A stretch of 64,000 bases of DNA. Source: an uncultured Flavobacteriales bacterium (GTDB taxonomy: Bacteria > Bacteroidota > Bacteroidia > Flavobacteriales_D > Sanyastnellaceae). The translations under genes were made by a program, and so were the position numbers. Each line of letters begins with the position of its first letter. Positions within the stretch are counted from its first letter, which is position 1. The notes under the pieces were generated by a model that saw nothing but the letters and a program-made list of their open reading frames with translations, was not told the DNA's origin and did not search any database. Shown here piece after piece: positions 1-64,000 of this stretch. Location: the NCBI GenBank assembly GCA_905478325.1, contig CAJQIB010000012.1:1-64000 (forward strand), in the 5' to 3' direction.

Positions 1-927
1 CTTCGCTTGCAATACAAAGCCACTGTACTCCATTCCGCAGCCCACTGTAATGTCTGTAAAGTACCCGTTGCCATCGTTTTCCAGCAGCGTCATGTCTGTG
101 GAGTGATTCGTTAAGAAACAGTCGAAATCGCCATCGTTGTCGAAATCAGCATAATCCACGGTCCAGCTTTGTTCGTACATCACCAAACCCCGTTCCTCGG
201 CGGCTTCGGTATAATTGTTGTTTCCATCATTGATCCACAACTGGTTAATTCGACGAGGATCGAACGGATCACCTACAAATTGACGGCACTTCGCGATGGT
301 CAAATCAAGATCACCGTCCTGGTCAAAATCACACCAAACGGTTCCATAGTTGCCACTATGATCTGTCGTTGGATAATCGCTGAAGTCATAATCGGTCAAA
401 TCGAAAAGCTCTTGGTTGTAGTCCAGAGCAGATCCATTTCCTGACCACATTCGTGACAGCGCATCATCATGACAACCAAAAACATCGAGTTGCCCATCGT
501 TGTCAATGTCCGCAAAATTGCATGCTTGCATGAACATATTGCCGTTGTCCAGCTGCATGTCGGTAAATGATCCCACGGCATCGATGTGCTTGATGTGCAC
601 ACCGTCATACGAACCACCGGAAAAAACATCCTTGTGTCCGTCGTTGTCGTAATCGCCTATGGTCATTCCCCATTGGTTGCTAGTTGAAACGCTACCATAA
701 TCCACTTCAGTGAATGCACCGTCACCATCTTGGTACAAAACCTTAACAGTCTTTGATTGGTCCAAAACCACGATGTCATCAAAGCCATCGTTGTTCATAT
801 CCGTAAATCCCACACAGTTTCCGCTGTTGTAAGAATCGGGTAAGGAAGAGCTCGCGTTGGAGAAAGACTGAGCGAAAAGCATCGTCGCAGATGCCATGGC
901 CAGTGCAAGAGTGAAAAGTTTTTGCAT
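1..927 (-). CDS. FG-GAP/VCBS repeat surface protein (5' part, runs off left edge)
   Basis: The minus-strand frame is open from an ATG at 927 to the window edge (309 codons), so the C-terminus is missing. The first 18 residues (MQKLFTLALAMASATMLF, then AQ) form a secretion signal peptide. The rest is a series of short repeats, each with an acidic Asp-rich loop: DMNNDGFDD, DYDNDGHKD, DIDNDGQLD, DFDQDGDLD and DFDNDGDFD. This is the Ca-binding FG-GAP/VCBS repeat pattern, which in other proteins builds a beta-propeller. In Bacteroidota such proteins are usually exported and often end in a T9SS sorting domain, but that end lies outside the window. The substrate is unknown. A TAACTTTC box at 962-969 on the minus strand gives a short leader of about 30 bases. 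Confidence 0.85.
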   Translation of the reverse strand, partial: MQKLFTLALAMASATMLFAQSFSNASSSLPDSYNSGNCVGFTDMNNDGFDDIVVLDQSKTVKVLYQDGDGAFTEVDYGSVSTSNQWGMTIGDYDNDGHKDVFSGGSYDGVHIKHIDAVGSFTDMQLDNGNMFMQACNFADIDNDGQLDVFGCHDDALSRMWSGNGSALDYNQELFDLTDYDFSDYPTTDHSGNYGTVWCDFDQDGDLDLTIAKCRQFVGDPFDPRRINQLWINDGNNNYTEAAEERGLVMYEQSWTVDYADFDNDGDFDCFLTNHSTDMTLLENDGNGYFTDITVGCGMEYSGFVLQAK

Positions 928-961
928 AACGTTTGGTTTCTTAAATAAATCACAGGTGCGG

Positions 962-969
962 GAAAGTTA
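962..969 (-). promoter_or_regulatory. -7 box TAACTTTC for the FG-GAP protein gene
   Basis: Read on the minus strand the bases are TAACTTTC, one mismatch from the Bacteroidota -7 consensus TAnnTTTG, about 35 bases before the ATG at 927. I see no convincing -33 TTG. Confidence 0.4.
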
Positions 970-1057
970 GTGATGACTTCATGAGTTTAAAAGCCAACGC
1001 GAATGAATCTTCCCAACACGGTTAAATAACCCGGCTATCCGCTAGTTGTTCTCTCGT

Positions 1058-1065
1058 TAACTTTG
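1058..1065 (+). promoter_or_regulatory. -7 box TAACTTTG four bases before the mtaB start
   Basis: TAACTTTG is followed by TCGC and then the ATG at 1070. With the usual Bacteroidota geometry transcription would begin at or beside the A of the ATG, so the message would be leaderless. No clear -33 TTG is present. Confidence 0.6.
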
Positions 1066-1069
1066 TCGC

Positions 1070-2389
1070 ATGACGCCTGGAGGAACTGCCGCATTTCATA
1101 CGTTGGGTTGCAAGCTGAATTTTAGCGAGTCATCCACCTTGGCCAAACAACTGCTTGAAGCTGGTTTTGCGCGCGTTAGTATTGATGATGCTCCTGATGT
1201 CGTCGTCATCAATACGTGCAGTGTCACCGAACAAGCCGATGCCAAATGCCGGCACGCAGTGCGACGGGCCATGGCTTCCAACCCCGAGGCTTTTGTTGCT
1301 GTCATCGGGTGTTATGCCCAATTGAAACCACAAGAAATAGCCTCCATTGAAGGCGTTGACTTGGTGCTCGGTGCTGAGGAGAAATTCAATTTACTAGAAC
1401 ACCTCGACTCTCTTGAGAAACGCGAGATTGGCTCCATCGAAGTCGGCCCCATCAAGGAAGTGAGGGAATTTGTTCCTGGATTTTCAAGCGGGGATCGGAC
1501 CCGCACCTTTTTAAAAGTTCAAGATGGCTGTGATTATTTCTGCGCATTCTGTACCATCCCCCTCGCTCGTGGCCGCTCGCGCAGTGCCACAATTGAGGAC
1601 ACTTTAATTGAAGCGCACAAAGCTGCAGACGCCGGAGCTCAAGAAATCGTGCTAACTGGAGTCAACATCGGTGATTTTGGCAAGGCACACGGCTCTACTT
1701 TTTTGGAGCTCGTGCAGGCATTGGATGAACAGATTGACATCCCCCGTTTTCGCATCAGTAGCATAGAACCCAATTTGTTGAACGACGAGATCATTGATTT
1801 CGTGAGCCAGAGCCAACGGTTCCAACCACACTTCCACATCCCCCTGCAAAGTGGATCGGATGCGATGTTACAATCTATGCGTCGTCGATACCGCACCGCA
1901 GAATATGTGCAGCGCATCGAACGTATACGGGAACGCATGCCACTCGCCTCCATTGGAGTCGACGTCATCACCGGCTTTCACGGAGAAACGGATGAGCACT
2001 TCAAAGAAACTCAAGACTTCTTAATGGGCTTACCCATCAGTTATTTGCATGTCTTCACGTATTCTGAACGCGCGAAAACCACGGCCTTGAGACTCGAAAA
2101 TGTCGTTCCGGTGGCTCTTAGAAAGGAACGCACACGGCAATTGCGGATGCTTTCATTAAAGAAGCAGCGTGCACATTACGAGCAATTTACTGGCCTGAAC
2201 CGCCCTGTTTTGTTTGAAGAATCGACCGAGGATGAATTGCGCTTTGGCTTCACCCCCGAATATGTTCGCGTGGCCATCGATTCGAAAGCTGTTCAAGCGA
2301 ACACCATTCAAACGGTTCAACTCACCGACATCAAGGCCGCTGGATATATTCTCGGTCAGAAGCTATCTCTAACCTCCTTTTCAATTTAA
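1070..2389 (+). CDS. mtaB: tRNA t6A37 methylthiotransferase MtaB
   Basis: Radical-SAM methylthiotransferase that converts t6A to ms2t6A at position 37 of ANN-decoding tRNAs. The N-terminal UPF0004 domain shows the three cluster-binding cysteines in TLGCKLN (C14), NTCSVT (C50) and IGCYAQ. The radical-SAM CxxxCxxC motif is CDYFCAFC at about residues 154-161, preceded by FLKVQDG. The length (439 residues) fits the family. MtaB is favoured over MiaB or RimO by the TLGCKLN form of the first motif and the overall length. The start is set by the TAACTTTG box four bases upstream. lgt begins two bases after the stop, so the two are probably co-transcribed. Confidence 0.9.
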   Translation: MTPGGTAAFHTLGCKLNFSESSTLAKQLLEAGFARVSIDDAPDVVVINTCSVTEQADAKCRHAVRRAMASNPEAFVAVIGCYAQLKPQEIASIEGVDLVLGAEEKFNLLEHLDSLEKREIGSIEVGPIKEVREFVPGFSSGDRTRTFLKVQDGCDYFCAFCTIPLARGRSRSATIEDTLIEAHKAADAGAQEIVLTGVNIGDFGKAHGSTFLELVQALDEQIDIPRFRISSIEPNLLNDEIIDFVSQSQRFQPHFHIPLQSGSDAMLQSMRRRYRTAEYVQRIERIRERMPLASIGVDVITGFHGETDEHFKETQDFLMGLPISYLHVFTYSERAKTTALRLENVVPVALRKERTRQLRMLSLKKQRAHYEQFTGLNRPVLFEESTEDELRFGFTPEYVRVAIDSKAVQANTIQTVQLTDIKAAGYILGQKLSLTSFSI

Positions 2390-2391
2390 CC

Positions 2392-3615
2392 ATGTATCCA
2401 ACACTTTATCACGCGATTTACGATCTCTTCGGACTGGAAATCTCTGCGCTCAAAATTGTGAACAGCTTCGGGTTTTTTGTGGCCATGGCGTTTCTCGTAG
2501 CCGCCGCGTTGCTTCGGCGAGAGATGGACCGCAAGCAATCAACGGGATTGTTCCAGTCCACGACACAGAAAATCCGTGTTGGAGAACCTGTGAGCGGAAT
2601 GGAAATTGCAGGACAAGGCTTACTTGGGTTTCTTTTTGGATGGAAGTTCTTGTACTTGATTTTCAATGCCTCCGAGTTGTTCGCTTCTGGAATGCCCCAA
2701 GAACATCTTTTCAGCGGGAAAGGCAGTATTTTATTGGGACTGATCATGGGGGGAGGACTCGCAGGGCTTCGGTGGAGACAGAGCCGGAGTTCACAACTCG
2801 ATAAACCTCGAACCGAATCAATAGAACTACCAGCAAGTCAACATGTTGGAGGAATCATAACAGCAGCGGCAATCGGCGGTATTGTGGGGGCTAAACTTTT
2901 TCATTTGCTCGAATATCCGGACGAACTCGTTCGCTTCTTTACCGACCCATCGTTGAGCAATTTCTTAGGAGGATTGACCATCTACGGAGGGCTTCTCATG
3001 GGCGGTTTGGCTGTCTTTTTATATGGACGCAAGTACGGATTGAAGTTCTTGCATTTGGCTGATGCTACCGCCCCAGGCTTGATGCTCGGCTATGGCATTG
3101 GACGGATCGGATGCCAAGTCAGTGGAGACGGGGACTGGGGCATTCCAAATCCCAATCCACAGCCGACATGGCTGCAATGGTTGCCAGAATGGACGTGGTC
3201 TTATGCCTATCCCAATAATGTCAACGGTGTCTATGGTCCCCGCAGCGCGGGCTACACAGGCAAACTTATTGAGCCAACCGACCCCTGGCCCATCTTCGAA
3301 GGGTATGGGACTTATTTGGATCCGGCTGTTTTTCCCACTGCTTTTTACGAGACCGTCTTGGCCACGTTGATCTTCGCGCTGCTTTGGTCGCTGCGGAAAC
3401 GCATCCAAATTCCTGGACAACTCTTTGCGTTGTACCTCATTTTCAATGGCTTCGAACGTTTTTGGATTGAAAAAATCCGGGTCAATGCCATCATGGAAAT
3501 GGCTGGAATTGAATTTACACAAGCGGAGCTCATTGCCACCCTTACTTTCTTAGCGGGCGCCTTCTTGTGGTTTTGGTTCCCCCGTCGCAACCACCATCAA
3601 GCTAATTCGCATTAA
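2392..3615 (+). CDS. lgt: Prolipoprotein diacylglyceryl transferase (long Bacteroidota form)
   Basis: Inner-membrane enzyme that transfers diacylglycerol from phosphatidylglycerol to the lipobox cysteine of prolipoproteins. The protein is polytopic, with segments such as GGLTIYGGLLMGGLAVFLYG and the family motif near residue 236, GYGIGRIGC, followed by SGDGDWG. FPTAFYET near the C-terminus matches the family's PTxxYE motif. At 407 residues it is much longer than the roughly 290-residue enterobacterial enzyme, with an inserted loop at about residues 45-75 and another after the signature. The classical signature GRxGNFxN is altered here to GRIGCQVS, which I believe is common in Bacteroidota. 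It follows mtaB with a two-base gap. Confidence 0.85.
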   Translation: MYPTLYHAIYDLFGLEISALKIVNSFGFFVAMAFLVAAALLRREMDRKQSTGLFQSTTQKIRVGEPVSGMEIAGQGLLGFLFGWKFLYLIFNASELFASGMPQEHLFSGKGSILLGLIMGGGLAGLRWRQSRSSQLDKPRTESIELPASQHVGGIITAAAIGGIVGAKLFHLLEYPDELVRFFTDPSLSNFLGGLTIYGGLLMGGLAVFLYGRKYGLKFLHLADATAPGLMLGYGIGRIGCQVSGDGDWGIPNPNPQPTWLQWLPEWTWSYAYPNNVNGVYGPRSAGYTGKLIEPTDPWPIFEGYGTYLDPAVFPTAFYETVLATLIFALLWSLRKRIQIPGQLFALYLIFNGFERFWIEKIRVNAIMEMAGIEFTQAELIATLTFLAGAFLWFWFPRRNHHQANSH

Positions 3616-3655
3616 ACTTTTGTGCGGTAGCCTCGTCCAAGTGACAAGGGATGCT

Positions 3656-4240
3656 ATGATGCCAAAAAAGATCAGCAACGATCACGACGCTTATGAACAG
3701 CCTGATTGGCTGGATGGAATGACCCATTCGAATCCACACATTCGATCGAAGGCTTTTGAGGGCTTTATGAATGCTTGGCAGCAGCCTATTTATTTCTATA
3801 TGCGCAAACTGTTGGTGAATCACCAAGACGCAGATGATGCGAGCCAAGAGGTCATGATTCAAGTGTTGAAGTCGATTGACACTTTTCAAAAAAAAGCCAC
3901 CTTCTCAACCTGGCTGATGACCATTGCCTATCACAAGGCCATGGACGCCATGCGCAAACGAAAAACCCACTCATGGGTTTCATTGGACGCTGCCAATCAT
4001 GCAGCCTTAAGTCATCTCAATGAAGACGCTTTGTTTGATGCCGATGAAGCCGAAACACGCTTGCAAGCCGCTATTTCGACATTGCCTCCGCGTCAAAGAC
4101 AGGTGTTCGTTCTTCGTTATTTTGATGAATTCAGTTTCCGAAAAATTGCCGCCATAACCGGTAAAACAGAGGGTGCCCTGAAAGCGTCATTCCACCATGC
4201 TTCAAAAAAAATACGTGCCAACGTGGTTTTGCCCGCTTAA
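3656..4240 (+). CDS. ECF-type RNA polymerase sigma factor
   Basis: A sigma-70 family protein of 194 residues. The region 2 helices are visible around YFYMRKLLVNHQDADDASQE and FSTWLMTIAYHKAMD. Region 4 carries LPPRQRQVFVLRYFDEFSF and a helix-turn-helix (KIAAITGKTEGALKASFHHA). The linker and overall size are typical of extracytoplasmic-function sigma factors. An upstream in-frame ATG at 3620 lies inside a TA-AACT-TTTG stretch (3614-3623) that looks like a promoter box, so I prefer the ATG at 3656. The next two genes encode a small one-TM protein and a periplasmic helical protein, which fits a sigma/anti-sigma/sensor unit. Its regulon cannot be read from the window. Confidence 0.85.
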   Translation: MMPKKISNDHDAYEQPDWLDGMTHSNPHIRSKAFEGFMNAWQQPIYFYMRKLLVNHQDADDASQEVMIQVLKSIDTFQKKATFSTWLMTIAYHKAMDAMRKRKTHSWVSLDAANHAALSHLNEDALFDADEAETRLQAAISTLPPRQRQVFVLRYFDEFSFRKIAAITGKTEGALKASFHHASKKIRANVVLPA

Positions 4241-4270
4241 ACCTAATCACTAACAGAACGTCAAAACACC

Positions 4271-4606
4271 ATGGAAGACATGCCAACATCCTCCCCCTTC
4301 AATGTGCCAGACGGGTTCTTTGATGACCAAAGGCAGCGCATCCGTCAAAGACTGGAAGAGAGCGAAAAATCTGCTTCACGATTCAATCAACCCGCACGAA
4401 GATCATGGATGCGCGCTGCCGCTTTCTGGATTGGTATCATTGGTGTTGTTTTTAGCGTGCAGCAATGGAACGCTCATGCAGCGTGTCAAACGTATGCATG
4501 TTTACTTGAACAACAGGAGCCATCTCTTAACGTTCCCGATGACATGCTTGAAGAATGGCTTGATGATGGAGCCTTATTTGATGACATCTTACTCGATGAC
4601 GTCTAA
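4271..4606 (+). CDS. Small single-TM protein, probable anti-sigma partner
   Basis: A protein of 111 residues with one predicted transmembrane helix (about residues 49-65, RAAAFWIGIIGVVFSV). It has a charged cytoplasmic N-terminal part and a very acidic C-terminus (EEWLDDGALFDDILLDD). I recognise no domain. The position directly after an ECF sigma gene, the N-in topology and the size suggest an anti-sigma factor or a modulator, by context only. Two Cys residues (CQTYAC) follow the TM helix and could form a periplasmic disulfide. Confidence 0.6.
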   Translation: MEDMPTSSPFNVPDGFFDDQRQRIRQRLEESEKSASRFNQPARRSWMRAAAFWIGIIGVVFSVQQWNAHAACQTYACLLEQQEPSLNVPDDMLEEWLDDGALFDDILLDDV

Positions 4607-4647
4607 CGATGCCCACTGGAATTCAATCTCGATTTAGAAACAAAAAC

Positions 4648-5175
4648 ATGCGTAACCTCGTTCACATGAAAAATCCAATCCTCCTCCTCTTATTCAGCTT
4701 CACAGTCTTAACGCTTCAGGCTCAGAGACCGTCCGACTCGACGCGTACCCCAAAAGATCGGGAAGCTATGAGAGCCAAAATGGATTTATTGCACACAGCA
4801 TTCCTCACTGAAGGTTTGGAGTTGACCTCATCGGAAGCAAAACTTTTTTGGCCCATTTGGGAGCAGGGGAAAGAGGCCATTAATAGCACCCAAGACAGCA
4901 TCCAGTCGATCCAAAAAGCAACGAAACAAGAAGCTTTGCTAGTCCTTGATTCCGACCAAATCCTTCAGACTTATTTGGAACTTTCCATGCACAAGGTCGA
5001 GCTCTTGAATGAGGAATTACTCGATATAGCGAAAATCATTGGATCTCAGCGTGCCATGCGAATTCCATTGCTCGAAAGAGAGTTCCGCCTGCAAATGGTT
5101 AAAGCGCGAGAACAGCGGATGTCAACTGAGAACCGAAAAGCGTTCGGCAAAATGGGGCGAACGGATAAAAAGTAA
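4648..5175 (+). CDS. Periplasmic CpxP/Spy-like helical protein (putative ECF sensor)
   Basis: A secreted, mostly helical protein. A signal peptide (hydrophobic core NPILLLLFSFTVLTLQ, ending AQ) is followed by long amphipathic helices rich in Glu, Lys and Gln. The mature part contains LTSSEAKLFWPIWEQ, resembling the Spy/CpxP-like proteins of Bacteroidota that are annotated as sensors of ECF-type sigma factors. It is the last gene of the sigma/anti-sigma/sensor triplet. An in-frame ATG at 4609, two bases after the previous stop, is an alternative start. I chose 4648 because it puts the hydrophobic core closer to the N-terminus; 4666 is also possible. Confidence 0.65.
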   Translation: MRNLVHMKNPILLLLFSFTVLTLQAQRPSDSTRTPKDREAMRAKMDLLHTAFLTEGLELTSSEAKLFWPIWEQGKEAINSTQDSIQSIQKATKQEALLVLDSDQILQTYLELSMHKVELLNEELLDIAKIIGSQRAMRIPLLEREFRLQMVKAREQRMSTENRKAFGKMGRTDKK

Positions 5176-5215
5176 TCCGTCCGTCATCTCGATTGGACCG
5201 ACTAAGACTTTGCTA

Positions 5216-5602
5216 TCACGTGCTGTGATTCAGGCAAATCCCATTGATGCAGTAGCGGTTTCCCGAAGCCGTTGACCCATCTGGGAACAAATGGCCCAAG
5301 TGACTATCGCACGAAGCGCAGCGCACTTCAACGCGGACCATACCGTGAGATTGATCCAGTACCTCCTTGATTCGATTGGACTCCTTGGCGGCATCAAAAC
5401 TGGGCCATCCGCAACCCGCATCAAACTGAGCCGACGCATCAAACAGCACTGATCCACAGCCTTTGCAAGCGTATGAGCCGTTGGACTTGGGGTCACAATA
5501 CGCCGAGCTGAACGGCCGCTCCGTGCCATTTTCTCGCATGACGTAATGCGTTTCACGGTCAAGCTTTTCCTTCCATTCAGCCTCTGAACGCTCTTGACCC
5601 AT
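5216..5602 (-). CDS. msrB: Peptide-methionine (R)-S-oxide reductase MsrB
   Basis: Reduces methionine-R-sulfoxide in proteins. The 128-residue protein has two zinc-binding CxxC pairs (CKGC and CASC), the conserved GCGWPSF and GHLFPDG motifs, and RYCING, whose Cys matches the catalytic position of the usual RYCINS. No signal peptide is seen, so it is cytoplasmic. The ATG at 5602 overlaps the last base of the helicase stop (TGATG), which implies translational coupling. A TTG one codon upstream is less likely. Confidence 0.92.
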   Translation of the reverse strand: MGQERSEAEWKEKLDRETHYVMRENGTERPFSSAYCDPKSNGSYACKGCGSVLFDASAQFDAGCGWPSFDAAKESNRIKEVLDQSHGMVRVEVRCASCDSHLGHLFPDGSTASGNRYCINGICLNHST

Positions 5603-6948
5603 CAATTGGACTTTGAAGAATTGGACCGGTTGTAACCACCGCCCTGGCCTTTGCCTCTACCTCCTCCACTTCCACCGCGGTAATTCCCACCTGATTTCCC
5701 CCCTTGTCCTCCCTTTCGGTTTCCGCCTCCACCCTTTCGGTTTCCGCCTCCACCTGGACCTCTTGATCGATCGCGCGCGCCGTTGTACTCCGGTCCTTTC
5801 CCAAGTCTTTCGGGAATCTCCAATTTTGGGACCACCTTTTCGATCAATTTTTCAATCCGCATAAAGCGGTGCTGGTCATCTGGATTGACCAAAGTAACGC
5901 CTTCCCCGTCTTTATCTGCTCGCGCAGTTCGACCAATGCGGTGGACATAATCCTCTTCATTGGGGGGTACGTCATAGTTGACAACCAACTCAATGCTATC
6001 GATGTCAATCCCTCTGCTGACAACATCGGTCGCCACGAGAATCGGAATTTTTCGTTGACGAAAGGCCAACATCACTTCCTCACGTTCACTCTGCTCCAAG
6101 TCAGATGAGATTTTTCCACATGCAATTCCAGCCTCCTTCAGTACCCGGGTAATTTGAGCGACTGTGCGTTTGCGCGAAGTGAAAACAATCCCTGAAGACA
6201 CATTTCTATTTTTCAATAAATCCACCAAAACCGCATCCTTCTGATGATCAAACAAAATGTAGGCTCCTTGTTTGATCTTCTCTGCAGGCTTTGAGAGCGC
6301 CAACTTCACCGTTTCCGGGTTGTTGAGCAGTTCCAAAGCCAAGGTATCGATGCGATCAGGCATCGTCGCACTGAACAGCAGTGTCTGACGCTCCTTGCGG
6401 CATTTTTCTGCGATGCGCATGATATCTCCCAAGAAGCCCATGTCCAACATCCGGTCTGCTTCGTCCAGAATCAAACAAGACAACTCACTGAGGTCCACAT
6501 ACCCCAAATTCAAATGGGATAAAAATCGACCTGGTGTCACAATGATGATGTCCGCGCCTTTTGTGAGGGCTTTTTTCTCTCGTGAAAAATCGTGCCCAGA
6601 TCCTCCGCCATAAATGGCCAAGCTTGTGACTTTGGCATAATAACCGAAGCCCTCCACTGCCTGATCAATTTGCATCGCCAACTCGCGAGTAGGCACGACG
6701 ATGAGAGCCTTGACCTTCCCGTTGTCCGGCATGTCAAGAATCCGATCAATGACAGGCAGCAGAAACGCCGCTGTCTTGCCCGTCCCTGTTTGGGCGACGC
6801 CCATTAAATCTTTGCCTTTTAATATCGTTGGGATGGCTGCTGCTTGAATGGGCGTAGCGCCTTCAAATCCCATGGCATCCAACGCGTCTAAGACATCGGG
6901 ATGCAGCGGCATTTCGTCAAAACGAACGCGCTTTTGTTGTTCTTCCAC
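5602..6948 (-). CDS. DEAD-box RNA helicase (RhlE-type)
   Basis: ATP-dependent RNA helicase of 448 residues. All core motifs are visible: AQTGTGKT (Walker A), PTRELAMQ, TPGRFL, DEADRMLDMGF (Walker B), SAT, ATDVVSRGIDI and HRIGRTAR. The last 70 residues form a low-complexity Gly/Arg/Lys/Asn tail (repeated GGGGNRKGG), typical of RNA-binding extensions in RhlE/DeaD proteins and often linked to cold adaptation or ribosome assembly. The start is GTG at 6948, supported by a TAACTTTA box exactly four bases upstream. No ATG in this position would give the conserved N-terminus (RFDEMPLHPDVLDAL). Confidence 0.92.
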   Translation of the reverse strand: MEEQQKRVRFDEMPLHPDVLDALDAMGFEGATPIQAAAIPTILKGKDLMGVAQTGTGKTAAFLLPVIDRILDMPDNGKVKALIVVPTRELAMQIDQAVEGFGYYAKVTSLAIYGGGSGHDFSREKKALTKGADIIIVTPGRFLSHLNLGYVDLSELSCLILDEADRMLDMGFLGDIMRIAEKCRKERQTLLFSATMPDRIDTLALELLNNPETVKLALSKPAEKIKQGAYILFDHQKDAVLVDLLKNRNVSSGIVFTSRKRTVAQITRVLKEAGIACGKISSDLEQSEREEVMLAFRQRKIPILVATDVVSRGIDIDSIELVVNYDVPPNEEDYVHRIGRTARADKDGEGVTLVNPDDQHRFMRIEKLIEKVVPKLEIPERLGKGPEYNGARDRSRGPGGGGNRKGGGGNRKGGQGGKSGGNYRGGSGGGRGKGQGGGYNRSNSSKSN

Positions 6949-6952
6949 GTCC

Positions 6953-6960
6953 TAAAGTTA
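6953..6960 (-). promoter_or_regulatory. -7 box TAACTTTA four bases before the helicase GTG start
   Basis: On the minus strand TAACTTTA is followed by GGAC and the GTG at 6948. It differs from TAnnTTTG only in its last base. It supports a leaderless message and the GTG start. Confidence 0.5.
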
Positions 6961-7018
6961 AGGATGTTGCAACCTTTCACCCAATGCAAATGTTGTATCT
7001 GCAGGTTTTGGCACATTT

Positions 7019-9793
7019 ATGACCGAACTTTCCAACGTGAAAATCTCACAAAAAAAACAGCGCATCCCCTCCTGTACTTCGTCCAGAGGTGCAGGCTATG
7101 TGAAGGCTCTCCTCCTTGGAACAGCCCTGCTGTTTGCGTTTGTACCAAACACAGCTAGAGCTGCACACGCCATGGGTGGCGAAGTGTATTATGAGTACCT
7201 CGGAAACGGCGATTTTTTGATTTCATTGATTTTTTATCGGGAGTGTTTTAGTAGCAATGTAGAGCCGGGGGGATGGCAAAATGGAGGAACCAATCTCGAC
7301 CCGTCCATCATGTTGGGCATTTTTGAAGGCAACGTCGAATACAACGTTTACAATGTTCCACTGACTGTTGCTTCAATCACCCCGCTAGAGACCGTTCTTG
7401 AGAATCCTTGTGGCATCTTGCCCCCAGAACTTTGTATGCAGCGATTGGAGTATTCCATTACAGTCAACCTGCCTCCGAGTGCTGTTGGATACGACATCAT
7501 ATTTCAACGTTGTTGTCGCAATCCAGGCATCGCGAACATCCCCAATCCAGGGGATGTCGGCATTACGCTCACTACGCAGATCCCTCCCAACGTTTCAGAT
7601 AGCAACCCGAATAGCAGCCCACAGTTTCAAGTGTATCCCCCGGAAGCCATTTGCACAAATTTTGACTTCTTTTTGGATCAAAGCGCCATCGACATTGATG
7701 GAGATGATTTGGTCTATTCGTTTTGCACTCCTCTAAACGGAGGATCTCCCAACGACCCTTCTCCGAATCCTCTTCCAGCAGTCACCTTGACCGACATTCC
7801 ATGGGGAGGTGGCTACAGTGCTGTCGATCCCATCCCATCAAATCCACCTTTTAGTATTGACCCAGCTACAGGACAGGTAACGGGATTCCCGACTACTCCA
7901 GGAGCTTACGTGATTGGCATTTGCGTCTCGGAATACCGTGATGGTGAATTGCTCAGTACCGTGATGCGGGATTTTCAATTCAACGTGGTGATGTGCGATC
8001 CGACAATCATATCTGCCGCTCAACCCCAAACCAACGCGCAACTGTGCATCGGAGAGACGCTCCAGTTTTCTGAAAACAGTATCGGAGCGCAGGATTTGCT
8101 CTGGGACTTTGGCGTACCTGATTCGGACACAGACATCAGCACCTTGTCCAACCCCGAATTTACTTTTCCGGATACCGGAGTTTATGAAGTGCTTTTGATT
8201 GCCAATCCCTCGTGGCCCTGTGCAGACACCTCCTCTCAAGTCTTTTATGTATACGAACCCATACAACCCGAAATTTCTGTTTCTGACTTCGTTTGTGCAG
8301 GAGACGTGGAAACCTTTTCTTTTCAAGCACTTGGCGCATTCAATGCTTCAACCGACCTCACGTGGACCTTCAACGGCGGCAGCCCCACGGCATCTAACTT
8401 GGTTAACCCGGGAGGCATTCAATTTAACAACGCCGACACCTGGGATGTCTCTCTCACTGCCAGCCATTTTGGCTGCAATTCGACGACGACCTTTGATTGG
8501 GTAGCCCCCGCTCAGCCCGAGGCCAACATTGCGGATCAAAGCTCTTTCTGCCAAGGCTACACCTTTGATTTTGAAAACTTGAGTGCCAATGGTGAATCGT
8601 GGTGGTGGGATTTTGGTGTATTCGGAGACGAAGATCAAAGCACCGAGGAAACCCCCACGTTCACCTTTCCATCAGACGGCGTATACACAGTCCAATTGAT
8701 TGCCTCAGCGGATTACACGTGTGCCGATACCGCATGGGCAACAGTTGAAATATTCCCGGAAATCGATCCGGCTTTTACGCCTCCCGATCCAGAATGCTTT
8801 TCGACCAATAATTTCTCATTGCTGCCGCTTTTTGAGAATGAGACCGGAACGACGTACAGCTGGGATTTCGGAGGTGAGACAACCAATCAAAACATCACCG
8901 GTTCAACGGTGCAAAACCTTGTGTTCGCTGAACCAGGAACGTACACGGTTACTGTTACAGCCGTCGCAAACGGCTGTGAAGTCACTGCGTCTGAAGACAT
9001 CTGGGTCATCCAAGACCCAACCATTGCCTTTTCAGGAGGACCCTATGTCGGTTGCCCGCCTCATCTGGTTTCATTCACCAACTTAAGTGAGACAGAAACG
9101 TCGACTTCTTATGTGTGGCATTTTGGAGATGGAACAACATCACCGGCAGCCAGCGCAAGTCACGTTTACGACAATCCAGGAACTTTTTCTGTAACACTCG
9201 AAATGACAACCGGAGGGTTTTGTAGTCAGGAATTGATATCAACTCAATCCAACGTGGTCAGCATTTTAGAAATTCCACAAGCTGGGTTCGACATCACTCC
9301 CAACCAAGTGGACATTCTCAATCCACAAGTTTCATTTGAATCTCTGGCCAGCAGCGGGGTCGATTGCTTTTACAATTTTGGCGATGGAGGAAGTTCCAGT
9401 GATTGCAACGGGACCTATCTCTATTCTGATGGCGGTTTATTTGACGTCACACAAACGGTTGTGAATGCCGCTGGATGTACCAGCACTGCGCAGGGGCAAG
9501 TCGCCGTCAACGGCACGGTGTTTTATGCTCCGAATGCCTTTTCACCCAACCAAGATGGACTCAATGATGTGTGGTTGCCTTCGGCCCTGGGCATCACGAA
9601 TTATCACATTCAAATCTTCAATCGTTGGGGAGAGATGGTGTGGGAAACACGGGATCCCCAAGAACCTTGGCTTGGGCAAGTGAATGAAGGAGAGCACTTT
9701 GCACCAGACGGCTTGTATTTCTGGAATGCCTGGATGGAGGATCAAATATTGCTGCCCACCACCCATTCTGGACACTTGCTCTTGATTCGCTGA
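7019..9793 (+). CDS. PKD-repeat surface protein with CHU_C (gliding-associated) C-terminal domain
   Basis: A secreted protein of 924 residues. A long N-terminal region leads into a signal peptide core (ALLLGTALLFAFV) with a cleavage-like NTARA, followed by HAMGGEVYYEYLGNGDFLIS, an N-terminal domain common in Bacteroidota surface proteins. Several PKD-like domains follow, each with a WDFG-type core (LLWDFGVP, WWWDFGVFG, YSWDFGGE, YVWHFGDGTTS, YNFGDGG). The last 90 residues (FYAPNAFSPNQDGLNDVW, FNRWGEMVWE, DGLYFW) form the CHU_C-type T9SS sorting domain, which in Flavobacterium and relatives directs export and surface attachment. The role is probably adhesion or a cell-surface structure; no enzymatic domain is visible. 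It is transcribed divergently from the helicase. Confidence 0.88.
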   Translation: MTELSNVKISQKKQRIPSCTSSRGAGYVKALLLGTALLFAFVPNTARAAHAMGGEVYYEYLGNGDFLISLIFYRECFSSNVEPGGWQNGGTNLDPSIMLGIFEGNVEYNVYNVPLTVASITPLETVLENPCGILPPELCMQRLEYSITVNLPPSAVGYDIIFQRCCRNPGIANIPNPGDVGITLTTQIPPNVSDSNPNSSPQFQVYPPEAICTNFDFFLDQSAIDIDGDDLVYSFCTPLNGGSPNDPSPNPLPAVTLTDIPWGGGYSAVDPIPSNPPFSIDPATGQVTGFPTTPGAYVIGICVSEYRDGELLSTVMRDFQFNVVMCDPTIISAAQPQTNAQLCIGETLQFSENSIGAQDLLWDFGVPDSDTDISTLSNPEFTFPDTGVYEVLLIANPSWPCADTSSQVFYVYEPIQPEISVSDFVCAGDVETFSFQALGAFNASTDLTWTFNGGSPTASNLVNPGGIQFNNADTWDVSLTASHFGCNSTTTFDWVAPAQPEANIADQSSFCQGYTFDFENLSANGESWWWDFGVFGDEDQSTEETPTFTFPSDGVYTVQLIASADYTCADTAWATVEIFPEIDPAFTPPDPECFSTNNFSLLPLFENETGTTYSWDFGGETTNQNITGSTVQNLVFAEPGTYTVTVTAVANGCEVTASEDIWVIQDPTIAFSGGPYVGCPPHLVSFTNLSETETSTSYVWHFGDGTTSPAASASHVYDNPGTFSVTLEMTTGGFCSQELISTQSNVVSILEIPQAGFDITPNQVDILNPQVSFESLASSGVDCFYNFGDGGSSSDCNGTYLYSDGGLFDVTQTVVNAAGCTSTAQGQVAVNGTVFYAPNAFSPNQDGLNDVWLPSALGITNYHIQIFNRWGEMVWETRDPQEPWLGQVNEGEHFAPDGLYFWNAWMEDQILLPTTHSGHLLLIR

Positions 9794-9837
9794 GACAATT
9801 GGAGCAATGAATCTTTTGCATCTCCATTCGCTTCCAA

Positions 9838-9845
9838 TATATTAG
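9838..9845 (+). promoter_or_regulatory. Promoter of the DUF3276 gene (TTG-N19-TATATTAG)
   Basis: TTG at 9816-9818 and TATATTAG at 9838-9845 are separated by 19 bases, close to the Bacteroidota -33/-7 arrangement. The predicted start of transcription is about 15 bases before the ATG at 9865. Confidence 0.45.
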
Positions 9846-9864
9846 CAGCGATAGAGATAGAAAG

Positions 9865-10293
9865 ATGAGCGACCAACCACACAGAGAAGAACTCTTCTCA
9901 CATCCAGTTCGAGCTGGAAAACGCACCTATTTTTTTGATGTTAAGGCAACGCGTGGACAAGATTTGTACATGACGATTACCGAAAGCAAAAGACGGTTCG
10001 AAGACGATGGAAGTGTGCACTACCAAAAGCACAAAATCTTCTTGTATCGAGAAGATTTCGCCAACTTCGAGCATGGTTTTATTGCGGCCGTGGATAAAAT
10101 CCAAGAATTGATGGCTTCGGGAAACTATCGTGACCCCATGGCCGAGCGACTTGCTCAAGAACAACAGCAAAGTTCATCGCCCGATGATGCGTCAAATGAT
10201 GTTGCACACGATGCAAGCGATCACGAATCAGTCGAGTCCAAAGCAGAGGAAAATACCGCCGATTCGGATGACATTAGTTTTGACGACTTGTAA
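9865..10293 (+). CDS. PUR-alpha-like DUF3276 nucleic-acid-binding protein
   Basis: Small protein (142 residues) of the DUF3276 family, the bacterial relatives of PUR-alpha that bind single-stranded DNA and RNA. The single PUR repeat is recognisable in GKRTYFFDVKATRGQDLYMT followed by ITESKRRFEDDG, then HKIFLYREDFANFEHGF. The C-terminal third is a disordered acidic tail (DDASNDVAHDASDHESVE and DSDDISFDDL) longer than the folded core needs. It sits alone between the PKD gene and parA. A role in replication, transcription or mRNA handling is plausible from the fold but unproven. Confidence 0.88.
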   Translation: MSDQPHREELFSHPVRAGKRTYFFDVKATRGQDLYMTITESKRRFEDDGSVHYQKHKIFLYREDFANFEHGFIAAVDKIQELMASGNYRDPMAERLAQEQQQSSSPDDASNDVAHDASDHESVESKAEENTADSDDISFDDL

Positions 10294-10550
10294 GAATAGA
10301 AGGGCTTCATAGCTCGTACGCTTCCTGAAACAAGCTTCTATTTCGTTGATAACTTTCCCGGCGACGCATGGGCTACCCTCGCTATATTTGAAGAGCTTCT
10401 GAGGCTATTTTGATGGTTCGCGTTTTGCTTTTCAACCTCATTCTAGTCATTTTTAGCTAACGTTCAGTCTTCTAGGCCAGTGGGTGAATGGTCATCGTTT
10501 ATCCCGCTGCACTTAGAAGAGCATTATCATCGGAAAGTAGGATTTGACAC
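10294..10550 (+). other. Intergenic region upstream of parA
   Basis: 257 bases without a credible gene. It contains a TATATTTG sequence at 10383-10390 with no TTG at the right distance, and the parA-proximal box at 10538-10546. No parS palindrome and no strong hairpin are seen. Confidence 0.5.
10538..10546 (+). promoter_or_regulatory. -7-like box TAGGATTTG four bases before the parA start
   Basis: TAGGATTTG (three rather than two bases between TA and TTTG) is followed by ACAC and the ATG at 10551. It predicts a leaderless parA transcript. Confidence 0.45.
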
Positions 10551-11363
10551 ATGGGGAAAATTATAGCCATCGCCAATCAAAAAGGCGGAGTTGGTAAAAC
10601 AACCACTGCGATCAATTTGAGCGCCTGTTTTGGTGTCTTGGAATTCAAAACGCTCCTAGTGGACGCCGACCCTCAAGCCAATGCCACTTCCGGTCTAGGA
10701 CTCGATCCGTCAACGGTCACAGGCGGAACGTATGAAGCGCTTCTAGGTACAGCCTCTGTCCGAGAAAACATTGTCAGCACCTCCTCTCCTAATTTGGATT
10801 TATTGCCTGCGAGAATTGACCTCGTCGGAGCGGAGATCGAACTCATTTCTGTGGAAGAGCGTGATTTTCAATTGCGAAAATCTCTTGAGTCTGTCGTGGA
10901 CGATTACGACTTCATCATCATCGACTGTTCCCCAAGTTTGGGATTGATTACGGTCAATGCCCTGTGTGCCGCTCATTCTGTTTTAATCCCAGTTCAATGC
11001 GAATACTTTGCACTTGAGGGACTCGGAAAGCTACTCAACACGATCAAAATTGTTCAAGGTCAATTGAACAAGGCGTTGGATGTGGAAGGTATTTTATTGA
11101 CGATGTACGATACGCGTTTACGCCTCGCCAATCAGGTGGTCGATGAGGTCCGCACCCATTTCCAAGATTTGGTGATGCATACCATTATCCATCGCAACAC
11201 CCGTTTGGGAGAGGCTCCTAGTTTTGGTGAGTCTATCATCATGCATGACGCTTCCTCCAAAGGGTCCGTCAATTACCTCAATCTCGCAAGAGAAATTCTT
11301 CAGCGGAATAAGCTGACTCAATTATCTGACGAGGAGAAGTACATTCCTGTACCAAACAACTGA
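10551..11363 (+). CDS. parA: Chromosome partitioning ATPase ParA (Soj)
   Basis: Deviant Walker-type ATPase of 270 residues that drives origin segregation with ParB. Motifs: KGGVGKTT at residues 11-18 with the signature Lys, the switch/Walker A' region [12 protein letters not shown], and Walker [13 protein letters not shown]. The short N-terminus and the chromosomal setting (parB one base after the stop, dnaA about 9 kb downstream) identify the chromosomal Soj type rather than a plasmid ParA. The start is fixed by the conserved [13 protein letters not shown] and the upstream box. Confidence 0.95.
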
Positions 11364-11364
11364 G

Positions 11365-12267
11365 ATGTCAAAGAGGCAAGCATTGGGACGCGGTCTCGGA
11401 GCCCTGCTTGAAGGAGCTCCTTCATTACCGGAGTCCACTACCACTCAAAGCAGCGCTGTTTCGCCACCCATTATCGGGAACATGGCCGGCTCCATTGCGC
11501 TGCTTACCATTGGTCAAATCGAGGCCAATCCCGACCAGCCACGAAAAGATTTTGATGAAGAGGCTTTGGGGGAATTGGCTCAAAGCATTCGAGAACTCGG
11601 AATCATTCAACCCATTACGGTTCACCGTGTTCGAGCGGAGAAATACCAAATAATCAGCGGAGAACGACGCTTTCGAGCAGCACAAATTGCAGAACTCGAT
11701 GCCGTTCCAGCCTACATCCGTGAAGCTGATGACCAAACGCTCCTTGAAATGGCGTTGGTCGAGAACATCCAGCGCGAAGACCTCCATGCCATCGAAGTCG
11801 CCATTTCATTTCAACGTTTGATCGAAGAGTGCAATTTGACTCACGAAGCATTGGGGATGCGATTGGGGAAAAACCGCACAACCATCACGAATTACATGCG
11901 GCTGCTTCAGTTACCGTGGGAAATTCAATTAGCTGTTCGAAACAAAACCATTTCCATGGGGCACGCTAGAGCGTTGGTTTCCATTGATGATAGCGACTGG
12001 CAGAAAGAGGTTTTCTTGCGCATCCAGAGGGAAGGCTTATCGGTCAGAGATGCAGAACAACTCGCACAAGCCCGCAAAACCCAATCAACTCCTGGCAAAA
12101 AACGTTCAGGCCTTTCCTTTGACCAGCAAAAAGTACAGGCTGATTTGCGTTTAAAATTCGGAAAAAAGGTGATGCTTCGCTCTCTTGCAGATGGCGCGGG
12201 AAAGATTGAAATTCCTTTTGGTTCGACAGACGATTTGGACACCCTCTTGCGTTCACTAGACCTGTAA
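11365..12267 (+). CDS. parB: Chromosome partitioning protein ParB (Spo0J)
   Basis: ParB/Spo0J of 300 residues. The N-terminal CTPase domain contains the ParB boxes (GERRFRAAQIAEL and ENIQREDLHAIEVA). A central helix-turn-helix (THEALGMRLGKNRTTITNYM) binds parS, and a C-terminal dimerisation segment follows (FGKKVMLRSLADGAGKIEIP). In other bacteria it loads onto parS sites near the origin and slides as a CTP-dependent clamp, and ParA moves it. The ATG lies one base after the parA stop, so the two are co-translated. I found no convincing parS in the window. Confidence 0.95.
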   Translation: MSKRQALGRGLGALLEGAPSLPESTTTQSSAVSPPIIGNMAGSIALLTIGQIEANPDQPRKDFDEEALGELAQSIRELGIIQPITVHRVRAEKYQIISGERRFRAAQIAELDAVPAYIREADDQTLLEMALVENIQREDLHAIEVAISFQRLIEECNLTHEALGMRLGKNRTTITNYMRLLQLPWEIQLAVRNKTISMGHARALVSIDDSDWQKEVFLRIQREGLSVRDAEQLAQARKTQSTPGKKRSGLSFDQQKVQADLRLKFGKKVMLRSLADGAGKIEIPFGSTDDLDTLLRSLDL

Positions 12268-12272
12268 TCCAA

Positions 12273-12881
12273 ATGGTGTCCATGGCCGCTGCTTTCTCTT
12301 TTCGCTCTATGTTCTTGGTTGCCACTATCTTGATCGCCTTCGGCGCTCGAGGTCAAACAACTCCTGTCGCGTCCGCAACATCTGAGAGAATCACCCGCAC
12401 AACACGCTTTGCAGCCATTCTTCCCGGTTCAGGACAAGTGATCAACAAGAAATACTGGAAGGCCCCCCTCGTTTGGGGAGGATGGATATACTGCATCAGC
12501 GCGATTCAGTTCAACCAACAACAGCTCAATCTATACCGTAACACCATCATCGCTGACGGAAACGGAACGGAATTGCCTGACCCAACTATTGGAGGCACTG
12601 AATCGGAATGGCGTCAGCTTGAAACAGCGTATCAAAAACAGCGAGACTTATCATACTTAGCGCTTGCAGGCGTTCATCTGTTGAGCATTCTTGACGCCCA
12701 TGTAGACGCCAATTTGATGTCATTTGATGTGGGCGAAGACCTCTCTTTGCGTCTTGTTCCTATCCCCTTGCGCGTCACTCCCACAGCTTCCGCTTTTGGC
12801 ATTCAACTGAACTGGAACCTTGGGAGGATTCAGCAAAGCAATCCCGCCGACCACCTTCAACACGCCTCCAAGTCCCTTTGA
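12273..12881 (+). CDS. DUF5683 membrane/secreted protein
   Basis: A protein of 202 residues with an N-terminal signal or anchor (FRSMFLVATILIAFGARG, ending in Q). The DUF5683 hallmark sequences are FAAILPGSGQVINKKYWKAP, a hydrophobic stretch around LVWGGWIYCISAIQFN, and ILDAHVDANLMSFDVGEDLS. Function is unknown. The family is restricted largely to Bacteroidota and is regularly found directly after parB, as here (five-base gap). A second ATG at 12282 is possible. Its product ends in a beta-rich segment compatible with an envelope location. Confidence 0.85.
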   Translation: MVSMAAAFSFRSMFLVATILIAFGARGQTTPVASATSERITRTTRFAAILPGSGQVINKKYWKAPLVWGGWIYCISAIQFNQQQLNLYRNTIIADGNGTELPDPTIGGTESEWRQLETAYQKQRDLSYLALAGVHLLSILDAHVDANLMSFDVGEDLSLRLVPIPLRVTPTASAFGIQLNWNLGRIQQSNPADHLQHASKSL

Positions 12882-12897
12882 CGCAATCCAATCCACT

Positions 12898-14490
12898 ATG
12901 AATCTCATCCCCTGGATTTTACTTTTATTGCTCATCCTCGAGCACCTCGTGTTTTTACCACGTGTTTTCAAACGTGCTGGTCTTACCGCATGGCACGGTT
13001 CCATCCCTGGTCTGAATTATTGGACATGGCTCAAGGTCATTGGTAGACCCTGGTACTGGATACTTTTACTCATTGTCCCAGGAATCAATTTGGCCATGCT
13101 CGTGATTATGCAGGTCGAATTGGGCATTGTATTCAATCAACGCTCAACTGCTGATCAATGGAAAATGGGCGCGCTTCCATGGTTGTTTATCCCCCTTTTG
13201 TCCAAATCAGATGAAAAGCATGTGGGCCGACGTGATTGGTCAAAAAAGAAAAAGTCTGTCGGTCGCGATTGGGGAGAGTCCATCCTTTGGGCGCTGATTG
13301 TCGCCAGTGTGGTCCGTGCATTTTTCTTCGAGGCGTTTACCATTCCGACGGCCTCCATGGAAGGTAGCATGCTCGTAGGCGACTATCTCTACGTGAGTAA
13401 AACCGCGTACGGCGCGAAAGTCCCGCAGACACCCGTCGCCGTGCCGCTGATACACAATGCATTACCGGGCTCATTAACCCCGAGCTATACATCGTGGTTT
13501 TCGTTGCCATTTATGCGCCTTCCAGGTTGGAAAGAGGTCGAGCGCTATGATGCTGTCGTATTCAATTTCCCTCACGGAGACAGCATCGTAGTCGACCATC
13601 AGTTGGTTGGACACGATTATTACGGGATCTTGAGAAGAGAAGCCATTTCACAATGTCAAGGAAACTTGGAATTGTTTGAATCGGACCGCAAGACGTATAT
13701 TGATTTGGCACGCAAGTCAATGGCCTCCAAATACGGCATTGCAAGCCGGCCTCTAGACAAGTCTGAAAACTACGTAAAACGCTGTGTGGCTTTGCCTGGG
13801 GAAACACTGGAAGTCATCGATGGTCTGATTCATATCAATGGTGAAGCCATCGTTCCACCACCCGGAGTTCAATTCGAATACCGTGTCATCTTCAACACAC
13901 AACTGGACGCACGTCGTGCCATCAAAGGATTGGAATTAACGAATGTAGATCTTGGGTCCGCTCGCAAAGAAGGTGATCAGATTGAGGTTATTCTTGCGTT
14001 AACCGATGCCGAAATGTTGCTGCTCGAAAATGGCTCTCTCGCACAATCTATCGTGCGGATGGATGTGAGCGGTCGACAAGGATCCAATGAAATGTTCCCC
14101 AATGTCCGTTCGGCTGAGTTTGACCAATGGGATCCAGATCATGTCGGTCCAATCCTACTTCCCAAAGCAGGCTTGACGGTCACCCTCGACCAAAGAAATC
14201 TTGATCTTTACCGCCGTGCCATCGATGTGTATGAAGGCCATGATCTTCAAGAAATCAACGGTACGATCAGCATCGATGGAGTAGAAACAGATCAGTACAC
14301 CTTTGAATTGGACTACTACTGGATGATGGGAGACAATCGTCATCGTTCTGCAGATTCTCGCATGTGGGGATTTGTTCCTTCCACACATGTCGTGGGAAGA
14401 GCCTCTTTCGTTTGGTTTTCCAAGCAAAACGAAGCGCAGCATGGAGAAAGTAAAATTCGATGGAACCGCATGTTCAAGTCGGTCCAGTGA
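12898..14490 (+). CDS. lepB: Signal peptidase I
   Basis: Membrane-bound type I signal peptidase of 530 residues. Two or three N-terminal TM segments (PWILLLLLILEHLVFLP; YWILLLIVPGINLAMLVI) precede a further TM (SILWALIVASVVRAFFF). The catalytic Ser is in IPTASMEGSML (S153) and the general-base Lys in NYVKRCVALPGET (K294). The conserved box near the C-terminus is YYWMMGDNRHRSADSR. It is far longer than E. coli LepB because of insertions between the Ser and Lys boxes and before the last box, as is usual in Bacteroidota. The in-frame ATG at 12820 lies inside the previous gene; the ATG at 12898, 16 bases after its stop, fits the TM start. Confidence 0.93.
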   Translation: MNLIPWILLLLLILEHLVFLPRVFKRAGLTAWHGSIPGLNYWTWLKVIGRPWYWILLLIVPGINLAMLVIMQVELGIVFNQRSTADQWKMGALPWLFIPLLSKSDEKHVGRRDWSKKKKSVGRDWGESILWALIVASVVRAFFFEAFTIPTASMEGSMLVGDYLYVSKTAYGAKVPQTPVAVPLIHNALPGSLTPSYTSWFSLPFMRLPGWKEVERYDAVVFNFPHGDSIVVDHQLVGHDYYGILRREAISQCQGNLELFESDRKTYIDLARKSMASKYGIASRPLDKSENYVKRCVALPGETLEVIDGLIHINGEAIVPPPGVQFEYRVIFNTQLDARRAIKGLELTNVDLGSARKEGDQIEVILALTDAEMLLLENGSLAQSIVRMDVSGRQGSNEMFPNVRSAEFDQWDPDHVGPILLPKAGLTVTLDQRNLDLYRRAIDVYEGHDLQEINGTISIDGVETDQYTFELDYYWMMGDNRHRSADSRMWGFVPSTHVVGRASFVWFSKQNEAQHGESKIRWNRMFKSVQ

Positions 14491-15140
14491 TAGCCGTTCT
14501 GCCGCTCTGCCCCTTCCCGCCGCTTCATTGGTGGTTCTTGGCATTGGGACACCATGCCGGCTCGAGTATCATAGCGACCAACGAATCGTTTGTAAAACAG
14601 TCCTTTCGAAATCGCTTGCAGCTGGTGCAGGCTGACGGGGCGTTTAACGTGTCTTTCCCTGTGAAGCAAGCTGGAAATCCGCTCAACATGAAGACGAACA
14701 CAGCAGTGCTGTCTTCGCATGTGCAGCCAAAAGTCCTCTGGCGAAGCATCCAAACCGCCTATGGTGCAGCTCCGTTCTTTGAACATTTCGCCCCAGAATT
14801 GGAAGCGCTTTGGCTTCAATTCTTACCCGCTACATCGGATGATCATAAATTGCTCTCCGATTGGTGCCATGCCACACTTCACTGGATGGCGACCACGTGC
14901 AATTGGACGCTCCCTTCAATTTCTGAAGACCCCATTGCATTTCAACCTCAACTCGATTTGCGCGAACGCCAGGCCCTTCGAGGACACGGCTGGACGTTCA
15001 ACAGGTACACCCAACTCTATGAGGATCGCCAGCCCTTCGTTGGCGGGTTGTCAGCATTGGACGCACTTTTCATCCTAGGCCCCAATGAATTGAATGCGCG
15101 CTTGCCTGAGTTGGTTCAACATCCCGCTCGAGTTGATTAA
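14460..15140 (+). CDS. WbqC-like family protein
   Basis: A protein of 226 residues resembling the WbqC family: an N-terminal FPPLHWWFLAL, then SFVKQSFRNRLQLVQADG with the conserved pattern KQxxRNR, a phosphate-loop-like stretch, and a C-terminal FVGGLSALDALFILGPN. WbqC proteins occur in O-antigen and other polysaccharide clusters, but their biochemical role is not settled. In Bacteroidota the gene commonly follows lepB, and here it overlaps the lepB end by 31 bases. No signal peptide. The exact start is uncertain because the first 15 residues are not conserved. Confidence 0.8.
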   Translation: MEPHVQVGPVIAVLPLCPFPPLHWWFLALGHHAGSSIIATNESFVKQSFRNRLQLVQADGAFNVSFPVKQAGNPLNMKTNTAVLSSHVQPKVLWRSIQTAYGAAPFFEHFAPELEALWLQFLPATSDDHKLLSDWCHATLHWMATTCNWTLPSISEDPIAFQPQLDLRERQALRGHGWTFNRYTQLYEDRQPFVGGLSALDALFILGPNELNARLPELVQHPARVD

Positions 15141-15145
15141 ATTCG
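15138..15145 (+). promoter_or_regulatory. -7 box TAAATTCG four bases before the gcvT start
   Basis: TAAATTCG is followed by CCGC and the ATG at 15150. It overlaps the stop codon of the WbqC-like gene (15138-15140), so gcvT could have its own leaderless transcript despite the ten-base gap. Confidence 0.5.
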
Positions 15146-15149
15146 CCGC

Positions 15150-16244
15150 ATGAACGCAACGAATGACTCCTTAAGCCGCACTGCTCTCTATGAGAGCCAC
15201 CTGAAACTGGGGGCTAAAATGGTGCCTTTTACTGGGTTTGAGATGCCCGTATCCTATGCTGGATTGGTCGAAGAACACCACTCGGTCAGGAATGCCTGCG
15301 GCATTTTTGATGTTTCTCACATGGGTGAATTTCGCATTCAGGGGCCCGAAGCACTGCTTCTTGTTCAGTGGATCACGAGCAACGATGCTTCCGCGCTGGA
15401 CTCGGAGCAAGTTCAATACAGTTGCATGCCCAATGGGCGAGGCGGTATCGTCGATGATTTGCTCGTTTACTGCGTGTCAAAGGAAGAGTACATGCTCGTT
15501 GTCAATGCCTCAAACCGAGTCAAAGATTTCGATTGGATCACTTCTCAAAACCAATGGAATGCCACCGTTGTCGATGAATCCGACGACTGGTCATTGATTG
15601 CAGTCCAAGGCCCCCATACCGCAGGTTTATTGCAACCCTTCTGCGATATCCCTGACCTGGATAAAATGAAGTACTACACGTTTGCACCGGGCAACGTGTT
15701 CGGGCATGACGCCCTGATCAGCGCTACTGGCTATACTGGATCTGGAGGATTTGAATTGTACGTGCGACACGATGCCGCGCCTTCCATTTGGGAAGGCTTA
15801 TTGCTCGCCGGTGCTACACCCTGTGGCTTGGGCGCTCGAGACACTTTGCGTTTGGAGGCAGGATTTTGTCTGTACGGAAACGACATCGACGAAACCACTT
15901 CTCCGATCGAAGCGGGACTGGGCTGGATCACCAAATTCCAGGGTGACTTTGTGGATTGTGAGCACCTCAAAGCACAAAAAGAGCAAGGCACAGAATGTGT
16001 TTTGAGAGGGTTCAAGATGCTTGAGCGCGGGATTCCTCGACAAGGCTATGCCATCGAAAATAGCGCTGGCGAGACCATTGGCCACATCACCAGCGGCACG
16101 CAATCCCCTTCGCTTGGTGAGGGCATTGCGATGGGATACATCAATCGAAGCTTTGCAACGCTCGGGGAGCATGTTGCCATTCGGATTCGCAAAAACGCCA
16201 TTCCCGCAACCGTCGTGCGCCCCGGTTTCCTCCCAAAAAAGTAG
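15150..16244 (+). CDS. gcvT: Glycine cleavage system aminomethyltransferase (T protein)
   Basis: Folate-dependent T protein of 364 residues. It releases ammonia and forms 5,10-methylene-THF from the aminomethyl group carried by the H protein. Conserved stretches: MVPFTGFEMPVSYAG, GIFDVSHMGEF, ATGYTGSGGFELYV, GLGARDTLRLEAGFCLYGND, ITSGTQSPSLGEGIAMGYI. The length matches the family. No gcvH or gcvP is in the window, so the rest of the complex is encoded elsewhere. A weak hairpin with a T run lies about 60 bases after the stop. Confidence 0.95.
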   Translation: MNATNDSLSRTALYESHLKLGAKMVPFTGFEMPVSYAGLVEEHHSVRNACGIFDVSHMGEFRIQGPEALLLVQWITSNDASALDSEQVQYSCMPNGRGGIVDDLLVYCVSKEEYMLVVNASNRVKDFDWITSQNQWNATVVDESDDWSLIAVQGPHTAGLLQPFCDIPDLDKMKYYTFAPGNVFGHDALISATGYTGSGGFELYVRHDAAPSIWEGLLLAGATPCGLGARDTLRLEAGFCLYGNDIDETTSPIEAGLGWITKFQGDFVDCEHLKAQKEQGTECVLRGFKMLERGIPRQGYAIENSAGETIGHITSGTQSPSLGEGIAMGYINRSFATLGEHVAIRIRKNAIPATVVRPGFLPKK

Positions 16245-16260
16245 TACCCATTCTGCGTTG

Positions 16261-16268
16261 TAACTTTC
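16261..16268 (+). promoter_or_regulatory. -7-like box TAACTTTC upstream of comB
   Basis: TAACTTTC lies 80 bases before the comB ATG. It would give a leader of about 75 bases that contains the small hairpin at 16304-16327. Confidence 0.35.
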
Positions 16269-16303
16269 GTCGAGTCTAACCCTATCTCTGAGACGCTCCA
16301 ATG

Positions 16304-16327
16304 GAGGTTCTCTCAACCTCTATTTTT
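16304..16327 (+). terminator. Weak hairpin plus T run between gcvT and comB
   Basis: GAGGTT at 16304-16309 pairs with AACCTC at 16315-16320 and is followed by TATTTTT. A six-base-pair stem is short. It could terminate gcvT transcripts, or act in the comB leader if the box at 16261 is used. Confidence 0.35.
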
Positions 16328-16347
16328 ACATCCAATAAGAACAGTTC

Positions 16348-17097
16348 ATGGACACAAAGCGACGCGTAGAAATTTGCTTTTCACCTGCTGAATACAAGCT
16401 CTATCAAGAGAGTTTCCAATTGATCGTGGTCATTGATGTTCTGCGGGCGACCTCTGCCATTTGCACTGCACTCGAAAATGGGGTTGAAAAAATCAAGCCT
16501 GTCGCCTCTGTAGAAGAAGCACGCAAGTGGATGAGCAAAGGATTCATTGCTGCCGCTGAAAGAAATGGAGAGATTGTTGACGGGTTTGAACTGGGTAATA
16601 GCCCCATCGCATATATCGACAGAGCAAAGGAATTTGTTGGCCAAACCATTGTTCTCACGACCACCAATGGCACCAAAGCCATCGATATCGCGAAAGACAA
16701 AAACACCGTCGTCATTGGAGCTTTAAACAATTTAGATGCGCTCACAGCCTGGTTGGTACAGCGCAACGAAGATGTCCTCATTCTGGCTTCTGGCTGGAAA
16801 GACAAATTCAATTTGGAGGACACGATTTGCGCTGGAGCGATTGCAGACGTGCTGATTGATTCAGGTAATTTTATAGCAGACGAAGACAGCACTGTTGCCT
16901 CAAAGTTTCTCTACCGCTCTGCTCGAGACAACATGTTCGCTTTTCTAAAAGCCTCTTCCCATAGACGTCGATTGCGTCGATTGAATTTAAACGAGGATGT
17001 GAAGTACTGCCTAACGCCCAACAATTTGACCACCATCCCCATCTTACGCGATGGATATTTGGTCAAGTTAGGCCATGCTGAACCATCGATTTCTTGA
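16348..17097 (+). CDS. comB: 2-phosphosulfolactate phosphatase family protein ComB
   Basis: ComB-family phosphatase of 249 residues. The reference enzyme removes phosphate from 2-phosphosulfolactate in the archaeal coenzyme M pathway. Motifs: VVIDVLRATSAICTALENG with the catalytic-region DxLRA, GELG-type sequence AAERNGEIVDGFELGNSP, and TTTNGTKAI. Bacterial homologues are widespread where coenzyme M is absent; here sulfolactate could serve sulfonate or sulfonolipid metabolism, but that is inference. No comA or comC lies nearby. The next gene overlaps the end by 23 bases, suggesting an operon. Confidence 0.85.
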   Translation: MDTKRRVEICFSPAEYKLYQESFQLIVVIDVLRATSAICTALENGVEKIKPVASVEEARKWMSKGFIAAAERNGEIVDGFELGNSPIAYIDRAKEFVGQTIVLTTTNGTKAIDIAKDKNTVVIGALNNLDALTAWLVQRNEDVLILASGWKDKFNLEDTICAGAIADVLIDSGNFIADEDSTVASKFLYRSARDNMFAFLKASSHRRRLRRLNLNEDVKYCLTPNNLTTIPILRDGYLVKLGHAEPSIS

Positions 17098-18067
17098 GCT
17101 AAGTCCATCAAAAAAAACGGTTGATTACGTTGAACGACTTGGTCGTTTTACTTGTTTGATTTTGTTGCTCAGCAGCTGGGGGTTTTCTTCACACCGCTGC
17201 ATCCACGACGCTGCCATTCAGACACTCCCCGATCCGCTGTATACATTTTTCAAGTCCCACCGTTCTTGGATTGTCGCACATGCCGTCGACGCCGATTTAC
17301 GGAAGCACGGAGTCATCGGAGAAGCGGAGAAGCATTTCATCGACCTGGACAATTACGGATTCGAACTGGATAGTTTAGTCCATCTATTCCACAGGAATCA
17401 AATCGAAGCCAACAGTATATATGGCGATTCACTGGTCTTTGCGAATGGGATCGGTCCATGGAGCGCCATAACAACCTACTACCGATTGGTGGAGTCATTT
17501 TCAACGAAAAATGAACAGCTGATTCTCAGAAACGCAGTCGATTTAGGGCATTATGTGGCAGACCTACATGTCCCCTTGCATACGACATCCAATTACAACG
17601 GAGCGGAAACGGGGCAGCGCGGAATTCACTCCTTATGGGAAACACAGCTGCCTGAGCAGTTTATTGGAACCTATCAATTGACTCCTGGAATCGATTCGAA
17701 GCTGCCAGCGGCAGTCTATATTGAAGATCACAGAAACTCCATTTGGAATGCGACCTTCACAAGTCACCTGGCTGTCGACAGCGTTTTGTACTTTGAAGCG
17801 CTCATCAGTCTAGAAATGGGCATCAATGCCACCCATGCATATGTCGAACGAGGAAGAACACAACAACGCATGCGATCCCAAGAGTTTGCCACACAGTACC
17901 ACACAGCTTTAGACGGGCAAGTTGAACGGCGCATGCAGCAATCCATATCCACAATTGGCAACCTTTGGTATTCTGCTTGGATTGACGCTGGTCAACCCAG
18001 CCTGCAATCAAAGACAGTCTCTGGACATTCTTGGTGGGCGAAAATCAAACAATGGATCATACAATGA
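17075..18067 (+). CDS. S1/P1-nuclease-like (zinc phospholipase C-like) secreted protein
   Basis: A protein of 330 residues with a hydrophobic export segment (FTCLILLLSSWGFSSH). The zinc-site pattern of the S1/P1 nuclease and phospholipase C fold is visible: a Trp that becomes the N-terminus after cleavage followed by GFSSH, then AHAVDADLR, KHFIDLDNYG, HYVADLHVPLHTTSNYNG (HxxxDxHxPLH), and GIHSLWETQL where the usual HxxxD ligand pair reads H...E. Whether it cuts nucleic acids or phospholipids cannot be told. The start overlaps comB by 23 bases, and the first 25 residues before the hydrophobic core are unusually long. The DUF3524 gene overlaps its stop in an ATGA. Confidence 0.78.
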   Translation: MLNHRFLELSPSKKTVDYVERLGRFTCLILLLSSWGFSSHRCIHDAAIQTLPDPLYTFFKSHRSWIVAHAVDADLRKHGVIGEAEKHFIDLDNYGFELDSLVHLFHRNQIEANSIYGDSLVFANGIGPWSAITTYYRLVESFSTKNEQLILRNAVDLGHYVADLHVPLHTTSNYNGAETGQRGIHSLWETQLPEQFIGTYQLTPGIDSKLPAAVYIEDHRNSIWNATFTSHLAVDSVLYFEALISLEMGINATHAYVERGRTQQRMRSQEFATQYHTALDGQVERRMQQSISTIGNLWYSAWIDAGQPSLQSKTVSGHSWWAKIKQWIIQ

Positions 18068-19173
18068 ACTTGCTTTTGCTTGATCCTTTCCACACGGGCT
18101 CTCATGCCTATTGGTCGAATGCATTGACAACTCGATTGAATGAACGAAGCCGTGTAAAGGTGGAGCTGCTCACCCTCCAAGGAAGACATTGGAAATGGCG
18201 AATGCACGGCAGCGCCGCTGCTTTCGCTTCCATTATAGAGGAAACAAACACGCTACCGAATGCCATCTTAACCACAGACATGATGGATGTCGCTGCATTC
18301 AGAGGGCTCCTGCCTGCGAGGTGGCGGGCGGTGCCCATCATTCAGTATTTCCATGAGAACCAACTCACCTTTCCGTGGAACAAGGCAGACCCGGATTTTC
18401 GCAATGGACAAAACCGAACCTATGGCTTCATGAACATCCAATCCGCACTCGCCGCCGATACGGTGTGGTTCAATTCCGCACATCACCGGAAACAGTTCCT
18501 CGATGCTGTTCACCATTTTTTATCCGAGCAACCCGACCACAAGCTATCAACCGCTCGGGACCGCATAAACACAAAAAGTACCGTGATGCCCATTGGGATA
18601 GATTGCAACACGGCCCTTGAGCCCAGTGAACTCGTCTCACTCAAAAAAGAGAAGATACCTGTGCTTTTGTGGAATCATCGGTGGGAACATGACAAAGCCC
18701 CAGATTATTTTTTCGGATCACTGGTCGAACTGAGCCAACAAAATATAGATTTCAAATTGGTTCTTCTTGGTCAGCAATTCGATCGCATGCCTCAAGCCTG
18801 GAAAGACATTCACGACACATTCAAAGATCAAATCTTACACACGGGATACACTGATTCCCGCCACGAATACTTCAATTGGCTCAATTCATGTGACTTTCTC
18901 ATTCATGATCCGAGACAAGAATACTTTGGGATTAGCGTATTGGAAGCCATGCAATCCGGTGTAGTCCCATTGGTCTCAAAAGGCCACGCCTACGACGATT
19001 GGATGCCGGCAGCGTTTTTTCGAGATTCCTCGTGCAGCATAAGTGAACAACTCATCGATTTTCAAGCAGACTTCAAGAACTATCAAAATCTAGCCAGACA
19101 AGCTGCCAAAACATTCAAGTGGGATAACATTTTGCCGCTGTATGAAGAACAACTTAGCACATATGTCAATTGA
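18064..19173 (+). CDS. DUF3524 glycosyltransferase, tRNA-queuosine alpha-mannosyltransferase-like
   Basis: A GT-B type glycosyltransferase of 369 residues. The N-terminal half matches DUF3524, the domain of animal GTDC1/QTMAN, which mannosylates queuosine in tRNA-Asp: LLLLDPFHTGSHAYW, VELLTLQGRHWKWRMHG, DMMDVAAF, IQYFHENQLTFPW, YGFMNIQSALAADTVWFNS. The C-terminal half is a GT4-like nucleotide-sugar domain (VLLWNHRWEHDKAPDYF, FGISVLEAMQSGVVPLVS). The start is the ATG in an ATGA overlap with the previous stop; upstream in-frame ATGs at 18031 and 18052 lie inside that gene. The bacterial substrate has not been deduced. No queuosine synthesis gene is in the window. Confidence 0.85.
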   Translation: MNLLLLDPFHTGSHAYWSNALTTRLNERSRVKVELLTLQGRHWKWRMHGSAAAFASIIEETNTLPNAILTTDMMDVAAFRGLLPARWRAVPIIQYFHENQLTFPWNKADPDFRNGQNRTYGFMNIQSALAADTVWFNSAHHRKQFLDAVHHFLSEQPDHKLSTARDRINTKSTVMPIGIDCNTALEPSELVSLKKEKIPVLLWNHRWEHDKAPDYFFGSLVELSQQNIDFKLVLLGQQFDRMPQAWKDIHDTFKDQILHTGYTDSRHEYFNWLNSCDFLIHDPRQEYFGISVLEAMQSGVVPLVSKGHAYDDWMPAAFFRDSSCSISEQLIDFQADFKNYQNLARQAAKTFKWDNILPLYEEQLSTYVN

Positions 19174-19824
19174 CGAGACTGACGAATACATGATCAGTCT
19201 TCATCCCACATTTAAGCTCTTAAAGAAACATCGGGTTCTGAATCATTTTCTTGCGTGATCTTTTGAAAACCTCTGCTAGCGTGATGCACTTTTTTAGAAT
19301 TCGCCGGAATTGAAAAGATCCAGATTGGATGATTTAATACATCCACCATTGTATTTCACAACTCAGGGTAGCATTGAATCTGTTTTCTCAAACTTCAGAC
19401 ACCGTATTGATCGAGATCGACAAAACAGTCCCAAAAACCAACGAACTCAAGCAAGCCCTCTCGATCAACACCCTATTCTCAACTTATGAACGAGAAAAAG
19501 TTCATTAAATCATCTATCAAGAAAAAATTGACACACTCAATCCGACCGCAAAAAGCATATTTTATATAAAGATTATATTTATGTATTTATCTCTATATCA
19601 ATAGTTTAAAATTATAGATATCGACTAATTGCGACTTAATACATATCGATAGCTATATGTTAATTGGTGATTTGAACTCCTAAATCTAATTTAACGAAAA
19701 GTCAATATGTCGAGCATTTTTTTTTCCGCTAGTTTATCCAAATCTTGCACGCTCAAGGAGGAAATTGACTTTCGTCAGTAAGACTCCGATTTTGTTAACA
19801 CGACCCTACAGATCTAAAAAAATC
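19174..19824. other. AT-rich region upstream of dnaA, candidate replication origin
   Basis: 650 bases without a gene, lying between the convergently irrelevant end of a plus-strand run and dnaA. The segment 19561-19620 has only 7 G/C in 60 bases, far below the surrounding genes, and would unwind easily. One DnaA-box-like TTATCCAAA occurs at 19734-19742. An imperfect inverted repeat (ACATAT...ATATGT) lies near 19640-19660. I cannot find a cluster of DnaA boxes, so the origin assignment rests on composition and on the dnaA and parAB context. Confidence 0.4.
19755..19761 (+). promoter_or_regulatory. AAGGAGG Shine-Dalgarno-like sequence before an in-frame TTG of dnaA
   Basis: A perfect anti-SD match AAGGAGG ends three bases before a TTG at 19765 that is in frame with dnaA and 20 codons upstream of the conserved start. 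Such sequences are rare in this window. The spacing is short, so use of the TTG is doubtful. Confidence 0.25.
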
Positions 19825-21267
19825 ATGAGCCAAGAACACTTGACCATTTGGAAAAGCTGCCTTCAAGTCATTGAAGACAACATTACCCCCCAAGCGTTCA
19901 AGACATGGTTTGCTCCGATCAAACCTTTGAAGCTGGAGAGCCAGGTGCTGACAATACAAGTGCCTTCACAATTCTTTTATGAATGGCTTGAAGAGCACTA
20001 CATCAGTTTACTTCGCAAGACAATACGTAAAGAACTTGGACCTGACGCACGGTTGGAGTACAGTATTATTATGGAGAACGTAGGCGCATCGGGGAACCAA
20101 GCCTCCAGCCCTTACACCGTCAAGATTCCAGCATCCAATCGACAGTCCGCAAAAAACCCTACGGTTGCAATGCCCGTTGGCATGCATGAAACTCCGATCA
20201 AAAATCCTTTTGTTATTCCGGGTTTACGAAAGCTCAACATTGATTCAAATCTGAATCCAAATTACAGCTTTGACCAATTCATTGAAGGTGAATGCAATCG
20301 ATTAGCTCGGTCAGCCGGTTACGCTGTCGCGAACAAACCTGGAGGGACAGCCTTCAACCCACTGTTGATTTACGGATCTACAGGACTTGGCAAAACACAT
20401 TTGGCTCACGCCATTGGACTGGAGATCAAGGAACAAAACCCAGAACTCACAGTCCTGTATGTTTCCTCAGAGAAATTCACACATCAATTCATCGATGCCG
20501 TACGTAATAACTCGGTCAATGATTTCAGTCATTTTTATCAAATGATTGACGTGCTCTTGATTGATGACGTTCAGTTCTTCAGTGGAAAAGAGAAAACACA
20601 AGACGTCTTCTTTCATATTTTCAATCACCTGCACCAAACTGGCAAGCAAATCGTTCTCACAAGCGACAAGCCACCAGTGGAGATGCAAGGCATGGAACAA
20701 CGCTTGTTGAGCCGCTTTAAGTGGGGCCTCAGCGCTGACCTTCAAGTCCCTTCTCTTGAAACGCGCATGGCGATTCTAGAGAAAATGATGTACGCAGACG
20801 GCATTGAACTTCCACGTGAAGTTGTAGAGTATCTAGCCTATAGCATCACATCAAATGTGAGAGAGTTGGAAGGCGCTTTAATTTCTTTGATCGCTCAAAG
20901 TAGCCTGAATAAAAAGTCAATCACCCTGGAGCTCGCGAAGCAAATGATTGACAAGTTTGTCAAGAATACCGCACGTGAGGTTAGTATCGATTACATCCAA
21001 AAGGTGGTGTGCGACTACTTCGATTTGCCTTTGGAGTTATTGAAGTCAAAAACGCGCAAACGAGAAATCGTCCAGGCCAGACAAATCGCGATGTACTTCT
21101 CCAAGAAAATGACCAAGAGTTCTCTGGCGAATATTGGTTTGCACTGCGGAGGAAAAGATCACGCGACTGTTCTTCATGCGTGCAGGACGGTCAACAACTT
21201 GCAAGAGACTGACAAGCATTTCAGAAAGTATTTGGACGACTTGGAAAAGAAGTTGGCAATCCACTGA
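19825..21267 (+). CDS. dnaA: Chromosomal replication initiator DnaA
   Basis: AAA+ origin-binding initiator, 480 residues from the chosen start. Domain I begins with MSQEHLTIWKSCLQVIEDNI. The AAA+ core has Walker A GSTGLGKTHLAHA (about residues 183-190) and Walker B VLLIDDVQFFSG, plus the conserved DKPP and LLSRFKWG segments. Domain IV has the DNA-binding DnaA signature GGKDHATVLHACRTV. The reading frame is open upstream to a TTG at 19765, but homologues start at the equivalent of 19825. The 650-base AT-rich region upstream may be oriC. The phosphatase gene follows 11 bases after the stop. Confidence 0.96.
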   Translation: MSQEHLTIWKSCLQVIEDNITPQAFKTWFAPIKPLKLESQVLTIQVPSQFFYEWLEEHYISLLRKTIRKELGPDARLEYSIIMENVGASGNQASSPYTVKIPASNRQSAKNPTVAMPVGMHETPIKNPFVIPGLRKLNIDSNLNPNYSFDQFIEGECNRLARSAGYAVANKPGGTAFNPLLIYGSTGLGKTHLAHAIGLEIKEQNPELTVLYVSSEKFTHQFIDAVRNNSVNDFSHFYQMIDVLLIDDVQFFSGKEKTQDVFFHIFNHLHQTGKQIVLTSDKPPVEMQGMEQRLLSRFKWGLSADLQVPSLETRMAILEKMMYADGIELPREVVEYLAYSITSNVRELEGALISLIAQSSLNKKSITLELAKQMIDKFVKNTAREVSIDYIQKVVCDYFDLPLELLKSKTRKREIVQARQIAMYFSKKMTKSSLANIGLHCGGKDHATVLHACRTVNNLQETDKHFRKYLDDLEKKLAIH

Positions 21268-21278
21268 TTTCGACAGAA

Positions 21279-21713
21279 ATGAAACGTGTGTTGGTGATTT
21301 GCTTGGGCAATATCTGCCGGTCACCTATTGGAGAAGAATTGATTCGACAGCAAGGAATCAAGCACAACCTTTCTTTGGAAGTGGATTCAGCAGGGACCAT
21401 CGATTGGCATGCTGGAAAAGGCCCCGACCCGCGATCCCAAGAAGTCATGCGAGCCCATGGATTGGACATCTCTGATCAGCAGTCGAGGCCACTCAAAGCC
21501 GCTGACTTTGAACATTTCGACGTGATTCTTTGCATGGATCAACAGAACATGATGGACGCCCAGCGCATTGCTAAAGGGCCCGCTGAGTTGCTTTTGTTTG
21601 TAGATGGAGTGGATGTTCCTGACCCGTATTACGGTGGCGAAACAGGATTCCAAAAGGTATATGCGATGTTAGAAAAAGCTTCCATCCATTGGATTGAACA
21701 GTGGTCGAAATAG
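21279..21713 (+). CDS. Low-molecular-weight protein-tyrosine phosphatase
   Basis: A 144-residue cytoplasmic phosphatase. The P-loop CLGNICRS (C8 nucleophile, R14) sits at the N-terminus and the general-acid Asp is in VPDPYYGG near the C-terminus, both exactly as in the family. In bacteria these enzymes often reverse tyrosine phosphorylation of polysaccharide-export kinases, but no kinase is nearby. It lies between dnaA and the RsmI-like gene, which overlaps its end in a different frame if the upstream ATG at 21701 is used. Confidence 0.93.
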   Translation: MKRVLVICLGNICRSPIGEELIRQQGIKHNLSLEVDSAGTIDWHAGKGPDPRSQEVMRAHGLDISDQQSRPLKAADFEHFDVILCMDQQNMMDAQRIAKGPAELLLFVDGVDVPDPYYGGETGFQKVYAMLEKASIHWIEQWSK

Positions 21714-21721
21714 AAGAATTC

Positions 21722-22426
21722 ATGAAGACACTTCATCTCATCCCGAACACCTTGGGAAGCCGAACACCTGAATGGCATCTTGCCGCCTCAGGCATTGAGG
21801 CACTGCGAAATTGCGACCGCGTCATCGCTGAAAGCGAAGGGTCTGCAAGACGCCTTCTTAAAGATGCCTTCCCAACGGAGGACCCGAGAAATAAGGACAT
21901 CTTCCTTTTAAACGAGCACTCAGATCCGCAAGATTTAGTGGAACTGATTCAGTGGTTTCGATCTGATGCTGACATCGCCCTGATGTCCGATTCAGGCTGT
22001 CCCGGAATTGCGGATCCAGGCGCGCCTGCAGTAAGAATTGCTCACAATGCAGGCTGGCGTGTCATTCCGCACATTGGCCCAAGCTCCATCTTGTTGGCGT
22101 TGATGGCATCCGGTATGAATGGCCAACAATTTGCCTTCAAAGGATATTTACCGCGTGATCAGAAGCGCCGTGACCACCTATGGAAAGAAATGCGAGAAGG
22201 ACTGCAACGCAGAAAAGAAACTCAGATTTTCATGGAGCCTCCGTATCGAAACCAAACAACGTTCAATGAATGCTTGGAACGACTCACCTCAGATCAACAA
22301 CTGTGCGTGGCCGTTGACCTCACACTGGAAAGCGAGTGGGTCCGATCAATGAGCATTGAAGAGTGGAAAAAAGCGACTGCTCCAGATCTACAAAAAAGAC
22401 CCTGTTTGTTCTTATTGGGACACTAG
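21722..22426 (+). CDS. RsmI-like SAM-dependent methyltransferase (tetrapyrrole methylase fold)
   Basis: A 234-residue protein with the tetrapyrrole/corrin methylase fold, of the RsmI type that 2'-O-methylates C1402 of 16S rRNA. Visible motifs: LIPNTLG, CDRVIAESEGSARRLLK, IALMSDSGCPGIADPGAPAV, VIPHIGPSSILLALMASG, and FKGYLPRD. It is shorter than classical RsmI (about 280 residues), which is common in Bacteroidota, where such proteins are often annotated just as SAM-dependent methyltransferase. The ATG at 22 kb minus 278 (21722) puts the conserved KTLHLIPN at the N-terminus. It ends 15 bases inside the convergent lipoprotein gene. Confidence 0.82.
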   Translation: MKTLHLIPNTLGSRTPEWHLAASGIEALRNCDRVIAESEGSARRLLKDAFPTEDPRNKDIFLLNEHSDPQDLVELIQWFRSDADIALMSDSGCPGIADPGAPAVRIAHNAGWRVIPHIGPSSILLALMASGMNGQQFAFKGYLPRDQKRRDHLWKEMREGLQRRKETQIFMEPPYRNQTTFNECLERLTSDQQLCVAVDLTLESEWVRSMSIEEWKKATAPDLQKRPCLFLLGH

Positions 22427-23473
22427 CGAGTTCCCTGATTCCGAAATGGACGCTTCCTTTGTCAGGATCTGCTCCAGTTCCCACTGGAATCCGACAACAT
22501 CTCCGACCCGAATCCCTGCTTCAGGAAACCCCTGAGAGCCAAAAGCCTTTTCTGCAGGACACCAACACTCCCACCGATTGAGTCTCAAATCGGCAGTCAT
22601 CAGCTCCTCAAGAACGGGAAGACACTGGCCCTCGTTGCCCCATTCAAATTGCCAAGCTCTCCAACCGAGATCTTCAATCTCGTCTTCAGAACGCAATACC
22701 TGGGTGCGCATCCTTAAGGAAACGGTCGTACCCGAAACAGGTCCTTCCGTCACACCTTGGCCTTTGACATCTCCCCAAGCCAAACAAGGAGACCCCAATA
22801 GAACAGGCTGATTGCACCAGCTTGAATCGGGAATGAAACGCCCCCCTTCAAAATCCGAAATAACGCGCATCCAATTCGACTCATCGGCAAGTGAAGTTCG
22901 ATTACCAGCGTCCCCAAGAACCCTTAATCTAATAAGCAATGCCGCATCTTGGGGTACCAGCGGAGGCGAGCCCGTCAACCCCCACGCCATGTGTGCGGGC
23001 ATCAAACATTCGACACTGTCTCCAGGCAATGCGTGTTCCGTTAATTGCTGGAATCCTGCCGGCCATCCTGAACGTACGCGATGAAATATCAATGGATTGT
23101 TCACATCCCGATCCAACACCAACGTTGAATCTACTAAACGCACCTCAATGTCCCAGTACACCGAATCATCGCTAAAAGCAACCAGTGGATTCGGCATCAA
23201 GAGATCCATTGCTTTCCAACCTCGCGGAGATAGGAGCAATCCTGAACTCAACGACTGAAAACCAGGAGAATCAGACCAACCCCATTGCATGGCCAACGAA
23301 TCGAGCAATTCGCCTTGAGCCTTGAGTTTTTGGAGATTGAACTGAATCAAATCTTCTGCTGAAACCAACGGAATAGCGTTCGATTTTTGATTCGAAACAC
23401 GCGTGTCGCAAGAACAGAGAAACAGGCATGCAATCGCAAATGACACCGCCAAATAATTCCTCACGCGACTCAT
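22412..23473 (-). CDS. Lipoprotein with two FKBP-type PPIase-like domains
   Basis: A 353-residue lipoprotein: hydrophobic signal (YLAVSFAIACLFL) and lipobox LCSC with the modified Cys at residue 22. Two FKBP-like segments are recognisable by their C-terminal halves: ALPGDSVECLMPAHMAWGLT then LVPQDAALLIRLRVL, and later CLPVLEELM, RWECWCPAEKAFG and GIRVGDVVGFQWELEQIL. Both copies are degenerate compared with active FKBPs, so a chaperone or scaffold role may be more likely than catalysis. The ATG at 23473 overlaps the nrnA stop (ATGA), so the two are coupled. An envelope or gliding-type function is only a guess. Confidence 0.72.
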   Translation of the reverse strand: MSRVRNYLAVSFAIACLFLCSCDTRVSNQKSNAIPLVSAEDLIQFNLQKLKAQGELLDSLAMQWGWSDSPGFQSLSSGLLLSPRGWKAMDLLMPNPLVAFSDDSVYWDIEVRLVDSTLVLDRDVNNPLIFHRVRSGWPAGFQQLTEHALPGDSVECLMPAHMAWGLTGSPPLVPQDAALLIRLRVLGDAGNRTSLADESNWMRVISDFEGGRFIPDSSWCNQPVLLGSPCLAWGDVKGQGVTEGPVSGTTVSLRMRTQVLRSEDEIEDLGWRAWQFEWGNEGQCLPVLEELMTADLRLNRWECWCPAEKAFGSQGFPEAGIRVGDVVGFQWELEQILTKEASISESGNSLVSQ

Positions 23474-24522
23474 ACGGGCATCCATTCTTTTAGCAATGAC
23501 TCAAAATAGACCACGGCATCAGCTACGCTGGAATTCTGCATGATTCCTCCCGCGGCATTGCGATGTCCTCCGCCATTAAAATGCGCAGCGACCAGGTCTC
23601 TGACGCTATACTCTCCTTTGGATCGGAAACTCATTTTAACATGCCCTTCTTCTGACCCTTTCATGAATACTGCGACCTCCACCCCTTCCAACGCAAGCGC
23701 TTGATTCACCAATCCTTCTGTATCTCCTGATTGACAGTCAAACCGCTTCATTTCATCTTGAGTCAAGGCAATCAAGGCCGTACGGTGCTCAGGCCACACC
23801 ATGAGCTTTTCACTCATCGCAAAGCCTTGCAACTTAATTTTTGCAATCCTATTGCTGCCAAAAACTTGCTCATGAATCCAAGATTGGTTCACACCACTAT
23901 CCAGCAAATGACCTAAAATCCGATGTGTATTGCCCGTAACTGAATTGAAACGGAAGGATCCGGTATCCGTCATCATACCTGTATACATACATTGAGCCGT
24001 ATCAACACTCAAAGACTCCAATTGGCCCCAGGATTCTATCAAACCATATATCAACTCGCAAGTCGAGCCGCAAACAGGATCAGAAAGCAAGACATCCGCA
24101 AACGTTTCAGGCTCCAAATGATGGTCCACGACAATCTTAAAAGCGTGCGATGATCGGATGATTTCCTCCATTTGTCCTGTGCGCTTGGGACCATTAAAAT
24201 CCAGACACCACAGCACATCCGCATTTGCAATCAAGTCATTCGCCTCCTCTTCCTGATCGTCATGCAGTACAATGTGTTCGGCATACGGCATCCAATTGAA
24301 AAATGAAGGAAATCCATCGGGGAGCACCACACGAGACTGCAAGCCCATCGCCTTTAAATGCTGATGCAGCGCAAGCGACGAGCCCACGGCATCCCCATCA
24401 GGAGATCGATGGGCAACAATGACGATGGATTCTGCTTGCACAGTTCGTTCCCAACATTCAGAAACAACGGGTACACTGAGGACTTCAGAACCCCATCTTG
24501 ACATCTTTTTATCCTTGGACAT
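23470..24522 (-). CDS. nrnA: DHH-family oligoribonuclease / pAp phosphatase NrnA
   Basis: A 350-residue DHH/DHHA1 phosphoesterase, of the type that degrades nanoRNA and dephosphorylates pAp. Motifs: VAHRSPDGDAVGSSLAL (motif I), CLDFNG (motif II), VVDHHLEP (DHH motif), MTDTGSFRF (motif IV), and the C-terminal DHHA1 glycine motif HFNGGGHRNAAGG. The in-frame ATG at 24570 lies beyond the divergent gene's start; the ATG at 24522 is preceded by TAACTTG six bases upstream and gives a family-like N-terminus. It is the first gene of a two-gene unit with the FKBP-like lipoprotein. Confidence 0.9.
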   Translation of the reverse strand: MSKDKKMSRWGSEVLSVPVVSECWERTVQAESIVIVAHRSPDGDAVGSSLALHQHLKAMGLQSRVVLPDGFPSFFNWMPYAEHIVLHDDQEEEANDLIANADVLWCLDFNGPKRTGQMEEIIRSSHAFKIVVDHHLEPETFADVLLSDPVCGSTCELIYGLIESWGQLESLSVDTAQCMYTGMMTDTGSFRFNSVTGNTHRILGHLLDSGVNQSWIHEQVFGSNRIAKIKLQGFAMSEKLMVWPEHRTALIALTQDEMKRFDCQSGDTEGLVNQALALEGVEVAVFMKGSEEGHVKMSFRSKGEYSVRDLVAAHFNGGGHRNAAGGIMQNSSVADAVVYFESLLKEWMPV

Positions 24523-24543
24523 GCCACGCAAGTTACCACGGGC

Positions 24544-24551
24544 TAATTTTG
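24544..24551 (+). promoter_or_regulatory. -7 box TAATTTTG four bases before the DUF6702 gene
   Basis: TAATTTTG is followed by TTCC and the ATG at 24556. It lies 22 bases from the start of the divergent nrnA, so the two promoters must overlap. Confidence 0.6.
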
Positions 24552-24555
24552 TTCC

Positions 24556-25125
24556 ATGATTGTTCTGCATGTCTTTCTCATTTCTTTTCTATCCCATTGC
24601 ACTGCGTTGGATACTCCGCCATCCCTCGGGCATGATTTCCATTACAGTCGCATTGAATTGAACTGGAATGCATCCACATCCACTTGGCAGGCCACCACAC
24701 GTGTCTTTACCGATGATATCGAGGAAGCGATTCAGCTGGAAAATATAAACGCAGCAGAACATCATACCGAGTCAAGGAACTCAGTGCGAGAGACGTTGAA
24801 TTTTGGGGACTCCCTCGAACACGCACAAGTCGACTCTTGGATCGCTACCTACCTATCGGGACATTGCTTGGGTTTCGCTGGACAGTCACCAGAACTGCCG
24901 ATTGAATGGGAGTTTATTGGCAAAGAAGTGGACTTTGATTTGACGTATCTGTATTTCGAATCGCAGCCAATGCCACCTCATACATCCCTCACTTTGACAG
25001 CAACGCTGTTTTTTGAGCTGTTCGAAGACCAAGTCAACGAGGTGACCTTTCAGGCTGCTGATTCAGAACTGCGAGAATGGCTCACCCCTGAAGCCCCAAG
25101 AACAACGTTTCAATGGCAACCATGA
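24556..25125 (+). CDS. DUF6702 family secreted protein
   Basis: A 189-residue protein with a short signal peptide (IVLHVFLISFLSHCTA). The mature part resembles DUF6702: HDFHYSRIELNWNASTSTWQ, ATTRVFTDDIEEAIQLEN, a central helix, and WEFIGKEVDFDLTYLYFE. The family is known from Bacteroidota, is predicted to be periplasmic and beta-rich, and has no assigned function. Transcription probably starts at the ATG itself. nth begins in an ATGA overlap with its stop. Confidence 0.78.
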   Translation: MIVLHVFLISFLSHCTALDTPPSLGHDFHYSRIELNWNASTSTWQATTRVFTDDIEEAIQLENINAAEHHTESRNSVRETLNFGDSLEHAQVDSWIATYLSGHCLGFAGQSPELPIEWEFIGKEVDFDLTYLYFESQPMPPHTSLTLTATLFFELFEDQVNEVTFQAADSELREWLTPEAPRTTFQWQP

Positions 25126-25772
25126 CCAAGAAAGAGAAAGCGACATTCATCATGTCCACGTTGGACGATCTTTACCCGGAGACTCCAATTCCACTGGATC
25201 ATAGCGACCCATTTACGCTATTAATTGCTGTACTGTTATCGGCACAATGCACCGATTTGCGTGTTAATCTCGTGACCCCTGCCCTGTTTCAATTGGCAAG
25301 TACACCGGGTAAAATGGCACAGCAAAGCATTGATGACATCCAACACATCATTCGACCGTGTGGCTTGTCTCCAGCCAAATCCAAGAACATTCACCGCCTT
25401 TCAGAAATGCTCATGGAATTCCACAATGGTATCGTTCCTGAATCGTTTGAGGCTCTTGAAGCTTTGCCAGGGGTCGGCCACAAAACAGCCTCTGTTGTCA
25501 TGTCGCAAGCTTTTGGCGTTCCCGCATTTCCCGTTGACACGCATATCCATCGCTTGATGTACCGTTGGGGACTCACAACAGGGAAAAATGTGGTCCAGAC
25601 AGAACGCGATGCCAAGCGTTTATTTCCAAGAGAAAAATGGAATGCCCTGCATCTGCAAATCATATTTTATGGTCGAGAATACAGTCCTGCTAGAGGGTTG
25701 AAATTGGAGCGCGACATCCTGTTGCTACGCTGCGGCCGACCCGCTGAAATCAGGAAATGGACCGCCCCTTGA
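25122..25772 (+). CDS. nth: Endonuclease III family DNA glycosylase/AP lyase, lacking the Fe-S cysteines
   Basis: Base-excision-repair glycosylase of 216 residues. The helix-hairpin-helix LPGVGHKTASVV carries the catalytic Lys (K122), and PVDTHIHRL the catalytic Asp (D139). In the reference enzyme the C-terminus binds a 4Fe-4S cluster through C-x6-C-x2-C-x5-C. Here the corresponding segment reads YSPARGLKLERDILLLRCGR with only one Cys, so the cluster must be absent. The fold and catalytic residues are otherwise intact. The ATG at 25122 overlaps the previous stop (ATGA); an ATG three codons upstream is an alternative. The next gene overlaps the end by 16 bases. Confidence 0.9.
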   Translation: MTKKEKATFIMSTLDDLYPETPIPLDHSDPFTLLIAVLLSAQCTDLRVNLVTPALFQLASTPGKMAQQSIDDIQHIIRPCGLSPAKSKNIHRLSEMLMEFHNGIVPESFEALEALPGVGHKTASVVMSQAFGVPAFPVDTHIHRLMYRWGLTTGKNVVQTERDAKRLFPREKWNALHLQIIFYGREYSPARGLKLERDILLLRCGRPAEIRKWTAP

Positions 25773-26674
25773 ATCCATTTAGCTACGATCAAACCTGGAC
25801 GCCAGTCCGGTTGTCCAGCACGTTCTCCCTCCCTGAACGAGTGGGCAAGCAAATTCGTCATGTCCTGTCGTGGTGCCTCCTCGCGATCCGCCATCGGGGC
25901 AAACCTCCTGTATTCATTGCTTGGCCCGATTTGCCATCGAAGCGATCCGTACTGCACAAAATTTGCCGGGAACTTGGCTGGGAGTTAACCAACCAGCCTC
26001 GTAAGAATGTCATAGGTGTTATGCGGTTTGAAGATGCCACTGAGAAATCGCTTCCGCTACCCGCATGGATTCAACATGCCCAAGTTCCCATTTTGAATAA
26101 GCAGTGTGTGGACATTCGAAAACAGACGCTAGAACGACATCATGTCACAGCGTTTGGCTACGGCATGCAAGTCAACCCCCTCGCCCATGAAGGCTTTCTA
26201 GTCATCAAGAGCGATACCAACGCGCAACATGACGGCCGCATTGTCCAAGGACCTCTCCCGCAAGGCAGCGTGCACGACACGCATGTCTATCAACGTGTCA
26301 TTAGAAACCAAGACACCGCTGACCGGTGGCTGGACTTGCGTGTCGTTTGGATCAACGGCATACTGCCCCATCTCTACTTGAAATTTAAACACGAAGACGA
26401 ACGCTTTACCAACTTGACAGCTGAAGTAACATTGGCCACAGTATCCGATTGGCTCGCTCCACAAGAAATTGAGCACATTTCCAACTTGATGGAATTGCAT
26501 CAAACTGAAGCAGCTGAGCTGGACGTTCTGCGGGATGCCGATGACGGCCGGATATACGTTGTGGACATCAACCCAACCCCTTGGGGACCTCCGGAGCAAC
26601 TCGACCGAACGCACGCTCAAACTGCCATCCATCAGATGGCAAAAAAATTGCGTCAGGCTGTCGTGACCAAATAA
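25757..26674 (+). CDS. ATP-grasp-like protein of unknown substrate
   Basis: A 305-residue cytoplasmic protein with no family I can name. Features that suggest an ATP-grasp ligase or kinase fold are HEGFLVIKSDTNAQHDGRIV (a Lys in a nucleotide-binding beta-strand, then a Gly-containing loop), WLDLRVVWINGILPHLYLKF, and near the end ELDVLRDADDGRIYVVDINP with the D...D.N pattern of the metal site, followed by PWGPP. The N-terminal part contains ILNKQCVDIRKQTLERHHV. It overlaps nth by 16 bases upstream and runs 22 bases into the convergent thrC. It may ligate an amino acid or peptide, by analogy only. Confidence 0.6.
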   Translation: MDRPLNPFSYDQTWTPVRLSSTFSLPERVGKQIRHVLSWCLLAIRHRGKPPVFIAWPDLPSKRSVLHKICRELGWELTNQPRKNVIGVMRFEDATEKSLPLPAWIQHAQVPILNKQCVDIRKQTLERHHVTAFGYGMQVNPLAHEGFLVIKSDTNAQHDGRIVQGPLPQGSVHDTHVYQRVIRNQDTADRWLDLRVVWINGILPHLYLKFKHEDERFTNLTAEVTLATVSDWLAPQEIEHISNLMELHQTEAAELDVLRDADDGRIYVVDINPTPWGPPEQLDRTHAQTAIHQMAKKLRQAVVTK

Positions 26675-27936
26675 TCCCGAAAGGCATCATAAGATGACGG
26701 GATGAGCGTACTGGATTTTTTCTTGCGCATGCAATCCTGCAGTGATACTGGTAGATCAGGCGCAATGCCGGTAGCCTGTTCAACCGTTTCACCAAATTTA
26801 GCAGGATGTGCTGTCGCAAGGGCGACAAGCGGAGCATGCACTGCTGAATTCGAGCGAAAGTCATTGGCCGCAGCAAGGGCAATCGCCGTGTGAGGACACG
26901 CCATGTATCCCCATTGTTCACGTGCAAACTGCATGGCTTTCAATGTCGCTTCATCATTCAAGGTAAAGCCTTGCATACGGGTTTGAAGCACGTCAAAATT
27001 ATTTCCACAAAGCGCTTCAATACGCGGGCGGTTGCTCGGGTCTCCGACATCCATGGCATTTGAAAACGTAGGAACAGACAATTGTGGCTCAAACGAACCC
27101 GTCTCTAAATAGGTTGCCATGCCATCATTGGCATTGTTAGCAGCGATAAACGGCAAGGCCGGCATGCCCATACTTTGCGCCAGCATACCTGCCGCTACAT
27201 TTCCGAAATTTCCACTTGGAACCACAAAGTGGGCCGGTTGTTTCATTTGCTGATAGGCCCAAGCATAATAAATCGACTGGGGAATCCAGCGGCCAATGTT
27301 GATGGAATTGGCACTCGTCAAAGGCCTCTTGCCCATCAGCTCTAGGTCCACAAAAGCTTGTTTCACCAAAGCTTGACACGCATCAAAATTGCCCTGCACT
27401 TCAAGTGCATGCACATTTTTCCCGACGGTTGTCAATTGTTGCTCCTGGATCTGGCTGATCCGCCCACTGGGGTACAAGATGACGACATCGATTCCTGGAA
27501 GATCTAAAAAACCCTGAGCTACAGCCGAACCGGTATCACCAGAAGTTGCGACCAACACCGTCAGACGTTCCTGACTGGTCTTCGTCAGCAGTCTCGCCAT
27601 AATCCTCGCTCCAACATCTTTGAAAGCAGCCGTTGGCCCATGAAACAATTCCAAAACATGCAACCCATCATCCAATTTCACCAAGGGGATGTCAAAGTCC
27701 AAGGCGTCGGCCAGCAGGTCTTTTAGAGCAGCTTCTTCAATGCATGAACCGACATAATGCTTGAGAACCTCATGCGCCAACTGAGGCAATCCCATGGAGG
27801 TCTCCTTAATACGATTCCAGTCCAAAACGGGAATATGCTCCGGAAAATAAAGCCCACGGTCTGGCGCAATACCGTCGCGCAGCGCACGCTCAAATGGACG
27901 GACAATCGAGGGGTCTGTGAGGCTAAAGAAATTCAT
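26653..27936 (-). CDS. thrC: Threonine synthase
   Basis: PLP enzyme of 427 residues that converts O-phosphohomoserine to threonine. Visible are GPTAAFKDVGARIMARL with the PLP Lys, the phosphate-binding loop VATSGDTGSAVAQGF, PSGNFGNVAAGMLA, and CPHTAIALAAA. It is the last gene of the thrA-thrB-thrC operon and its ATG overlaps the thrB stop (ATGA). The 3' end overlaps the plus-strand ATP-grasp-like gene by 22 bases. Confidence 0.95.
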   Translation of the reverse strand: MNFFSLTDPSIVRPFERALRDGIAPDRGLYFPEHIPVLDWNRIKETSMGLPQLAHEVLKHYVGSCIEEAALKDLLADALDFDIPLVKLDDGLHVLELFHGPTAAFKDVGARIMARLLTKTSQERLTVLVATSGDTGSAVAQGFLDLPGIDVVILYPSGRISQIQEQQLTTVGKNVHALEVQGNFDACQALVKQAFVDLELMGKRPLTSANSINIGRWIPQSIYYAWAYQQMKQPAHFVVPSGNFGNVAAGMLAQSMGMPALPFIAANNANDGMATYLETGSFEPQLSVPTFSNAMDVGDPSNRPRIEALCGNNFDVLQTRMQGFTLNDEATLKAMQFAREQWGYMACPHTAIALAAANDFRSNSAVHAPLVALATAHPAKFGETVEQATGIAPDLPVSLQDCMRKKKSSTLIPSSYDAFRDYLVTTA

Positions 27937-28859
27937 TCAATGATGCGGCTTCCTCGGGCTGAAATCCGAGTTTGGTGAATGTCACAGGCCATGCCTTCAT
28001 GTCGCATGAAAGCTTTTAATTCATGGGCTACTTGGGCACTGTCATCAGCGGTCATGGTCACCCAAAAAGTCGACGGACCACTGCCTGAAATGCCTCCCGC
28101 GATGGCTCCATGCCGCAGCGCAATGGTGCGAATTGGCTCAAAATGAGGAATCAACCCAGCGCGGTGTGGCCCTGCCAACAAATCTTGCAATGCCAGAGCA
28201 GCAAGGGCTCCATCATCCTGGTAGCAAGCCGCTGTAAACACACCCAGCCAGCGCGCCTGATCTACAGCGTCTACAAATGCAACGCTCTCTGGCAGCACTT
28301 TACGGGCATCTTCCGTTCGAATCGCTACATCGGGATGCAGAACCACCACATGCCAATCCCTTGGAAACGGAATGGACATGGGCAAACCACGAGGAGGACA
28401 CAAGACCAACCCTCCCATCAAGGCAGGCGCAACGTTGTCAGCATGACGCGATCCACTGGCCAAGGCCTCTCCATCAAGAGCATGTGGCAACAAGGCGTCA
28501 GGGCTCAGCCCTGCGTTCAACAATGCATTCAATGCAAACACAGCACCTGCAGCACTCGCTGCACTTGAACCGATTCCACTTCCAGGCTTGATTTCTTTGA
28601 AAATATCCAATTCCAATCCACAGGGATTACCAAGCGCGTTCAACAAACTCTGAGCCGCCACTCCAGCAACATTGAGAGACGTCTCCAATGGGAGGTCTGC
28701 ACCTTCGATAAGCCGAATGTTCACGCAGCCGACAGCGTCAGTACGTCGCATAACAAGCCGTTCACCTGGTCCTGATAAGGCGCATCCCAAACCATCAAAA
28801 CCAACATTGATATTGGCCAAGGTGGCAGGTGTCCAAACGGAAATCTCAGTGCGGTGCAT
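27933..28859 (-). CDS. thrB: Homoserine kinase
   Basis: GHMP-family kinase of 308 residues that phosphorylates L-homoserine. The N-terminal strand TPATLANINVGFDGLGCAL and the ATP loop IKPGSGIGSSAASAAGAVF are typical, as is the C-terminal GAIAGGISGSGPSTFWVT motif. It starts eight bases after the thrA stop and ends in an ATGA overlap with thrC, so the three genes form one operon. Confidence 0.95.
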   Translation of the reverse strand: MHRTEISVWTPATLANINVGFDGLGCALSGPGERLVMRRTDAVGCVNIRLIEGADLPLETSLNVAGVAAQSLLNALGNPCGLELDIFKEIKPGSGIGSSAASAAGAVFALNALLNAGLSPDALLPHALDGEALASGSRHADNVAPALMGGLVLCPPRGLPMSIPFPRDWHVVVLHPDVAIRTEDARKVLPESVAFVDAVDQARWLGVFTAACYQDDGALAALALQDLLAGPHRAGLIPHFEPIRTIALRHGAIAGGISGSGPSTFWVTMTADDSAQVAHELKAFMRHEGMACDIHQTRISARGSRIIE

Positions 28860-28867
28860 GGTTTGCT

Positions 28868-31318
28868 TTATTTAGCTGGAAGCAGTGTGTAAATATCCGA
28901 AAAAACACCACTTGCCGTCAATTCAGCTCCCGCACCACTTCCTTGGATTACAAGAGGCTTTTCGGCATAGCGTTGGGTTTTTATGGCCAGGGCGTTGTCT
29001 GAATGTTTTAACCCATAAAAGGGATGGTCAACCGAAAGCTTCTGCATTTCAATACGACATGAACCTGCCTCCCATGATGCAATGAGTCGCATGCGCAATC
29101 CTGACCGCTTGGCATCATCAAATTCTTGTTGCAATGCACTGCCCCATTTTTTCAAATTGAGCATGAACTCCTCCTTTGTTCCATCAAAAGCCGCTTTCGG
29201 TAAAAAGCCGATGTTCTCTATGTCCATCATCTCCATCTGATCGCCAGCCTCTCGGGAAAGAATGAGCAATTTTCGTGCGACATCCACCCCCCCCAAATCC
29301 AATCGAGGATCGGGCTCCGTAAACCCCTTCTGCTTGGCGAGCAAAACAGCTTCAGCAAAGGAACTTCCTTCATCCATCTCGCTGCAAATAAAATTGACAG
29401 AACCACTCAACACGGCTTCGATCCGTAAAACATGATCTCCCGACTTCTTCAATTCGCGCAACGTTTTGATGATTGGCAAAGCCGCTCCTACGTTCGTCTC
29501 ATTCAGAAATCGAGCATTGTTCGGGTGTCCCTTCAAAACCATACGCTCCCAATCCTCTTGCGTGCCTGTGGCGGCAATTTTATTGGATGTCACTACAGAT
29601 ATCCCCGTTTCCAGATTTTTCAAGCTCAGCGCAGCAACGTCAGCAGAGGCTGTATTGTCCACCCACACAGAACGATCCAATCGCATCGCGGCAAAGGCTT
29701 CCTGGGCCTCCGAAATCGTTGTCATCGGCTGTCCCTCTTGCAAACACGTCTTCCATGCATCCAATGGAATTCCCGATTCATTCACATGAAACGTTGAACT
29801 GTTCGCAATGCCCACTACCCGCATTTCCACATCCTCTTCCAACAACCGCTCTTGCGCATCCTGCAGTTGACGCAACAACGCAGAACCGACTTGTCCTACG
29901 CCAGCACAAAAGAGATGCAAGCGACGCGTGGGAGGCTCGAAAAATACGCGGTGCAACGCTCTCAGCGCGACGTCGACATCAGAACTGCCTAGAACGATTG
30001 AAATATTGCGTTCTGTGCTTCCTTGGGCGATAGCGCGAATGTTGATTTCTTGGTCTCCAAGTGCCTTAAAAGCCCTTCCACTTAAACCGATCTCGGAAGC
30101 CATGCCCTCACCCACCAATGCGACAATGCTCAGATCAGAATCCACTCGAATTGGAGACAGACGCCCCAAAACAAGATCAGCCTCCAACTCTTCATGCAAA
30201 GAAGCCAACGCTGCATCCAGGTCTTCATCCGACAATCCGATGGTCATGCTCTGTTCAGAAGAACTTTGCGTAATGAAAATCACATTGACCTGCCGCTGTG
30301 CCAAAGAAGAAAATATTCGCCTTGAGAATCCCGATCGCGCAATGGTCACGCCACCTTCGAGCGTAATCAAGGAAATATTAGAAACACTTGAAAGTCCCCG
30401 AACCACCGCTTTTCCTTTGGGCTTTGACACGATTAAAGTGCCGGGATGAGTTGATTCAAAGGTGCTCCTGACAATCAACGGAATTCCGGCTTCTTTCAAC
30501 GGAGCTATGGTCGGATGGTAAATCACCTTTGCCCCAAAATGGCACAATTCCATGGCCTCTTCATAACTCATGGTATCGATAATACGCGCAGCCGAAACAA
30601 TGCGAGGGTCCGCAGTCAGCATGCCCGGTACATCCGTTGATTTCTCCATGCAATTGGCCTGGACAGCCCGTGCAATCAATGACGCTGTGTAATCACTCCC
30701 TCCTCGTCCCAACGTCGTTGTAGAACCATCTGGCCCCGAGCCAATAAACCCTTCCGTGATTAGAACATCAAAATTTAAGTCTGATTGAACACCTTGAAGG
30801 ATGGCCGGCAAACTTGCATCCAATTGAACGTGAGCATTTCCATGCTGTCCATCCGTGGAAATCCAACTACGGGCATCCACACGTCGAACAGATAGCCCAC
30901 GGTGGCTTAGATAGGCGCTTACCATGGCGACAGCGATGCGCTCCCCAAATGAGGCCATGTGGTCAGAACTCTTGGGACTCAATTCACCCAATAAATTCAA
31001 TCCACGACAAAACTCTTCGAGTTCATCAAACATCTGAAGAAGCTCCTGCTGCACCAATGGAGCGTGCTCATCCAGCGCTAGTTTTTGACACACCTCTACA
31101 TGACGCGTTCGAATGGCCGCTAAGGGTTCATGAAAGAGCGCTTGTCCTGATGCCGCCGCTGCGCCAAGCTGAAGCAAGGCATTCGTCATTCCACCCATTG
31201 CTGAACAAACAACAATTCTTTGGACACCCTTCCGTTCAATGAGAACATCACCAACGCGCTGCATAGCCGTCGATGTCGCCAGGGAACTTCCACCAAATTT
31301 GAGTACCTCTAAATCCAT
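28868..31318 (-). CDS. thrA: Bifunctional aspartokinase / homoserine dehydrogenase
   Basis: Fusion protein of 816 residues catalysing the first and third steps of the threonine pathway. The N-terminal kinase has KFGGSSLATSTAM and GRGGSDYTASLIA. Two central ACT domains (SNISLITLEGGV; SIVALVGEGMASEIGLSG) form the likely allosteric threonine-binding region. The C-terminal dehydrogenase has the NAD(P) motif CAGVGQVGSALLRQL and FSDVN-like substrate region. First gene of thrABC. No leader peptide rich in Thr/Ile codons or attenuator hairpin is visible in the 103 bases before it, so feedback inhibition may be the main control. Confidence 0.96.
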   Translation of the reverse strand: MDLEVLKFGGSSLATSTAMQRVGDVLIERKGVQRIVVCSAMGGMTNALLQLGAAAASGQALFHEPLAAIRTRHVEVCQKLALDEHAPLVQQELLQMFDELEEFCRGLNLLGELSPKSSDHMASFGERIAVAMVSAYLSHRGLSVRRVDARSWISTDGQHGNAHVQLDASLPAILQGVQSDLNFDVLITEGFIGSGPDGSTTTLGRGGSDYTASLIARAVQANCMEKSTDVPGMLTADPRIVSAARIIDTMSYEEAMELCHFGAKVIYHPTIAPLKEAGIPLIVRSTFESTHPGTLIVSKPKGKAVVRGLSSVSNISLITLEGGVTIARSGFSRRIFSSLAQRQVNVIFITQSSSEQSMTIGLSDEDLDAALASLHEELEADLVLGRLSPIRVDSDLSIVALVGEGMASEIGLSGRAFKALGDQEINIRAIAQGSTERNISIVLGSSDVDVALRALHRVFFEPPTRRLHLFCAGVGQVGSALLRQLQDAQERLLEEDVEMRVVGIANSSTFHVNESGIPLDAWKTCLQEGQPMTTISEAQEAFAAMRLDRSVWVDNTASADVAALSLKNLETGISVVTSNKIAATGTQEDWERMVLKGHPNNARFLNETNVGAALPIIKTLRELKKSGDHVLRIEAVLSGSVNFICSEMDEGSSFAEAVLLAKQKGFTEPDPRLDLGGVDVARKLLILSREAGDQMEMMDIENIGFLPKAAFDGTKEEFMLNLKKWGSALQQEFDDAKRSGLRMRLIASWEAGSCRIEMQKLSVDHPFYGLKHSDNALAIKTQRYAEKPLVIQGSGAGAELTASGVFSDIYTLLPAK

Positions 31319-31421
31319 AGTCAGAATAATGATTCTCTTGGATTCTGAACATTACAGAAAGCCCAATTAAGAACGTTTATCCCCTTACGGAAATGCAGTC
31401 CAATGGTTTCAGGAAATCATC

Positions 31422-32246
31422 TCAAGCGTTATCCGGAGCGAATTTACCGATGACTTCTTCGCTCACACCTGTACTGGAGAACCCTCCATCATGAAACAGG
31501 TTTTGCATGGTCACAAAGCGAGTCAAATCACTGAATAGGGTTACACAATAGTCTGCGCAAGCCAACCCGTCGGCATTGCCGAGAGGACTCATGGACTCAC
31601 TGTACGCGATGAATTCATCAAATCCTTTCACGCCGCTCCCTGCAGTCGTAATGGTCGGACTTTGGCTCACCGTGTTGATGCGCACTTTCTTGGCAACGCC
31701 ATAGTGGTATCCGAAGCTACGGGTGATGCTTTCCAACAAACTCTTGGCATCGGCCATGTCCCCATAGTCAGGGAAAATTCGCTGTGCAGCGATGTAGGTC
31801 AATGCGACCACACTCCCCCAATCACTGATGGCATCCATCTTTTTCGCGACAGCCAACGTCTTGTGCAAACTAATCGCACTGACATCCAAGGTCGTCTGAA
31901 GCCAATTGTAATTGATGTCCGTATAGTGCTTGCCCTTGCGCACGTTGGGACTCATACCAATGGAGTGTAAGACAAAATCCACCTGGCCACCAAAGTGCTC
32001 CATCGCACCTTCGAATAAACCGGTGAGGTCTTCCACGCTTGTCGCATCCGCAGGGATCACGGGAGCATTTCCAACGATTTTTGAAAGCTCGTGAATCTCT
32101 CCCATTCGCATCGCTACAGGAGCATTGGTCAAAACCAATTCTGCCCCTTGCGCATGCGCCTGGATCGCTGTTTTCCAAGCAATCGATTGATCATTCAATG
32201 CACCAAACACGATGCCTTTCTTCCCTTTCAATAAATTCTCAGCCAT
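31422..32246 (-). CDS. fabI: Enoyl-[acyl-carrier-protein] reductase (NADH)
   Basis: Last step of each fatty-acid elongation cycle. This 274-residue SDR-fold protein has the nucleotide loop GIVFGALNDQSIAWKTA, the LHSIGMSP strand, and the YxxxxxxK active site in FPDYGDMADAKSLLES. The C-terminus LFHDGGFSSTG is family-typical. The in-frame ATG nine codons upstream (32273) falls inside the promoter box, so I chose 32246, whose product starts MAENLLKGKKG. It is located between the GlcD-like gene and thrA on the same strand. Confidence 0.93.
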   Translation of the reverse strand: MAENLLKGKKGIVFGALNDQSIAWKTAIQAHAQGAELVLTNAPVAMRMGEIHELSKIVGNAPVIPADATSVEDLTGLFEGAMEHFGGQVDFVLHSIGMSPNVRKGKHYTDINYNWLQTTLDVSAISLHKTLAVAKKMDAISDWGSVVALTYIAAQRIFPDYGDMADAKSLLESITRSFGYHYGVAKKVRINTVSQSPTITTAGSGVKGFDEFIAYSESMSPLGNADGLACADYCVTLFSDLTRFVTMQNLFHDGGFSSTGVSEEVIGKFAPDNA

Positions 32247-32270
32247 AGTAAGTGGATTGCAAATAAGCCG

Positions 32271-32278
32271 CAAACGTA
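32271..32278 (-). promoter_or_regulatory. -7 box TACGTTTG upstream of fabI
   Basis: On the minus strand TACGTTTG lies 24 bases before the fabI ATG at 32246 and would give a leader of about 20 bases. Confidence 0.45.
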
Positions 32279-32313
32279 GGGAGGATTTTTGAATCCTCCA
32301 TTGTTCCCGTGCT

Positions 32314-33711
32314 CTATTCAGATGGCATGATCTTCTGAGGGTTCAAAATGCCCTTGGGATCGAAGACACGTTTAATGCCATGCATCAATTCGAGGTGGCG
32401 CGGTGAAAAGGCTACATCCATGTATGGACGTTGCACCCATCCGATGCCGTGCTCTCCGCTCAATGTCCCTCCCATGTCTACCACAGACTCGAATATCAAT
32501 CGAATGGCAACAGGGAGCTCTTGGCTCCAAGCAACATCTGACAGGCCACCTTTCAAGATATTGACATGGAGGTTCCCATCTCCTGCATGGCCATAGCACA
32601 CACTTTCAAATCCGAATTTTTTTCCAATCGCTTTGACAGCAAGCAACAATTCCGGCAATTTGGCACGAGGGACAACCGTGTCCTCTTCTTTGTACACACT
32701 GGCCGCTTTCACCGCCTCTCCGACTCTCCGCCTCAAAAACCACAACTTCTCTTGTGCTGCTGCATCATCCGCGAAAAGAGGATCCTTTGCTCCACAAGAC
32801 TCCAATACCGGCAAGATTGATTCCATTTGAGGAAGCAAATCTTCGGAGCGAAATGCATCCACCTCGATCAGCAAATGGGCTTGAACATCCTCATCAATCT
32901 TCAGAGAAAAGTCTCCTGTAAACTCTTGAGCCAATGCAATTGCTGATCGCTCCATAAACTCCATTGCAGAGGGCTGAATTCCTGCTTGGAAAATTGCAGA
33001 AACGGCCTCACAAGCCTTCTCAGCACTTGAGAATGGCACCAACAATAGTGCTTTGAACATAGGCAATGGCAACAATTTTAACGTGGCCTCAGTGATGATT
33101 CCCAACGTGCCCTCGCTTCCAACCATCAGCTGGGTCAAATTGTATCCCGTGCTGTTTTTCAAGGTGTTTGCCCCCGTTCGAATCACGGATCCATCGGCCA
33201 GCACCACCTCCAAATTGAGAACCCAATCCTTGGTGACACCGTACTTAACAGCCCGCGGACCACCGCTGTTTTCTGCGATGTTGCCCCCAATGGAACAGGA
33301 GCCCCTTGACGCTGGATCAACGGCATAAAACAGGCCCTTTTCAGCAACGGTATCTTGCAAACTCTCCACAATGACTCCCGGCTGTACACGCACTTGCAAA
33401 TTCCGTTCATCTACCTCCAAAATAGAATTCATGCGACGCATGGAGAGGGCAATTCCTCCCTCAACGGCCAAGGCCCCTCCGCTGAGCCCAGTGCGCGCGC
33501 CTGCAGCAGTGACCGGTATCGCATGAGCGGAAGCCCATTGCATTAACGCAGACACCTCGTCAGTGGTTGTTGGTTCAACAACAACATCTGGAGGAAAGTG
33601 CAAGTCCTCTGTTTCATCCCGGCTTTCCCGTTGAATGGAATCCGCATCACTGAGGATTTTCATGCCTGATGGCATGGCCTTTTTTAAACCAATGATCCAA
33701 TCGCTACTCAT
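32314..33711 (-). CDS. GlcD-like FAD-linked oxidase (D-2-hydroxyacid/glycolate type)
   Basis: A 465-residue FAD-binding PCMH-type oxidoreductase. The FAD segment reads VTAAGARTGLSGGALAVEGG, IGGNIAENSGGPRAVKYG and GSEGTLGIITEATLKL. The C-terminal FAD-oxidase half ends with SVCYGHAGDGNLHVNI and TLSGEHGIGWVQRPY, matching the glycolate oxidase GlcD and D-lactate dehydrogenase family. The exact hydroxyacid substrate cannot be read. The frame extends to an ATG at 33729, but TATGTTTG ends four bases before the ATG at 33711, which I take as the start. Confidence 0.88.
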   Translation of the reverse strand: MSSDWIIGLKKAMPSGMKILSDADSIQRESRDETEDLHFPPDVVVEPTTTDEVSALMQWASAHAIPVTAAGARTGLSGGALAVEGGIALSMRRMNSILEVDERNLQVRVQPGVIVESLQDTVAEKGLFYAVDPASRGSCSIGGNIAENSGGPRAVKYGVTKDWVLNLEVVLADGSVIRTGANTLKNSTGYNLTQLMVGSEGTLGIITEATLKLLPLPMFKALLLVPFSSAEKACEAVSAIFQAGIQPSAMEFMERSAIALAQEFTGDFSLKIDEDVQAHLLIEVDAFRSEDLLPQMESILPVLESCGAKDPLFADDAAAQEKLWFLRRRVGEAVKAASVYKEEDTVVPRAKLPELLLAVKAIGKKFGFESVCYGHAGDGNLHVNILKGGLSDVAWSQELPVAIRLIFESVVDMGGTLSGEHGIGWVQRPYMDVAFSPRHLELMHGIKRVFDPKGILNPQKIMPSE

Positions 33712-33715
33712 GCTC

Positions 33716-33723
33716 CAAACATA
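33716..33723 (-). promoter_or_regulatory. -7 box TATGTTTG four bases before the GlcD-like start
   Basis: On the minus strand TATGTTTG is followed by GAGC and the ATG at 33711. It lies inside the longer open frame and therefore argues that the upstream ATG at 33729 is not used. Confidence 0.55.
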
Positions 33724-33793
33724 ATTCATGGCAGCGGAATATTACACCGGTCGAGCACTTGCTATCTTGTGCCCTACAACAACGCCTGACGAC

Positions 33794-36019
33794 ATGACTT
33801 TTTCTCCTCTTTTCCGGATTGTGAATCCACTGGTGGTTTGCGGTTACCTGTTATTTACTGCTGCACCTGTGCTATCACAGGACCTCCCTTTTCAACTGTT
33901 CACCAACGACCTCATTTGGTATAGCGGCGAATTTCGCAGCGAACGCGTGGGAGGCATTCGGTCCATGGACGATGGCAAGCATTACACGAGCCTTGAGAAT
34001 AGCAAATGGGGCAGCACCATCGTGAAGTATGCCTACAAGACTGGAGAAGCGGTTGACACCTTGGCCACGAGCGTGTCCGTTTTCGGAGATTCCGAACAAT
34101 CTTTTGATGGGTACGAATTTTCGTCGAATGAACGAGCCATCTTAATCTCGACTGAGACAGAAGGCATTTATCGGCATTCGTTTTCAGCCAATTTCCATGT
34201 TCATGATTTGTCGAATAACACCACGCAACCATTATCTGACTTCTCTTTGGGAAAACAACGTTTAGCAGTCTTCAGTCCCAATGCCAATCAGGTTGCATTC
34301 ATGCGCAACAACAATGTTTTCATCGCTGACATTGCCAACGGGACTGAAACCGAGGTAACGACCGATGGCGTCGTGAATGAAATCATCAATGGGGCGACCG
34401 ACTGGGTGTACGAAGAAGAATTTGGAGATGACAATGGCCTCTTTTGGTCTCCCGACGGGAAATTTCTGGCCTTCTATCGATTTGACGAGACGGCCGTAAG
34501 AGAATTCTCAATGCCTGTATACGGTCAATTGTATCCTGAACCCGTTGTGTTCAAATACCCCAAAGCAGGAGAAATCAACGCGGAAGTGTCTGTCCTTGTT
34601 CATGACGTGGCAGGGAATGTCAATGTTCCAGTCATGCTTCCAAAAACAGAATACATCCCACGGATCAAATGGGGCGCCGACAACAAGCAGCTGATTTTAA
34701 TGACCATGAACCGCCATCAAAACATCTTGAATCTGATGATGGCGAACTGTGAGGACATGGAAGGCAACGAGCTCACCACACAGAGCATTTGGGAGGAGCA
34801 GTCCTCGACCTACATCGACCTGAACGATGACATTCGGTTTCTTCAAGATGGCAAATCCTTTGTAATGGCGAGCGAACGGGATGGCTACAACCACTTGTAT
34901 CTCTTTTCGACTGACCCCGCTCAACCTCCTGTTCAGTTGACTTCAGGAAACTGGGATGTTTTGGAAGTGTATGGCGTCGATGAACAACGGAAGCAGGTGT
35001 ATTTCACCAGTAGCGTTCAGGGAGCGACACAGACCCACATCGGTCGCGTTTCGTTTGGTGGCAACATGGAGGTCGTCGATCAGACAGCCGGCACACACAG
35101 CGCATCCTATTCCAATTCGTTTGACTACTCAATCCATGTCCATAACGATGCCAACACACCCCCTGTGTACACGCTGCGAAATCGGCAAGGCAACGTGGTT
35201 CGCTCACTCAAAGACAATGCAGGGTTGGTACAAAAAATGAAAGACTACTATGCCCAGCCAAAATCATTTTTCTCTTTTGAGAATCGTGCTGGAGATGAGT
35301 TGAATGCTTGGATGATCACCCCTCCCGGCTTCTCTGAGGACAAGGAGTACCCGGTCTATGTCGCAATCTATGGCGGGCCTGGAGTCAACACTGTGGAAGA
35401 TGCATGGGGCGGTGCGAATTACTATTGGCATCAAATGCTCGCACAGAATGGCTACATCGTTGTGAGCTGTGACCCACGTGGCACTCCTAAGCGCGGAAAA
35501 GCGTTTAAGCACAGTACCTACAAAGAATTGGGCAAGCTTGAAACAGAAGACTTCATTGACTTTGGCAAGCACCTCCAAGGACTGTCCTACGTCGCTTCTG
35601 ATCGCATTGGCATCCAAGGATGGAGCTACGGAGGGTTTATGACGTTGCTGTGCATGACAAAGGGCTCCGATGTCTTTGCGGCAGGAATCTCAGTCGCACC
35701 TGTGACCAACTGGCGCTATTACGATTCCATTTATACGGAACGGTTCATGCAAACTCCTGAAGAAAATGCAACCGGGTATGATGACAATAGCCCTGTCAAT
35801 CATGCGGAAAAGCTGATCGGCCCCTTGCTCTTGGTTCACGGCTCAGCTGACGACAACGTGCATTATCAGAACTCCATGGAAATGGTCAATGCATTGGTAT
35901 CCGCCAACAAGGACTTTGACTTCTTCGCGTATCCCGATCGCAATCACGGTATTTACGGTGGAAATACGCGACTGCACCTCTTCAACATGATGATGGACTT
36001 TGTGCATGAGAACTTCTAA
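33794..36019 (+). CDS. Dipeptidyl-peptidase IV-type prolyl peptidase (S9B)
   Basis: A secreted serine peptidase of 741 residues that would remove X-Pro dipeptides from peptides. The N-terminal signal (LVVCGYLLFTAAPVLSQ) is followed by the eight-bladed propeller domain, including the conserved DWVYEEEF with the Glu pair that binds the substrate N-terminus. The alpha/beta-hydrolase domain has GWSYGG (nucleophile S611), HGSADDNV (Asp) and DRNHGI (His). The frame opens at 33728, but the ATG at 33794 starts a proper signal peptide. A strong terminator follows. The convergent neighbour is a peptide transporter, fitting peptide use. Confidence 0.93.
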   Translation: MTFSPLFRIVNPLVVCGYLLFTAAPVLSQDLPFQLFTNDLIWYSGEFRSERVGGIRSMDDGKHYTSLENSKWGSTIVKYAYKTGEAVDTLATSVSVFGDSEQSFDGYEFSSNERAILISTETEGIYRHSFSANFHVHDLSNNTTQPLSDFSLGKQRLAVFSPNANQVAFMRNNNVFIADIANGTETEVTTDGVVNEIINGATDWVYEEEFGDDNGLFWSPDGKFLAFYRFDETAVREFSMPVYGQLYPEPVVFKYPKAGEINAEVSVLVHDVAGNVNVPVMLPKTEYIPRIKWGADNKQLILMTMNRHQNILNLMMANCEDMEGNELTTQSIWEEQSSTYIDLNDDIRFLQDGKSFVMASERDGYNHLYLFSTDPAQPPVQLTSGNWDVLEVYGVDEQRKQVYFTSSVQGATQTHIGRVSFGGNMEVVDQTAGTHSASYSNSFDYSIHVHNDANTPPVYTLRNRQGNVVRSLKDNAGLVQKMKDYYAQPKSFFSFENRAGDELNAWMITPPGFSEDKEYPVYVAIYGGPGVNTVEDAWGGANYYWHQMLAQNGYIVVSCDPRGTPKRGKAFKHSTYKELGKLETEDFIDFGKHLQGLSYVASDRIGIQGWSYGGFMTLLCMTKGSDVFAAGISVAPVTNWRYYDSIYTERFMQTPEENATGYDDNSPVNHAEKLIGPLLLVHGSADDNVHYQNSMEMVNALVSANKDFDFFAYPDRNHGIYGGNTRLHLFNMMMDFVHENF

Positions 36020-36042
36020 AGGCGGAGCGCTTTAAACAACAC

Positions 36043-36084
36043 AAAACGGGGTGACTCTGCAATTGCAAAGTCACCCCGTTTTTT
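36043..36084. terminator. Bidirectional terminator between the DPP-IV and transporter genes
   Basis: AAAACGGGGTGACT at 36043-36056 pairs perfectly with AGTCACCCCGTTTT at 36069-36082. With T runs on both strands it can stop both convergent genes. Confidence 0.9.
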
Positions 36085-36100
36085 ATTGGGATCGGTTTCG

Positions 36101-37450
36101 TTACACCACTGCCGTTTCCTCATCCTCGACGCCGTGCGTTAACGCTTCAAGTCGAGGTCGAAGCAATAACACAAGCAGACCAAGTCCCACACTAGTAACA
36201 GCAATGCCTGTGAAGATGGTATACTCTCCTAAGCTCGATGACCACTCGCCAAGAAGCCCAGCGAGCTTGCTACCAAAGCCGGTCATGGCAAAGTAGATTC
36301 CCATCATGATCGAAGCGTATTTGACCGGTGCAAGCTTCGTCACGAACGACAAAGCGACTGGAGACAAGCAAAGCTCTCCAATCGTATGGAAGAGGTAAGC
36401 AAAAACCAACCAGTACATCGCTGAGCTTCCGCTCGCTTCATACTGAGCCGTGGCTCCTGTCATGAAGAAGAAGCCTACTCCCATGATGATCAAACCGATA
36501 ATCATCTTAAACAAGGACGTTGAAACCTTGCCTTTGAGCTTTCTATTGGCCCAAAACAAAGCAACCGTTGTTCCAAAGAATATGATGAACATGGCATTGA
36601 TGGACTGGAACCATGATGCCGGTACGAGCCAGTCACCAATCAATCGATCCGTCTTCTCCATGGTGTAAATGTTCATGAGACCTCCCGCCTGCTCGAAGGC
36701 TCCCCAAAATACAATAACGAGCAGGAATGAAATCAACAGAACTACGACGCGATCAATTTCGATTTTAGTCAGAGGCGCCTTCATCACCTCTTTATTGTCT
36801 TTCGAATCTCCCAAGAAGTTTCCTACCTCACTGAGGTACTTCAGACCCAACACGTACTGTAACAAGCCCAAGCCCATGCCGATGCCTGCAAGTCCAAACC
36901 CATAGTGCCAGCCATACACCTCGCCGACATACCCAACGACCAAGCTCGATATGAACGCACCTAGATTAATTCCGATATAGAATATGGTGAATCCTTTATC
37001 TCTACGGATATCGCCTTGCTTGTAAAGCCCTCCAACCATGGTTGAGATGTTCGGCTTGAGCATCCCACAGCCCAAAACAATAAATACCAAACCGGTATAG
37101 AACGCCCACATCTGCTCTATTGCAAGTGTACTGTGACCGATTGCTAAGAGGATTCCTCCCACTAGCACGGATTTCTTTTGGCCAAGCAATTTGTCCGCGA
37201 TGTACCCCCCTGGAACGGACATGACATACACCATCATGGTGTACCATCCGTATAAAGCCAGCGCGTCACCATTGGACCACTCTAAACCAGGGTTTTTTCC
37301 GGTCGACTCAGAAACCAAATACAAGACAAGAATTGCCCGCATGCCGTAATACGAGAAACGCTCCCACATTTCCGTGAAAAACAAAACGAAAAGACCTGCT
37401 GGGTGACCAAACAGTTCTTTTTGACGGGCATTTAGTGCTGATGAAGACAT
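36101..37450 (-). CDS. Proton-coupled peptide transporter (POT/PTR2 family MFS)
   Basis: Inner-membrane protein of 449 residues with about 12 hydrophobic segments. The POT signatures are visible: MWERFSYYGMRAILVLYL in TM1 (ExxERFxYY), GGYIADKLLGQKKSVLVGG in the loop after TM2, and FTIFYIGINLGAF. It imports di- and tripeptides with protons. A TATTTTG box at 37475-37481 on the minus strand is a possible promoter. Downstream and convergent is the secreted DPP-IV peptidase, whose dipeptide products are plausible substrates. Confidence 0.92.
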   Translation of the reverse strand: MSSSALNARQKELFGHPAGLFVLFFTEMWERFSYYGMRAILVLYLVSESTGKNPGLEWSNGDALALYGWYTMMVYVMSVPGGYIADKLLGQKKSVLVGGILLAIGHSTLAIEQMWAFYTGLVFIVLGCGMLKPNISTMVGGLYKQGDIRRDKGFTIFYIGINLGAFISSLVVGYVGEVYGWHYGFGLAGIGMGLGLLQYVLGLKYLSEVGNFLGDSKDNKEVMKAPLTKIEIDRVVVLLISFLLVIVFWGAFEQAGGLMNIYTMEKTDRLIGDWLVPASWFQSINAMFIIFFGTTVALFWANRKLKGKVSTSLFKMIIGLIIMGVGFFFMTGATAQYEASGSSAMYWLVFAYLFHTIGELCLSPVALSFVTKLAPVKYASIMMGIYFAMTGFGSKLAGLLGEWSSSLGEYTIFTGIAVTSVGLGLLVLLLRPRLEALTHGVEDEETAVV

Positions 37451-37702
37451 CTTTATTATTTATTAAGTACTGCGCAAAATACAACTCTGCATGCAATTCC
37501 AACATTCGAGCTTTTGAATTTGCTCAGAACACCTCCATCCACGCAGCACCCAATCTCTTTTGAAGAACAGGTTATACGATTCAAGCAAACCCGATCATTC
37601 GCTACGCTTTGAACTTCGATTTAGGAGCGGATGATTCATAAAGACTGCTAAGGCGGCGGCAGGAGCGCATTTCTTTTGCGATATTGCAGGAAAATTAGGT
37701 CC

Positions 37703-38254
37703 ATGCGAACGTTTTATACCCTGATCCTTGCCATCTCAATCGGTTTTTTGACCCAAACCCTTGCTTATGCACAGTCAGAAGTCAATTGGATGAGTTTGGA
37801 AGAGGCTGTTGTCGCCCAGAAAAACGAGCCACGCAAAATTGTCATGGATGTGTATACCCAATGGTGTGGACCGTGTAAAATGATGATGGCCAATACCTTT
37901 ACCAATCCGCAGGTGATCGCTTACTTGAATGCCAATTATTACGCGGTAAAATTTGATGCGGAGTCGAAAGATCCGATCAACTTCAAAGGGCAAACCTTTG
38001 AGAACCCCGGATACAAGGAAGGCGTTCGTGGACGGAATAGCACACATCAGCTCTCAAGAGAATTGAGAGTCAATGCCTATCCAACCTTGGTTTATTTCGA
38101 TGAGAAGGCTGAGGTCATCGCTCCGATTTCCGGCTACAAAAACCCCGGTCAACTTGAAATGTATTTGAAATTCTTCTCGCAGCATTTCACTCCCGGCGTA
38201 CAACAACAGGAATGGGAAGAATTTCGCGACACCTTTGTCCCCACGTTCCGTTAA
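37703..38254 (+). CDS. Secreted thioredoxin-fold protein
   Basis: A 183-residue protein with a signal peptide (FYTLILAISIGFLTQTLAYA, then Q) and one thioredoxin domain. The active site is YTQWCGPCKMMMANTF (C55, C58), followed by the thioredoxin cis-Pro segment NAYPTLVYFDEK. An insertion (GQTFENPGYKEGVRGRNSTH) separates the two halves. It is probably a periplasmic thiol-disulfide protein. The frame opens nine codons earlier, but 37703 starts the signal peptide. The preceding 250 bases hold no other gene. Confidence 0.88.
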   Translation: MRTFYTLILAISIGFLTQTLAYAQSEVNWMSLEEAVVAQKNEPRKIVMDVYTQWCGPCKMMMANTFTNPQVIAYLNANYYAVKFDAESKDPINFKGQTFENPGYKEGVRGRNSTHQLSRELRVNAYPTLVYFDEKAEVIAPISGYKNPGQLEMYLKFFSQHFTPGVQQQEWEEFRDTFVPTFR

Positions 38255-38311
38255 GTAGAACGCGCTATTACAATAGCAATGGGCGAATCGTTTTTACCGT
38301 GCGCGAACGAG

Positions 38312-38319
38312 TATATTTG
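38312..38319 (+). promoter_or_regulatory. -7 box TATATTTG upstream of gltA
   Basis: A perfect TATATTTG. The predicted start is near 38324, giving a 5' leader of about 55 bases before the ATG at 38379. Confidence 0.55.
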
Positions 38320-38378
38320 CCCCAAGTCCTCTCGGACTGCACGGAATTGAACATTGAAAACAAGCATCGCGTCACAAA

Positions 38379-39668
38379 ATGAGTGAGACTGCACGACTAA
38401 TACTGGATGGTAAGGAATACGAATTCCCCGTCATTACCGGTTCTGAAAATGAAAAGGCCATTGATATCTCAAAACTGAGAGCAACCACTGGCTACATCAC
38501 GCTCGATTATGGTTTTAAGAACACCGGGTCGACTCAAAGTGCAATCACCTATCTCGACGGCGAAAATGGGATTTTACGCTATCGAGGCTACACCATTGAA
38601 GAGCTTGCCGAAAAAGCTTCATTTCTAGAAGTATCCTTCCTATTGATTTATGGTGAGCTGCCAAATCAAAAGGAACTCAATTATTTTCAAGAAAGCATTA
38701 CGCACCACACGTTGGTGAATGAGAACATGAAACGTTCATTTGAAGCGTTTCCTCCGGGGGCGCATCCAATGGGCATGTTGAGTTCCATGATCTCCAGCTT
38801 GAGTACCTTTTACAAGGATTCCCAAAATCCCAACCGCTCCATTGAAGACATTGAGAAGACCATTCATCGTCTGATTGCGAAGCTTCCAACGTTAGCGGCT
38901 CAAGCGTACAAGCACAACATGGGTCATCCTACAGTTTACCCATCCAATGATTTGGGCTACTGTGGAAACTTCTTGACAATGATGTTCTCATTGCCATCTG
39001 AAGACTACAAAGTTGACCCTGTCGTTGAGAGCGCATTGAACAAATTATTGATTCTGCATGCAGATCACGAACAAAACTGTTCTGCCTCAACCGTGAGGAT
39101 TGTTGGTTCATCTCAAGCGAACTTATACAGTTCAATCTCTGCTGGAATTGCCGCTTTGTGGGGACCTCTCCATGGCGGTGCGAACCAAGCGGTTATTGAG
39201 ATGTTAGAGTCCATCAAAAATGACGGTGGCGATCTCCAAAAATGGATTGACAAAGCGAAAGACAAAACAGATTCATTCCGTTTGATGGGCTTTGGCCACA
39301 GGGTCTACAAGAATTTCGATCCACGCGCCAAGATTATCAAGAAAGCAGCGGATGAAGTACTCGAGAAATTGGGTGTGAATGACCCCGTGCTTGACATTGC
39401 CAAGAAATTGGAAGAAGTTGCATTGAATGATCCGTATTTCGTCGAACGAGGTTTGTACCCCAATGTGGATTTCTACTCAGGAATTATCTACCGCGCACTG
39501 AACATTCCAACGGACATGTTCACGGTTATGTTCGCTTTGGGACGCTTGCCAGGATGGATTGCTCAGTGGAAAGAAATGCACGAAAATGGCGAGCCAATTG
39601 GCCGCCCGAGACAGGTGTATACTGGAGCTACAGAACGTTCATATGCACCGATAGAATCGCGTGACTAA
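38379..39668 (+). CDS. gltA: Citrate synthase
   Basis: Type II citrate synthase of 429 residues, condensing acetyl-CoA and oxaloacetate. Catalytic regions: HADHEQNCSASTVRI, GPLHGGANQAVIEML (His), GFGHRVYKNFDPRAK (His) and NVDFYSGIIYRAL (Asp). The N-terminal domain (LDGKEYEFPVITGSENEKAI) is the one found in the large Gram-negative form, which is often inhibited by NADH. A TATATTTG promoter box lies 60 bases upstream. The enoyl-CoA hydratase gene follows after 11 bases. Confidence 0.95.
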   Translation: MSETARLILDGKEYEFPVITGSENEKAIDISKLRATTGYITLDYGFKNTGSTQSAITYLDGENGILRYRGYTIEELAEKASFLEVSFLLIYGELPNQKELNYFQESITHHTLVNENMKRSFEAFPPGAHPMGMLSSMISSLSTFYKDSQNPNRSIEDIEKTIHRLIAKLPTLAAQAYKHNMGHPTVYPSNDLGYCGNFLTMMFSLPSEDYKVDPVVESALNKLLILHADHEQNCSASTVRIVGSSQANLYSSISAGIAALWGPLHGGANQAVIEMLESIKNDGGDLQKWIDKAKDKTDSFRLMGFGHRVYKNFDPRAKIIKKAADEVLEKLGVNDPVLDIAKKLEEVALNDPYFVERGLYPNVDFYSGIIYRALNIPTDMFTVMFALGRLPGWIAQWKEMHENGEPIGRPRQVYTGATERSYAPIESRD

Positions 39669-39679
39669 TTGCCTTTGAT

Positions 39680-40450
39680 ATGACGGAATTCGCACCCACC
39701 CCTTTTGTGCGTACCGAAACGCGTGACGGCGTTTTTACCATTACTTTTTTCCATCCGCAAAGCAATGCGCTGCCTCGGAAAATTTTAGGAGAACTCGCCC
39801 AAGCGATTCTCAAAGCTTCTGAAAATCCTGAAAACCGGGTCGTAGTGCTCAAGTCAGGAGGCGAACGGGCCTTCTGTGCTGGCGCCAGCTTTGACGAATT
39901 GGTTGCAATTGAAACTGCCGAACAGGGAGAACATTTCTTCAGTGGATTCAGCGACGTCATTCTAGCCATTCGCTCCTGTCCTCTATTGGTCATTTGCCGC
40001 GTTCAAGGCAAAGCCGTTGGCGGAGGCGTCGGATTGGCTGCAGCAGCTGACTATACAATGGCCTCGCAACACGCCGCTCTGAAGCTATCTGAGTTGGCCA
40101 TTGGAATTGGCCCCTTTGTCGTTGGACCCGCAGTTGAAAGAAAACTCGGAACCGCTGCATTCTCCTCACTTGCTATTGATGCAGCATCTTGGCGAACGGC
40201 CGAATGGGGATTGCAGAAAGGCCTGTACGCTCAGCTTTTCAATACCCCCGAAGAACTTGACGCTGGAGTTGACGAATTGGCTTCGCGATTAGCAAGCAGC
40301 AGTCCCGCAGCCATGGAATCCCTGAAGAAAGTGTTTTGGCAAGGGACAGACCATTGGGAGCAGCTCTTGGCTGAACGAGCCAGCGTTTCCGGTGCGCTAG
40401 TCTTGAGTGAGTTTACACGGAAGGCGATCGCTTCGTTTAAGAAGCGATAA
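39680..40450 (+). CDS. Enoyl-CoA hydratase/isomerase family protein
   Basis: Crotonase-fold protein of 256 residues. The oxyanion loop is AFCAGASFDELVA, and the second is GKAVGGGVGLAAAADYTMAS, with LSELAIGIGPFVVGPAVERK carrying a Glu at the usual catalytic position. It resembles hydratases of amino-acid or fatty-acid breakdown, such as methylglutaconyl-CoA hydratase, but the substrate cannot be fixed from sequence. It follows gltA with an 11-base gap and is probably co-transcribed. A strong bidirectional terminator lies 50 bases after the stop. Confidence 0.87.
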   Translation: MTEFAPTPFVRTETRDGVFTITFFHPQSNALPRKILGELAQAILKASENPENRVVVLKSGGERAFCAGASFDELVAIETAEQGEHFFSGFSDVILAIRSCPLLVICRVQGKAVGGGVGLAAAADYTMASQHAALKLSELAIGIGPFVVGPAVERKLGTAAFSSLAIDAASWRTAEWGLQKGLYAQLFNTPEELDAGVDELASRLASSSPAAMESLKKVFWQGTDHWEQLLAERASVSGALVLSEFTRKAIASFKKR

Positions 40451-40498
40451 TCCACCTGAACGAAGACGCCACCGTTTCTTTTCGATTTATCATACAAT

Positions 40499-40524
40499 AA
40501 AAGGCCCGCAATTGCGGGCCTTTT
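40499..40524. terminator. Bidirectional terminator (GGCCCGC stem)
   Basis: GGCCCGC (40503-40509) and GCGGGCC (40514-40520) form a perfect stem with an AATT loop, flanked by AAAA and TTTT. It separates the hydratase gene from the convergent surface-protein cluster. Confidence 0.9.
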
Positions 40525-40547
40525 CAATTCCGTATGTTCTTTCTAGA

Positions 40548-43500
40548 TCACTGAATAATCACCTGCTCCATAGCACGCTTCATTCCTGATCTCACCATGA
40601 CGTTGTAAATGCCACCAGCATAAGTAGAGACATCCAATCGAATATTTTGATTCGAACCTTGAATGTCTTGGTTATACACCATTCTACCCGTGGCATCATA
40701 AATGGAAACCTCGACCATTCCTGACCATGAAGAAGAGGCAATCCAAAGCTCACTCGTCGCTGGGTTTGGATACGCTTCCATGGGGAAGGTCATCAATTCT
40801 ACGACACTGATCACAACTTCCATTTCAATATCCAGCGTGGTCATACAACCGTTGGAATCCGTCACTGTAACCGTATACAACCCACCCATTCCTGCAATGT
40901 CTTCATCCTCACTGGTGAAGCCATCAGGACCGGTCCACCCAATGATGTAGTCAGGAGTTCCTCCAGAAACTGTAATGGAAATAGATCCTCCAGCTCCTTC
41001 GACATCATTGATGACTTCATCAACCGCAATCACGATGTCACAGAAGTAACAGCTGCCGTCGTCATCCGTCGCGTCTGCATTGTAATTCTCAGCTTCAGGA
41101 TCAGTGCAACCAGCAACCTCTAGTTCATCGCAAACACCATCACCGTCCGCATCATTCAAGCAGTTGCCATCGCAATCGTAATTCGCTTCTGCAAAGGTGC
41201 AAGAACCGTCATCATCCGTTGCCGCCTCATTGTAGTTGCAAGCTGTCATGTCCGTACATCCTGCTACTTCCAATTCATCACAGACACCGTCCATATCTGC
41301 GTCGTTTAGGCAGTTGCCGTCACAGTCGTAGTTCGTCTCGGCAAAGGTGCAAGAGCCGTCATCTTCTGTGGCTTCAGCGCTGTAGTTACATGCTAGTTCA
41401 TCTTCGCAACCTAGGATCTCAAATTCGTCACACACCCCGTCCATGTCGGCATCAGCTAAGCACATCCCTTCACAGTCGTAACCGCTTTCAGCGTAAGTGC
41501 ACGAACCATCATCGTCCGTTGCCTCTGCATTGTAATTGCAAGCCATCATGTCTGTGCAATCCGAAACTTCAAATTCATCACACACACCGTCCCCATCTGC
41601 GTCCGAAAGACAAACGCCATCACAGTCATAACCGGCATCAGCAAAGACGCAGGAGCCATCGTCATCCGTGGCTTCCATACTGTAATTGCATGCATCCACA
41701 TTCTGGCAACCCGTGACTTCGAATTCATCGCATACTCCATCACCGTCAGAATCTTCAAGACAGTTCCCGTTGCAATCATAACCACTTTCTGCAAACGTGC
41801 AAGAGCCGTCATCATCCGAAGCCATTTCATTGAAGTTACAGGCCATCATCTCTGTACAGCCTGCGATTTCAAATTCATCACAAACGCCATCCATGTCCGC
41901 ATCATTCAGACAATCCCCATTGCAATCATATCCGGCAAATGGAAATTCACAAGAATCATCATCCTCTGTGGCCAATTCGTCAAAATTGCAGGCCATCTCA
42001 TCTGTACAACCGTAGACATTGTAATCGCAACTTCCGTCATCATAGTCAGCTGAATCGTCGTAGTTCGATGCCGCAGGGTCAGTGCATCCACACGCATTGT
42101 CCTCTACACTCGGGTTGTATGTTCCAGGTCCATCAAAATCGAAACTTGAGCGGATATCCTCCGAGCCGATCCCATTTTCAAACACTTGGATGTGTGCTGT
42201 ACCAGAGAATGTGCCTGAAGTGGTGAGCTGCATGAACAACACACGGTTATTCACTGCATCAGGCAGGCCATTGGGAGAACCATTCAATACAAACCACGCA
42301 CCACCGGTTTCGTCATTCATCAAAATATCAGCTCCGGCGCTCTCTGAACCGAAGTTAAATGAATTCACCCAAGGTTGTTCCGTACTTTCCACTGTACTAA
42401 TGCCCACTTCTGAACCAACGGGTGTAGAGTCAATTCCAATGGTCACCCAGCTGTCTCCTTCCAATTCCGGGAAGAAAGAAAAGAATGCTGGGTTCACTTG
42501 ATCTGCTGTCGCTCCACCATATGTGCTGTTGTAAAAACCGTCTGAGGTTTCGAGAATAAATGGGTTCTCATTGTTTCCATACACCGAACTCAAAAAATCA
42601 TCCTCGTTGACCATGTTCGCATAAAAGCGATACGTTACGGTTCCCGTAATTATGTCAGAAGCATGCTCCTCAATTGTCATGGTATATTGCATCCCTGGCA
42701 ACAAACCTCCTGAGTTTCCACAAGAGCAGTAATCACAAGAACCATCCTCGTCCGAAGCTTCGATGTTATAGTTACAAGCCACTGGGTCCTGGCAACCCGC
42801 TACTTCAAATTCATCGCACACACCGTCACCGTCTGTATCGACAAGACAGTTGCCATCACAGTCGAGGTTCGCTCCGGCATACGTGCAAGAGCCATCCGGG
42901 GCATTTGCTGCTGCATCATAGTTGCATGCCTCCATATCTGTACACCCGAGAAATTCGCAACTGCCGTTGTCAATGGTTGCCTCAGGATCATAGTTGTCCG
43001 CATTTTCGTCAGTACAGCCAATGCAAGAAGAATACTCACATGTGCCATCTTCGTAAGTCGCTTCAGCATTGTAGTTACAGGCAGAGTCATTTGTGCAGCC
43101 CCCTGTCCCACAACTGGTGTATTCACATGAACCATCGTTGTAGATGGCATCTGCGTCATAATTGCATGCTTCTGCATCTGTACAGCCCACGCATGAAGCA
43201 TATTCACATGAACCATCATCCTCCGTCGCAGAGGCGTCATAATTGCAAGCAAATGAGTCCGTGCATCCAGAAACAACTTCATCAGAAACTGGGAAAAATG
43301 TACCCTCACCACAGAAAGTATAGGTAGCAAGAATTTCATTCGCCCCTATGCCCATTCCAAATATTTGGACATTCACTGTTGAACAGATTTCTCCGCCGGT
43401 TGGAATGCTCAATTGCATGAACATCGTACGCATTGTTTCTGAATCAGGCAATCCATTGGACGCATCCGATAACGTGTACCATGCAGAGCCCGTTGAGTCA

Positions 43501-43940
43501 TCAATCAAAATATCGGTGCCTGACAGCGGGCTGGTCGCATCAAAATGAGCCGCTAAAGGAATGTCCCCTTCAACAATCGATACAGCTGCCTGGTCTCCTT
43601 CAGGTTGACTTTCGATTCCGATGGTGATCCAACTATCACCCAACAAAGTTGGGAAAAACGAATAAAAAGCTGGATTAATAGCACTCGCTACAGTTCCACC
43701 AAAATCATCATTGTAAAACCCATCTGTTGTTGTGAGAATGAGCGGTGTATCCCCTCCGCCAGAAATTGAACTCAGCTTGTCTTCAGGATTCACCATATCA
43801 ACATACAAACGGTACGTTGTGTGTCCTTCAACAATATCTACAGCATGTTCTGCAACAGTCACTGTGTAAGCTTGACCAATTGAAGTAAAGGGAATCAAAA
43901 ACAGAACTAAAATTGAGAGTAAAGAGCTCAAGTGCTTCAT
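40548..43940 (-). CDS. T9SS surface protein A: two copies of a novel domain plus 14 Cys-rich units
   Basis: A secreted protein of 1130 residues. The signal peptide is LSSLLSILVLFLIPFTSIG followed by Q. Order: unnamed beta-rich domain (about residues 22-215), six Cys-rich units, a second copy of the domain (about 413-617), eight more Cys-rich units, an SprB-like repeat (SISITVSGGTPDYIIGWTGP), and a type A T9SS sorting domain (AYPNPATSELWI, VSIYDATGRMVYNQ, YAGGIYNVMV). The Cys unit has the form GCTDxxACNYDxxATxDDGSC. Seven carry an extension YDCDGNCLxDxDxDGVCDE that resembles calcium-binding thrombospondin type 3 loops. Mature protein is probably attached to the outer surface; adhesion or a stalk-like role is inference. 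Confidence 0.85.
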   Translation of the reverse strand: MKHLSSLLSILVLFLIPFTSIGQAYTVTVAEHAVDIVEGHTTYRLYVDMVNPEDKLSSISGGGDTPLILTTTDGFYNDDFGGTVASAINPAFYSFFPTLLGDSWITIGIESQPEGDQAAVSIVEGDIPLAAHFDATSPLSGTDILIDDSTGSAWYTLSDASNGLPDSETMRTMFMQLSIPTGGEICSTVNVQIFGMGIGANEILATYTFCGEGTFFPVSDEVVSGCTDSFACNYDASATEDDGSCEYASCVGCTDAEACNYDADAIYNDGSCEYTSCGTGGCTNDSACNYNAEATYEDGTCEYSSCIGCTDENADNYDPEATIDNGSCEFLGCTDMEACNYDAAANAPDGSCTYAGANLDCDGNCLVDTDGDGVCDEFEVAGCQDPVACNYNIEASDEDGSCDYCSCGNSGGLLPGMQYTMTIEEHASDIITGTVTYRFYANMVNEDDFLSSVYGNNENPFILETSDGFYNSTYGGATADQVNPAFFSFFPELEGDSWVTIGIDSTPVGSEVGISTVESTEQPWVNSFNFGSESAGADILMNDETGGAWFVLNGSPNGLPDAVNNRVLFMQLTTSGTFSGTAHIQVFENGIGSEDIRSSFDFDGPGTYNPSVEDNACGCTDPAASNYDDSADYDDGSCDYNVYGCTDEMACNFDELATEDDDSCEFPFAGYDCNGDCLNDADMDGVCDEFEIAGCTEMMACNFNEMASDDDGSCTFAESGYDCNGNCLEDSDGDGVCDEFEVTGCQNVDACNYSMEATDDDGSCVFADAGYDCDGVCLSDADGDGVCDEFEVSDCTDMMACNYNAEATDDDGSCTYAESGYDCEGMCLADADMDGVCDEFEILGCEDELACNYSAEATEDDGSCTFAETNYDCDGNCLNDADMDGVCDELEVAGCTDMTACNYNEAATDDDGSCTFAEANYDCDGNCLNDADGDGVCDELEVAGCTDPEAENYNADATDDDGSCYFCDIVIAVDEVINDVEGAGGSISITVSGGTPDYIIGWTGPDGFTSEDEDIAGMGGLYTVTVTDSNGCMTTLDIEMEVVISVVELMTFPMEAYPNPATSELWIASSSWSGMVEVSIYDATGRMVYNQDIQGSNQNIRLDVSTYAGGIYNVMVRSGMKRAMEQVIIQ
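41040..42090 (-). repeat. Coding array of eight Cys-rich units in surface protein A
   Basis: Units 7-14 of the protein, six of them with the calcium-loop extension. The period is about 50 residues (150 bases). The two adjacent units near 41100-41350 are almost identical in protein but differ at many third codon positions, so the array is not a fresh duplication. Confidence 0.85.
42715..43270 (-). repeat. Coding array of six Cys-rich units in surface protein A
   Basis: Units 1-6, mostly short (about 27 residues each, joined by xxCxGC); only the fifth carries the calcium-loop extension. The last unit ends in CDYCSCG just before the second domain copy. Confidence 0.8.
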
Positions 43941-44124
43941 GGCAGAAGTTTAAGAAGGACGTTGTTAATCGGAGCAATTTACATTCGAAAAGAGATATTT
44001 CGGCAGTCTTACCCACCAATCTTTGACCAAATCTATTTCAACAAGAATGGATCAAGCTTTACCTGATCCATTCTCATTACGCCAACCGCACTTTGGGAAT
44101 TCGATTCCTTTATTGAATCCTTTT
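43941..44124 (-). other. Intergenic spacer between surface proteins A and B
   Basis: 184 bases. It holds a ten-base-pair hairpin (44045-44073) just after the gene for protein B and a possible TAAATTG box near 43970-43980 on the minus strand before protein A. Confidence 0.4.
44045..44073 (-). terminator. Hairpin downstream of surface protein B gene
   Basis: GAATGGATCA at 44045-44054 pairs with TGATCCATTC at 44064-44073. It is not followed by a clean T run in either direction, so intrinsic termination is only possible. Confidence 0.4.
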
Positions 44125-47100
44125 TTACCGTTGAACAAATACTTTTTCTCGGGCATCCCACTCGCCTGAAAGCACGACCACGTGGTACATGCCGCTCATC
44201 CAACGGGAACAATCGACCTGAAGGCGATTGGTTCCTGCAGCTATTGTTTTCGTGTAAACCAAACGACCTGCGGCGTCATGAATGTGAACCGAGGCTTGCA
44301 GTGCATGGTGACCAATCTCAATCGTTAGATTCGAAACAACAGGATTCGGAAACAATGAAAGGTCGATCATCATGGATTCTTCCACTCCAACAATCGTCTC
44401 GACAACAATTTCAAAAGAGGTTACGGAACACCCATTTTCATCGCTTACGGTAACCTGATACGTCCCTCCCTCCAAGTTGTCAATATCTTCTGAAGCACTG
44501 GTGAAGCTTCCGTCCAACTGTGTCCAAGCAAATACATACGCTTCTGACCCTCCCGTAACTGTAATCGCAATGGCTCCCTGATTCAATCCCTGTTCCGTAC
44601 CAACGACATTGTCCAAAAGAACAAGAAGGGGCTCCGGCTCCATTACTTCAAACAATACAGTCGTAAAGCACCCCGCGGCGTCAACGACCTCAACAGCATA
44701 TTCCCCCGCCAACAAACCAACGAATGCACCTTCTGATTGAGGCGCTCCGTCAGGAAGCAAAACAAAGGTCAACAACGAGTCATTTGGATAAGCTCCTATA
44801 GCGGAGACCAGAACAGCCCCATCATCACTCCCGTTGCACGTTGCATCAGTCACCTCAAGTGAAGCTTCCAACGCGCAGTATGCGCATGATCCGTCATCGT
44901 CTGTTGCCGTTGGATCAAAGTTCAAGGCATCAAAGTCTGTGCAGCCTTCAATTTCAAATGCATCGCAAATACCATCCAAATCAGCATCTTCGAGACAATT
45001 GCCATCGCAGTCGTAATTGGACGCTGCGTATTCACACGACCCATCCTCTTCTGTGGCTTCTAAACTGTAGTTGCAGGCCGCCAAATCTGTGCAGCCCTCC
45101 ACTTCTAAAGCATCACAAATACCGTCATCATCTGTGTCGTTTAGGCAGAGTCCGAGACAGTCGTATCCAAAGTCTGCATAGGTGCAGGACTCATCTTCAT
45201 CTGTCGCATCGAAAGCGTAGTTGCATGCTGTAACGTCTGTGCACCCCGCGATTTCAAACACATCGCAAACACCGTCTTCATCGGTATCAGCCAGGCACTC
45301 TCCATCGCAACCATACCCCTCCGAGGCATAGGTGCATGAGAAGTCTGGTGTATTGGCCAATGCGTTAAAATTGCAAGACAATTCATCCAAGCAACCAAAC
45401 ACACTCGCGATACAGGACCCGTCTTCGTATTCCACCAGGGGATCATAGTTAAAGGCCGCTTCATCGGTGCAACCACATGTGTTTTGCCCGCTAAACGCAT
45501 TGGTCCATTCTGCGCCTTCAAACGAAAAATGATGCAAACTCGCGTTGCTATTGTCTCCATTTTCAAAAACCTGGACATGCAGTTGACCTGAAAGCGTTCC
45601 ATCCGTTGTGACTTGACCGATCAATACACGCAAGTCATCCCCAGCGATGCCATTTGAACCTCCGTTTAGAATAAACCAAGACCCACCAACCGGGTCATCC
45701 ATGACGATATCAGATCCATCTTCAAACGCAGCACTCCAGCCCAGGTCACCGGATGCACCCAAAGCATTCACCAGATTTTCTCCTGCCATTGCAGGACCAT
45801 CTAAACCAATGGTCACCCAGCTGTCAAATGCCAGATCAGGGAACAGCCCCACGAGGTCAGCATTGAGATTTTGAGGTAGCAAGGAACCATTGTCGTCCTG
45901 ATGAAAGGTCGACGATGTCCCCAAGATCAAGGTGTCGACGTCGTTCCCATATACCGAGGAAACGAAATCTTCAGAAGTCTCGGTGGTCACATACAGTCGA
46001 TACGTGGTCATCCCCTCGAGGTTTCCCGATGCATGAACCGCGACTGTATCGATGTCAAGTCCGAATACAGGCACCTCAATCTCTGAGCAGGAACAAAAAT
46101 CACACGTGCCATCGTCATCAGTAGCCAACAGATTGAAGTTGCATGCATTTTCGACTGTGCAGCCCTCGATTTCAAAAAGATCACACACCCCATCACCATC
46201 CGCATCTTGAATGCAGTTTCCTTCGCACGTGTACCAGTCTTCCGGATACGTGCACGAACCATCTTCGTTGGTAACTGATTCTAGATAGTTGCATGCCAAA
46301 GGGTCTGCACATCCGTAAGTGGCCACCGTCACGATGAGTGTTTGCACAAACACCGATGTGTTACCACACTGATCGGAAGCTGTATAGGTGCGCTCTAACG
46401 TTTGAACTGAGGCCTCTTCTGAAAGCAACACATCCAATGAGCTCCAGCTTGCATTGCCATCGCAGGCGTCTTGAATCACTGCAAAAGGTTCTGGAACGCT
46501 TTCGTCTTCTTGCTCATTGACTTGAATCAATGCCTCAGGTAAAACAACAAACTCGGGAGCCAGTGTGTCCCTTACAGAAATCATTTGAACTGCGCTTGCC
46601 GTATTGCCTGCGTCATCAGTCGCAATGAATGTTCGTGTGCAGAGGTAATTGAATGGAGGACAATCCAAAACAAATTCAATTGGGCCGTCAACAAACATTA
46701 CTTGAACATTATCATCACAAGCATCCTCGGCTATGGCCATGACTGTTGGCATGGCTTGATCGCATTGGATCACTGAATCAGCTGGTACTGAAGTGAAGAA
46801 TGGCGGAATCACATCCAACACACATGGGTCAACCGTGAAATCACATGAGCCGTCATCATCCGTTGCCATGGCATTGAAATTGTTCGCCAAAGCATCGGTA
46901 CACCCATCAATTTCAAATTCATCGCAGATCCCATCACTATCTAGGTCAGACAAACAGCTGCCTTCACAACTGTAGCCAGATTCCGGGAAAGAGCAATTGT
47001 CGAATGCTGGTGCACCACAAGCATCTTGCAGGCCAATCACCTTGTTCAAGCCATTATTGACTCCGTCTCCATGGATGAAGAATTGGACAAACATCTGACC

Positions 47101-49374
47101 ACTCAGATTTCCTGCGGTCGTGAATTGCCCCAAAAGAACGCGAAGATCATCCCCGGCGATACCGTTGGTTGCACCATTGAGAATGTACCATAAGCCGCCC
47201 AAGTCATCTGAAATCTCAATGGAACCTCCATTTTCAAAAGGAATGACCCAGGGCTCATTGCCTTCCAAGACACTCACTCCCAATTCGCCTTCCGCGCCAT
47301 TTGCAGACTGATCCAAGCCAATGGTCACCCAAGAATCATAGGCCAATGAAGGAATGAATGGAAATACCATAGGATTGCTGTTTTCTGCCAACGGCCCTCC
47401 TGCTGGACTTTGAAAAAATGATGACGTTGAATGAACCGACGTTGAAAATTCATCGTCACCAGCAACGGCGCTCACAAAATCATCTTCGTTCTCGCAAAGC
47501 GCATACACACGGTAGGTCGTCATTCCACTGAGATCGACTTCACCAACCATGCCTTCATGCACGGTGATGGGTTCAATTTGCAGACAATACGCTTCGTATG
47601 GAACATAATTGCATGCATCGATATCGTTGCATTGGGATGGATACGTGCAGGAACCGTTGTTGTCTGTAGCGTTTGAGTCATAATTCAAGGCGGCCTCGTC
47701 CGTGCAGCCCAAGACCTCCAATTCGTTGCAAACGCCATCACTATCGTTATCCCCTAAACAGTCCCCTTCACAGTCATAGTAAGGCTCCACGAAAATGCAC
47801 GATGCATTGTCCTCCAAAGTGTACGCTTCATCATAATTACATGCCAACTCAATCATGCAACCGGCACAGCTTGTAAACTCGCATGACCCGTCATTTTCAT
47901 TGGCCAAAACATTGAAGTTGCAAGCGATGGAATTCATACATCCAGCAACAGAATACAGGCAAGAACCGTCGTCATCTGTAGCTTCATTGTTGAAGTTGTT
48001 TGCCAAAGCATCCGTGCATCCAGCGACTTCATCTCCATCACAAATACCATCCAAGTCCTCATCAAGAAGACAGTTTCCTTCGCAATCCAAACCATTTTCA
48101 GCGTAAACACAAGAGGAGACATCAGAAATCGTTGCCGCTTCGTCATAATTGCATGCGAAGGTGTCCAAACACCCTACACACGAAGCAAAGTCGCACGATC
48201 CATCGGGGATATTGGCCAATGCGTTGAAGTTGCACGCCAAAGGATTCAAACAACCTCCTATTTCACACGTACCATCGTCAATGAGAGCGGTAGGGTCAAA
48301 ATTATCGGCACTCGCATCCATGCAACCGGCGCAAGAAACAAAATCACATGTTCCATCTTCATAGGAAGCATCTGGATTGAAGTTACATGCGGCTTCCAGA
48401 GTGCACCCTCCCTCTTCGCAGCTGAAATAATCACAGGTTCCATCGTTGTAAATGGCATCTGGGTCAAAATTACAAGCCGTTGAGTCCGTGCATCCCAAAC
48501 ATTCTATGAAGCTGCAGGAGCCATCATCTATTGTGGCCGATTCATCGTAGTTACACGCAAAAACATCGGTACAACCTGCGCATGACTCATATTCACAGGT
48601 TCCGTCATCTTCCGATGCAAAAGCATCATAATTGCAAGCTTCGGAATCTGTACAACCAGGAGCCATTGTTGAGAAGTCTATATCCCAAACATCTGTGCCA
48701 GAAAAACCTTGGTGCACCTGCTCCGAATCCGATGATCCAACAGCAGGGATGACTTGAATATTGAGCAGGCCAGAAGGCAACGAAGCCGACGTAATCTGCA
48801 TAATCAATACGCGCAGGTCATCGCCAGCGTATCCATTGGTCATACCGCTCAACAAAAACCATGCTCCTCCCGCTTCATCAGTCAAGGAAACACTCATTCC
48901 ACTGCTCTCAGCGTTTGCAGAGAAATTAGCCATAAAGGGTTGATCAGGACTTTCCAATGCTGAAATGTCCATTTCGCCAGGTCCAGCAGCCTGGTCCAAT
49001 CCTATGGTAATCCAACTATCGTATGCCGCTTCAGGAAAATAATTGAGAATCAACGGATTGATACCGCCCCCAGTTGAACCACTCGCAAAAGGAGAATTGA
49101 ACATCGGACTATCGACCTCCACCATGAGCGGAGATCCTTGTCCTCCATAAACAGCAGATACAAAGTCGTCGGGATGAGTGCACTCTACATAAAAACGATA
49201 CGTGGTCTGGCCTTCCAATTCTGCCAATCCTGTCACACCATCATGAACCATGTATTCCTCAATCAGCAATTGTGACGATTGAGCATGTAAGCCTATGGTT
49301 GACAGCATGCATGCCGTAAAACCAATCAGACGTAGGGTCGAAATAGAAGGAAAAACCATATGTGAAGAATGCAT
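44125..49374 (-). CDS. T9SS surface protein B: three copies of the novel domain, 19 Cys-rich units, HYR-like region
   Basis: The largest gene here, 1749 residues. A signal peptide (LIGFTACMLSTIGLHAQ) precedes domain copy 1 (about residues 33-238), a run of eleven Cys-rich units, copy 2 (about 595-788), one unit, an HYR/Ig-like region with PPFFTSVPADSVIQCDQAMP and IATDDAGNTAS, two units, copy 3 (about 1103-1295), five units, SprB-like repeats (VLVSAIGAYPNDSLLTFVL; GAIAITVTGGSEAYVFAWT), and a type A T9SS sorting domain (LFPNPVVSNLTIEIG, HIHDAAGRLVYTK, WMSGMYHVVVLSG). About eight of the units or partial units have the calcium-loop extension. It is the paralogue of protein A with one more domain block; function is unknown. 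Confidence 0.85.
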   Translation of the reverse strand: MHSSHMVFPSISTLRLIGFTACMLSTIGLHAQSSQLLIEEYMVHDGVTGLAELEGQTTYRFYVECTHPDDFVSAVYGGQGSPLMVEVDSPMFNSPFASGSTGGGINPLILNYFPEAAYDSWITIGLDQAAGPGEMDISALESPDQPFMANFSANAESSGMSVSLTDEAGGAWFLLSGMTNGYAGDDLRVLIMQITSASLPSGLLNIQVIPAVGSSDSEQVHQGFSGTDVWDIDFSTMAPGCTDSEACNYDAFASEDDGTCEYESCAGCTDVFACNYDESATIDDGSCSFIECLGCTDSTACNFDPDAIYNDGTCDYFSCEEGGCTLEAACNFNPDASYEDGTCDFVSCAGCMDASADNFDPTALIDDGTCEIGGCLNPLACNFNALANIPDGSCDFASCVGCLDTFACNYDEAATISDVSSCVYAENGLDCEGNCLLDEDLDGICDGDEVAGCTDALANNFNNEATDDDGSCLYSVAGCMNSIACNFNVLANENDGSCEFTSCAGCMIELACNYDEAYTLEDNASCIFVEPYYDCEGDCLGDNDSDGVCNELEVLGCTDEAALNYDSNATDNNGSCTYPSQCNDIDACNYVPYEAYCLQIEPITVHEGMVGEVDLSGMTTYRVYALCENEDDFVSAVAGDDEFSTSVHSTSSFFQSPAGGPLAENSNPMVFPFIPSLAYDSWVTIGLDQSANGAEGELGVSVLEGNEPWVIPFENGGSIEISDDLGGLWYILNGATNGIAGDDLRVLLGQFTTAGNLSGQMFVQFFIHGDGVNNGLNKVIGLQDACGAPAFDNCSFPESGYSCEGSCLSDLDSDGICDEFEIDGCTDALANNFNAMATDDDGSCDFTVDPCVLDVIPPFFTSVPADSVIQCDQAMPTVMAIAEDACDDNVQVMFVDGPIEFVLDCPPFNYLCTRTFIATDDAGNTASAVQMISVRDTLAPEFVVLPEALIQVNEQEDESVPEPFAVIQDACDGNASWSSLDVLLSEEASVQTLERTYTASDQCGNTSVFVQTLIVTVATYGCADPLACNYLESVTNEDGSCTYPEDWYTCEGNCIQDADGDGVCDLFEIEGCTVENACNFNLLATDDDGTCDFCSCSEIEVPVFGLDIDTVAVHASGNLEGMTTYRLYVTTETSEDFVSSVYGNDVDTLILGTSSTFHQDDNGSLLPQNLNADLVGLFPDLAFDSWVTIGLDGPAMAGENLVNALGASGDLGWSAAFEDGSDIVMDDPVGGSWFILNGGSNGIAGDDLRVLIGQVTTDGTLSGQLHVQVFENGDNSNASLHHFSFEGAEWTNAFSGQNTCGCTDEAAFNYDPLVEYEDGSCIASVFGCLDELSCNFNALANTPDFSCTYASEGYGCDGECLADTDEDGVCDVFEIAGCTDVTACNYAFDATDEDESCTYADFGYDCLGLCLNDTDDDGICDALEVEGCTDLAACNYSLEATEEDGSCEYAASNYDCDGNCLEDADLDGICDAFEIEGCTDFDALNFDPTATDDDGSCAYCALEASLEVTDATCNGSDDGAVLVSAIGAYPNDSLLTFVLLPDGAPQSEGAFVGLLAGEYAVEVVDAAGCFTTVLFEVMEPEPLLVLLDNVVGTEQGLNQGAIAITVTGGSEAYVFAWTQLDGSFTSASEDIDNLEGGTYQVTVSDENGCSVTSFEIVVETIVGVEESMMIDLSLFPNPVVSNLTIEIGHHALQASVHIHDAAGRLVYTKTIAAGTNRLQVDCSRWMSGMYHVVVLSGEWDAREKVFVQR
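44870..45490 (-). repeat. Coding array of five Cys-rich units in surface protein B
   Basis: Units 15-19; three have the extension (for example DCDGNCLEDADLDGICDAFE). The array starts with CGCTDEAAFNYD directly after domain copy 3. Confidence 0.8.
47590..48655 (-). repeat. Coding array of eleven Cys-rich units in surface protein B
   Basis: Units 1-11 after domain copy 1. Most are short units linked by SCAGC or ECLGC; two carry the calcium-loop extension (DCEGNCLLDEDLDGICDGDE; DCEGDCLGDNDSDGVCNELE). Confidence 0.8.
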
Positions 49375-49434
49375 GAACTGTCGATATTCTGCATCCTATA
49401 CGCATCTTGGGCTCCTTCGGTTTCAAGTAGGCAC

Positions 49435-49461
49435 AAAAAAAAGGGGCCGAAGCCCCTTTTT
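49435..49461 (-). terminator. Terminator of surface protein C gene (UUCG loop)
   Basis: Read on the minus strand, GGGGC-TTCG-GCCCC is followed by eight T. The stable tetraloop and T run make a clear intrinsic terminator about 30 bases after the stop at 49489. The A run on the other side could also let it work in the opposite direction. Confidence 0.9.
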
Positions 49462-49488
49462 CAAGTTATTGAATCAATAACGAAATCC

Positions 49489-51894
49489 TTACTGCTTCAG
49501 TAATTGCAATTGGTTGATCATCAATCCGGCACGAACCTGCAACTGATACACTCCATTCGCAACGCCTGTCAAGTCCATTGTTACGCGATTGCTTCCCGTT
49601 TGGTTCACAAAAACTTGTGAATTTACCATGCGGCCTTGCCCGTCAAAGATCGAGACTTCCAAATCCTGACCCTGAGCACCGGCCCATTCCAACTGGAAAG
49701 CTCCATTGCTCGGGTTTGGACTGACCGATAAGCTGCTCAAGAAGCCCAGCTCCTCAATTCCAACAGGAACACCAAAGGTGCCCTCTACAGAACAACCATT
49801 CATATCCGTAATGGTTACCGTGTATTCGCCAGCTACAATTCCAGTCAAGTCTTCATCTGCACTGGTGAATGCATCAGGTCCGGACCACGCAAACATGTTT
49901 CCGCCATTGCCACCAGCAACGTCAATGTCCAACGCGCCATCACCAGCACCTGTGTCATTGGTAATCGTACCCGTAACTGTCATTTCATCTGGTTCATTGA
50001 TCGTAGCCTCGATGGAGGCTTGACAACCATTTGAATCTTGAACGTAGTACGTGTAAATACCTGGAGTCAAATCGATGTAAATCGGAGAAGAGCCGAAATC
50101 TGTGCCGTCCGCACTGTACTCGTATAAATTCGTACCACCCGCTCCTGCGATTTCAACCGAACCATTGGTGTCTCCAAAACAAGTCACATCCTCTGATGAA
50201 GCCGATGCGATCAATTCAGTCGCATCTCCAACAGTAGCAACGACTTCCGCTTGACAGTCTTCAACATCTGTTGCGAGGATGACATAATCACCAGGCAATA
50301 AATCACCAAACAACGTAACATCGCTTGACTCACCTTCATTGAAAGAGAACGTCAAGCCTCCATTTCCACCATCCGCATTGAAGGATACCATACCATTCTG
50401 GTCACCGAAACACAAAATGTCTGTAACACTCGCATCAATGACAATCGGCTCAGGAGCACCTACCGTGTATTCTACGGTTGATTGACCGATGCATCCGTTG
50501 ACATCCATGGCATAGATGGTATATGTACCACCTTGGACATAAAGTACATTGCCTGGAGCATAATTCACACCATCTGTGCTAAACTCCATGCTCGCTTGAG
50601 TACCTGCACCACCTAATGTCAAAACAACGATTTGACCATCTGCTGAATCAGCGCAAGTTGCGTCCAAAATGTTGCTCTGACCACCTGCCACTGTGACACT
50701 CAATTGTTGCGGATTTGCGACACTAATGGCGATACTTTGTGCAGTGCACCCATTCGCATCTTGTGCATAGACCGTGTACAGACCTGCAGCCAATCCATCA
50801 AAGTACAAATCAGACGCCGTTTCACTGAAGTTTGGTGTGAGACTGAACGTGTAATCGCCAGCACCGCCTTCCGCTTCTCCTGAGATGACGGCGTCACTGT
50901 CTCCGGCACAGCTGACAGACTCTGTCAACGAAGCCGTTAATGTGATCGCATCCGGAACGGCCATTTCCACATCCACTGAAGCGGTACAACCCGCGCCATC
51001 AATCGCGTTTACAGTGTACATGCCGCCAACCAGACCGTTAAAATTTCCAACCGCCAAAGTCGGATCATTTTCGCCAATCCCGAAAGTCACACCCAGTTGA
51101 CCTCCCGTTGCAGAAACGATGATCATACCGTCACTCACTCCTGGACAAGAATTACCGATAACCTCGTCGAGGGTCAATGTCAAGGTGCAAGGAAACACGC
51201 ATGTCTCTCCGGCTTCTGTGGCATCAGGGTTGTAGTTTGTTGCTTCCGGATCCATGCAACCGAAAATTGCACCTGCACTTGAGCTAAATGGAATGCCTTC
51301 GTACTGCGTCGACGCGCTTTGCTCACCATTCAAGAAAACCTGCACGTTGAACGAACCAGTAAAACTTCCAGATGTTGTCAATTGAGCGAGAAGAACTTTG
51401 AAGTCTGGACCCGCTTGAGCTTGCGTGTCTCCAAATAGTGTAAACCACGAACCTCCGTTATCAGAATTCACTACGAAATCACCGCCTGTTTCAAAAACGT
51501 CTACGGCATCATCGATGCCAACTGAGTTAGGTTGCCCCGTTACTTCAGTAGAGTTCGATACACCTAGTGTAATCCACGAGTCAAATTCAGCTTCTGCTGA
51601 AAACGCAAAAAAGGCTGGATTGATGCTCCATCCTGTTGATGCTCCGAAATCTGACTGAAAAAAACCGTCTACTGAAGTCAACGAAAGTGGAGATGACACA
51701 TCTCCATAAACCGCCGAAATCTCATCCAATTCATTGGTCAACACAGCGTAGACACGGTATGTCGTCATACCGTCCAAAGCAGGTATTTCAATTCCGTCAT
51801 GCTCCGCGTAGACCTCGGATACAATCTCAATTAATTGACTAGATCCGCTGATTGCTATTAAACAGGCAACGGCACTTAGTAGAAGTTGTTTCAT
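49489..51894 (-). CDS. T9SS surface protein C: one novel domain and six SprB-like repeats
   Basis: A secreted protein of 801 residues. Signal peptide QLLLSAVACLIAISGSSQ. One copy of the cluster's unnamed domain (about residues 18-211) is followed by a single divergent Cys-rich unit (GCMDPEATNYNPDATEAGET). Then come six SprB-like repeats of about 78 residues, each built on a core such as CxGDxDGxVxxxAxGGxGxYTF and ending in GxYTVxAxDxNGCxA. The type A sorting domain closes it (SVSPNPSNGAFQLEWAG, VSIFDGQGRMVNSQ, VANGVYQLQVRAG). SprB in Flavobacterium is a mobile gliding adhesin, so a surface adhesin role is plausible. The gene has its own TATATTTG promoter and terminator. Confidence 0.85.
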   Translation of the reverse strand: MKQLLLSAVACLIAISGSSQLIEIVSEVYAEHDGIEIPALDGMTTYRVYAVLTNELDEISAVYGDVSSPLSLTSVDGFFQSDFGASTGWSINPAFFAFSAEAEFDSWITLGVSNSTEVTGQPNSVGIDDAVDVFETGGDFVVNSDNGGSWFTLFGDTQAQAGPDFKVLLAQLTTSGSFTGSFNVQVFLNGEQSASTQYEGIPFSSSAGAIFGCMDPEATNYNPDATEAGETCVFPCTLTLTLDEVIGNSCPGVSDGMIIVSATGGQLGVTFGIGENDPTLAVGNFNGLVGGMYTVNAIDGAGCTASVDVEMAVPDAITLTASLTESVSCAGDSDAVISGEAEGGAGDYTFSLTPNFSETASDLYFDGLAAGLYTVYAQDANGCTAQSIAISVANPQQLSVTVAGGQSNILDATCADSADGQIVVLTLGGAGTQASMEFSTDGVNYAPGNVLYVQGGTYTIYAMDVNGCIGQSTVEYTVGAPEPIVIDASVTDILCFGDQNGMVSFNADGGNGGLTFSFNEGESSDVTLFGDLLPGDYVILATDVEDCQAEVVATVGDATELIASASSEDVTCFGDTNGSVEIAGAGGTNLYEYSADGTDFGSSPIYIDLTPGIYTYYVQDSNGCQASIEATINEPDEMTVTGTITNDTGAGDGALDIDVAGGNGGNMFAWSGPDAFTSADEDLTGIVAGEYTVTITDMNGCSVEGTFGVPVGIEELGFLSSLSVSPNPSNGAFQLEWAGAQGQDLEVSIFDGQGRMVNSQVFVNQTGSNRVTMDLTGVANGVYQLQVRAGLMINQLQLLKQ

Positions 51895-51928
51895 TCGAAT
51901 GGTAGTTAGTCGTGAATATCAGTTTGTC

Positions 51929-51936
51929 CAAATATA
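51929..51936 (-). promoter_or_regulatory. -7 box TATATTTG for surface protein C
   Basis: On the minus strand TATATTTG lies 34 bases before the ATG at 51894. It gives a leader of about 30 bases and shows that protein C has its own promoter. Confidence 0.55.
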
Positions 51937-52014
51937 GTCCTCTCGCACATTTATTTCGGATCTCGAAACGAGATTTTAAGAAAGGATATACACGGATATT
52001 TGTGAACAAAAGAA

Positions 52015-52042
52015 AAGGGAGGAGACATGCGTCCCCTCCCTT
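52015..52042 (-). terminator. Terminator of surface protein D gene
   Basis: On the minus strand AAGGGAGG and CCTCCCTT form the stem, followed by TTCTTTTG. It lies about 20 bases after the stop at 52064. Confidence 0.7.
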
Positions 52043-52063
52043 GCTAAAGCCCGGGATATGATG

Positions 52064-53845
52064 TCAATTCTTGATGACCAACTGAGCCGGGAAAGTGGCA
52101 TCACCATTCAAAATCAACATGTAAGATCCTGAAGGCAATTCAGACGTTGACATCTGAACAACCGCTGCGCCCAATACGACTGGTGTAGAACGGATCATCC
52201 GTCCCGTCATATCATACAACTCCAATTGAAGCGTTCCTTGCTGATCGCTGTTTAAAGCAATGTTCAACTCTTGGTCAAATGGATTGGGATAAACAACCAG
52301 CGCATTGCCTAACCACTCGTCAACATTGACTACGCACGTTGTGCATTTGTTGTAGCAGACGGCTTCTAATATTTCTGGCTCACCACTGCGTTCATGAATT
52401 CGATTATATGCACCGAAACCATTCGCCAAACCACAACCGTCAGACTCAAAGTTACCCAGTTCATTGCCTTCAGCATCCACATTGGCTCCAGACTCTTCCA
52501 AATAGTCAATGCCGTTATCTCCTGTTGAAGGGTCTCCGTTGACAAATTTGTAAAGAACCGTTGTGCCTCCGCTCACATTGGCTGTGACTTCATACACCCC
52601 ATCGGCGTCGTCATCTGTCATTTGCATTCCACCTGCTTGCCAGTTTGGCGACGTGAAATTTCCAATCACCCAAACACCATTGGCATTCACCTCCTCTTCT
52701 GACATATCAACTCTGAACGTAATGTCAGCCGGATCAGGATTTTCAACGCAAGTCAACTCACATGAATTATAACACACCTCATATAGGACGGCATCACTGC
52801 CAACTGAAATAGCGCGGTTGTCACTTCCTTCAGCAGCGCAGTCTCCTACAATCAATTCATTATCTACGTTTCCGTCGCCATTGCCACTCCAATCATTCCC
52901 GTTGATAAACTTGAACTCATAGTCCCCAGGCGCCATGCCTAAAGTGAGTTCCCAAATGCCATCACCATCATCGTCACTCAATGGATTCGAATTGGCCGAC
53001 CACCCTTGGAACGACCCCGCTACGTGCACACCGTTGACGGAAACCGTTTCCTGAGTTGTCATGTCCACACGAAGCGTGACCTCTGTTGGAGAAACACACG
53101 TTCCACATGCATTGTAACATGGAGCAGCTCCCGTACCAACATCGCCATACAACACTTCATTTTGACTCGTCAACCCGAATGATCGGTTGCCAAAGCCATC
53201 TGAACACGCCTCATCATCAATGTTTTCATTCGGATTCGTCCAAGAATTTCCATTGATGAATTTGAAAAGAATGGCGCTACCAAGCCCCGTTGTGTCAAAA
53301 GACACGACTGTTTCCCAAATGCCATCCTCATCATTGTCTTGCAAAGGCGTCGTTGCTGGGTCCCAATTTTGGAAATCACCCGCTACGTGCACGCCATTGG
53401 GAGAGATTGCAGCCTCAACACTCATATCAACTCGCAAGCGCACACTGTTCATACCGCAGGCCGCACAGTTTGCAAAGCAAACGAACATCGAGGCTTCTGT
53501 TTCTGACTCAGAAACATGTAAAAACCGATTGTCATTTCCTGATATTTCGACTTGGCATGTCGGTGGCACATCTTCTGCGTAATCCCAAGCAGGACCATTG
53601 AGGAATTTAAACTCAAGCATTCCAGGTGCAACATCCAACGTGACTTCATACACATTGTCCATGTCGTCATCGGCAAGTGGAGTTGCCATAGGGTCCCATC
53701 CTTGAAAACTACCTGCGATGTAAACACCATCCGCTGAAACAGTTTCATTGGACATGTCGACTTGGAAGGTCACGGGAACGAGGACTTGAGCACTCAACCA
53801 TGTTGCCATGACGAGAAATGCTCCGAGGGTCAAGAGGTGCTTCAT
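52064..53845 (-). CDS. T9SS surface protein D: four CBM/AMPK-like modules with Cys clusters
   Basis: A secreted protein of 593 residues. Signal peptide LLTLGAFLVMATWLSAQ. Four tandem modules of about 110-130 residues follow, with the pattern VTFQVDMS, NGVxVAGSFQGWDP, TPLxDDDxDGVYEVT, PGxxEFKFINGxxW, resembling starch-binding (CBM20/48) and AMPK glycogen-binding domains. Each module ends in a Cys cluster: CFANCAACG, CYNACGTCV, CYNSCELTC, CYNKCTTCV. The C-terminus is a type A T9SS sorting domain (VVYPNPFDQELNIALN, LELYDMTGRMIRS, LPSGSYMLILNG). It may bind alpha-glucan on the cell surface, but no catalytic domain or SusC/D pair is nearby. The frame opens at 53929; 53845 starts the signal peptide. 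Confidence 0.82.
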   Translation of the reverse strand: MKHLLTLGAFLVMATWLSAQVLVPVTFQVDMSNETVSADGVYIAGSFQGWDPMATPLADDDMDNVYEVTLDVAPGMLEFKFLNGPAWDYAEDVPPTCQVEISGNDNRFLHVSESETEASMFVCFANCAACGMNSVRLRVDMSVEAAISPNGVHVAGDFQNWDPATTPLQDNDEDGIWETVVSFDTTGLGSAILFKFINGNSWTNPNENIDDEACSDGFGNRSFGLTSQNEVLYGDVGTGAAPCYNACGTCVSPTEVTLRVDMTTQETVSVNGVHVAGSFQGWSANSNPLSDDDGDGIWELTLGMAPGDYEFKFINGNDWSGNGDGNVDNELIVGDCAAEGSDNRAISVGSDAVLYEVCYNSCELTCVENPDPADITFRVDMSEEEVNANGVWVIGNFTSPNWQAGGMQMTDDDADGVYEVTANVSGGTTVLYKFVNGDPSTGDNGIDYLEESGANVDAEGNELGNFESDGCGLANGFGAYNRIHERSGEPEILEAVCYNKCTTCVVNVDEWLGNALVVYPNPFDQELNIALNSDQQGTLQLELYDMTGRMIRSTPVVLGAAVVQMSTSELPSGSYMLILNGDATFPAQLVIKN

Positions 53846-53872
53846 GCAATAATTTATTTTAGAATGTACTTG

Positions 53873-53879
53873 CAAAGTA
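53873..53879 (-). promoter_or_regulatory. -7-like box TACTTTG for surface protein D
   Basis: TACTTTG on the minus strand has one base rather than two between TA and TTTG and lies 28 bases before the ATG at 53845. Confidence 0.35.
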
Positions 53880-53979
53880 CACGTTCCTAAACTTTTGAAA
53901 GCATGGCGAAACAAACACTTATTCACCATGGCCTGATTTCACGTTGAAATCCGCCTGCCGTTTCCTTCAAAAACTGAAC

Positions 53980-54420
53980 TTATTCAGGCTTACCCAAACC
54001 CAATTTTTTCAAAATCTCAATCCAAGACTCTGGCCAAGTCGTGGAGCAACGATTCACATGGTCATAGGAGACCATCACGGTTTGGGCTTTTGAGGCCAAC
54101 TTCCACTCTCCCCTTCGCTTCACATAGACTTCGTAGGCAGCCACCATGCTTTTTGAACCGATGGAATCAATCCACGTTACAATCTCAACCTCGTCATTCA
54201 TCGCTATAGGGCGCATATAATCGATCTCATGACGTGCGACGACCATTCCGGCATCATTCCAGTTCCATTCTCTTCCAACAAACCCTTCAAATAAATGAAT
54301 GCGGCACTGTTCAAAATAAGTGGGATAGACGGCGTTGTTGACAATACCTACGGCGTCGATATCGGCAAAGCGAATTTCGGGTCGGTAGCGTTGGAAAGAT
54401 TGGAATGCACTCAAATTCAT
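53980..54420 (-). CDS. Acyl-CoA thioesterase, 4HBT hotdog fold (YbgC/FadM-like)
   Basis: A 146-residue hotdog-fold thioesterase. The active-site segment is RFADIDAVGIVNNAVYPTYFEQCRI, containing the conserved Asp (D in ADIDAVG) and the NxxYxxYxExxR pattern of YbgC/FadM enzymes. The central strand region includes HEIDYMRPIAMNDEVEI. It hydrolyses acyl-CoA, but the chain length is unknown. It is transcribed divergently from the 113-residue membrane protein from adjoining leaderless promoters. Confidence 0.9.
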   Translation of the reverse strand: MNLSAFQSFQRYRPEIRFADIDAVGIVNNAVYPTYFEQCRIHLFEGFVGREWNWNDAGMVVARHEIDYMRPIAMNDEVEIVTWIDSIGSKSMVAAYEVYVKRRGEWKLASKAQTVMVSYDHVNRCSTTWPESWIEILKKLGLGKPE

Positions 54421-54424
54421 GCCG

Positions 54425-54432
54425 CAAAAGTA
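54425..54432 (-). promoter_or_regulatory. -7 box TACTTTTG four bases before the thioesterase start
   Basis: On the minus strand TACTTTTG is followed by CGGC and the ATG at 54420. Only eight bases separate it from the divergent box at 54441-54448. Confidence 0.6.
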
Positions 54433-54440
54433 CCGCCGCT

Positions 54441-54448
54441 TAACTTTG
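54441..54448 (+). promoter_or_regulatory. -7 box TAACTTTG four bases before the small membrane protein
   Basis: TAACTTTG is followed by CATC and the ATG at 54453. The start codons of the two divergent genes are only 32 bases apart. Confidence 0.6.
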
Positions 54449-54452
54449 CATC

Positions 54453-54794
54453 ATGAACCTCAAGAAAACAATTGCACTTTCACTCCTTTTCATTTTGCTT
54501 GTCGGCTCAATCTGGAACCTCATTGCCCATCCAAGTGCTGTTTGTTGGTTCGCAAATTCACTGTGCGTCCTGGTGACGGGTTTGAGTGTAGCGGTCTCTG
54601 AACGTCGCGGTATGGATGTCTCCTTCTTCACCATTCTCGTCTTTGCACTCTGCGTTGTGTCATTGGCCATTGCTTGGGGCCAGTGGTTTGTACTCGGAAC
54701 TGGAGCTGCTGAAGCGATGATTGTCCCCCTTGGATCGGCATGCATTTGGTTATTCCGACCTTTTTCAATGAAAAATTCGTCCGGAAACTCGTGA
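54453..54794 (+). CDS. Small polytopic membrane protein, unknown function
   Basis: A 113-residue protein with three or four hydrophobic segments: IALSLLFILLVGSIWNLIA, AVCWFANSLCVLVTGLSVAV, FFTILVFALCVVSLAIAWG, and GAAEAMIVPLGSACIWLF. No family recognised. Support for a real gene comes from the leaderless promoter box and continuous TM pattern. A 141-residue frame on the other strand over the same stretch lacks such support. It is followed by 160 bases before the HU gene. Confidence 0.65.
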   Translation: MNLKKTIALSLLFILLVGSIWNLIAHPSAVCWFANSLCVLVTGLSVAVSERRGMDVSFFTILVFALCVVSLAIAWGQWFVLGTGAAEAMIVPLGSACIWLFRPFSMKNSSGNS

Positions 54795-54917
54795 AAAGCG
54801 AATGAGAACCGGTCAAATCCTCTGATTTTTCTCGTCCTTTTCAACAATTGGCTTCGGTTTATCAACGAATTGGCCCTAAAACCCCTACACCCCTTGCTAC
54901 CGTTGAATTCTCACCTA

Positions 54918-54925
54918 TATATTTG
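54918..54925 (+). promoter_or_regulatory. HU gene promoter (TTG-N21-TATATTTG)
   Basis: TTG at 54894-54896 and TATATTTG at 54918-54925 are separated by 21 bases, a good match to the Bacteroidota -33/-7 promoter. The leader would be about 30 bases. Confidence 0.65.
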
Positions 54926-54960
54926 GCGAAGTTGAAAATCATTTTTTAAATCTAGTTACC

Positions 54961-55230
54961 ATGAATAAAGCAGAATTGGTTGATGCAATGGCAGAAGGTG
55001 CCGGCATCTCAAAAGCAGACGCTAAGCGATCATTGGATGCGTTCGTTGACGCGACTTCCGGTGCATTGAGCAAAGGAGACCGAGTTTCTCTCGTAGGATT
55101 CGGTTCATTCTCAGTTACACATCGCGCTTCACGTAAAGGCCGTAACCCACAAACGGGTAAGGAAATTACAATCGCAGCAAAGAATGTGATCAAATTCAAG
55201 GCAGGAGCTGACTTGAATTCAAAAATGTAA
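54961..55230 (+). CDS. hup: DNA-binding protein HU
   Basis: Histone-like HU of 89 residues. The N-terminal [20 protein letters not shown] and the beta-arm region [20 protein letters not shown] with the conserved RNPQTGKE followed by [14 protein letters not shown] define the family. It bends and compacts DNA as a dimer. It has its own promoter and a strong terminator, consistent with high, separate expression. Confidence 0.96.
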
Positions 55231-55250
55231 TTGCTCTTTAGCAATAAATG

Positions 55251-55282
55251 AAAGGCCCCTCGTTCATTCGAGGGGCCTTTTT
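55251..55282 (+). terminator. Terminator of the HU gene
   Basis: AAAGGCCCCTCG and CGAGGGGCCTTT form a perfect 12-base-pair stem with a TTCATT loop, followed by TT. Located 20 bases after the HU stop. Confidence 0.9.
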
Positions 55283-55308
55283 CATTCTGTCGAATTCCAT
55301 TTAATCTG

Positions 55309-56016
55309 ATGAAAAGCGATTCCGATATCCGGTATGAAACGTTGCTTCCCTTCTTAAGCGAAGAGCGAATCCAACGGTTTGACGCTGTCCTGAAAGGAAG
55401 AACCCGACACCTGAGCGTTGTACTCGAAAACATCTATCAATCAAGAAACGCCAGTGCCGTGATGAGAAGTTGCGATGGCATGGGGATTCAGGACGTCCAT
55501 TTGATTGAAAACATCAATCCATGGGTTTACAATCGAGGTGTATCCAAAGGGACTCCCAGTTGGCTCACCCTGCACCGTTACAGGCAACAGCCTGATCCCA
55601 CAGAAACGTGCATCCAAAATCTGAGAGATCGCGGCTATCGCATTGCAGTCACCTCTCCTCATGTCGATGGATTCAATGTAGACGATGTCCCGATCGAAGA
55701 ACCGCTAGCATTGGTCATGGGCACGGAATGGAAGGGTGTATCTGACCGCCTGCTGCAGCAGGCTGATTACCATGTCGCCATCCCGATGCACGGATTTGCT
55801 GAATCGCTCAACATCAGTGTTGCCGCGGCCATTGCCCTGTATGAATTAAGCAAACGTTGCCGGGAATTGCCGGAACACACTTGGGGATTGTCCGAAACGG
55901 AGAAAAACACCTTGCGCGGAGACTGGGCGATGCATACCGTTCGGAAATCTGAATTGATTTTAAAAAGACTTGGAGTTTCTCCAGAAACTGGACGCCCCCA
56001 CTCTCTGAAGAAATGA
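55309..56016 (+). CDS. SpoU-family tRNA 2'-O-methyltransferase (TrmH-like)
   Basis: SPOUT-class RNA methyltransferase of 235 residues, probably methylating G18 of tRNA as TrmH does. Motif 1 is NIYQSRNASAVMRSCDGMGI with the catalytic Arg, motif 2 is LALVMGTEWKGVSD, and motif 3, the knot segment, is IPMHGFAESLNISVAAAIA. The C-terminal extension (RKSELILKRLG) is seen in TrmH. It lies between the HU terminator and the MATE gene. Confidence 0.9.
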   Translation: MKSDSDIRYETLLPFLSEERIQRFDAVLKGRTRHLSVVLENIYQSRNASAVMRSCDGMGIQDVHLIENINPWVYNRGVSKGTPSWLTLHRYRQQPDPTETCIQNLRDRGYRIAVTSPHVDGFNVDDVPIEEPLALVMGTEWKGVSDRLLQQADYHVAIPMHGFAESLNISVAAAIALYELSKRCRELPEHTWGLSETEKNTLRGDWAMHTVRKSELILKRLGVSPETGRPHSLKK

Positions 56017-56055
56017 CCTTGTATTTTACAGTTCCATGGCGACTTTTGCGCGCTG

Positions 56056-57393
56056 ATGAAAACTGAGCGCCCTCTTCAAAACGATTATGCAAGTTTGCTG
56101 CGCATGGCCATCCCCATCTCCCTGGGGTCTTTGGTCCAGTTCTTCGTGGTCCTAACGGACAACTTCTTTCTTGCTCGACTCAATGAAGACGCCATCAATG
56201 GCGCAGGAAATGCAGGACTGGTGTACCTCACACTGCAGATGCTCGCAGTAGGAAGTAGCGCCGCACTTCAAATTACCATCGCCAAGCGGTTAGGCGAAGG
56301 TCGCCGTGATCTTGCAATGAGCACTTTTCGTTCGGGACTCGCATTTCATCTAGCACTCGGAATCGCACTGATGGCCCTTGCTACCATTCTAAATCAAGGT
56401 TTACTAGGAAGCACCATCGCAAGTGATTCAGTGCGCAATGTATTTGAGCCTTTTCTGTCTGTTCGAACGTGGGGATTCATTCCATTCTCTCTGATGCTAG
56501 CGTTCAATGCGCTATACACGGGGACTGCCCGAACCCTACCCATTTTAATCATCTCAGGAACGACTGCGTTCGTCAACATTATCTTGGATGCCGGCTGGGT
56601 TGAAGGGTGGTGGGGAATGACGGCAATGGGCGCTCAAGGAGCGGCATGGGCTTCCTTTGTAGCTGAGTTGTGCGGATGCGCCATGGCCATTTGCATGACT
56701 GCGTGGGTCATTAAAGATGCGTATCGCCCTTGGAATTGGCTGCAACGAAGCAATCTAATTGCACTGTGGAAACTCGCCTACCCCTTGATGGCACAATTCA
56801 TTGTGACTGTTGGTACATGGACCGCTTTTTTCTTTTTCGTGGAAAAGGTGGGAGGCATGGAATTGAAAGTATCACATGTTGCACGGAACTTATTCATGCT
56901 TGGCTTTGTGGTGGCCCAGGGCATGCAGCAAACCACGAGAACGTATGTGAGCGGTATGATTGGAGAAGGCCGCTCTGCCGAATTAAAAGTCACTTTGCGT
57001 CGGATTGTCCTTCTGAATATTGGAGGCATTCTGATTCTATGCCACGGTTTTATTCTGTATCCCGAAACGCTTGCTAGCGTGTTCTTCGATGATGGCGAAG
57101 GCTTCCAAGCCATGACCCGAACATTCAAAGTTGTCTTTGTCGCGGTTCTTTTGGAATCTCTTTCGGGCATTTTTCTTTCAACCATTCAAGGCATGGGATC
57201 CACCGTTCAAGCATTCTGGGTGGAATTGGTTACCGTTACGCTTTATCTCATCGTCGCGGCGAGCATGACTTTGTGGTGGCCACAACCTATCTGGGTTATT
57301 TGGCGGGTTGAATGGGTCTATTTTTCATGCATTGGATTGGGGAGTTGGTGGTTCTTACGCCAAGCGGTATGGATGAATCCAAAGAATGGTTGA
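56056..57393 (+). CDS. MATE-family multidrug/sodium efflux protein
   Basis: A 445-residue inner-membrane protein with about 12 TM segments. Typical MATE features: MAIPISLGSLVQFFVVLTDN in TM1, then AGNAGLVYLTLQMLAVGSSA, and in the second half AYPLMAQFIVTVGTWTAF followed by HVARNLFMLGFVVAQGMQQ. It exports cations or drugs in exchange for Na+ or H+. No regulator is adjacent. The gene follows trmH by 39 bases and precedes fmt by 13 bases, so the three may be co-transcribed. Confidence 0.9.
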   Translation: MKTERPLQNDYASLLRMAIPISLGSLVQFFVVLTDNFFLARLNEDAINGAGNAGLVYLTLQMLAVGSSAALQITIAKRLGEGRRDLAMSTFRSGLAFHLALGIALMALATILNQGLLGSTIASDSVRNVFEPFLSVRTWGFIPFSLMLAFNALYTGTARTLPILIISGTTAFVNIILDAGWVEGWWGMTAMGAQGAAWASFVAELCGCAMAICMTAWVIKDAYRPWNWLQRSNLIALWKLAYPLMAQFIVTVGTWTAFFFFVEKVGGMELKVSHVARNLFMLGFVVAQGMQQTTRTYVSGMIGEGRSAELKVTLRRIVLLNIGGILILCHGFILYPETLASVFFDDGEGFQAMTRTFKVVFVAVLLESLSGIFLSTIQGMGSTVQAFWVELVTVTLYLIVAASMTLWWPQPIWVIWRVEWVYFSCIGLGSWWFLRQAVWMNPKNG

Positions 57394-57406
57394 AATTTGA
57401 CTCGAC

Positions 57407-58393
57407 ATGGCAACATTCCCAACGACACCTCTGGACCGACCTTTGCGCATTGCTTTTTTAGGAACTCCCGAATTTGCAGCTGTATGTTTAGAGGCATTGA
57501 CCGCATCTTCTCACAAGGTGGTCGGCGTTGTAACTGCTCCTGATCGACCTGCGGGTCGGGGACATCAGATGCACGCTTCTGCAGTGAAAACGATAGCGCA
57601 GAAGCAGGAACTGCCCTTGCTGCAACCTACGAATTTAAAGGCCCCTGAATTCATTGAAGCCTTCGCAAATTGGCATGTCGACGTCGCCATCGTGGTTGCT
57701 TTTCGCATGCTTCCCGAAATTGTATGGAACTCCCCTCCGTTTGGAACCATCAACCTGCACGCTTCTTTACTACCGAACTTGCGCGGTGCAGCTCCCATAC
57801 ACCGCGCCATCATGGCGGGATTAGAAGAAACAGGAGTGACTACATTTTCACTTGAACACGCAATCGATACCGGAGATGTCCTGTTGCAGGACGCAACGGA
57901 TATCGACCCCCATGAAAACACCGGTGCACTTCATGATCGATTGGCCGACTTAGGAAAGTCATTGATCGTTCAAACGTTGGACACATTGGTTGCAGGTAAT
58001 CTTGCCGGTGTTCCACAGAATCCGACTCACTCCACAGCGGCCATTCTTGAGGCTCCTAAACTTTTTAAAACGGATTGTAAAATTGATTGGAACCTCCCGT
58101 GTCAAACGCTTCTCAATCACATTCGAGGGTTGGCCCCCTTTCCAAAAGCGTGGTGCCCAAGCCCATGGGGGGATTTGAAGATACTTGAAGCAAAAGAGTG
58201 CAATGAATTGGATGCAAGCAGTTTAGTTGGAAATGCTATTGCGCACCAACACAAATTAGTTGTTGCATGTCAAGACGGATGGATTGAAATTTTACACCTG
58301 GTTGCTCCAGGGAAACGTCCTATGTCTGGATCAGAGTGGCTGAATGGTCTGGGAGATCGGGAACCCGGAATTTGGGGGCCTCAGCCTGAATAA
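57407..58393 (+). CDS. fmt: Methionyl-tRNA formyltransferase
   Basis: Formylates the initiator tRNA using 10-formyl-THF. The 328-residue protein has the formyltransferase domain: RIAFLGTPEFAAVCLEAL, TAPDRPAGRG, VVAFRMLPEIVW, and the signature NLHASLLPNLRGAAPIHRAI with Asn/His, followed by DTGDVLLQ with the catalytic Asp region. The C-terminal OB-fold-like domain starts near GLAPFPKAWC. All key residues appear intact. Confidence 0.95.
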   Translation: MATFPTTPLDRPLRIAFLGTPEFAAVCLEALTASSHKVVGVVTAPDRPAGRGHQMHASAVKTIAQKQELPLLQPTNLKAPEFIEAFANWHVDVAIVVAFRMLPEIVWNSPPFGTINLHASLLPNLRGAAPIHRAIMAGLEETGVTTFSLEHAIDTGDVLLQDATDIDPHENTGALHDRLADLGKSLIVQTLDTLVAGNLAGVPQNPTHSTAAILEAPKLFKTDCKIDWNLPCQTLLNHIRGLAPFPKAWCPSPWGDLKILEAKECNELDASSLVGNAIAHQHKLVVACQDGWIEILHLVAPGKRPMSGSEWLNGLGDREPGIWGPQPE

Positions 58394-58406
58394 CAGCTCT
58401 TTGGAC

Positions 58407-60443
58407 TTAGGCTCCAAATGCTTCCATTAACACGTCCAGTAGATCGTTTGCAGAGCGCGTAATCGGTGTTCCAGGGCCAAAAACCCCAACAACCCCCTGC
58501 TGATACAACGTTTCGTGATCTTGTCCGGGAATGACCCCGCCAACAACCACTAAAATATCAGCTCTCCCCTTCTCTTGCAACGCGTGAATCAAATCGGGAA
58601 CCAATGTCTTGTGGCCGCCCGCCAAGGTGCTAATCCCAACGACATGAACGTCGTGGTCTACAGCCTGCTGTGCGACCTCTTCAGGCGTTTGAAACAATGG
58701 ACCCAAGTCCACATCAAACCCTAAATCAGCAAAAGAAGAAGCAACAACTTTGGCCCCTCGATCGTGGCCATCCTGTCCCATTTTTGCGACCAATATGCGG
58801 GGTTGACGTCCCACTTTCTTGGCAAAGCGCTCCGTGCGTTCAACCACATCCTTGAATTCAGCTTGACCTTCCATTGCGCGGGAAAAGATACCACTCACTT
58901 TTCTGGATTGAGGCTGGTATCTCCCAAAAACATCTTCCAAAGCCGTGCTCATTTCTCCAAGTGTAGCTCTGACTCTTGCTGCATCGACAGCCGCTGCAAT
59001 CAAATTGCCTTTGGTTTTGGCGCATTGCCGAAGTGCAGACAAAGCCTCCTCAACCTCCGCTGCACTGCGCTCCGATTTCAGTTGTTCCAATCGACCAACT
59101 TGTTCATTGCGCACCACGTCTTGATCTATGCTCAGGACTTCCAATTCGGATGCATCATCAACTTCAAACAAATTGACGCCTATGATTCGGTCAATCCCAC
59201 GATCGATTCGCGCCTGCTTCGAAGCGGCAGCTTCCTCAATGCGAAGCTTAGGGAGACCTTGCTCTATCGCTACTGCCATGCCGCCGGCCAATTCAATCTC
59301 ACCCATCAATTGACGCGCCTCATGGATCATTTGATCTGTGAGCTGTTCCATCCAACGTGATCCTGCCCATGGATCAACTGCTTGTGTCAAACCGGCTTCA
59401 TTTTGCAAGAACAACTGCGTATTGCGGGCAATCCGTGCTGATGCTGCTGTAGGCAAAGCAATGGCTTCATCCATGGAGTTGGTATGCAGCGATTGTGTAC
59501 CCCCAAAAACAGCCGCCAGCGCTTCAAGCGATGTGCGTGCCACATTGTTCCATGGATCTTGTGCTGTCAAGGACCAACCGCTCGTCTGCGTGTGGGTACG
59601 AAGCGCCAACGACTTGGGGTTTTCTGCGCCCAGCTGCTGCATGGATTCTGCCCAAATCAATCGTGCCGCTCGCATCTTGGCAATTTCCTTATAATGCTCC
59701 ATGCCACTCGCCCAAAAGAAACTCAACCGCGGAGCAAAGTCATCGATTTGCAACCCAGCAGCTAAGCCTGCCTTCACATATTCTACGCCATCGGCAAGCG
59801 TATAGGCCAACTCAATTTCTGGAGTCGCTCCAGCTTCTTGCATGTGGTAACCCGAAATGGAAATCGAGTTGAATTTGGGCATGCATTCGGAGGTGTATCG
59901 AACGATATCCGAAACAATACGCATGGAAGGTTGCGGCGGATAGATGTACGTGTTTCTCACCATAAACTCCTTCAAAATATCATTTTGAATGGTGCCCTGA
60001 AGCTGCGACAACGCCACGCCCTGCTCCTCTCCAGCTACAATGTAGAATGCCAAAATGGGCAACACGGCTCCATTCATCGTCATACTGACCGACATCTTGT
60101 CCAAGGGTATCCCCTCAAACAAGCGCTTCATATCCTCAACCGAATCAATCGCAACTCCCGCCATCCCAACGTCACCCGTTACCCGAGGGTGATCACTGTC
60201 GTATCCTCTGTGCGTTGCCAAATCAAAAGCCACACTCAACCCCTTTTGACCTGCAGCGAGGTTCGTTCGATAAAATGTATTCGATGCTTCGGCAGTCGAA
60301 AAACCAGCATATTGCCGAATCGTCCAAGGCCGCGATGCATACATCGTGGCATACGGGCCGCCCAAATATGGAGGCTGGCCTGGGCCAAATCGTTCATGAC
60401 GAAATGGAACCTTTTGGCGATTTACGTGTGCGTTTTCAGGCAT
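58407..60443 (-). CDS. mutB: Methylmalonyl-CoA mutase, large (catalytic) subunit
   Basis: Adenosylcobalamin-dependent mutase of 678 residues that interconverts succinyl-CoA and methylmalonyl-CoA. The substrate-binding barrel starts with [20 protein letters not shown] and includes [16 protein letters not shown] and [13 protein letters not shown]. The C-terminal cobalamin domain has the DxHxxG motif in [14 protein letters not shown] (about residue 560) and the nucleotide-loop region [11 protein letters not shown] and [15 protein letters not shown] ten codons upstream is in frame, but the ATG at 60443 overlaps the mutA end by eight bases and is preferred. It forms a heterodimer with MutA. Confidence 0.95.
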
Positions 60444-61572
60444 CGGAATTGACGTTTTCTGCTGCTGTTTCAACGACTAGACCCGATACATACTCCTTCC
60501 ATGCTTGATCCAGAATGGCATGCGTCCACGATTCTACCACGAAACTGCCTCCCATCGGGTCAAAAACACGGTGCAACCCTGATTCTTCACGCATGATGTG
60601 CTGAACATTTCGCGCCCATCGGAGTCCCTCCGCTGATCCTGCAGCCCCATCATCCAGGGTATCATGGGGCAATGTTTCAATCCCGTCCGCGCCCCCAATC
60701 ACCGCAGCATATGCTCCAGAGGACTGAGGAATTAAATGATCCTGAATCGTCGTTGGGTCAGCAGGGTAGTGGCCGTTTATGGCATCGATCCAAACAGGAG
60801 TATCCGGAAGTTCGTGATAGGCGAGCCATCGGCTCCAAAACAAGCGCAAAGCGCGTAAACTGGCTATTTCAACCAAAACATGGGTGCCAACCACCCAATT
60901 CAAAACAACTTTGTGCGTTGCATGCGCCCTCTTATCGTCCACTCCCAAGCCCGTCATCAACCCATCCAAAGCCCATCCTATACGAGCCATAACAGCGGCA
61001 CGTCCCACACCGTTTTTTAGCCAATCAGCCGATGGACATGTCCAAGAACGAAGTGCTGGAAACATCTCGTGCACACCTTTCATGTGCTGCAACGATTCCA
61101 CAGCGTTTCCAGAACACAACCAAGAACCCCGCAACTTAGCATCTGCACCGATCACGCTCAAGTCTTCAGCAACGGCCTCAGAATAGCATCCATCCAGATG
61201 CAACGAAATCATTTCCAAGTGCACCCCTTCCAGCATGGCTTTGAGCTGTCCAGACGCCTCCATGCGAAGGCCCTCCACACCGTGTATAAGTCCTTGAAGC
61301 ATGGGGGCGTTAGCCCCTATCCGCTGCTGCAGTTCCCATCCATTGGGAGATTTTTGACTGCCCATCACTTTGGGAGGCAAAAGAGGCCAATCCATTTTCT
61401 TTTCCCCACGCAAAGGCATCTGCCAGCCCTCCGCGTGCATCGGATTGACTTCTAAACCTTTGGCTTGTTCAAGCCAGCGTGATTCATCAAAAGAGGCAAA
61501 CATGTTCCATGGATCATTCTGCATGAACCAAAGGTAAGAAACACGCCACGGCCCTTTGACTTGGGATTCCAT
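60436..61572 (-). CDS. mutA: Methylmalonyl-CoA mutase, small subunit
   Basis: The partner subunit, 378 residues. It has the barrel fold but not the catalytic residues, and it lacks a DxHxxG motif. In this family the small subunit is structural. Segments such as [40 protein letters not shown] and [18 protein letters not shown] match the family. It is considerably shorter than the typical small subunit (over 600 residues), because the C-terminal cobalamin-like domain is absent, a form I think is usual in Bacteroidota. Its promoter region is shared with the divergent csaA. Confidence 0.87.
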
Positions 61573-61589
61573 TGAAATGGCACAAACGC

Positions 61590-61597
61590 TATATTCG
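61590..61597 (+). promoter_or_regulatory. -7 box TATATTCG four bases before the csaA start
   Basis: TATATTCG is followed by TTCA and the ATG at 61602. The opposite strand carries TAGCGTTTG over 61582-61590, which would serve mutA, so both genes are driven from about 30 bases. Confidence 0.55.
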
Positions 61598-61601
61598 TTC
61601 A

Positions 61602-61943
61602 ATGAATCAGTTACTGGATTGGAAAACGTTTGAATCCGTTCAAATGGAGGTGGGAACAGTCATTCTCGCGACTCCATTTCCTGAGGCAAAGCAACCGGCC
61701 ATGATTGTCCATGTTGATTTTGGTGATGCTCGAGGCATTCTCAAAACTTCGGCACAAATCACGAAACGATATCAACCTGAAGACATCATTGGAAAGCAAG
61801 TTGTCGGAGTCATCAACTTCCCCTCCAAACAAATTGGACCCATGCGTTCAGAGTTCTTGCTCTTGGGCGCATTGGATGCCGAAAAAGGCACCGCGCTCCT
61901 TACCGTAGACGAATTCATCCAGCCCGGAACAAGGATTGCATGA
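61602..61943 (+). CDS. csaA: CsaA-like tRNA-binding-domain protein
   Basis: A 113-residue OB-fold protein of the CsaA family, related to the tRNA-binding domain at the C-terminus of methionyl-tRNA synthetase. Conserved segments are VGTVILATPFPEAKQPAM, LKTSAQIT, IIGKQVVGVINFPSKQIGP and SEFLLLGA. CsaA was named as a suppressor of secretion defects in Bacillus and may act as a chaperone; the activity in Bacteroidota is not known. The upstream in-frame ATG at 61572 would add ten residues and runs through the promoter box, so 61602 is chosen. Confidence 0.9.
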   Translation: MNQLLDWKTFESVQMEVGTVILATPFPEAKQPAMIVHVDFGDARGILKTSAQITKRYQPEDIIGKQVVGVINFPSKQIGPMRSEFLLLGALDAEKGTALLTVDEFIQPGTRIA

Positions 61944-61973
61944 CCTGAGTTAAATCGGAGCGACTTTGGTGTT

Positions 61974-61981
61974 TAATTTCG
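61974..61981 (+). promoter_or_regulatory. -7 box TAATTTCG four bases before the gmhB-like gene
   Basis: TAATTTCG is followed by CTCC and the ATG at 61986. Confidence 0.55.
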
Positions 61982-61985
61982 CTCC

Positions 61986-62510
61986 ATGACCGCTCGCAAT
62001 AAAGCCATTTTCCTTGATCGGGATGGTGTCATCAACCATGACCCAGGAGATTACACCCGAAGCTTGGAGGAATTCAAGATTCTTCCGACCGTTTTTGAGA
62101 CACTAAAGAAGCTGGACGAGGCGGGGTACCTCCTCGTTTTGATTACGAATCAAGGAGGCATTGCCAAAGGGCTCTATTCCCACGATGACGTCAATGAAAT
62201 CCACACGTATTTGATGGAAAAGTGCATCGAACACGGATTCCGTTTGACGGACGTTTACTACAGCCCACACCATCCAAACTTTGGAGAAAGCCTCAGTAGA
62301 AAACCGGGCAGCCTGATGATTGAAAAGGCCTGCGCAAAATATGACATTGACCCTGCGAAGTCTTGGATGGTCGGTGACAAAGTGCGCGATCTTGAAGCAG
62401 GTGAAGGCGCGGGCGTTAAAGGAGTCTTACTTCCTGTCAATGGAGCGATCGGCGACATTGCCATCCAGCTATTGAGCTCACCACAAACGAATGCAATCAG
62501 CAATGAGTGA
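61986..62510 (+). CDS. HAD-IIIA phosphatase, GmhB-like, without zinc-loop cysteines
   Basis: A 174-residue HAD-superfamily phosphatase of the GmhB/HisB-N type. Motif I is FLDRDGVINHDP (D11, D13), motif II LVLITNQGGIAKG, and motif III/IV KSWMVGDKVRDLEAGEGAGV. Reference GmhB, D-glycero-D-manno-heptose 1,7-bisphosphate 7-phosphatase, binds zinc with a Cys/His loop near PHHP. Here the loop reads YYSPHHPNFGESLSRKPGS, with Ser where Cys is expected, so the metal site appears lost. The sugar phosphate substrate is thus uncertain. The next gene overlaps the stop by eight bases. Confidence 0.82.
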   Translation: MTARNKAIFLDRDGVINHDPGDYTRSLEEFKILPTVFETLKKLDEAGYLLVLITNQGGIAKGLYSHDDVNEIHTYLMEKCIEHGFRLTDVYYSPHHPNFGESLSRKPGSLMIEKACAKYDIDPAKSWMVGDKVRDLEAGEGAGVKGVLLPVNGAIGDIAIQLLSSPQTNAISNE

Positions 62511-63378
62511 TGCGAACCAGAGGAATTCTGAACCTCGTGCTCGTTACCTCGTAAACGGCAAATTGACGAACGAAAGCGCCTTACCCAATCCCATACAAAA
62601 TCGAGGATTTCGGTTTGCCGATGGCTTTTTTGAAACAATTCGCATTGCGCATGGAAAAGCACAACACCTCGAATTGCACTTTAATCGCATCACAAACAGC
62701 CTTCAAGCCCATCGAATCAACAAGCCTGTAGACTTTGATTTGAATTCATTTTCTCATGCAATCGACACGCTTACAGAGGCCAACGCGCTAAACCAAGGCG
62801 GACGCATTCGCGCTAGTTTTATTCGTGATGGCGGGGGAAGATACACTCCGCAATCCAACGAGTTGATGTGGGTAGCAGAATGTGAATCCATGGATCAGAA
62901 CGAATTCTGCATCAACGAAAAAGGCATTGCTGTGGACTTGTTTTCGGATATGAGAAAGCCCGCAAGCCCACTTGCTAACTTCAAAAACATTGCTGCATCG
63001 CTTTACGTACAAGCCTCCATTTGGGCAGAATCGAAAGGTTTAGACGACGCCTTGGTTTCCAATGAACAATACCATGTCATTGAATCCTCACGTTCCAACA
63101 TATTCCTTGTCAGCAACGGAGTTCTCTATACTTCCGGCTTGGATAGCGGGCCAGTAGGAGGTGTGATGAGAGCCGCTATTATCAACGTTGCATTGGCCAA
63201 TCAATACAAGGTCTACGAATGCAATTTGACTCCACAAGAGTTGTTACGCGCTGATGAGCTGTTCTTGTCCAATGCCATCATGGGTATTCAATGGGTCTCA
63301 AGCTATCGTACAAAGCGCTATTACAATCAAACATCCAAGGACTTGGTCCAGTTGATCAACGAAAGCTTGATCCGCTAA
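62503..63378 (+). CDS. Class IV aminotransferase (branched-chain aminotransferase or aminodeoxychorismate lyase-like)
   Basis: PLP-dependent fold-type IV enzyme of 291 residues. Features: NRGFRFADGFFETIRI at the N-terminus, GRIRASFIRDGGGRYTP, a Lys in LANFKNIAASLYVQASIW that fits the PLP-binding Lys, the ESSRSNIFLVSNG motif and LFLSNAIMGIQWV. It could be 4-amino-4-deoxychorismate lyase (PabC) or a branched-chain transaminase. No pabA or pabB is present. The ATG at 62503 gives an eight-base overlap with gmhB; another ATG lies four codons upstream. The 3' end overlaps the permease gene by 23 bases. Confidence 0.83.
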   Translation: MSDANQRNSEPRARYLVNGKLTNESALPNPIQNRGFRFADGFFETIRIAHGKAQHLELHFNRITNSLQAHRINKPVDFDLNSFSHAIDTLTEANALNQGGRIRASFIRDGGGRYTPQSNELMWVAECESMDQNEFCINEKGIAVDLFSDMRKPASPLANFKNIAASLYVQASIWAESKGLDDALVSNEQYHVIESSRSNIFLVSNGVLYTSGLDSGPVGGVMRAAIINVALANQYKVYECNLTPQELLRADELFLSNAIMGIQWVSSYRTKRYYNQTSKDLVQLINESLIR

Positions 63379-64000
63379 CACGCGGGTCAATCCAGCCATA
63401 CAGGAGATCAACGGCGACGTTGACAAGAACAAAAATGGATGCAATCACCGCGACGCATCCCATGACCATGGGCAGATCACTTTGCTCTAGCGCACGAAAC
63501 ATGAGCAGTCCCATTCCCTGCCACCCGAAGACATATTCCACAAATACAGCGCCGGCGAGCATACTCGCAAACCATCCAGAGGCTGCTGTCAAAACAGGGT
63601 TGAGAGCATTGCGTAAAACATGGTGAGTCATGATGCGCATCTGACCTACCCCCTTGGACTTGGCTGTGCGCACATAGGACGAACCTAAAATTTCTGTGAC
63701 ACTATTGCGTGTCAATTGGAACACCACCGACAAGGGTCGAATCCCCAAGGTTAAAGCGGGTAGAATCGCATGGTGCAATGCCAATCGAGGACCTTCAAAT
63801 GGATGCACTTCCCAGAGGCCACCGGTCATCGGTAAGCCTGTCCACGCATGCCAAACGGAACCAAACAACCACGAAACAACAATCGCCATAACAAACGACG
63901 GTGCGCTCATGCCCAATGATGCCAAGGTTAAAAACAGTCGATCCGCAAAAGAACCAGCCACTGCACCGCACAGCATGCCCCCAATAAGTCCCAAAGACAT
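63356..64000 (-). CDS. Oligopeptide ABC transporter permease (OppB/DppB-like), 5' end cut by window
   Basis: The C-terminal 214 residues of a binding-protein-dependent permease on the minus strand. The coupling (EAA) loop is recognisable: TEILGSSYVRTAKSKGVGQM, followed by HHVLRNALNPVLT. Several TM segments flank it (PSFVMAIVVSWLFG; VMGCVAVIASIFVLVNVAVD). The C-terminus DLLYGWIDPRV is typical of DppB/OppB-type subunits. Full proteins have over 300 residues, so the first 100 or so must lie beyond position 64000, and the ATG at the edge is most likely internal. Confidence 0.88.
   Translation of the reverse strand: MSLGLIGGMLCGAVAGSFADRLFLTLASLGMSAPSFVMAIVVSWLFGSVWHAWTGLPMTGGLWEVHPFEGPRLALHHAILPALTLGIRPLSVVFQLTRNSVTEILGSSYVRTAKSKGVGQMRIMTHHVLRNALNPVLTAASGWFASMLAGAVFVEYVFGWQGMGLLMFRALEQSDLPMVMGCVAVIASIFVLVNVAVDLLYGWIDPRVSGSSFR

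Follow-up and report, generated by a model that had tools for sequence, protein, structure and literature searches.

The window, a stretch of 64,000 nucleotides from an uncultured Flavobacteriales bacterium (GenBank assembly GCA_905478325.1, contig CAJQIB010000012.1), contains three adjacent genes, A, B and C, that share a domain of approximately 195 residues (Table 1). Six copies were located, i.e., two in A, three in B and one in C, as the first-pass annotation had proposed, all on the minus strand and with borders at most 21 bases from the earlier figures; the neighbouring gene D contained no copy. Twenty-two columns are invariant across the six window copies, and the other five are 30-46% identical to B2. 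When each copy was left out in turn, the profile built from the remaining five scored it at 138-207 bits, as against no more than 12.7 bits for shuffled sequences (500 per copy), and similarity by chance is therefore excluded. The landmark AGDDLRVL, listed as common to all six, is entire in the three B copies only. Genes A, B and C all exceed the Por_Secre_tail (PF18962) cut-off, a result that concerns the carriers and not the domain, and B also has SprB-like stretches near its C-terminus (27.5 bits, below the cut-off of 28).

Table 1. Genes, domain copies and sorting domains at the locus (positions within the window).
Feature	Position	Strand	Description
Gene A	40548..43940	-	1130 aa: A1, Cys-rich units, A2, Cys-rich/TSP3-like units, T9SS type A tail
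Domain copy A1 (gene A)	43290..43874	-	274.0 bits vs six-copy profile
Domain copy A2 (gene A)	42111..42692	-	296.2 bits vs six-copy profile
T9SS C-terminal sorting domain of A	40554..40772	-	Por_Secre_tail, 50 bits, cut-off 27
Gene B	44125..49374	-	1749 aa: three domain copies, Cys-rich units and other segments between, T9SS tail
Domain copy B1 (gene B)	48673..49278	-	profile match
Domain copy B2 (gene B)	46996..47589	-	profile match; AlphaFold2 model
Domain copy B3 (gene B)	45487..46065	-	profile match
T9SS C-terminal sorting domain of B	44140..44355	-	43.4 bits, cut-off 27
Gene C	49489..51894	-	801 aa: domain, one Cys-rich unit, SprB repeats, T9SS tail
Domain copy C1 (gene C)	51259..51831	-	profile match
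T9SS C-terminal sorting domain of C	49525..49722	-	45.3 bits, cut-off 27
Neighbouring gene D (context only)	52064..53929	-	621 aa: CBM48/AMPK1_CBM-type repeats, T9SS tail

The domain had been described as always lying beside Cys-rich units and as preceding a sorting domain. Both statements hold for the three window genes (by pattern, 14 Cys-rich units in A, 19 in B and 1 in C) but not genome-wide: a source-genome protein of about 210 residues (L040:2575-3213) consists of the domain alone, which contradicts the former, and six other domain-bearing proteins of the source genome end in a dockerin-like tail. The source genome holds approximately 31 copies on 14 contigs. In a tree of these, C1 forms a pair with one copy from contig C17 (support 100/97), B2 and B3 cluster with two C35 copies (96/91), and an open group (89/95) contains A1, A2 and five copies from five other contigs. 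The suggestion that the six copies arose by gene duplication inside this locus is not supported and was rejected in view of the genome-wide copies and the interleaving of the window copies in the tree.

Sequence searches of Pfam, NCBIfam and PDB gave no match that identifies the domain, in agreement with the earlier statement that no named family fits; the sole PDB row, a herpesvirus tegument protein (E 0.39, 42 positions aligned), was not taken as identity. The cohesin family PF00963 was absent from the 18 Pfam families matched at E≤1 by any of 67 domain members. By hhalign, comparison of the domain with cohesin-type sequences of the same lineage gave a probability of 0.1%, i.e., no homology to cohesins was found by this method. 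A literature search by titles and the starts of abstracts, with few subscription journals covered, yielded among the matches listed no description of the domain and no dockerin system described for the source's Flavobacteriales family. A viral origin was considered and rejected, as 31 IMG/VR stretches fitted a pattern and none was confirmed; tblastn with one copy (B2) gave no match in phages or plasmids, and the domain model matched no viral structure at E≤0.001.

The AlphaFold2 model of B2 reached a pLDDT of 93.8 and a pTM of 0.90, and two confident AlphaFold models predict a beta-sandwich, consistent with the beta fold anticipated for these surface proteins. The nearest solved structures to both models are adhesin N-domains and cohesins, all of them weak matches. 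By VIA, the best cohesin scored Z 5.4 for the first model and 6.3 for the second, both under the caution level of 8 set by the tool, and the fungal adhesin Als9-2 scored 5.9 (3.6 A over 116 residues) and 7.1 (3.5 A over 118 residues); overall, Als matches had Z 5.8-7.1 with 4-13% identity. Cohesin or cellulosome titles made up 29 of 50 matches listed for the first model and 22 of 50 for the second, many PDB cohesins being near-identical to one another. Foldseek gave no structure match at E≤0.001 for either model, its top matches being TTHA1873 (E 5.3e-3) for the first and the Cna collagen adhesin for the second. The domain is an unnamed extracellular family with, according to these models, a beta-sandwich fold.

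Across taxa, the domain was found in 112 of the 114 genomes of the source's Flavobacteriales family, often in more than 20 copies, yet it is unnamed by any Pfam or NCBIfam model. The records of this family are mostly metagenome assemblies. Elsewhere in Bacteroidota the domain is rare; it was detected in 3 genomes of a sample of 296 from that phylum and in 6 of 294 sampled Planctomycetota genomes. In 50 aligned rows from the two phyla, the D, T and Q positions show no variation and a W is almost invariant. The carriers had been expected to be mainly T9SS substrates; T9SS-tailed carriers do occur, but others have dockerin-like tails and, in Planctomycetota, PEP-CTERM-like tails. Seven of the 23 Planctomycetota domain ORFs examined comprise the domain with a PEP-CTERM-like tail, and in some proteases of this phylum the domain and a dockerin-like tail share a single chain. 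The domain stands close before the dockerin-like tail in several Planctomycetota proteins (L219, L220, L226, L227) and at the N-terminus, far from it, in L221, L223 and L225.

Newly found here are 39 source-genome proteins with a dockerin-like EF-hand tail at the C-terminus, six with the domain and 33, including proteases, without it. By profile, 24 of the 39 tails have one EF-hand-like unit, typically flanked by two cysteines, and 15 have two. Pfam searches of 17 domain-free tailed proteins identified two M12B reprolysin-like and two M43 proteases and a BD-FAE hydrolase, as well as Exo_endo_phos, DUF6851 and CBM48 matches. Dockerin type I (PF00404, cut-off 22.9 bits) was exceeded by 2 of 22 tail-bearing source-genome proteins, L044 (24.0) and L212 (26.1), with L191 below it at 20.7 bits. 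For the GC-type dockerin NF041540, none of eight tail-bearing source-genome proteins scanned passed the 29-bit cut-off (L044 23.1, L194 22.6, L204 22.5), nor did any of six tailed Planctomycetota proteins match, although G520:C70:4321-4482 scored 29.3 bits in another program with different filters. The tails resemble this family in being C-terminal, paired and EF-hand-like, and differ from it in these sub-cut-off scores and in the prevalence of single units. A home-made profile found a T9SS tail in none of the 39 proteins, its two matches at E≤0.01 being internal and weak; on a second reading, the dockerin-like tails may be a replacement secretion signal.

Also new is the correlation between tail and domain counts, which rise together across 80 chosen genomes (Spearman rho 0.91), in 50 genomes of the source's family (0.85) and over 21 genus means (0.82); these values take no account of shared ancestry, the domain counts are lower bounds, the profile used to count tails was built on proteins bearing the domain, and the comparison covered no control family of surface proteins. 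Among those of the 80 genomes that lie outside the family, the tail occurred in 7 of 9 domain-positive and 0 of 21 domain-negative ones. In the sample of 296 Bacteroidota, tails were found in six genomes, including all three with the domain, and the two many-domain genomes are the two many-tail genomes. In that of 294 Planctomycetota, 11 genomes matched dockerin_GC and 6 the domain, with both present in 4. In G041, which belongs to another family, just one protein has the tail at E≤1e-5, and it sits amid four domain genes on the same strand, the single case of a cluster used as support. Tailed genes near domain genes in a set of 80 loci (8 of 19 tail ORFs without the domain) are not counted as support, since a chance expectation estimated by hand from the density in the source genome was about equal or higher.

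Three kinds of protein thus emerge: anchors, which combine the domain with a T9SS tail (as in A, B and C) or with a PEP-CTERM-like one (Planctomycetota); adaptors, in which the domain is joined by a dockerin-like EF-hand tail at the C-terminus; and cargo, which has that tail but not the domain and consists in part of enzymes. We infer, tentatively and at somewhat less than even confidence, that the domain acts as a docking module, similar to a cohesin, in a cellulosome-like system at the cell surface that is anchored by T9SS. This reading draws on the parallel counts of domain and tail, the G041 cluster, the many cohesin titles among the VIA matches listed and the scarcity of PF00963 in the source genome and its family. 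T9SS would carry A, B and C to the cell surface, where each of their one to three domain copies would bind one dockerin-like tail, with Ca2+ probably involved. In this way the cell could collect proteases, an esterase-like hydrolase and further proteins on its surface, much as the cellulosome does with glycoside hydrolases. Against docking, 7 of 11 Planctomycetota genomes with dockerin_GC (294 sampled) do not have the domain, four of these having at least 19 dockerin_GC matches each, and of the four genomes that have both, two show weak domain matches (best E about 1e-6 and 1e-7). The weak fold matches, the lack of profile similarity to cohesins, the proteins that unite the domain with a cohesin-type region and the Planctomycetota proteases bearing domain and tail together also speak against it.

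A doubtful but serious possibility is that the domain acts as an adhesin, binding a ligand on algal or particle surfaces or another protein, and is unrelated to dockerin binding, domain and tails having expanded together in this lineage as two parts of a single surface proteome. The top VIA scores and the second model's Foldseek match, both to adhesin N-domains, are consistent with this, as are the SprB repeats of C, the carbohydrate-binding modules of D and the Planctomycetota ORFs in which the domain is joined to a PEP-CTERM-like tail. Als and Cna are the best or near-best structural matches of both models, but the Als likeness is of low Z and identity, and they belong to other organisms and another architecture. 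Moreover, the ligand is hypothetical, and an adhesin alone would leave unexplained both the G041 cluster and the one tailed protein in most few-domain genomes of other families. A passive structural unit, i.e., a stalk spacer or Ig-like companion beside dockerins and anchors, is improbable. X modules adjoin cellulosomal dockerins, and the present domain adjoins a dockerin-like tail in four Planctomycetota proteins and alternates with Cys-rich/TSP3-like units in A and B; however, it is also the sole domain of proteins of about 210 residues and can lie far from the tail, and its conserved D, T, Q and W seem beyond the needs of a spacer.

Cohesin-type regions do occur in the lineage. PF00963 was over cut-off in 5 of the 114 family genomes, the tail-rich genome G338 has a cohesin match over cut-off, and four family genomes, from sister genera, each encode a T9SS-tailed protein that contains both the domain and a cohesin-type region (L229, L232, L233, L235; L235 is the weakest, with the domain at 17.4 bits and the cohesin match below cut-off). 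The G041 cluster contains a cohesin-like T9SS gene, spotted by eye and aligned with the others, which Pfam misses at E≤0.1. A cohesin could therefore be the tail receptor in those genomes. That the tails are generally held by cohesins too divergent for Pfam, with the domain merely riding on the same proteins, is very unlikely, since PF00963 had no match at E≤0.001 in the source genome and a lineage cohesin-type profile found nothing in 1248 source-genome ORFs from the stretches analysed and the window (best E 0.69).

The proposed docking module resembles the cellulosomal cohesin-dockerin pair (PF00963/PF00404) in its multi-copy anchored carriers, tailed adaptors and tail-only proteins including enzymes, and in a predicted beta-sandwich of weak structural likeness. 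It differs in that the domain has no cohesin sequence or profile match, the putative cargo so far consists of proteases and other surface-type proteins, anchoring is of T9SS or PEP-CTERM-like type, and tail binding is a proposal. The "planctosome" of freshwater Planctomycetes has been proposed as a cohesin-dockerin complex of non-cellulosic type, in which M12B reprolysin-like proteases and a protein with a lamin tail take part (PMC6461901). Tails are likewise found here on reprolysin-like, M43 and LTD proteins; that model employs recognised cohesin modules, whereas the source genome has none by PF00963. The Cloacimonadota complex is cellulosome-like, with dockerin-tagged peptidases and a scaffold attached via its C-terminal domain (PMC8542988); both features have parallels here, but that scaffold, unlike the present domain, has recognised cohesin and CBM domains.

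A bolder claim, which we consider rather unlikely, is that the domain represents a dockerin receptor of a new class, without sequence relationship to cohesins. With some 40 tagged proteins per genome it would build a protease-rich complex, anchored to the surface via T9SS, in this widespread family of marine Flavobacteriales, and Phycisphaerae would have a parallel version based on PEP-CTERM-like anchors. If the domain does not hold the tails, the link between tail and domain needs another cause. If it does, the domain would be a concrete receptor candidate for the tails and a new protein connector, and many uncharacterised surface proteins of these bacteria would become parts of one machine.

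A previously unnamed domain that is widespread in the family Sanyastnellaceae is linked with dockerin-like C-terminal tails. The first-pass annotation had placed six copies of this domain, two, three and one, in the adjacent surface-protein genes A, B and C, and this was borne out by leave-one-out profiles of five copies, which scored the left-out copy at 138-207 bits as against ≤12.7 bits for its shuffles (500 per copy). The copies are 191-202 residues long and share 22 invariant columns, with 30-46% identity of the other copies to B2. Pfam detected Por_Secre_tail in A, B and C, SprB repeats in C (59.3 bits) and, slightly under the cut-off of 28, in B (27.5 bits), as well as a DUF3244 match overlying the T9SS tail of C (25.8 bits, cut-off 25). 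A TSP3-like 17-residue stretch of B passed the Ca-binding model PF03495 (26.8 bits, cut-off 25) and was read as a Ca-binding repeat rather than a toxin. TSP3-like segments accompany the GCTDxxACNY-type Cys-rich units (14 in A and 19 in B by pattern, within 40548-49374), to which the Pfam scan gave no name. Gene D, which adjoins C, encodes CBM48/AMPK1_CBM repeats and a T9SS tail; a CBM48 protein elsewhere in the source genome (stretch L189) has a dockerin-like tail in place of the T9SS tail.

Coordinates of the genes and ORFs discussed (L, DNA stretch; G, genome)
Feature	Coordinates	Strand	Content
Gene A	40548-43940	-	2 domain copies
Gene B	44125-49374	-	3 domain copies
Gene C	49489-51894	-	1 domain copy
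Gene D	52064-53929		CBM48/AMPK1_CBM repeats, T9SS tail
Gene pair, source genome	L040:2575-3213 and L040:4195-7344		
Four tailed genes, source genome	L199 (contig C36:2219-13488)		
Planctomycetota M12B protease	L227:2175-4682		domain and dockerin-like tail in one chain; Dockerin_1 24.1
Planctomycetota Trypsin_2 protease	L219:1741-4308		domain and dockerin-like tail in one chain
Sole tailed protein of G041	L218:5208-7889		domain-free
Sister-genera proteins	L229:661-4626, L232:1137-5114, L233:1917-5843, L235:941-4465		1175-1326 residues, T9SS-tailed
G338 protein	L230:1026-3029		668 residues, canonical cohesin match, paired dockerin-like tail

The view that no known family fits the domain was upheld, in that 67 aligned members gave no good match to Pfam (best E 0.0054, Invasin_D3, single member) or NCBIfam (best E 0.023, single member), and a profile search of PDB sequences returned nothing credible. 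The anticipated beta fold was predicted by AlphaFold2 both for B2 (pLDDT 93.8, pTM 0.90) and for a Phycisphaerae copy (pLDDT 96.0, pTM 0.90), and extracellular beta-sandwich is a sound assignment of fold class. Foldseek found no PDB match at E≤0.001 for either model. Using VIA-align, and under its trust level throughout, the Als9-2 adhesin reached Z 5.9 (B2) and 7.1 (Phycisphaerae copy) and cohesins up to 5.4 and 6.3, respectively; cohesin or cellulosome titles made up 29/50 and 22/50 rows, the cohesin entries being redundant.

In the source genome, BLAST with one copy matched 31 places, and the six-copy profile gave 32 matches on 14 contigs, two of them pieces of a single copy. The count taken, 31 copies in 19 ORFs (three within the window), is uncertain because many ORFs run off contig ends. 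In a tree of 30 of these 31 copies, C1 grouped with a copy on contig C17 (support 100/97), two copies from C35 joined B2/B3 (96/91), and A1/A2 fell together with copies on C8, C15, C26, C35 and C56 (89/95, drawn open). Window copies thus interleave with the others and the window locus is therefore not the cradle of the domain family, contrary to the duplication within this locus suggested earlier. A gene pair recurs in many loci of the family (L073-L107, and L040 in the source genome), with a smaller partner (~210 residues) that is the domain alone and a larger one (~810-1100 residues) with an N-terminal copy, joined in the source genome by SprB and CHU_C (Pfam).

At E≤1e-5, the domain was present in 112/114 genomes and 21/21 genera of the family, 50/150 genomes of the order (9 of the 50 outside the family), 3/296 Bacteroidota genomes, the source genome included, and 6/294 Planctomycetota genomes. 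A scan of GTDB contigs yielded 355 confirmed stretches, of which 80 loci were kept, mostly from Flavobacteriales/Bacteroidetes MAGs, with seven from Planctomycetota (leading to seven genomes with 2-13 copies each) and one from a MAG titled Euryarchaeota. The last (L103) contains the Flavobacteriales gene pair and is probably mis-binned or mislabelled, as probably are two records titled Chryseobacterium gleum (L066, L068), which hold gene types of the Flavobacteriales family.

In several domain proteins the C-terminus is a CPGDxNxDGxVxxxDLLxFLxxYGxxC-like stretch instead of a T9SS tail. A profile built from 11 such tails gave 63 matches in the source genome at E≤0.1; among the ORFs fetched for these, duplicates removed, 47 matched, 39 C-terminally (33 without the domain, six with it; paired units in 15). 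Dockerin_1 exceeded its Pfam cut-off in no more than 2/22 scanned tail-bearing proteins of the source genome, so these tails are better termed "dockerin-like" than dockerins. The 17 domain-free tailed proteins scanned with Pfam included two proteases of the M12B reprolysin-like type and two of M43, one BD-FAE/alpha-beta hydrolase, one Exo_endo_phos, one LTD and one DUF6851 protein (VCPO_2nd slightly under cut-off). CBM48/AMPK1_CBM modules were present in a further two, and another three were FG-GAP/UnbV_ASPIC proteins. Four adjacent genes of L199 all have C-terminal tails, and two encode FG-GAP/UnbV_ASPIC proteins; in L185, L187, L198, L217 and L207 the unit is internal or near the N-terminus, some ORFs being cut by stretch ends. 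The earlier expectations that a sorting domain follows the domain, and that its carriers are mainly T9SS substrates, hence stood for A, B and C but not for the dockerin-tailed carriers or for those of Planctomycetota with PEP-CTERM-like tails. Among 23 Planctomycetota domain ORFs sampled, dockerin-like tails were found in 11 by profile and one more by eye, PEP-CTERM-like C-terminal tails in seven (16.7 bits, cut-off 16, for the one scanned) and neither in four.

Tails occurred in six of the same 296 Bacteroidota genomes. Among the matches listed, the domain-positive genomes had at least 25 (source genome, G000), at least 26 (G045) and one (G041), and three genomes of another family had one weak match each. 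We then considered 80 chosen genomes, i.e., 50 from the family and, from elsewhere in the order, 9 with the domain and 21 without it, and found tails in 54 (47/50, 7/9 and 0/21, respectively). With shared ancestry uncorrected, and with domain counts taken as matches listed (highest read as at least ~29 in the family and ~22 in the order), tail and domain counts correlated at rho 0.91 over all 80, 0.85 within the family and 0.82 over 21 genus means. The association outside the family (Fisher p 1.8e-5) is likewise uncorrected, and the tail profile used derives from domain-bearing proteins. Within the family, a single tail was found in each of two genomes that lack the domain (G300, G305), and no tail in three genomes that have 3-7 domains each (G312, G314, G317). 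In Planctomycetota, dockerin_GC was detected in 11/294 genomes and co-occurred with the domain in four (Fisher p 1.6e-5, ancestry uncorrected), two of which (G792, G800) have weak domain matches (best E 1.2e-6 and 1.8e-7). Two genomes have the domain without dockerin_GC, and seven the reverse, including G525, G556, G617 and G694 with at least 19 dockerin_GC matches each.

The sole tailed protein of G041 is encoded amid four ORFs with the domain, on the same strand as these, and the domain matches there are split into pieces of 18-50 bits. The T9SS tail scores over cut-off in two of the four ORFs and below it in one, and the remaining ORF has none. In the Planctomycetota stretches L219, L222 and L122, domain-free dockerin-tailed ORFs adjoin a domain ORF, itself also dockerin-tailed in the first two. 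The two Planctomycetota proteases carrying both domain and tail fit an adaptor role no more than loosely, leaving room for a binding module or a companion module.

A further candidate receptor is the cohesin. The G041 cluster is adjoined by a T9SS protein whose N-terminal part is cohesin-like by eye and aligns with the family's cohesin-type regions; Pfam did not call a cohesin in it. PF00963 was over cut-off in 5/114 family genomes (7/114 at E≤0.001). With T9SS tails assigned by a home-made profile, four of the seven loci with such matches (L229, L232, L233 and, weakest, L235) encode one protein with the domain near the N-terminus, a cohesin-type region further on and a T9SS tail. Another two combine a cohesin with a T9SS tail, with no domain in view, and the seventh is L230, whose protein joins the cohesin to a paired dockerin-like tail; its genome, G338, has 59 tail matches. 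These loci tie the domain to a cohesin-dockerin setting, yet offer another receptor for the tails. The domain profile did not match that of the cohesin-type regions.

Reports on the 'planctosome' (PMC6461901) and a Cloacimonadota complex (PMC8542988) describe parallels with recognised cohesins, whereas the source genome has no PF00963 match. A general adhesin module ranks next among the readings and is only slightly less probable; our tentative preference, which could well prove wrong, is that the domain may bind the dockerin-like tails.
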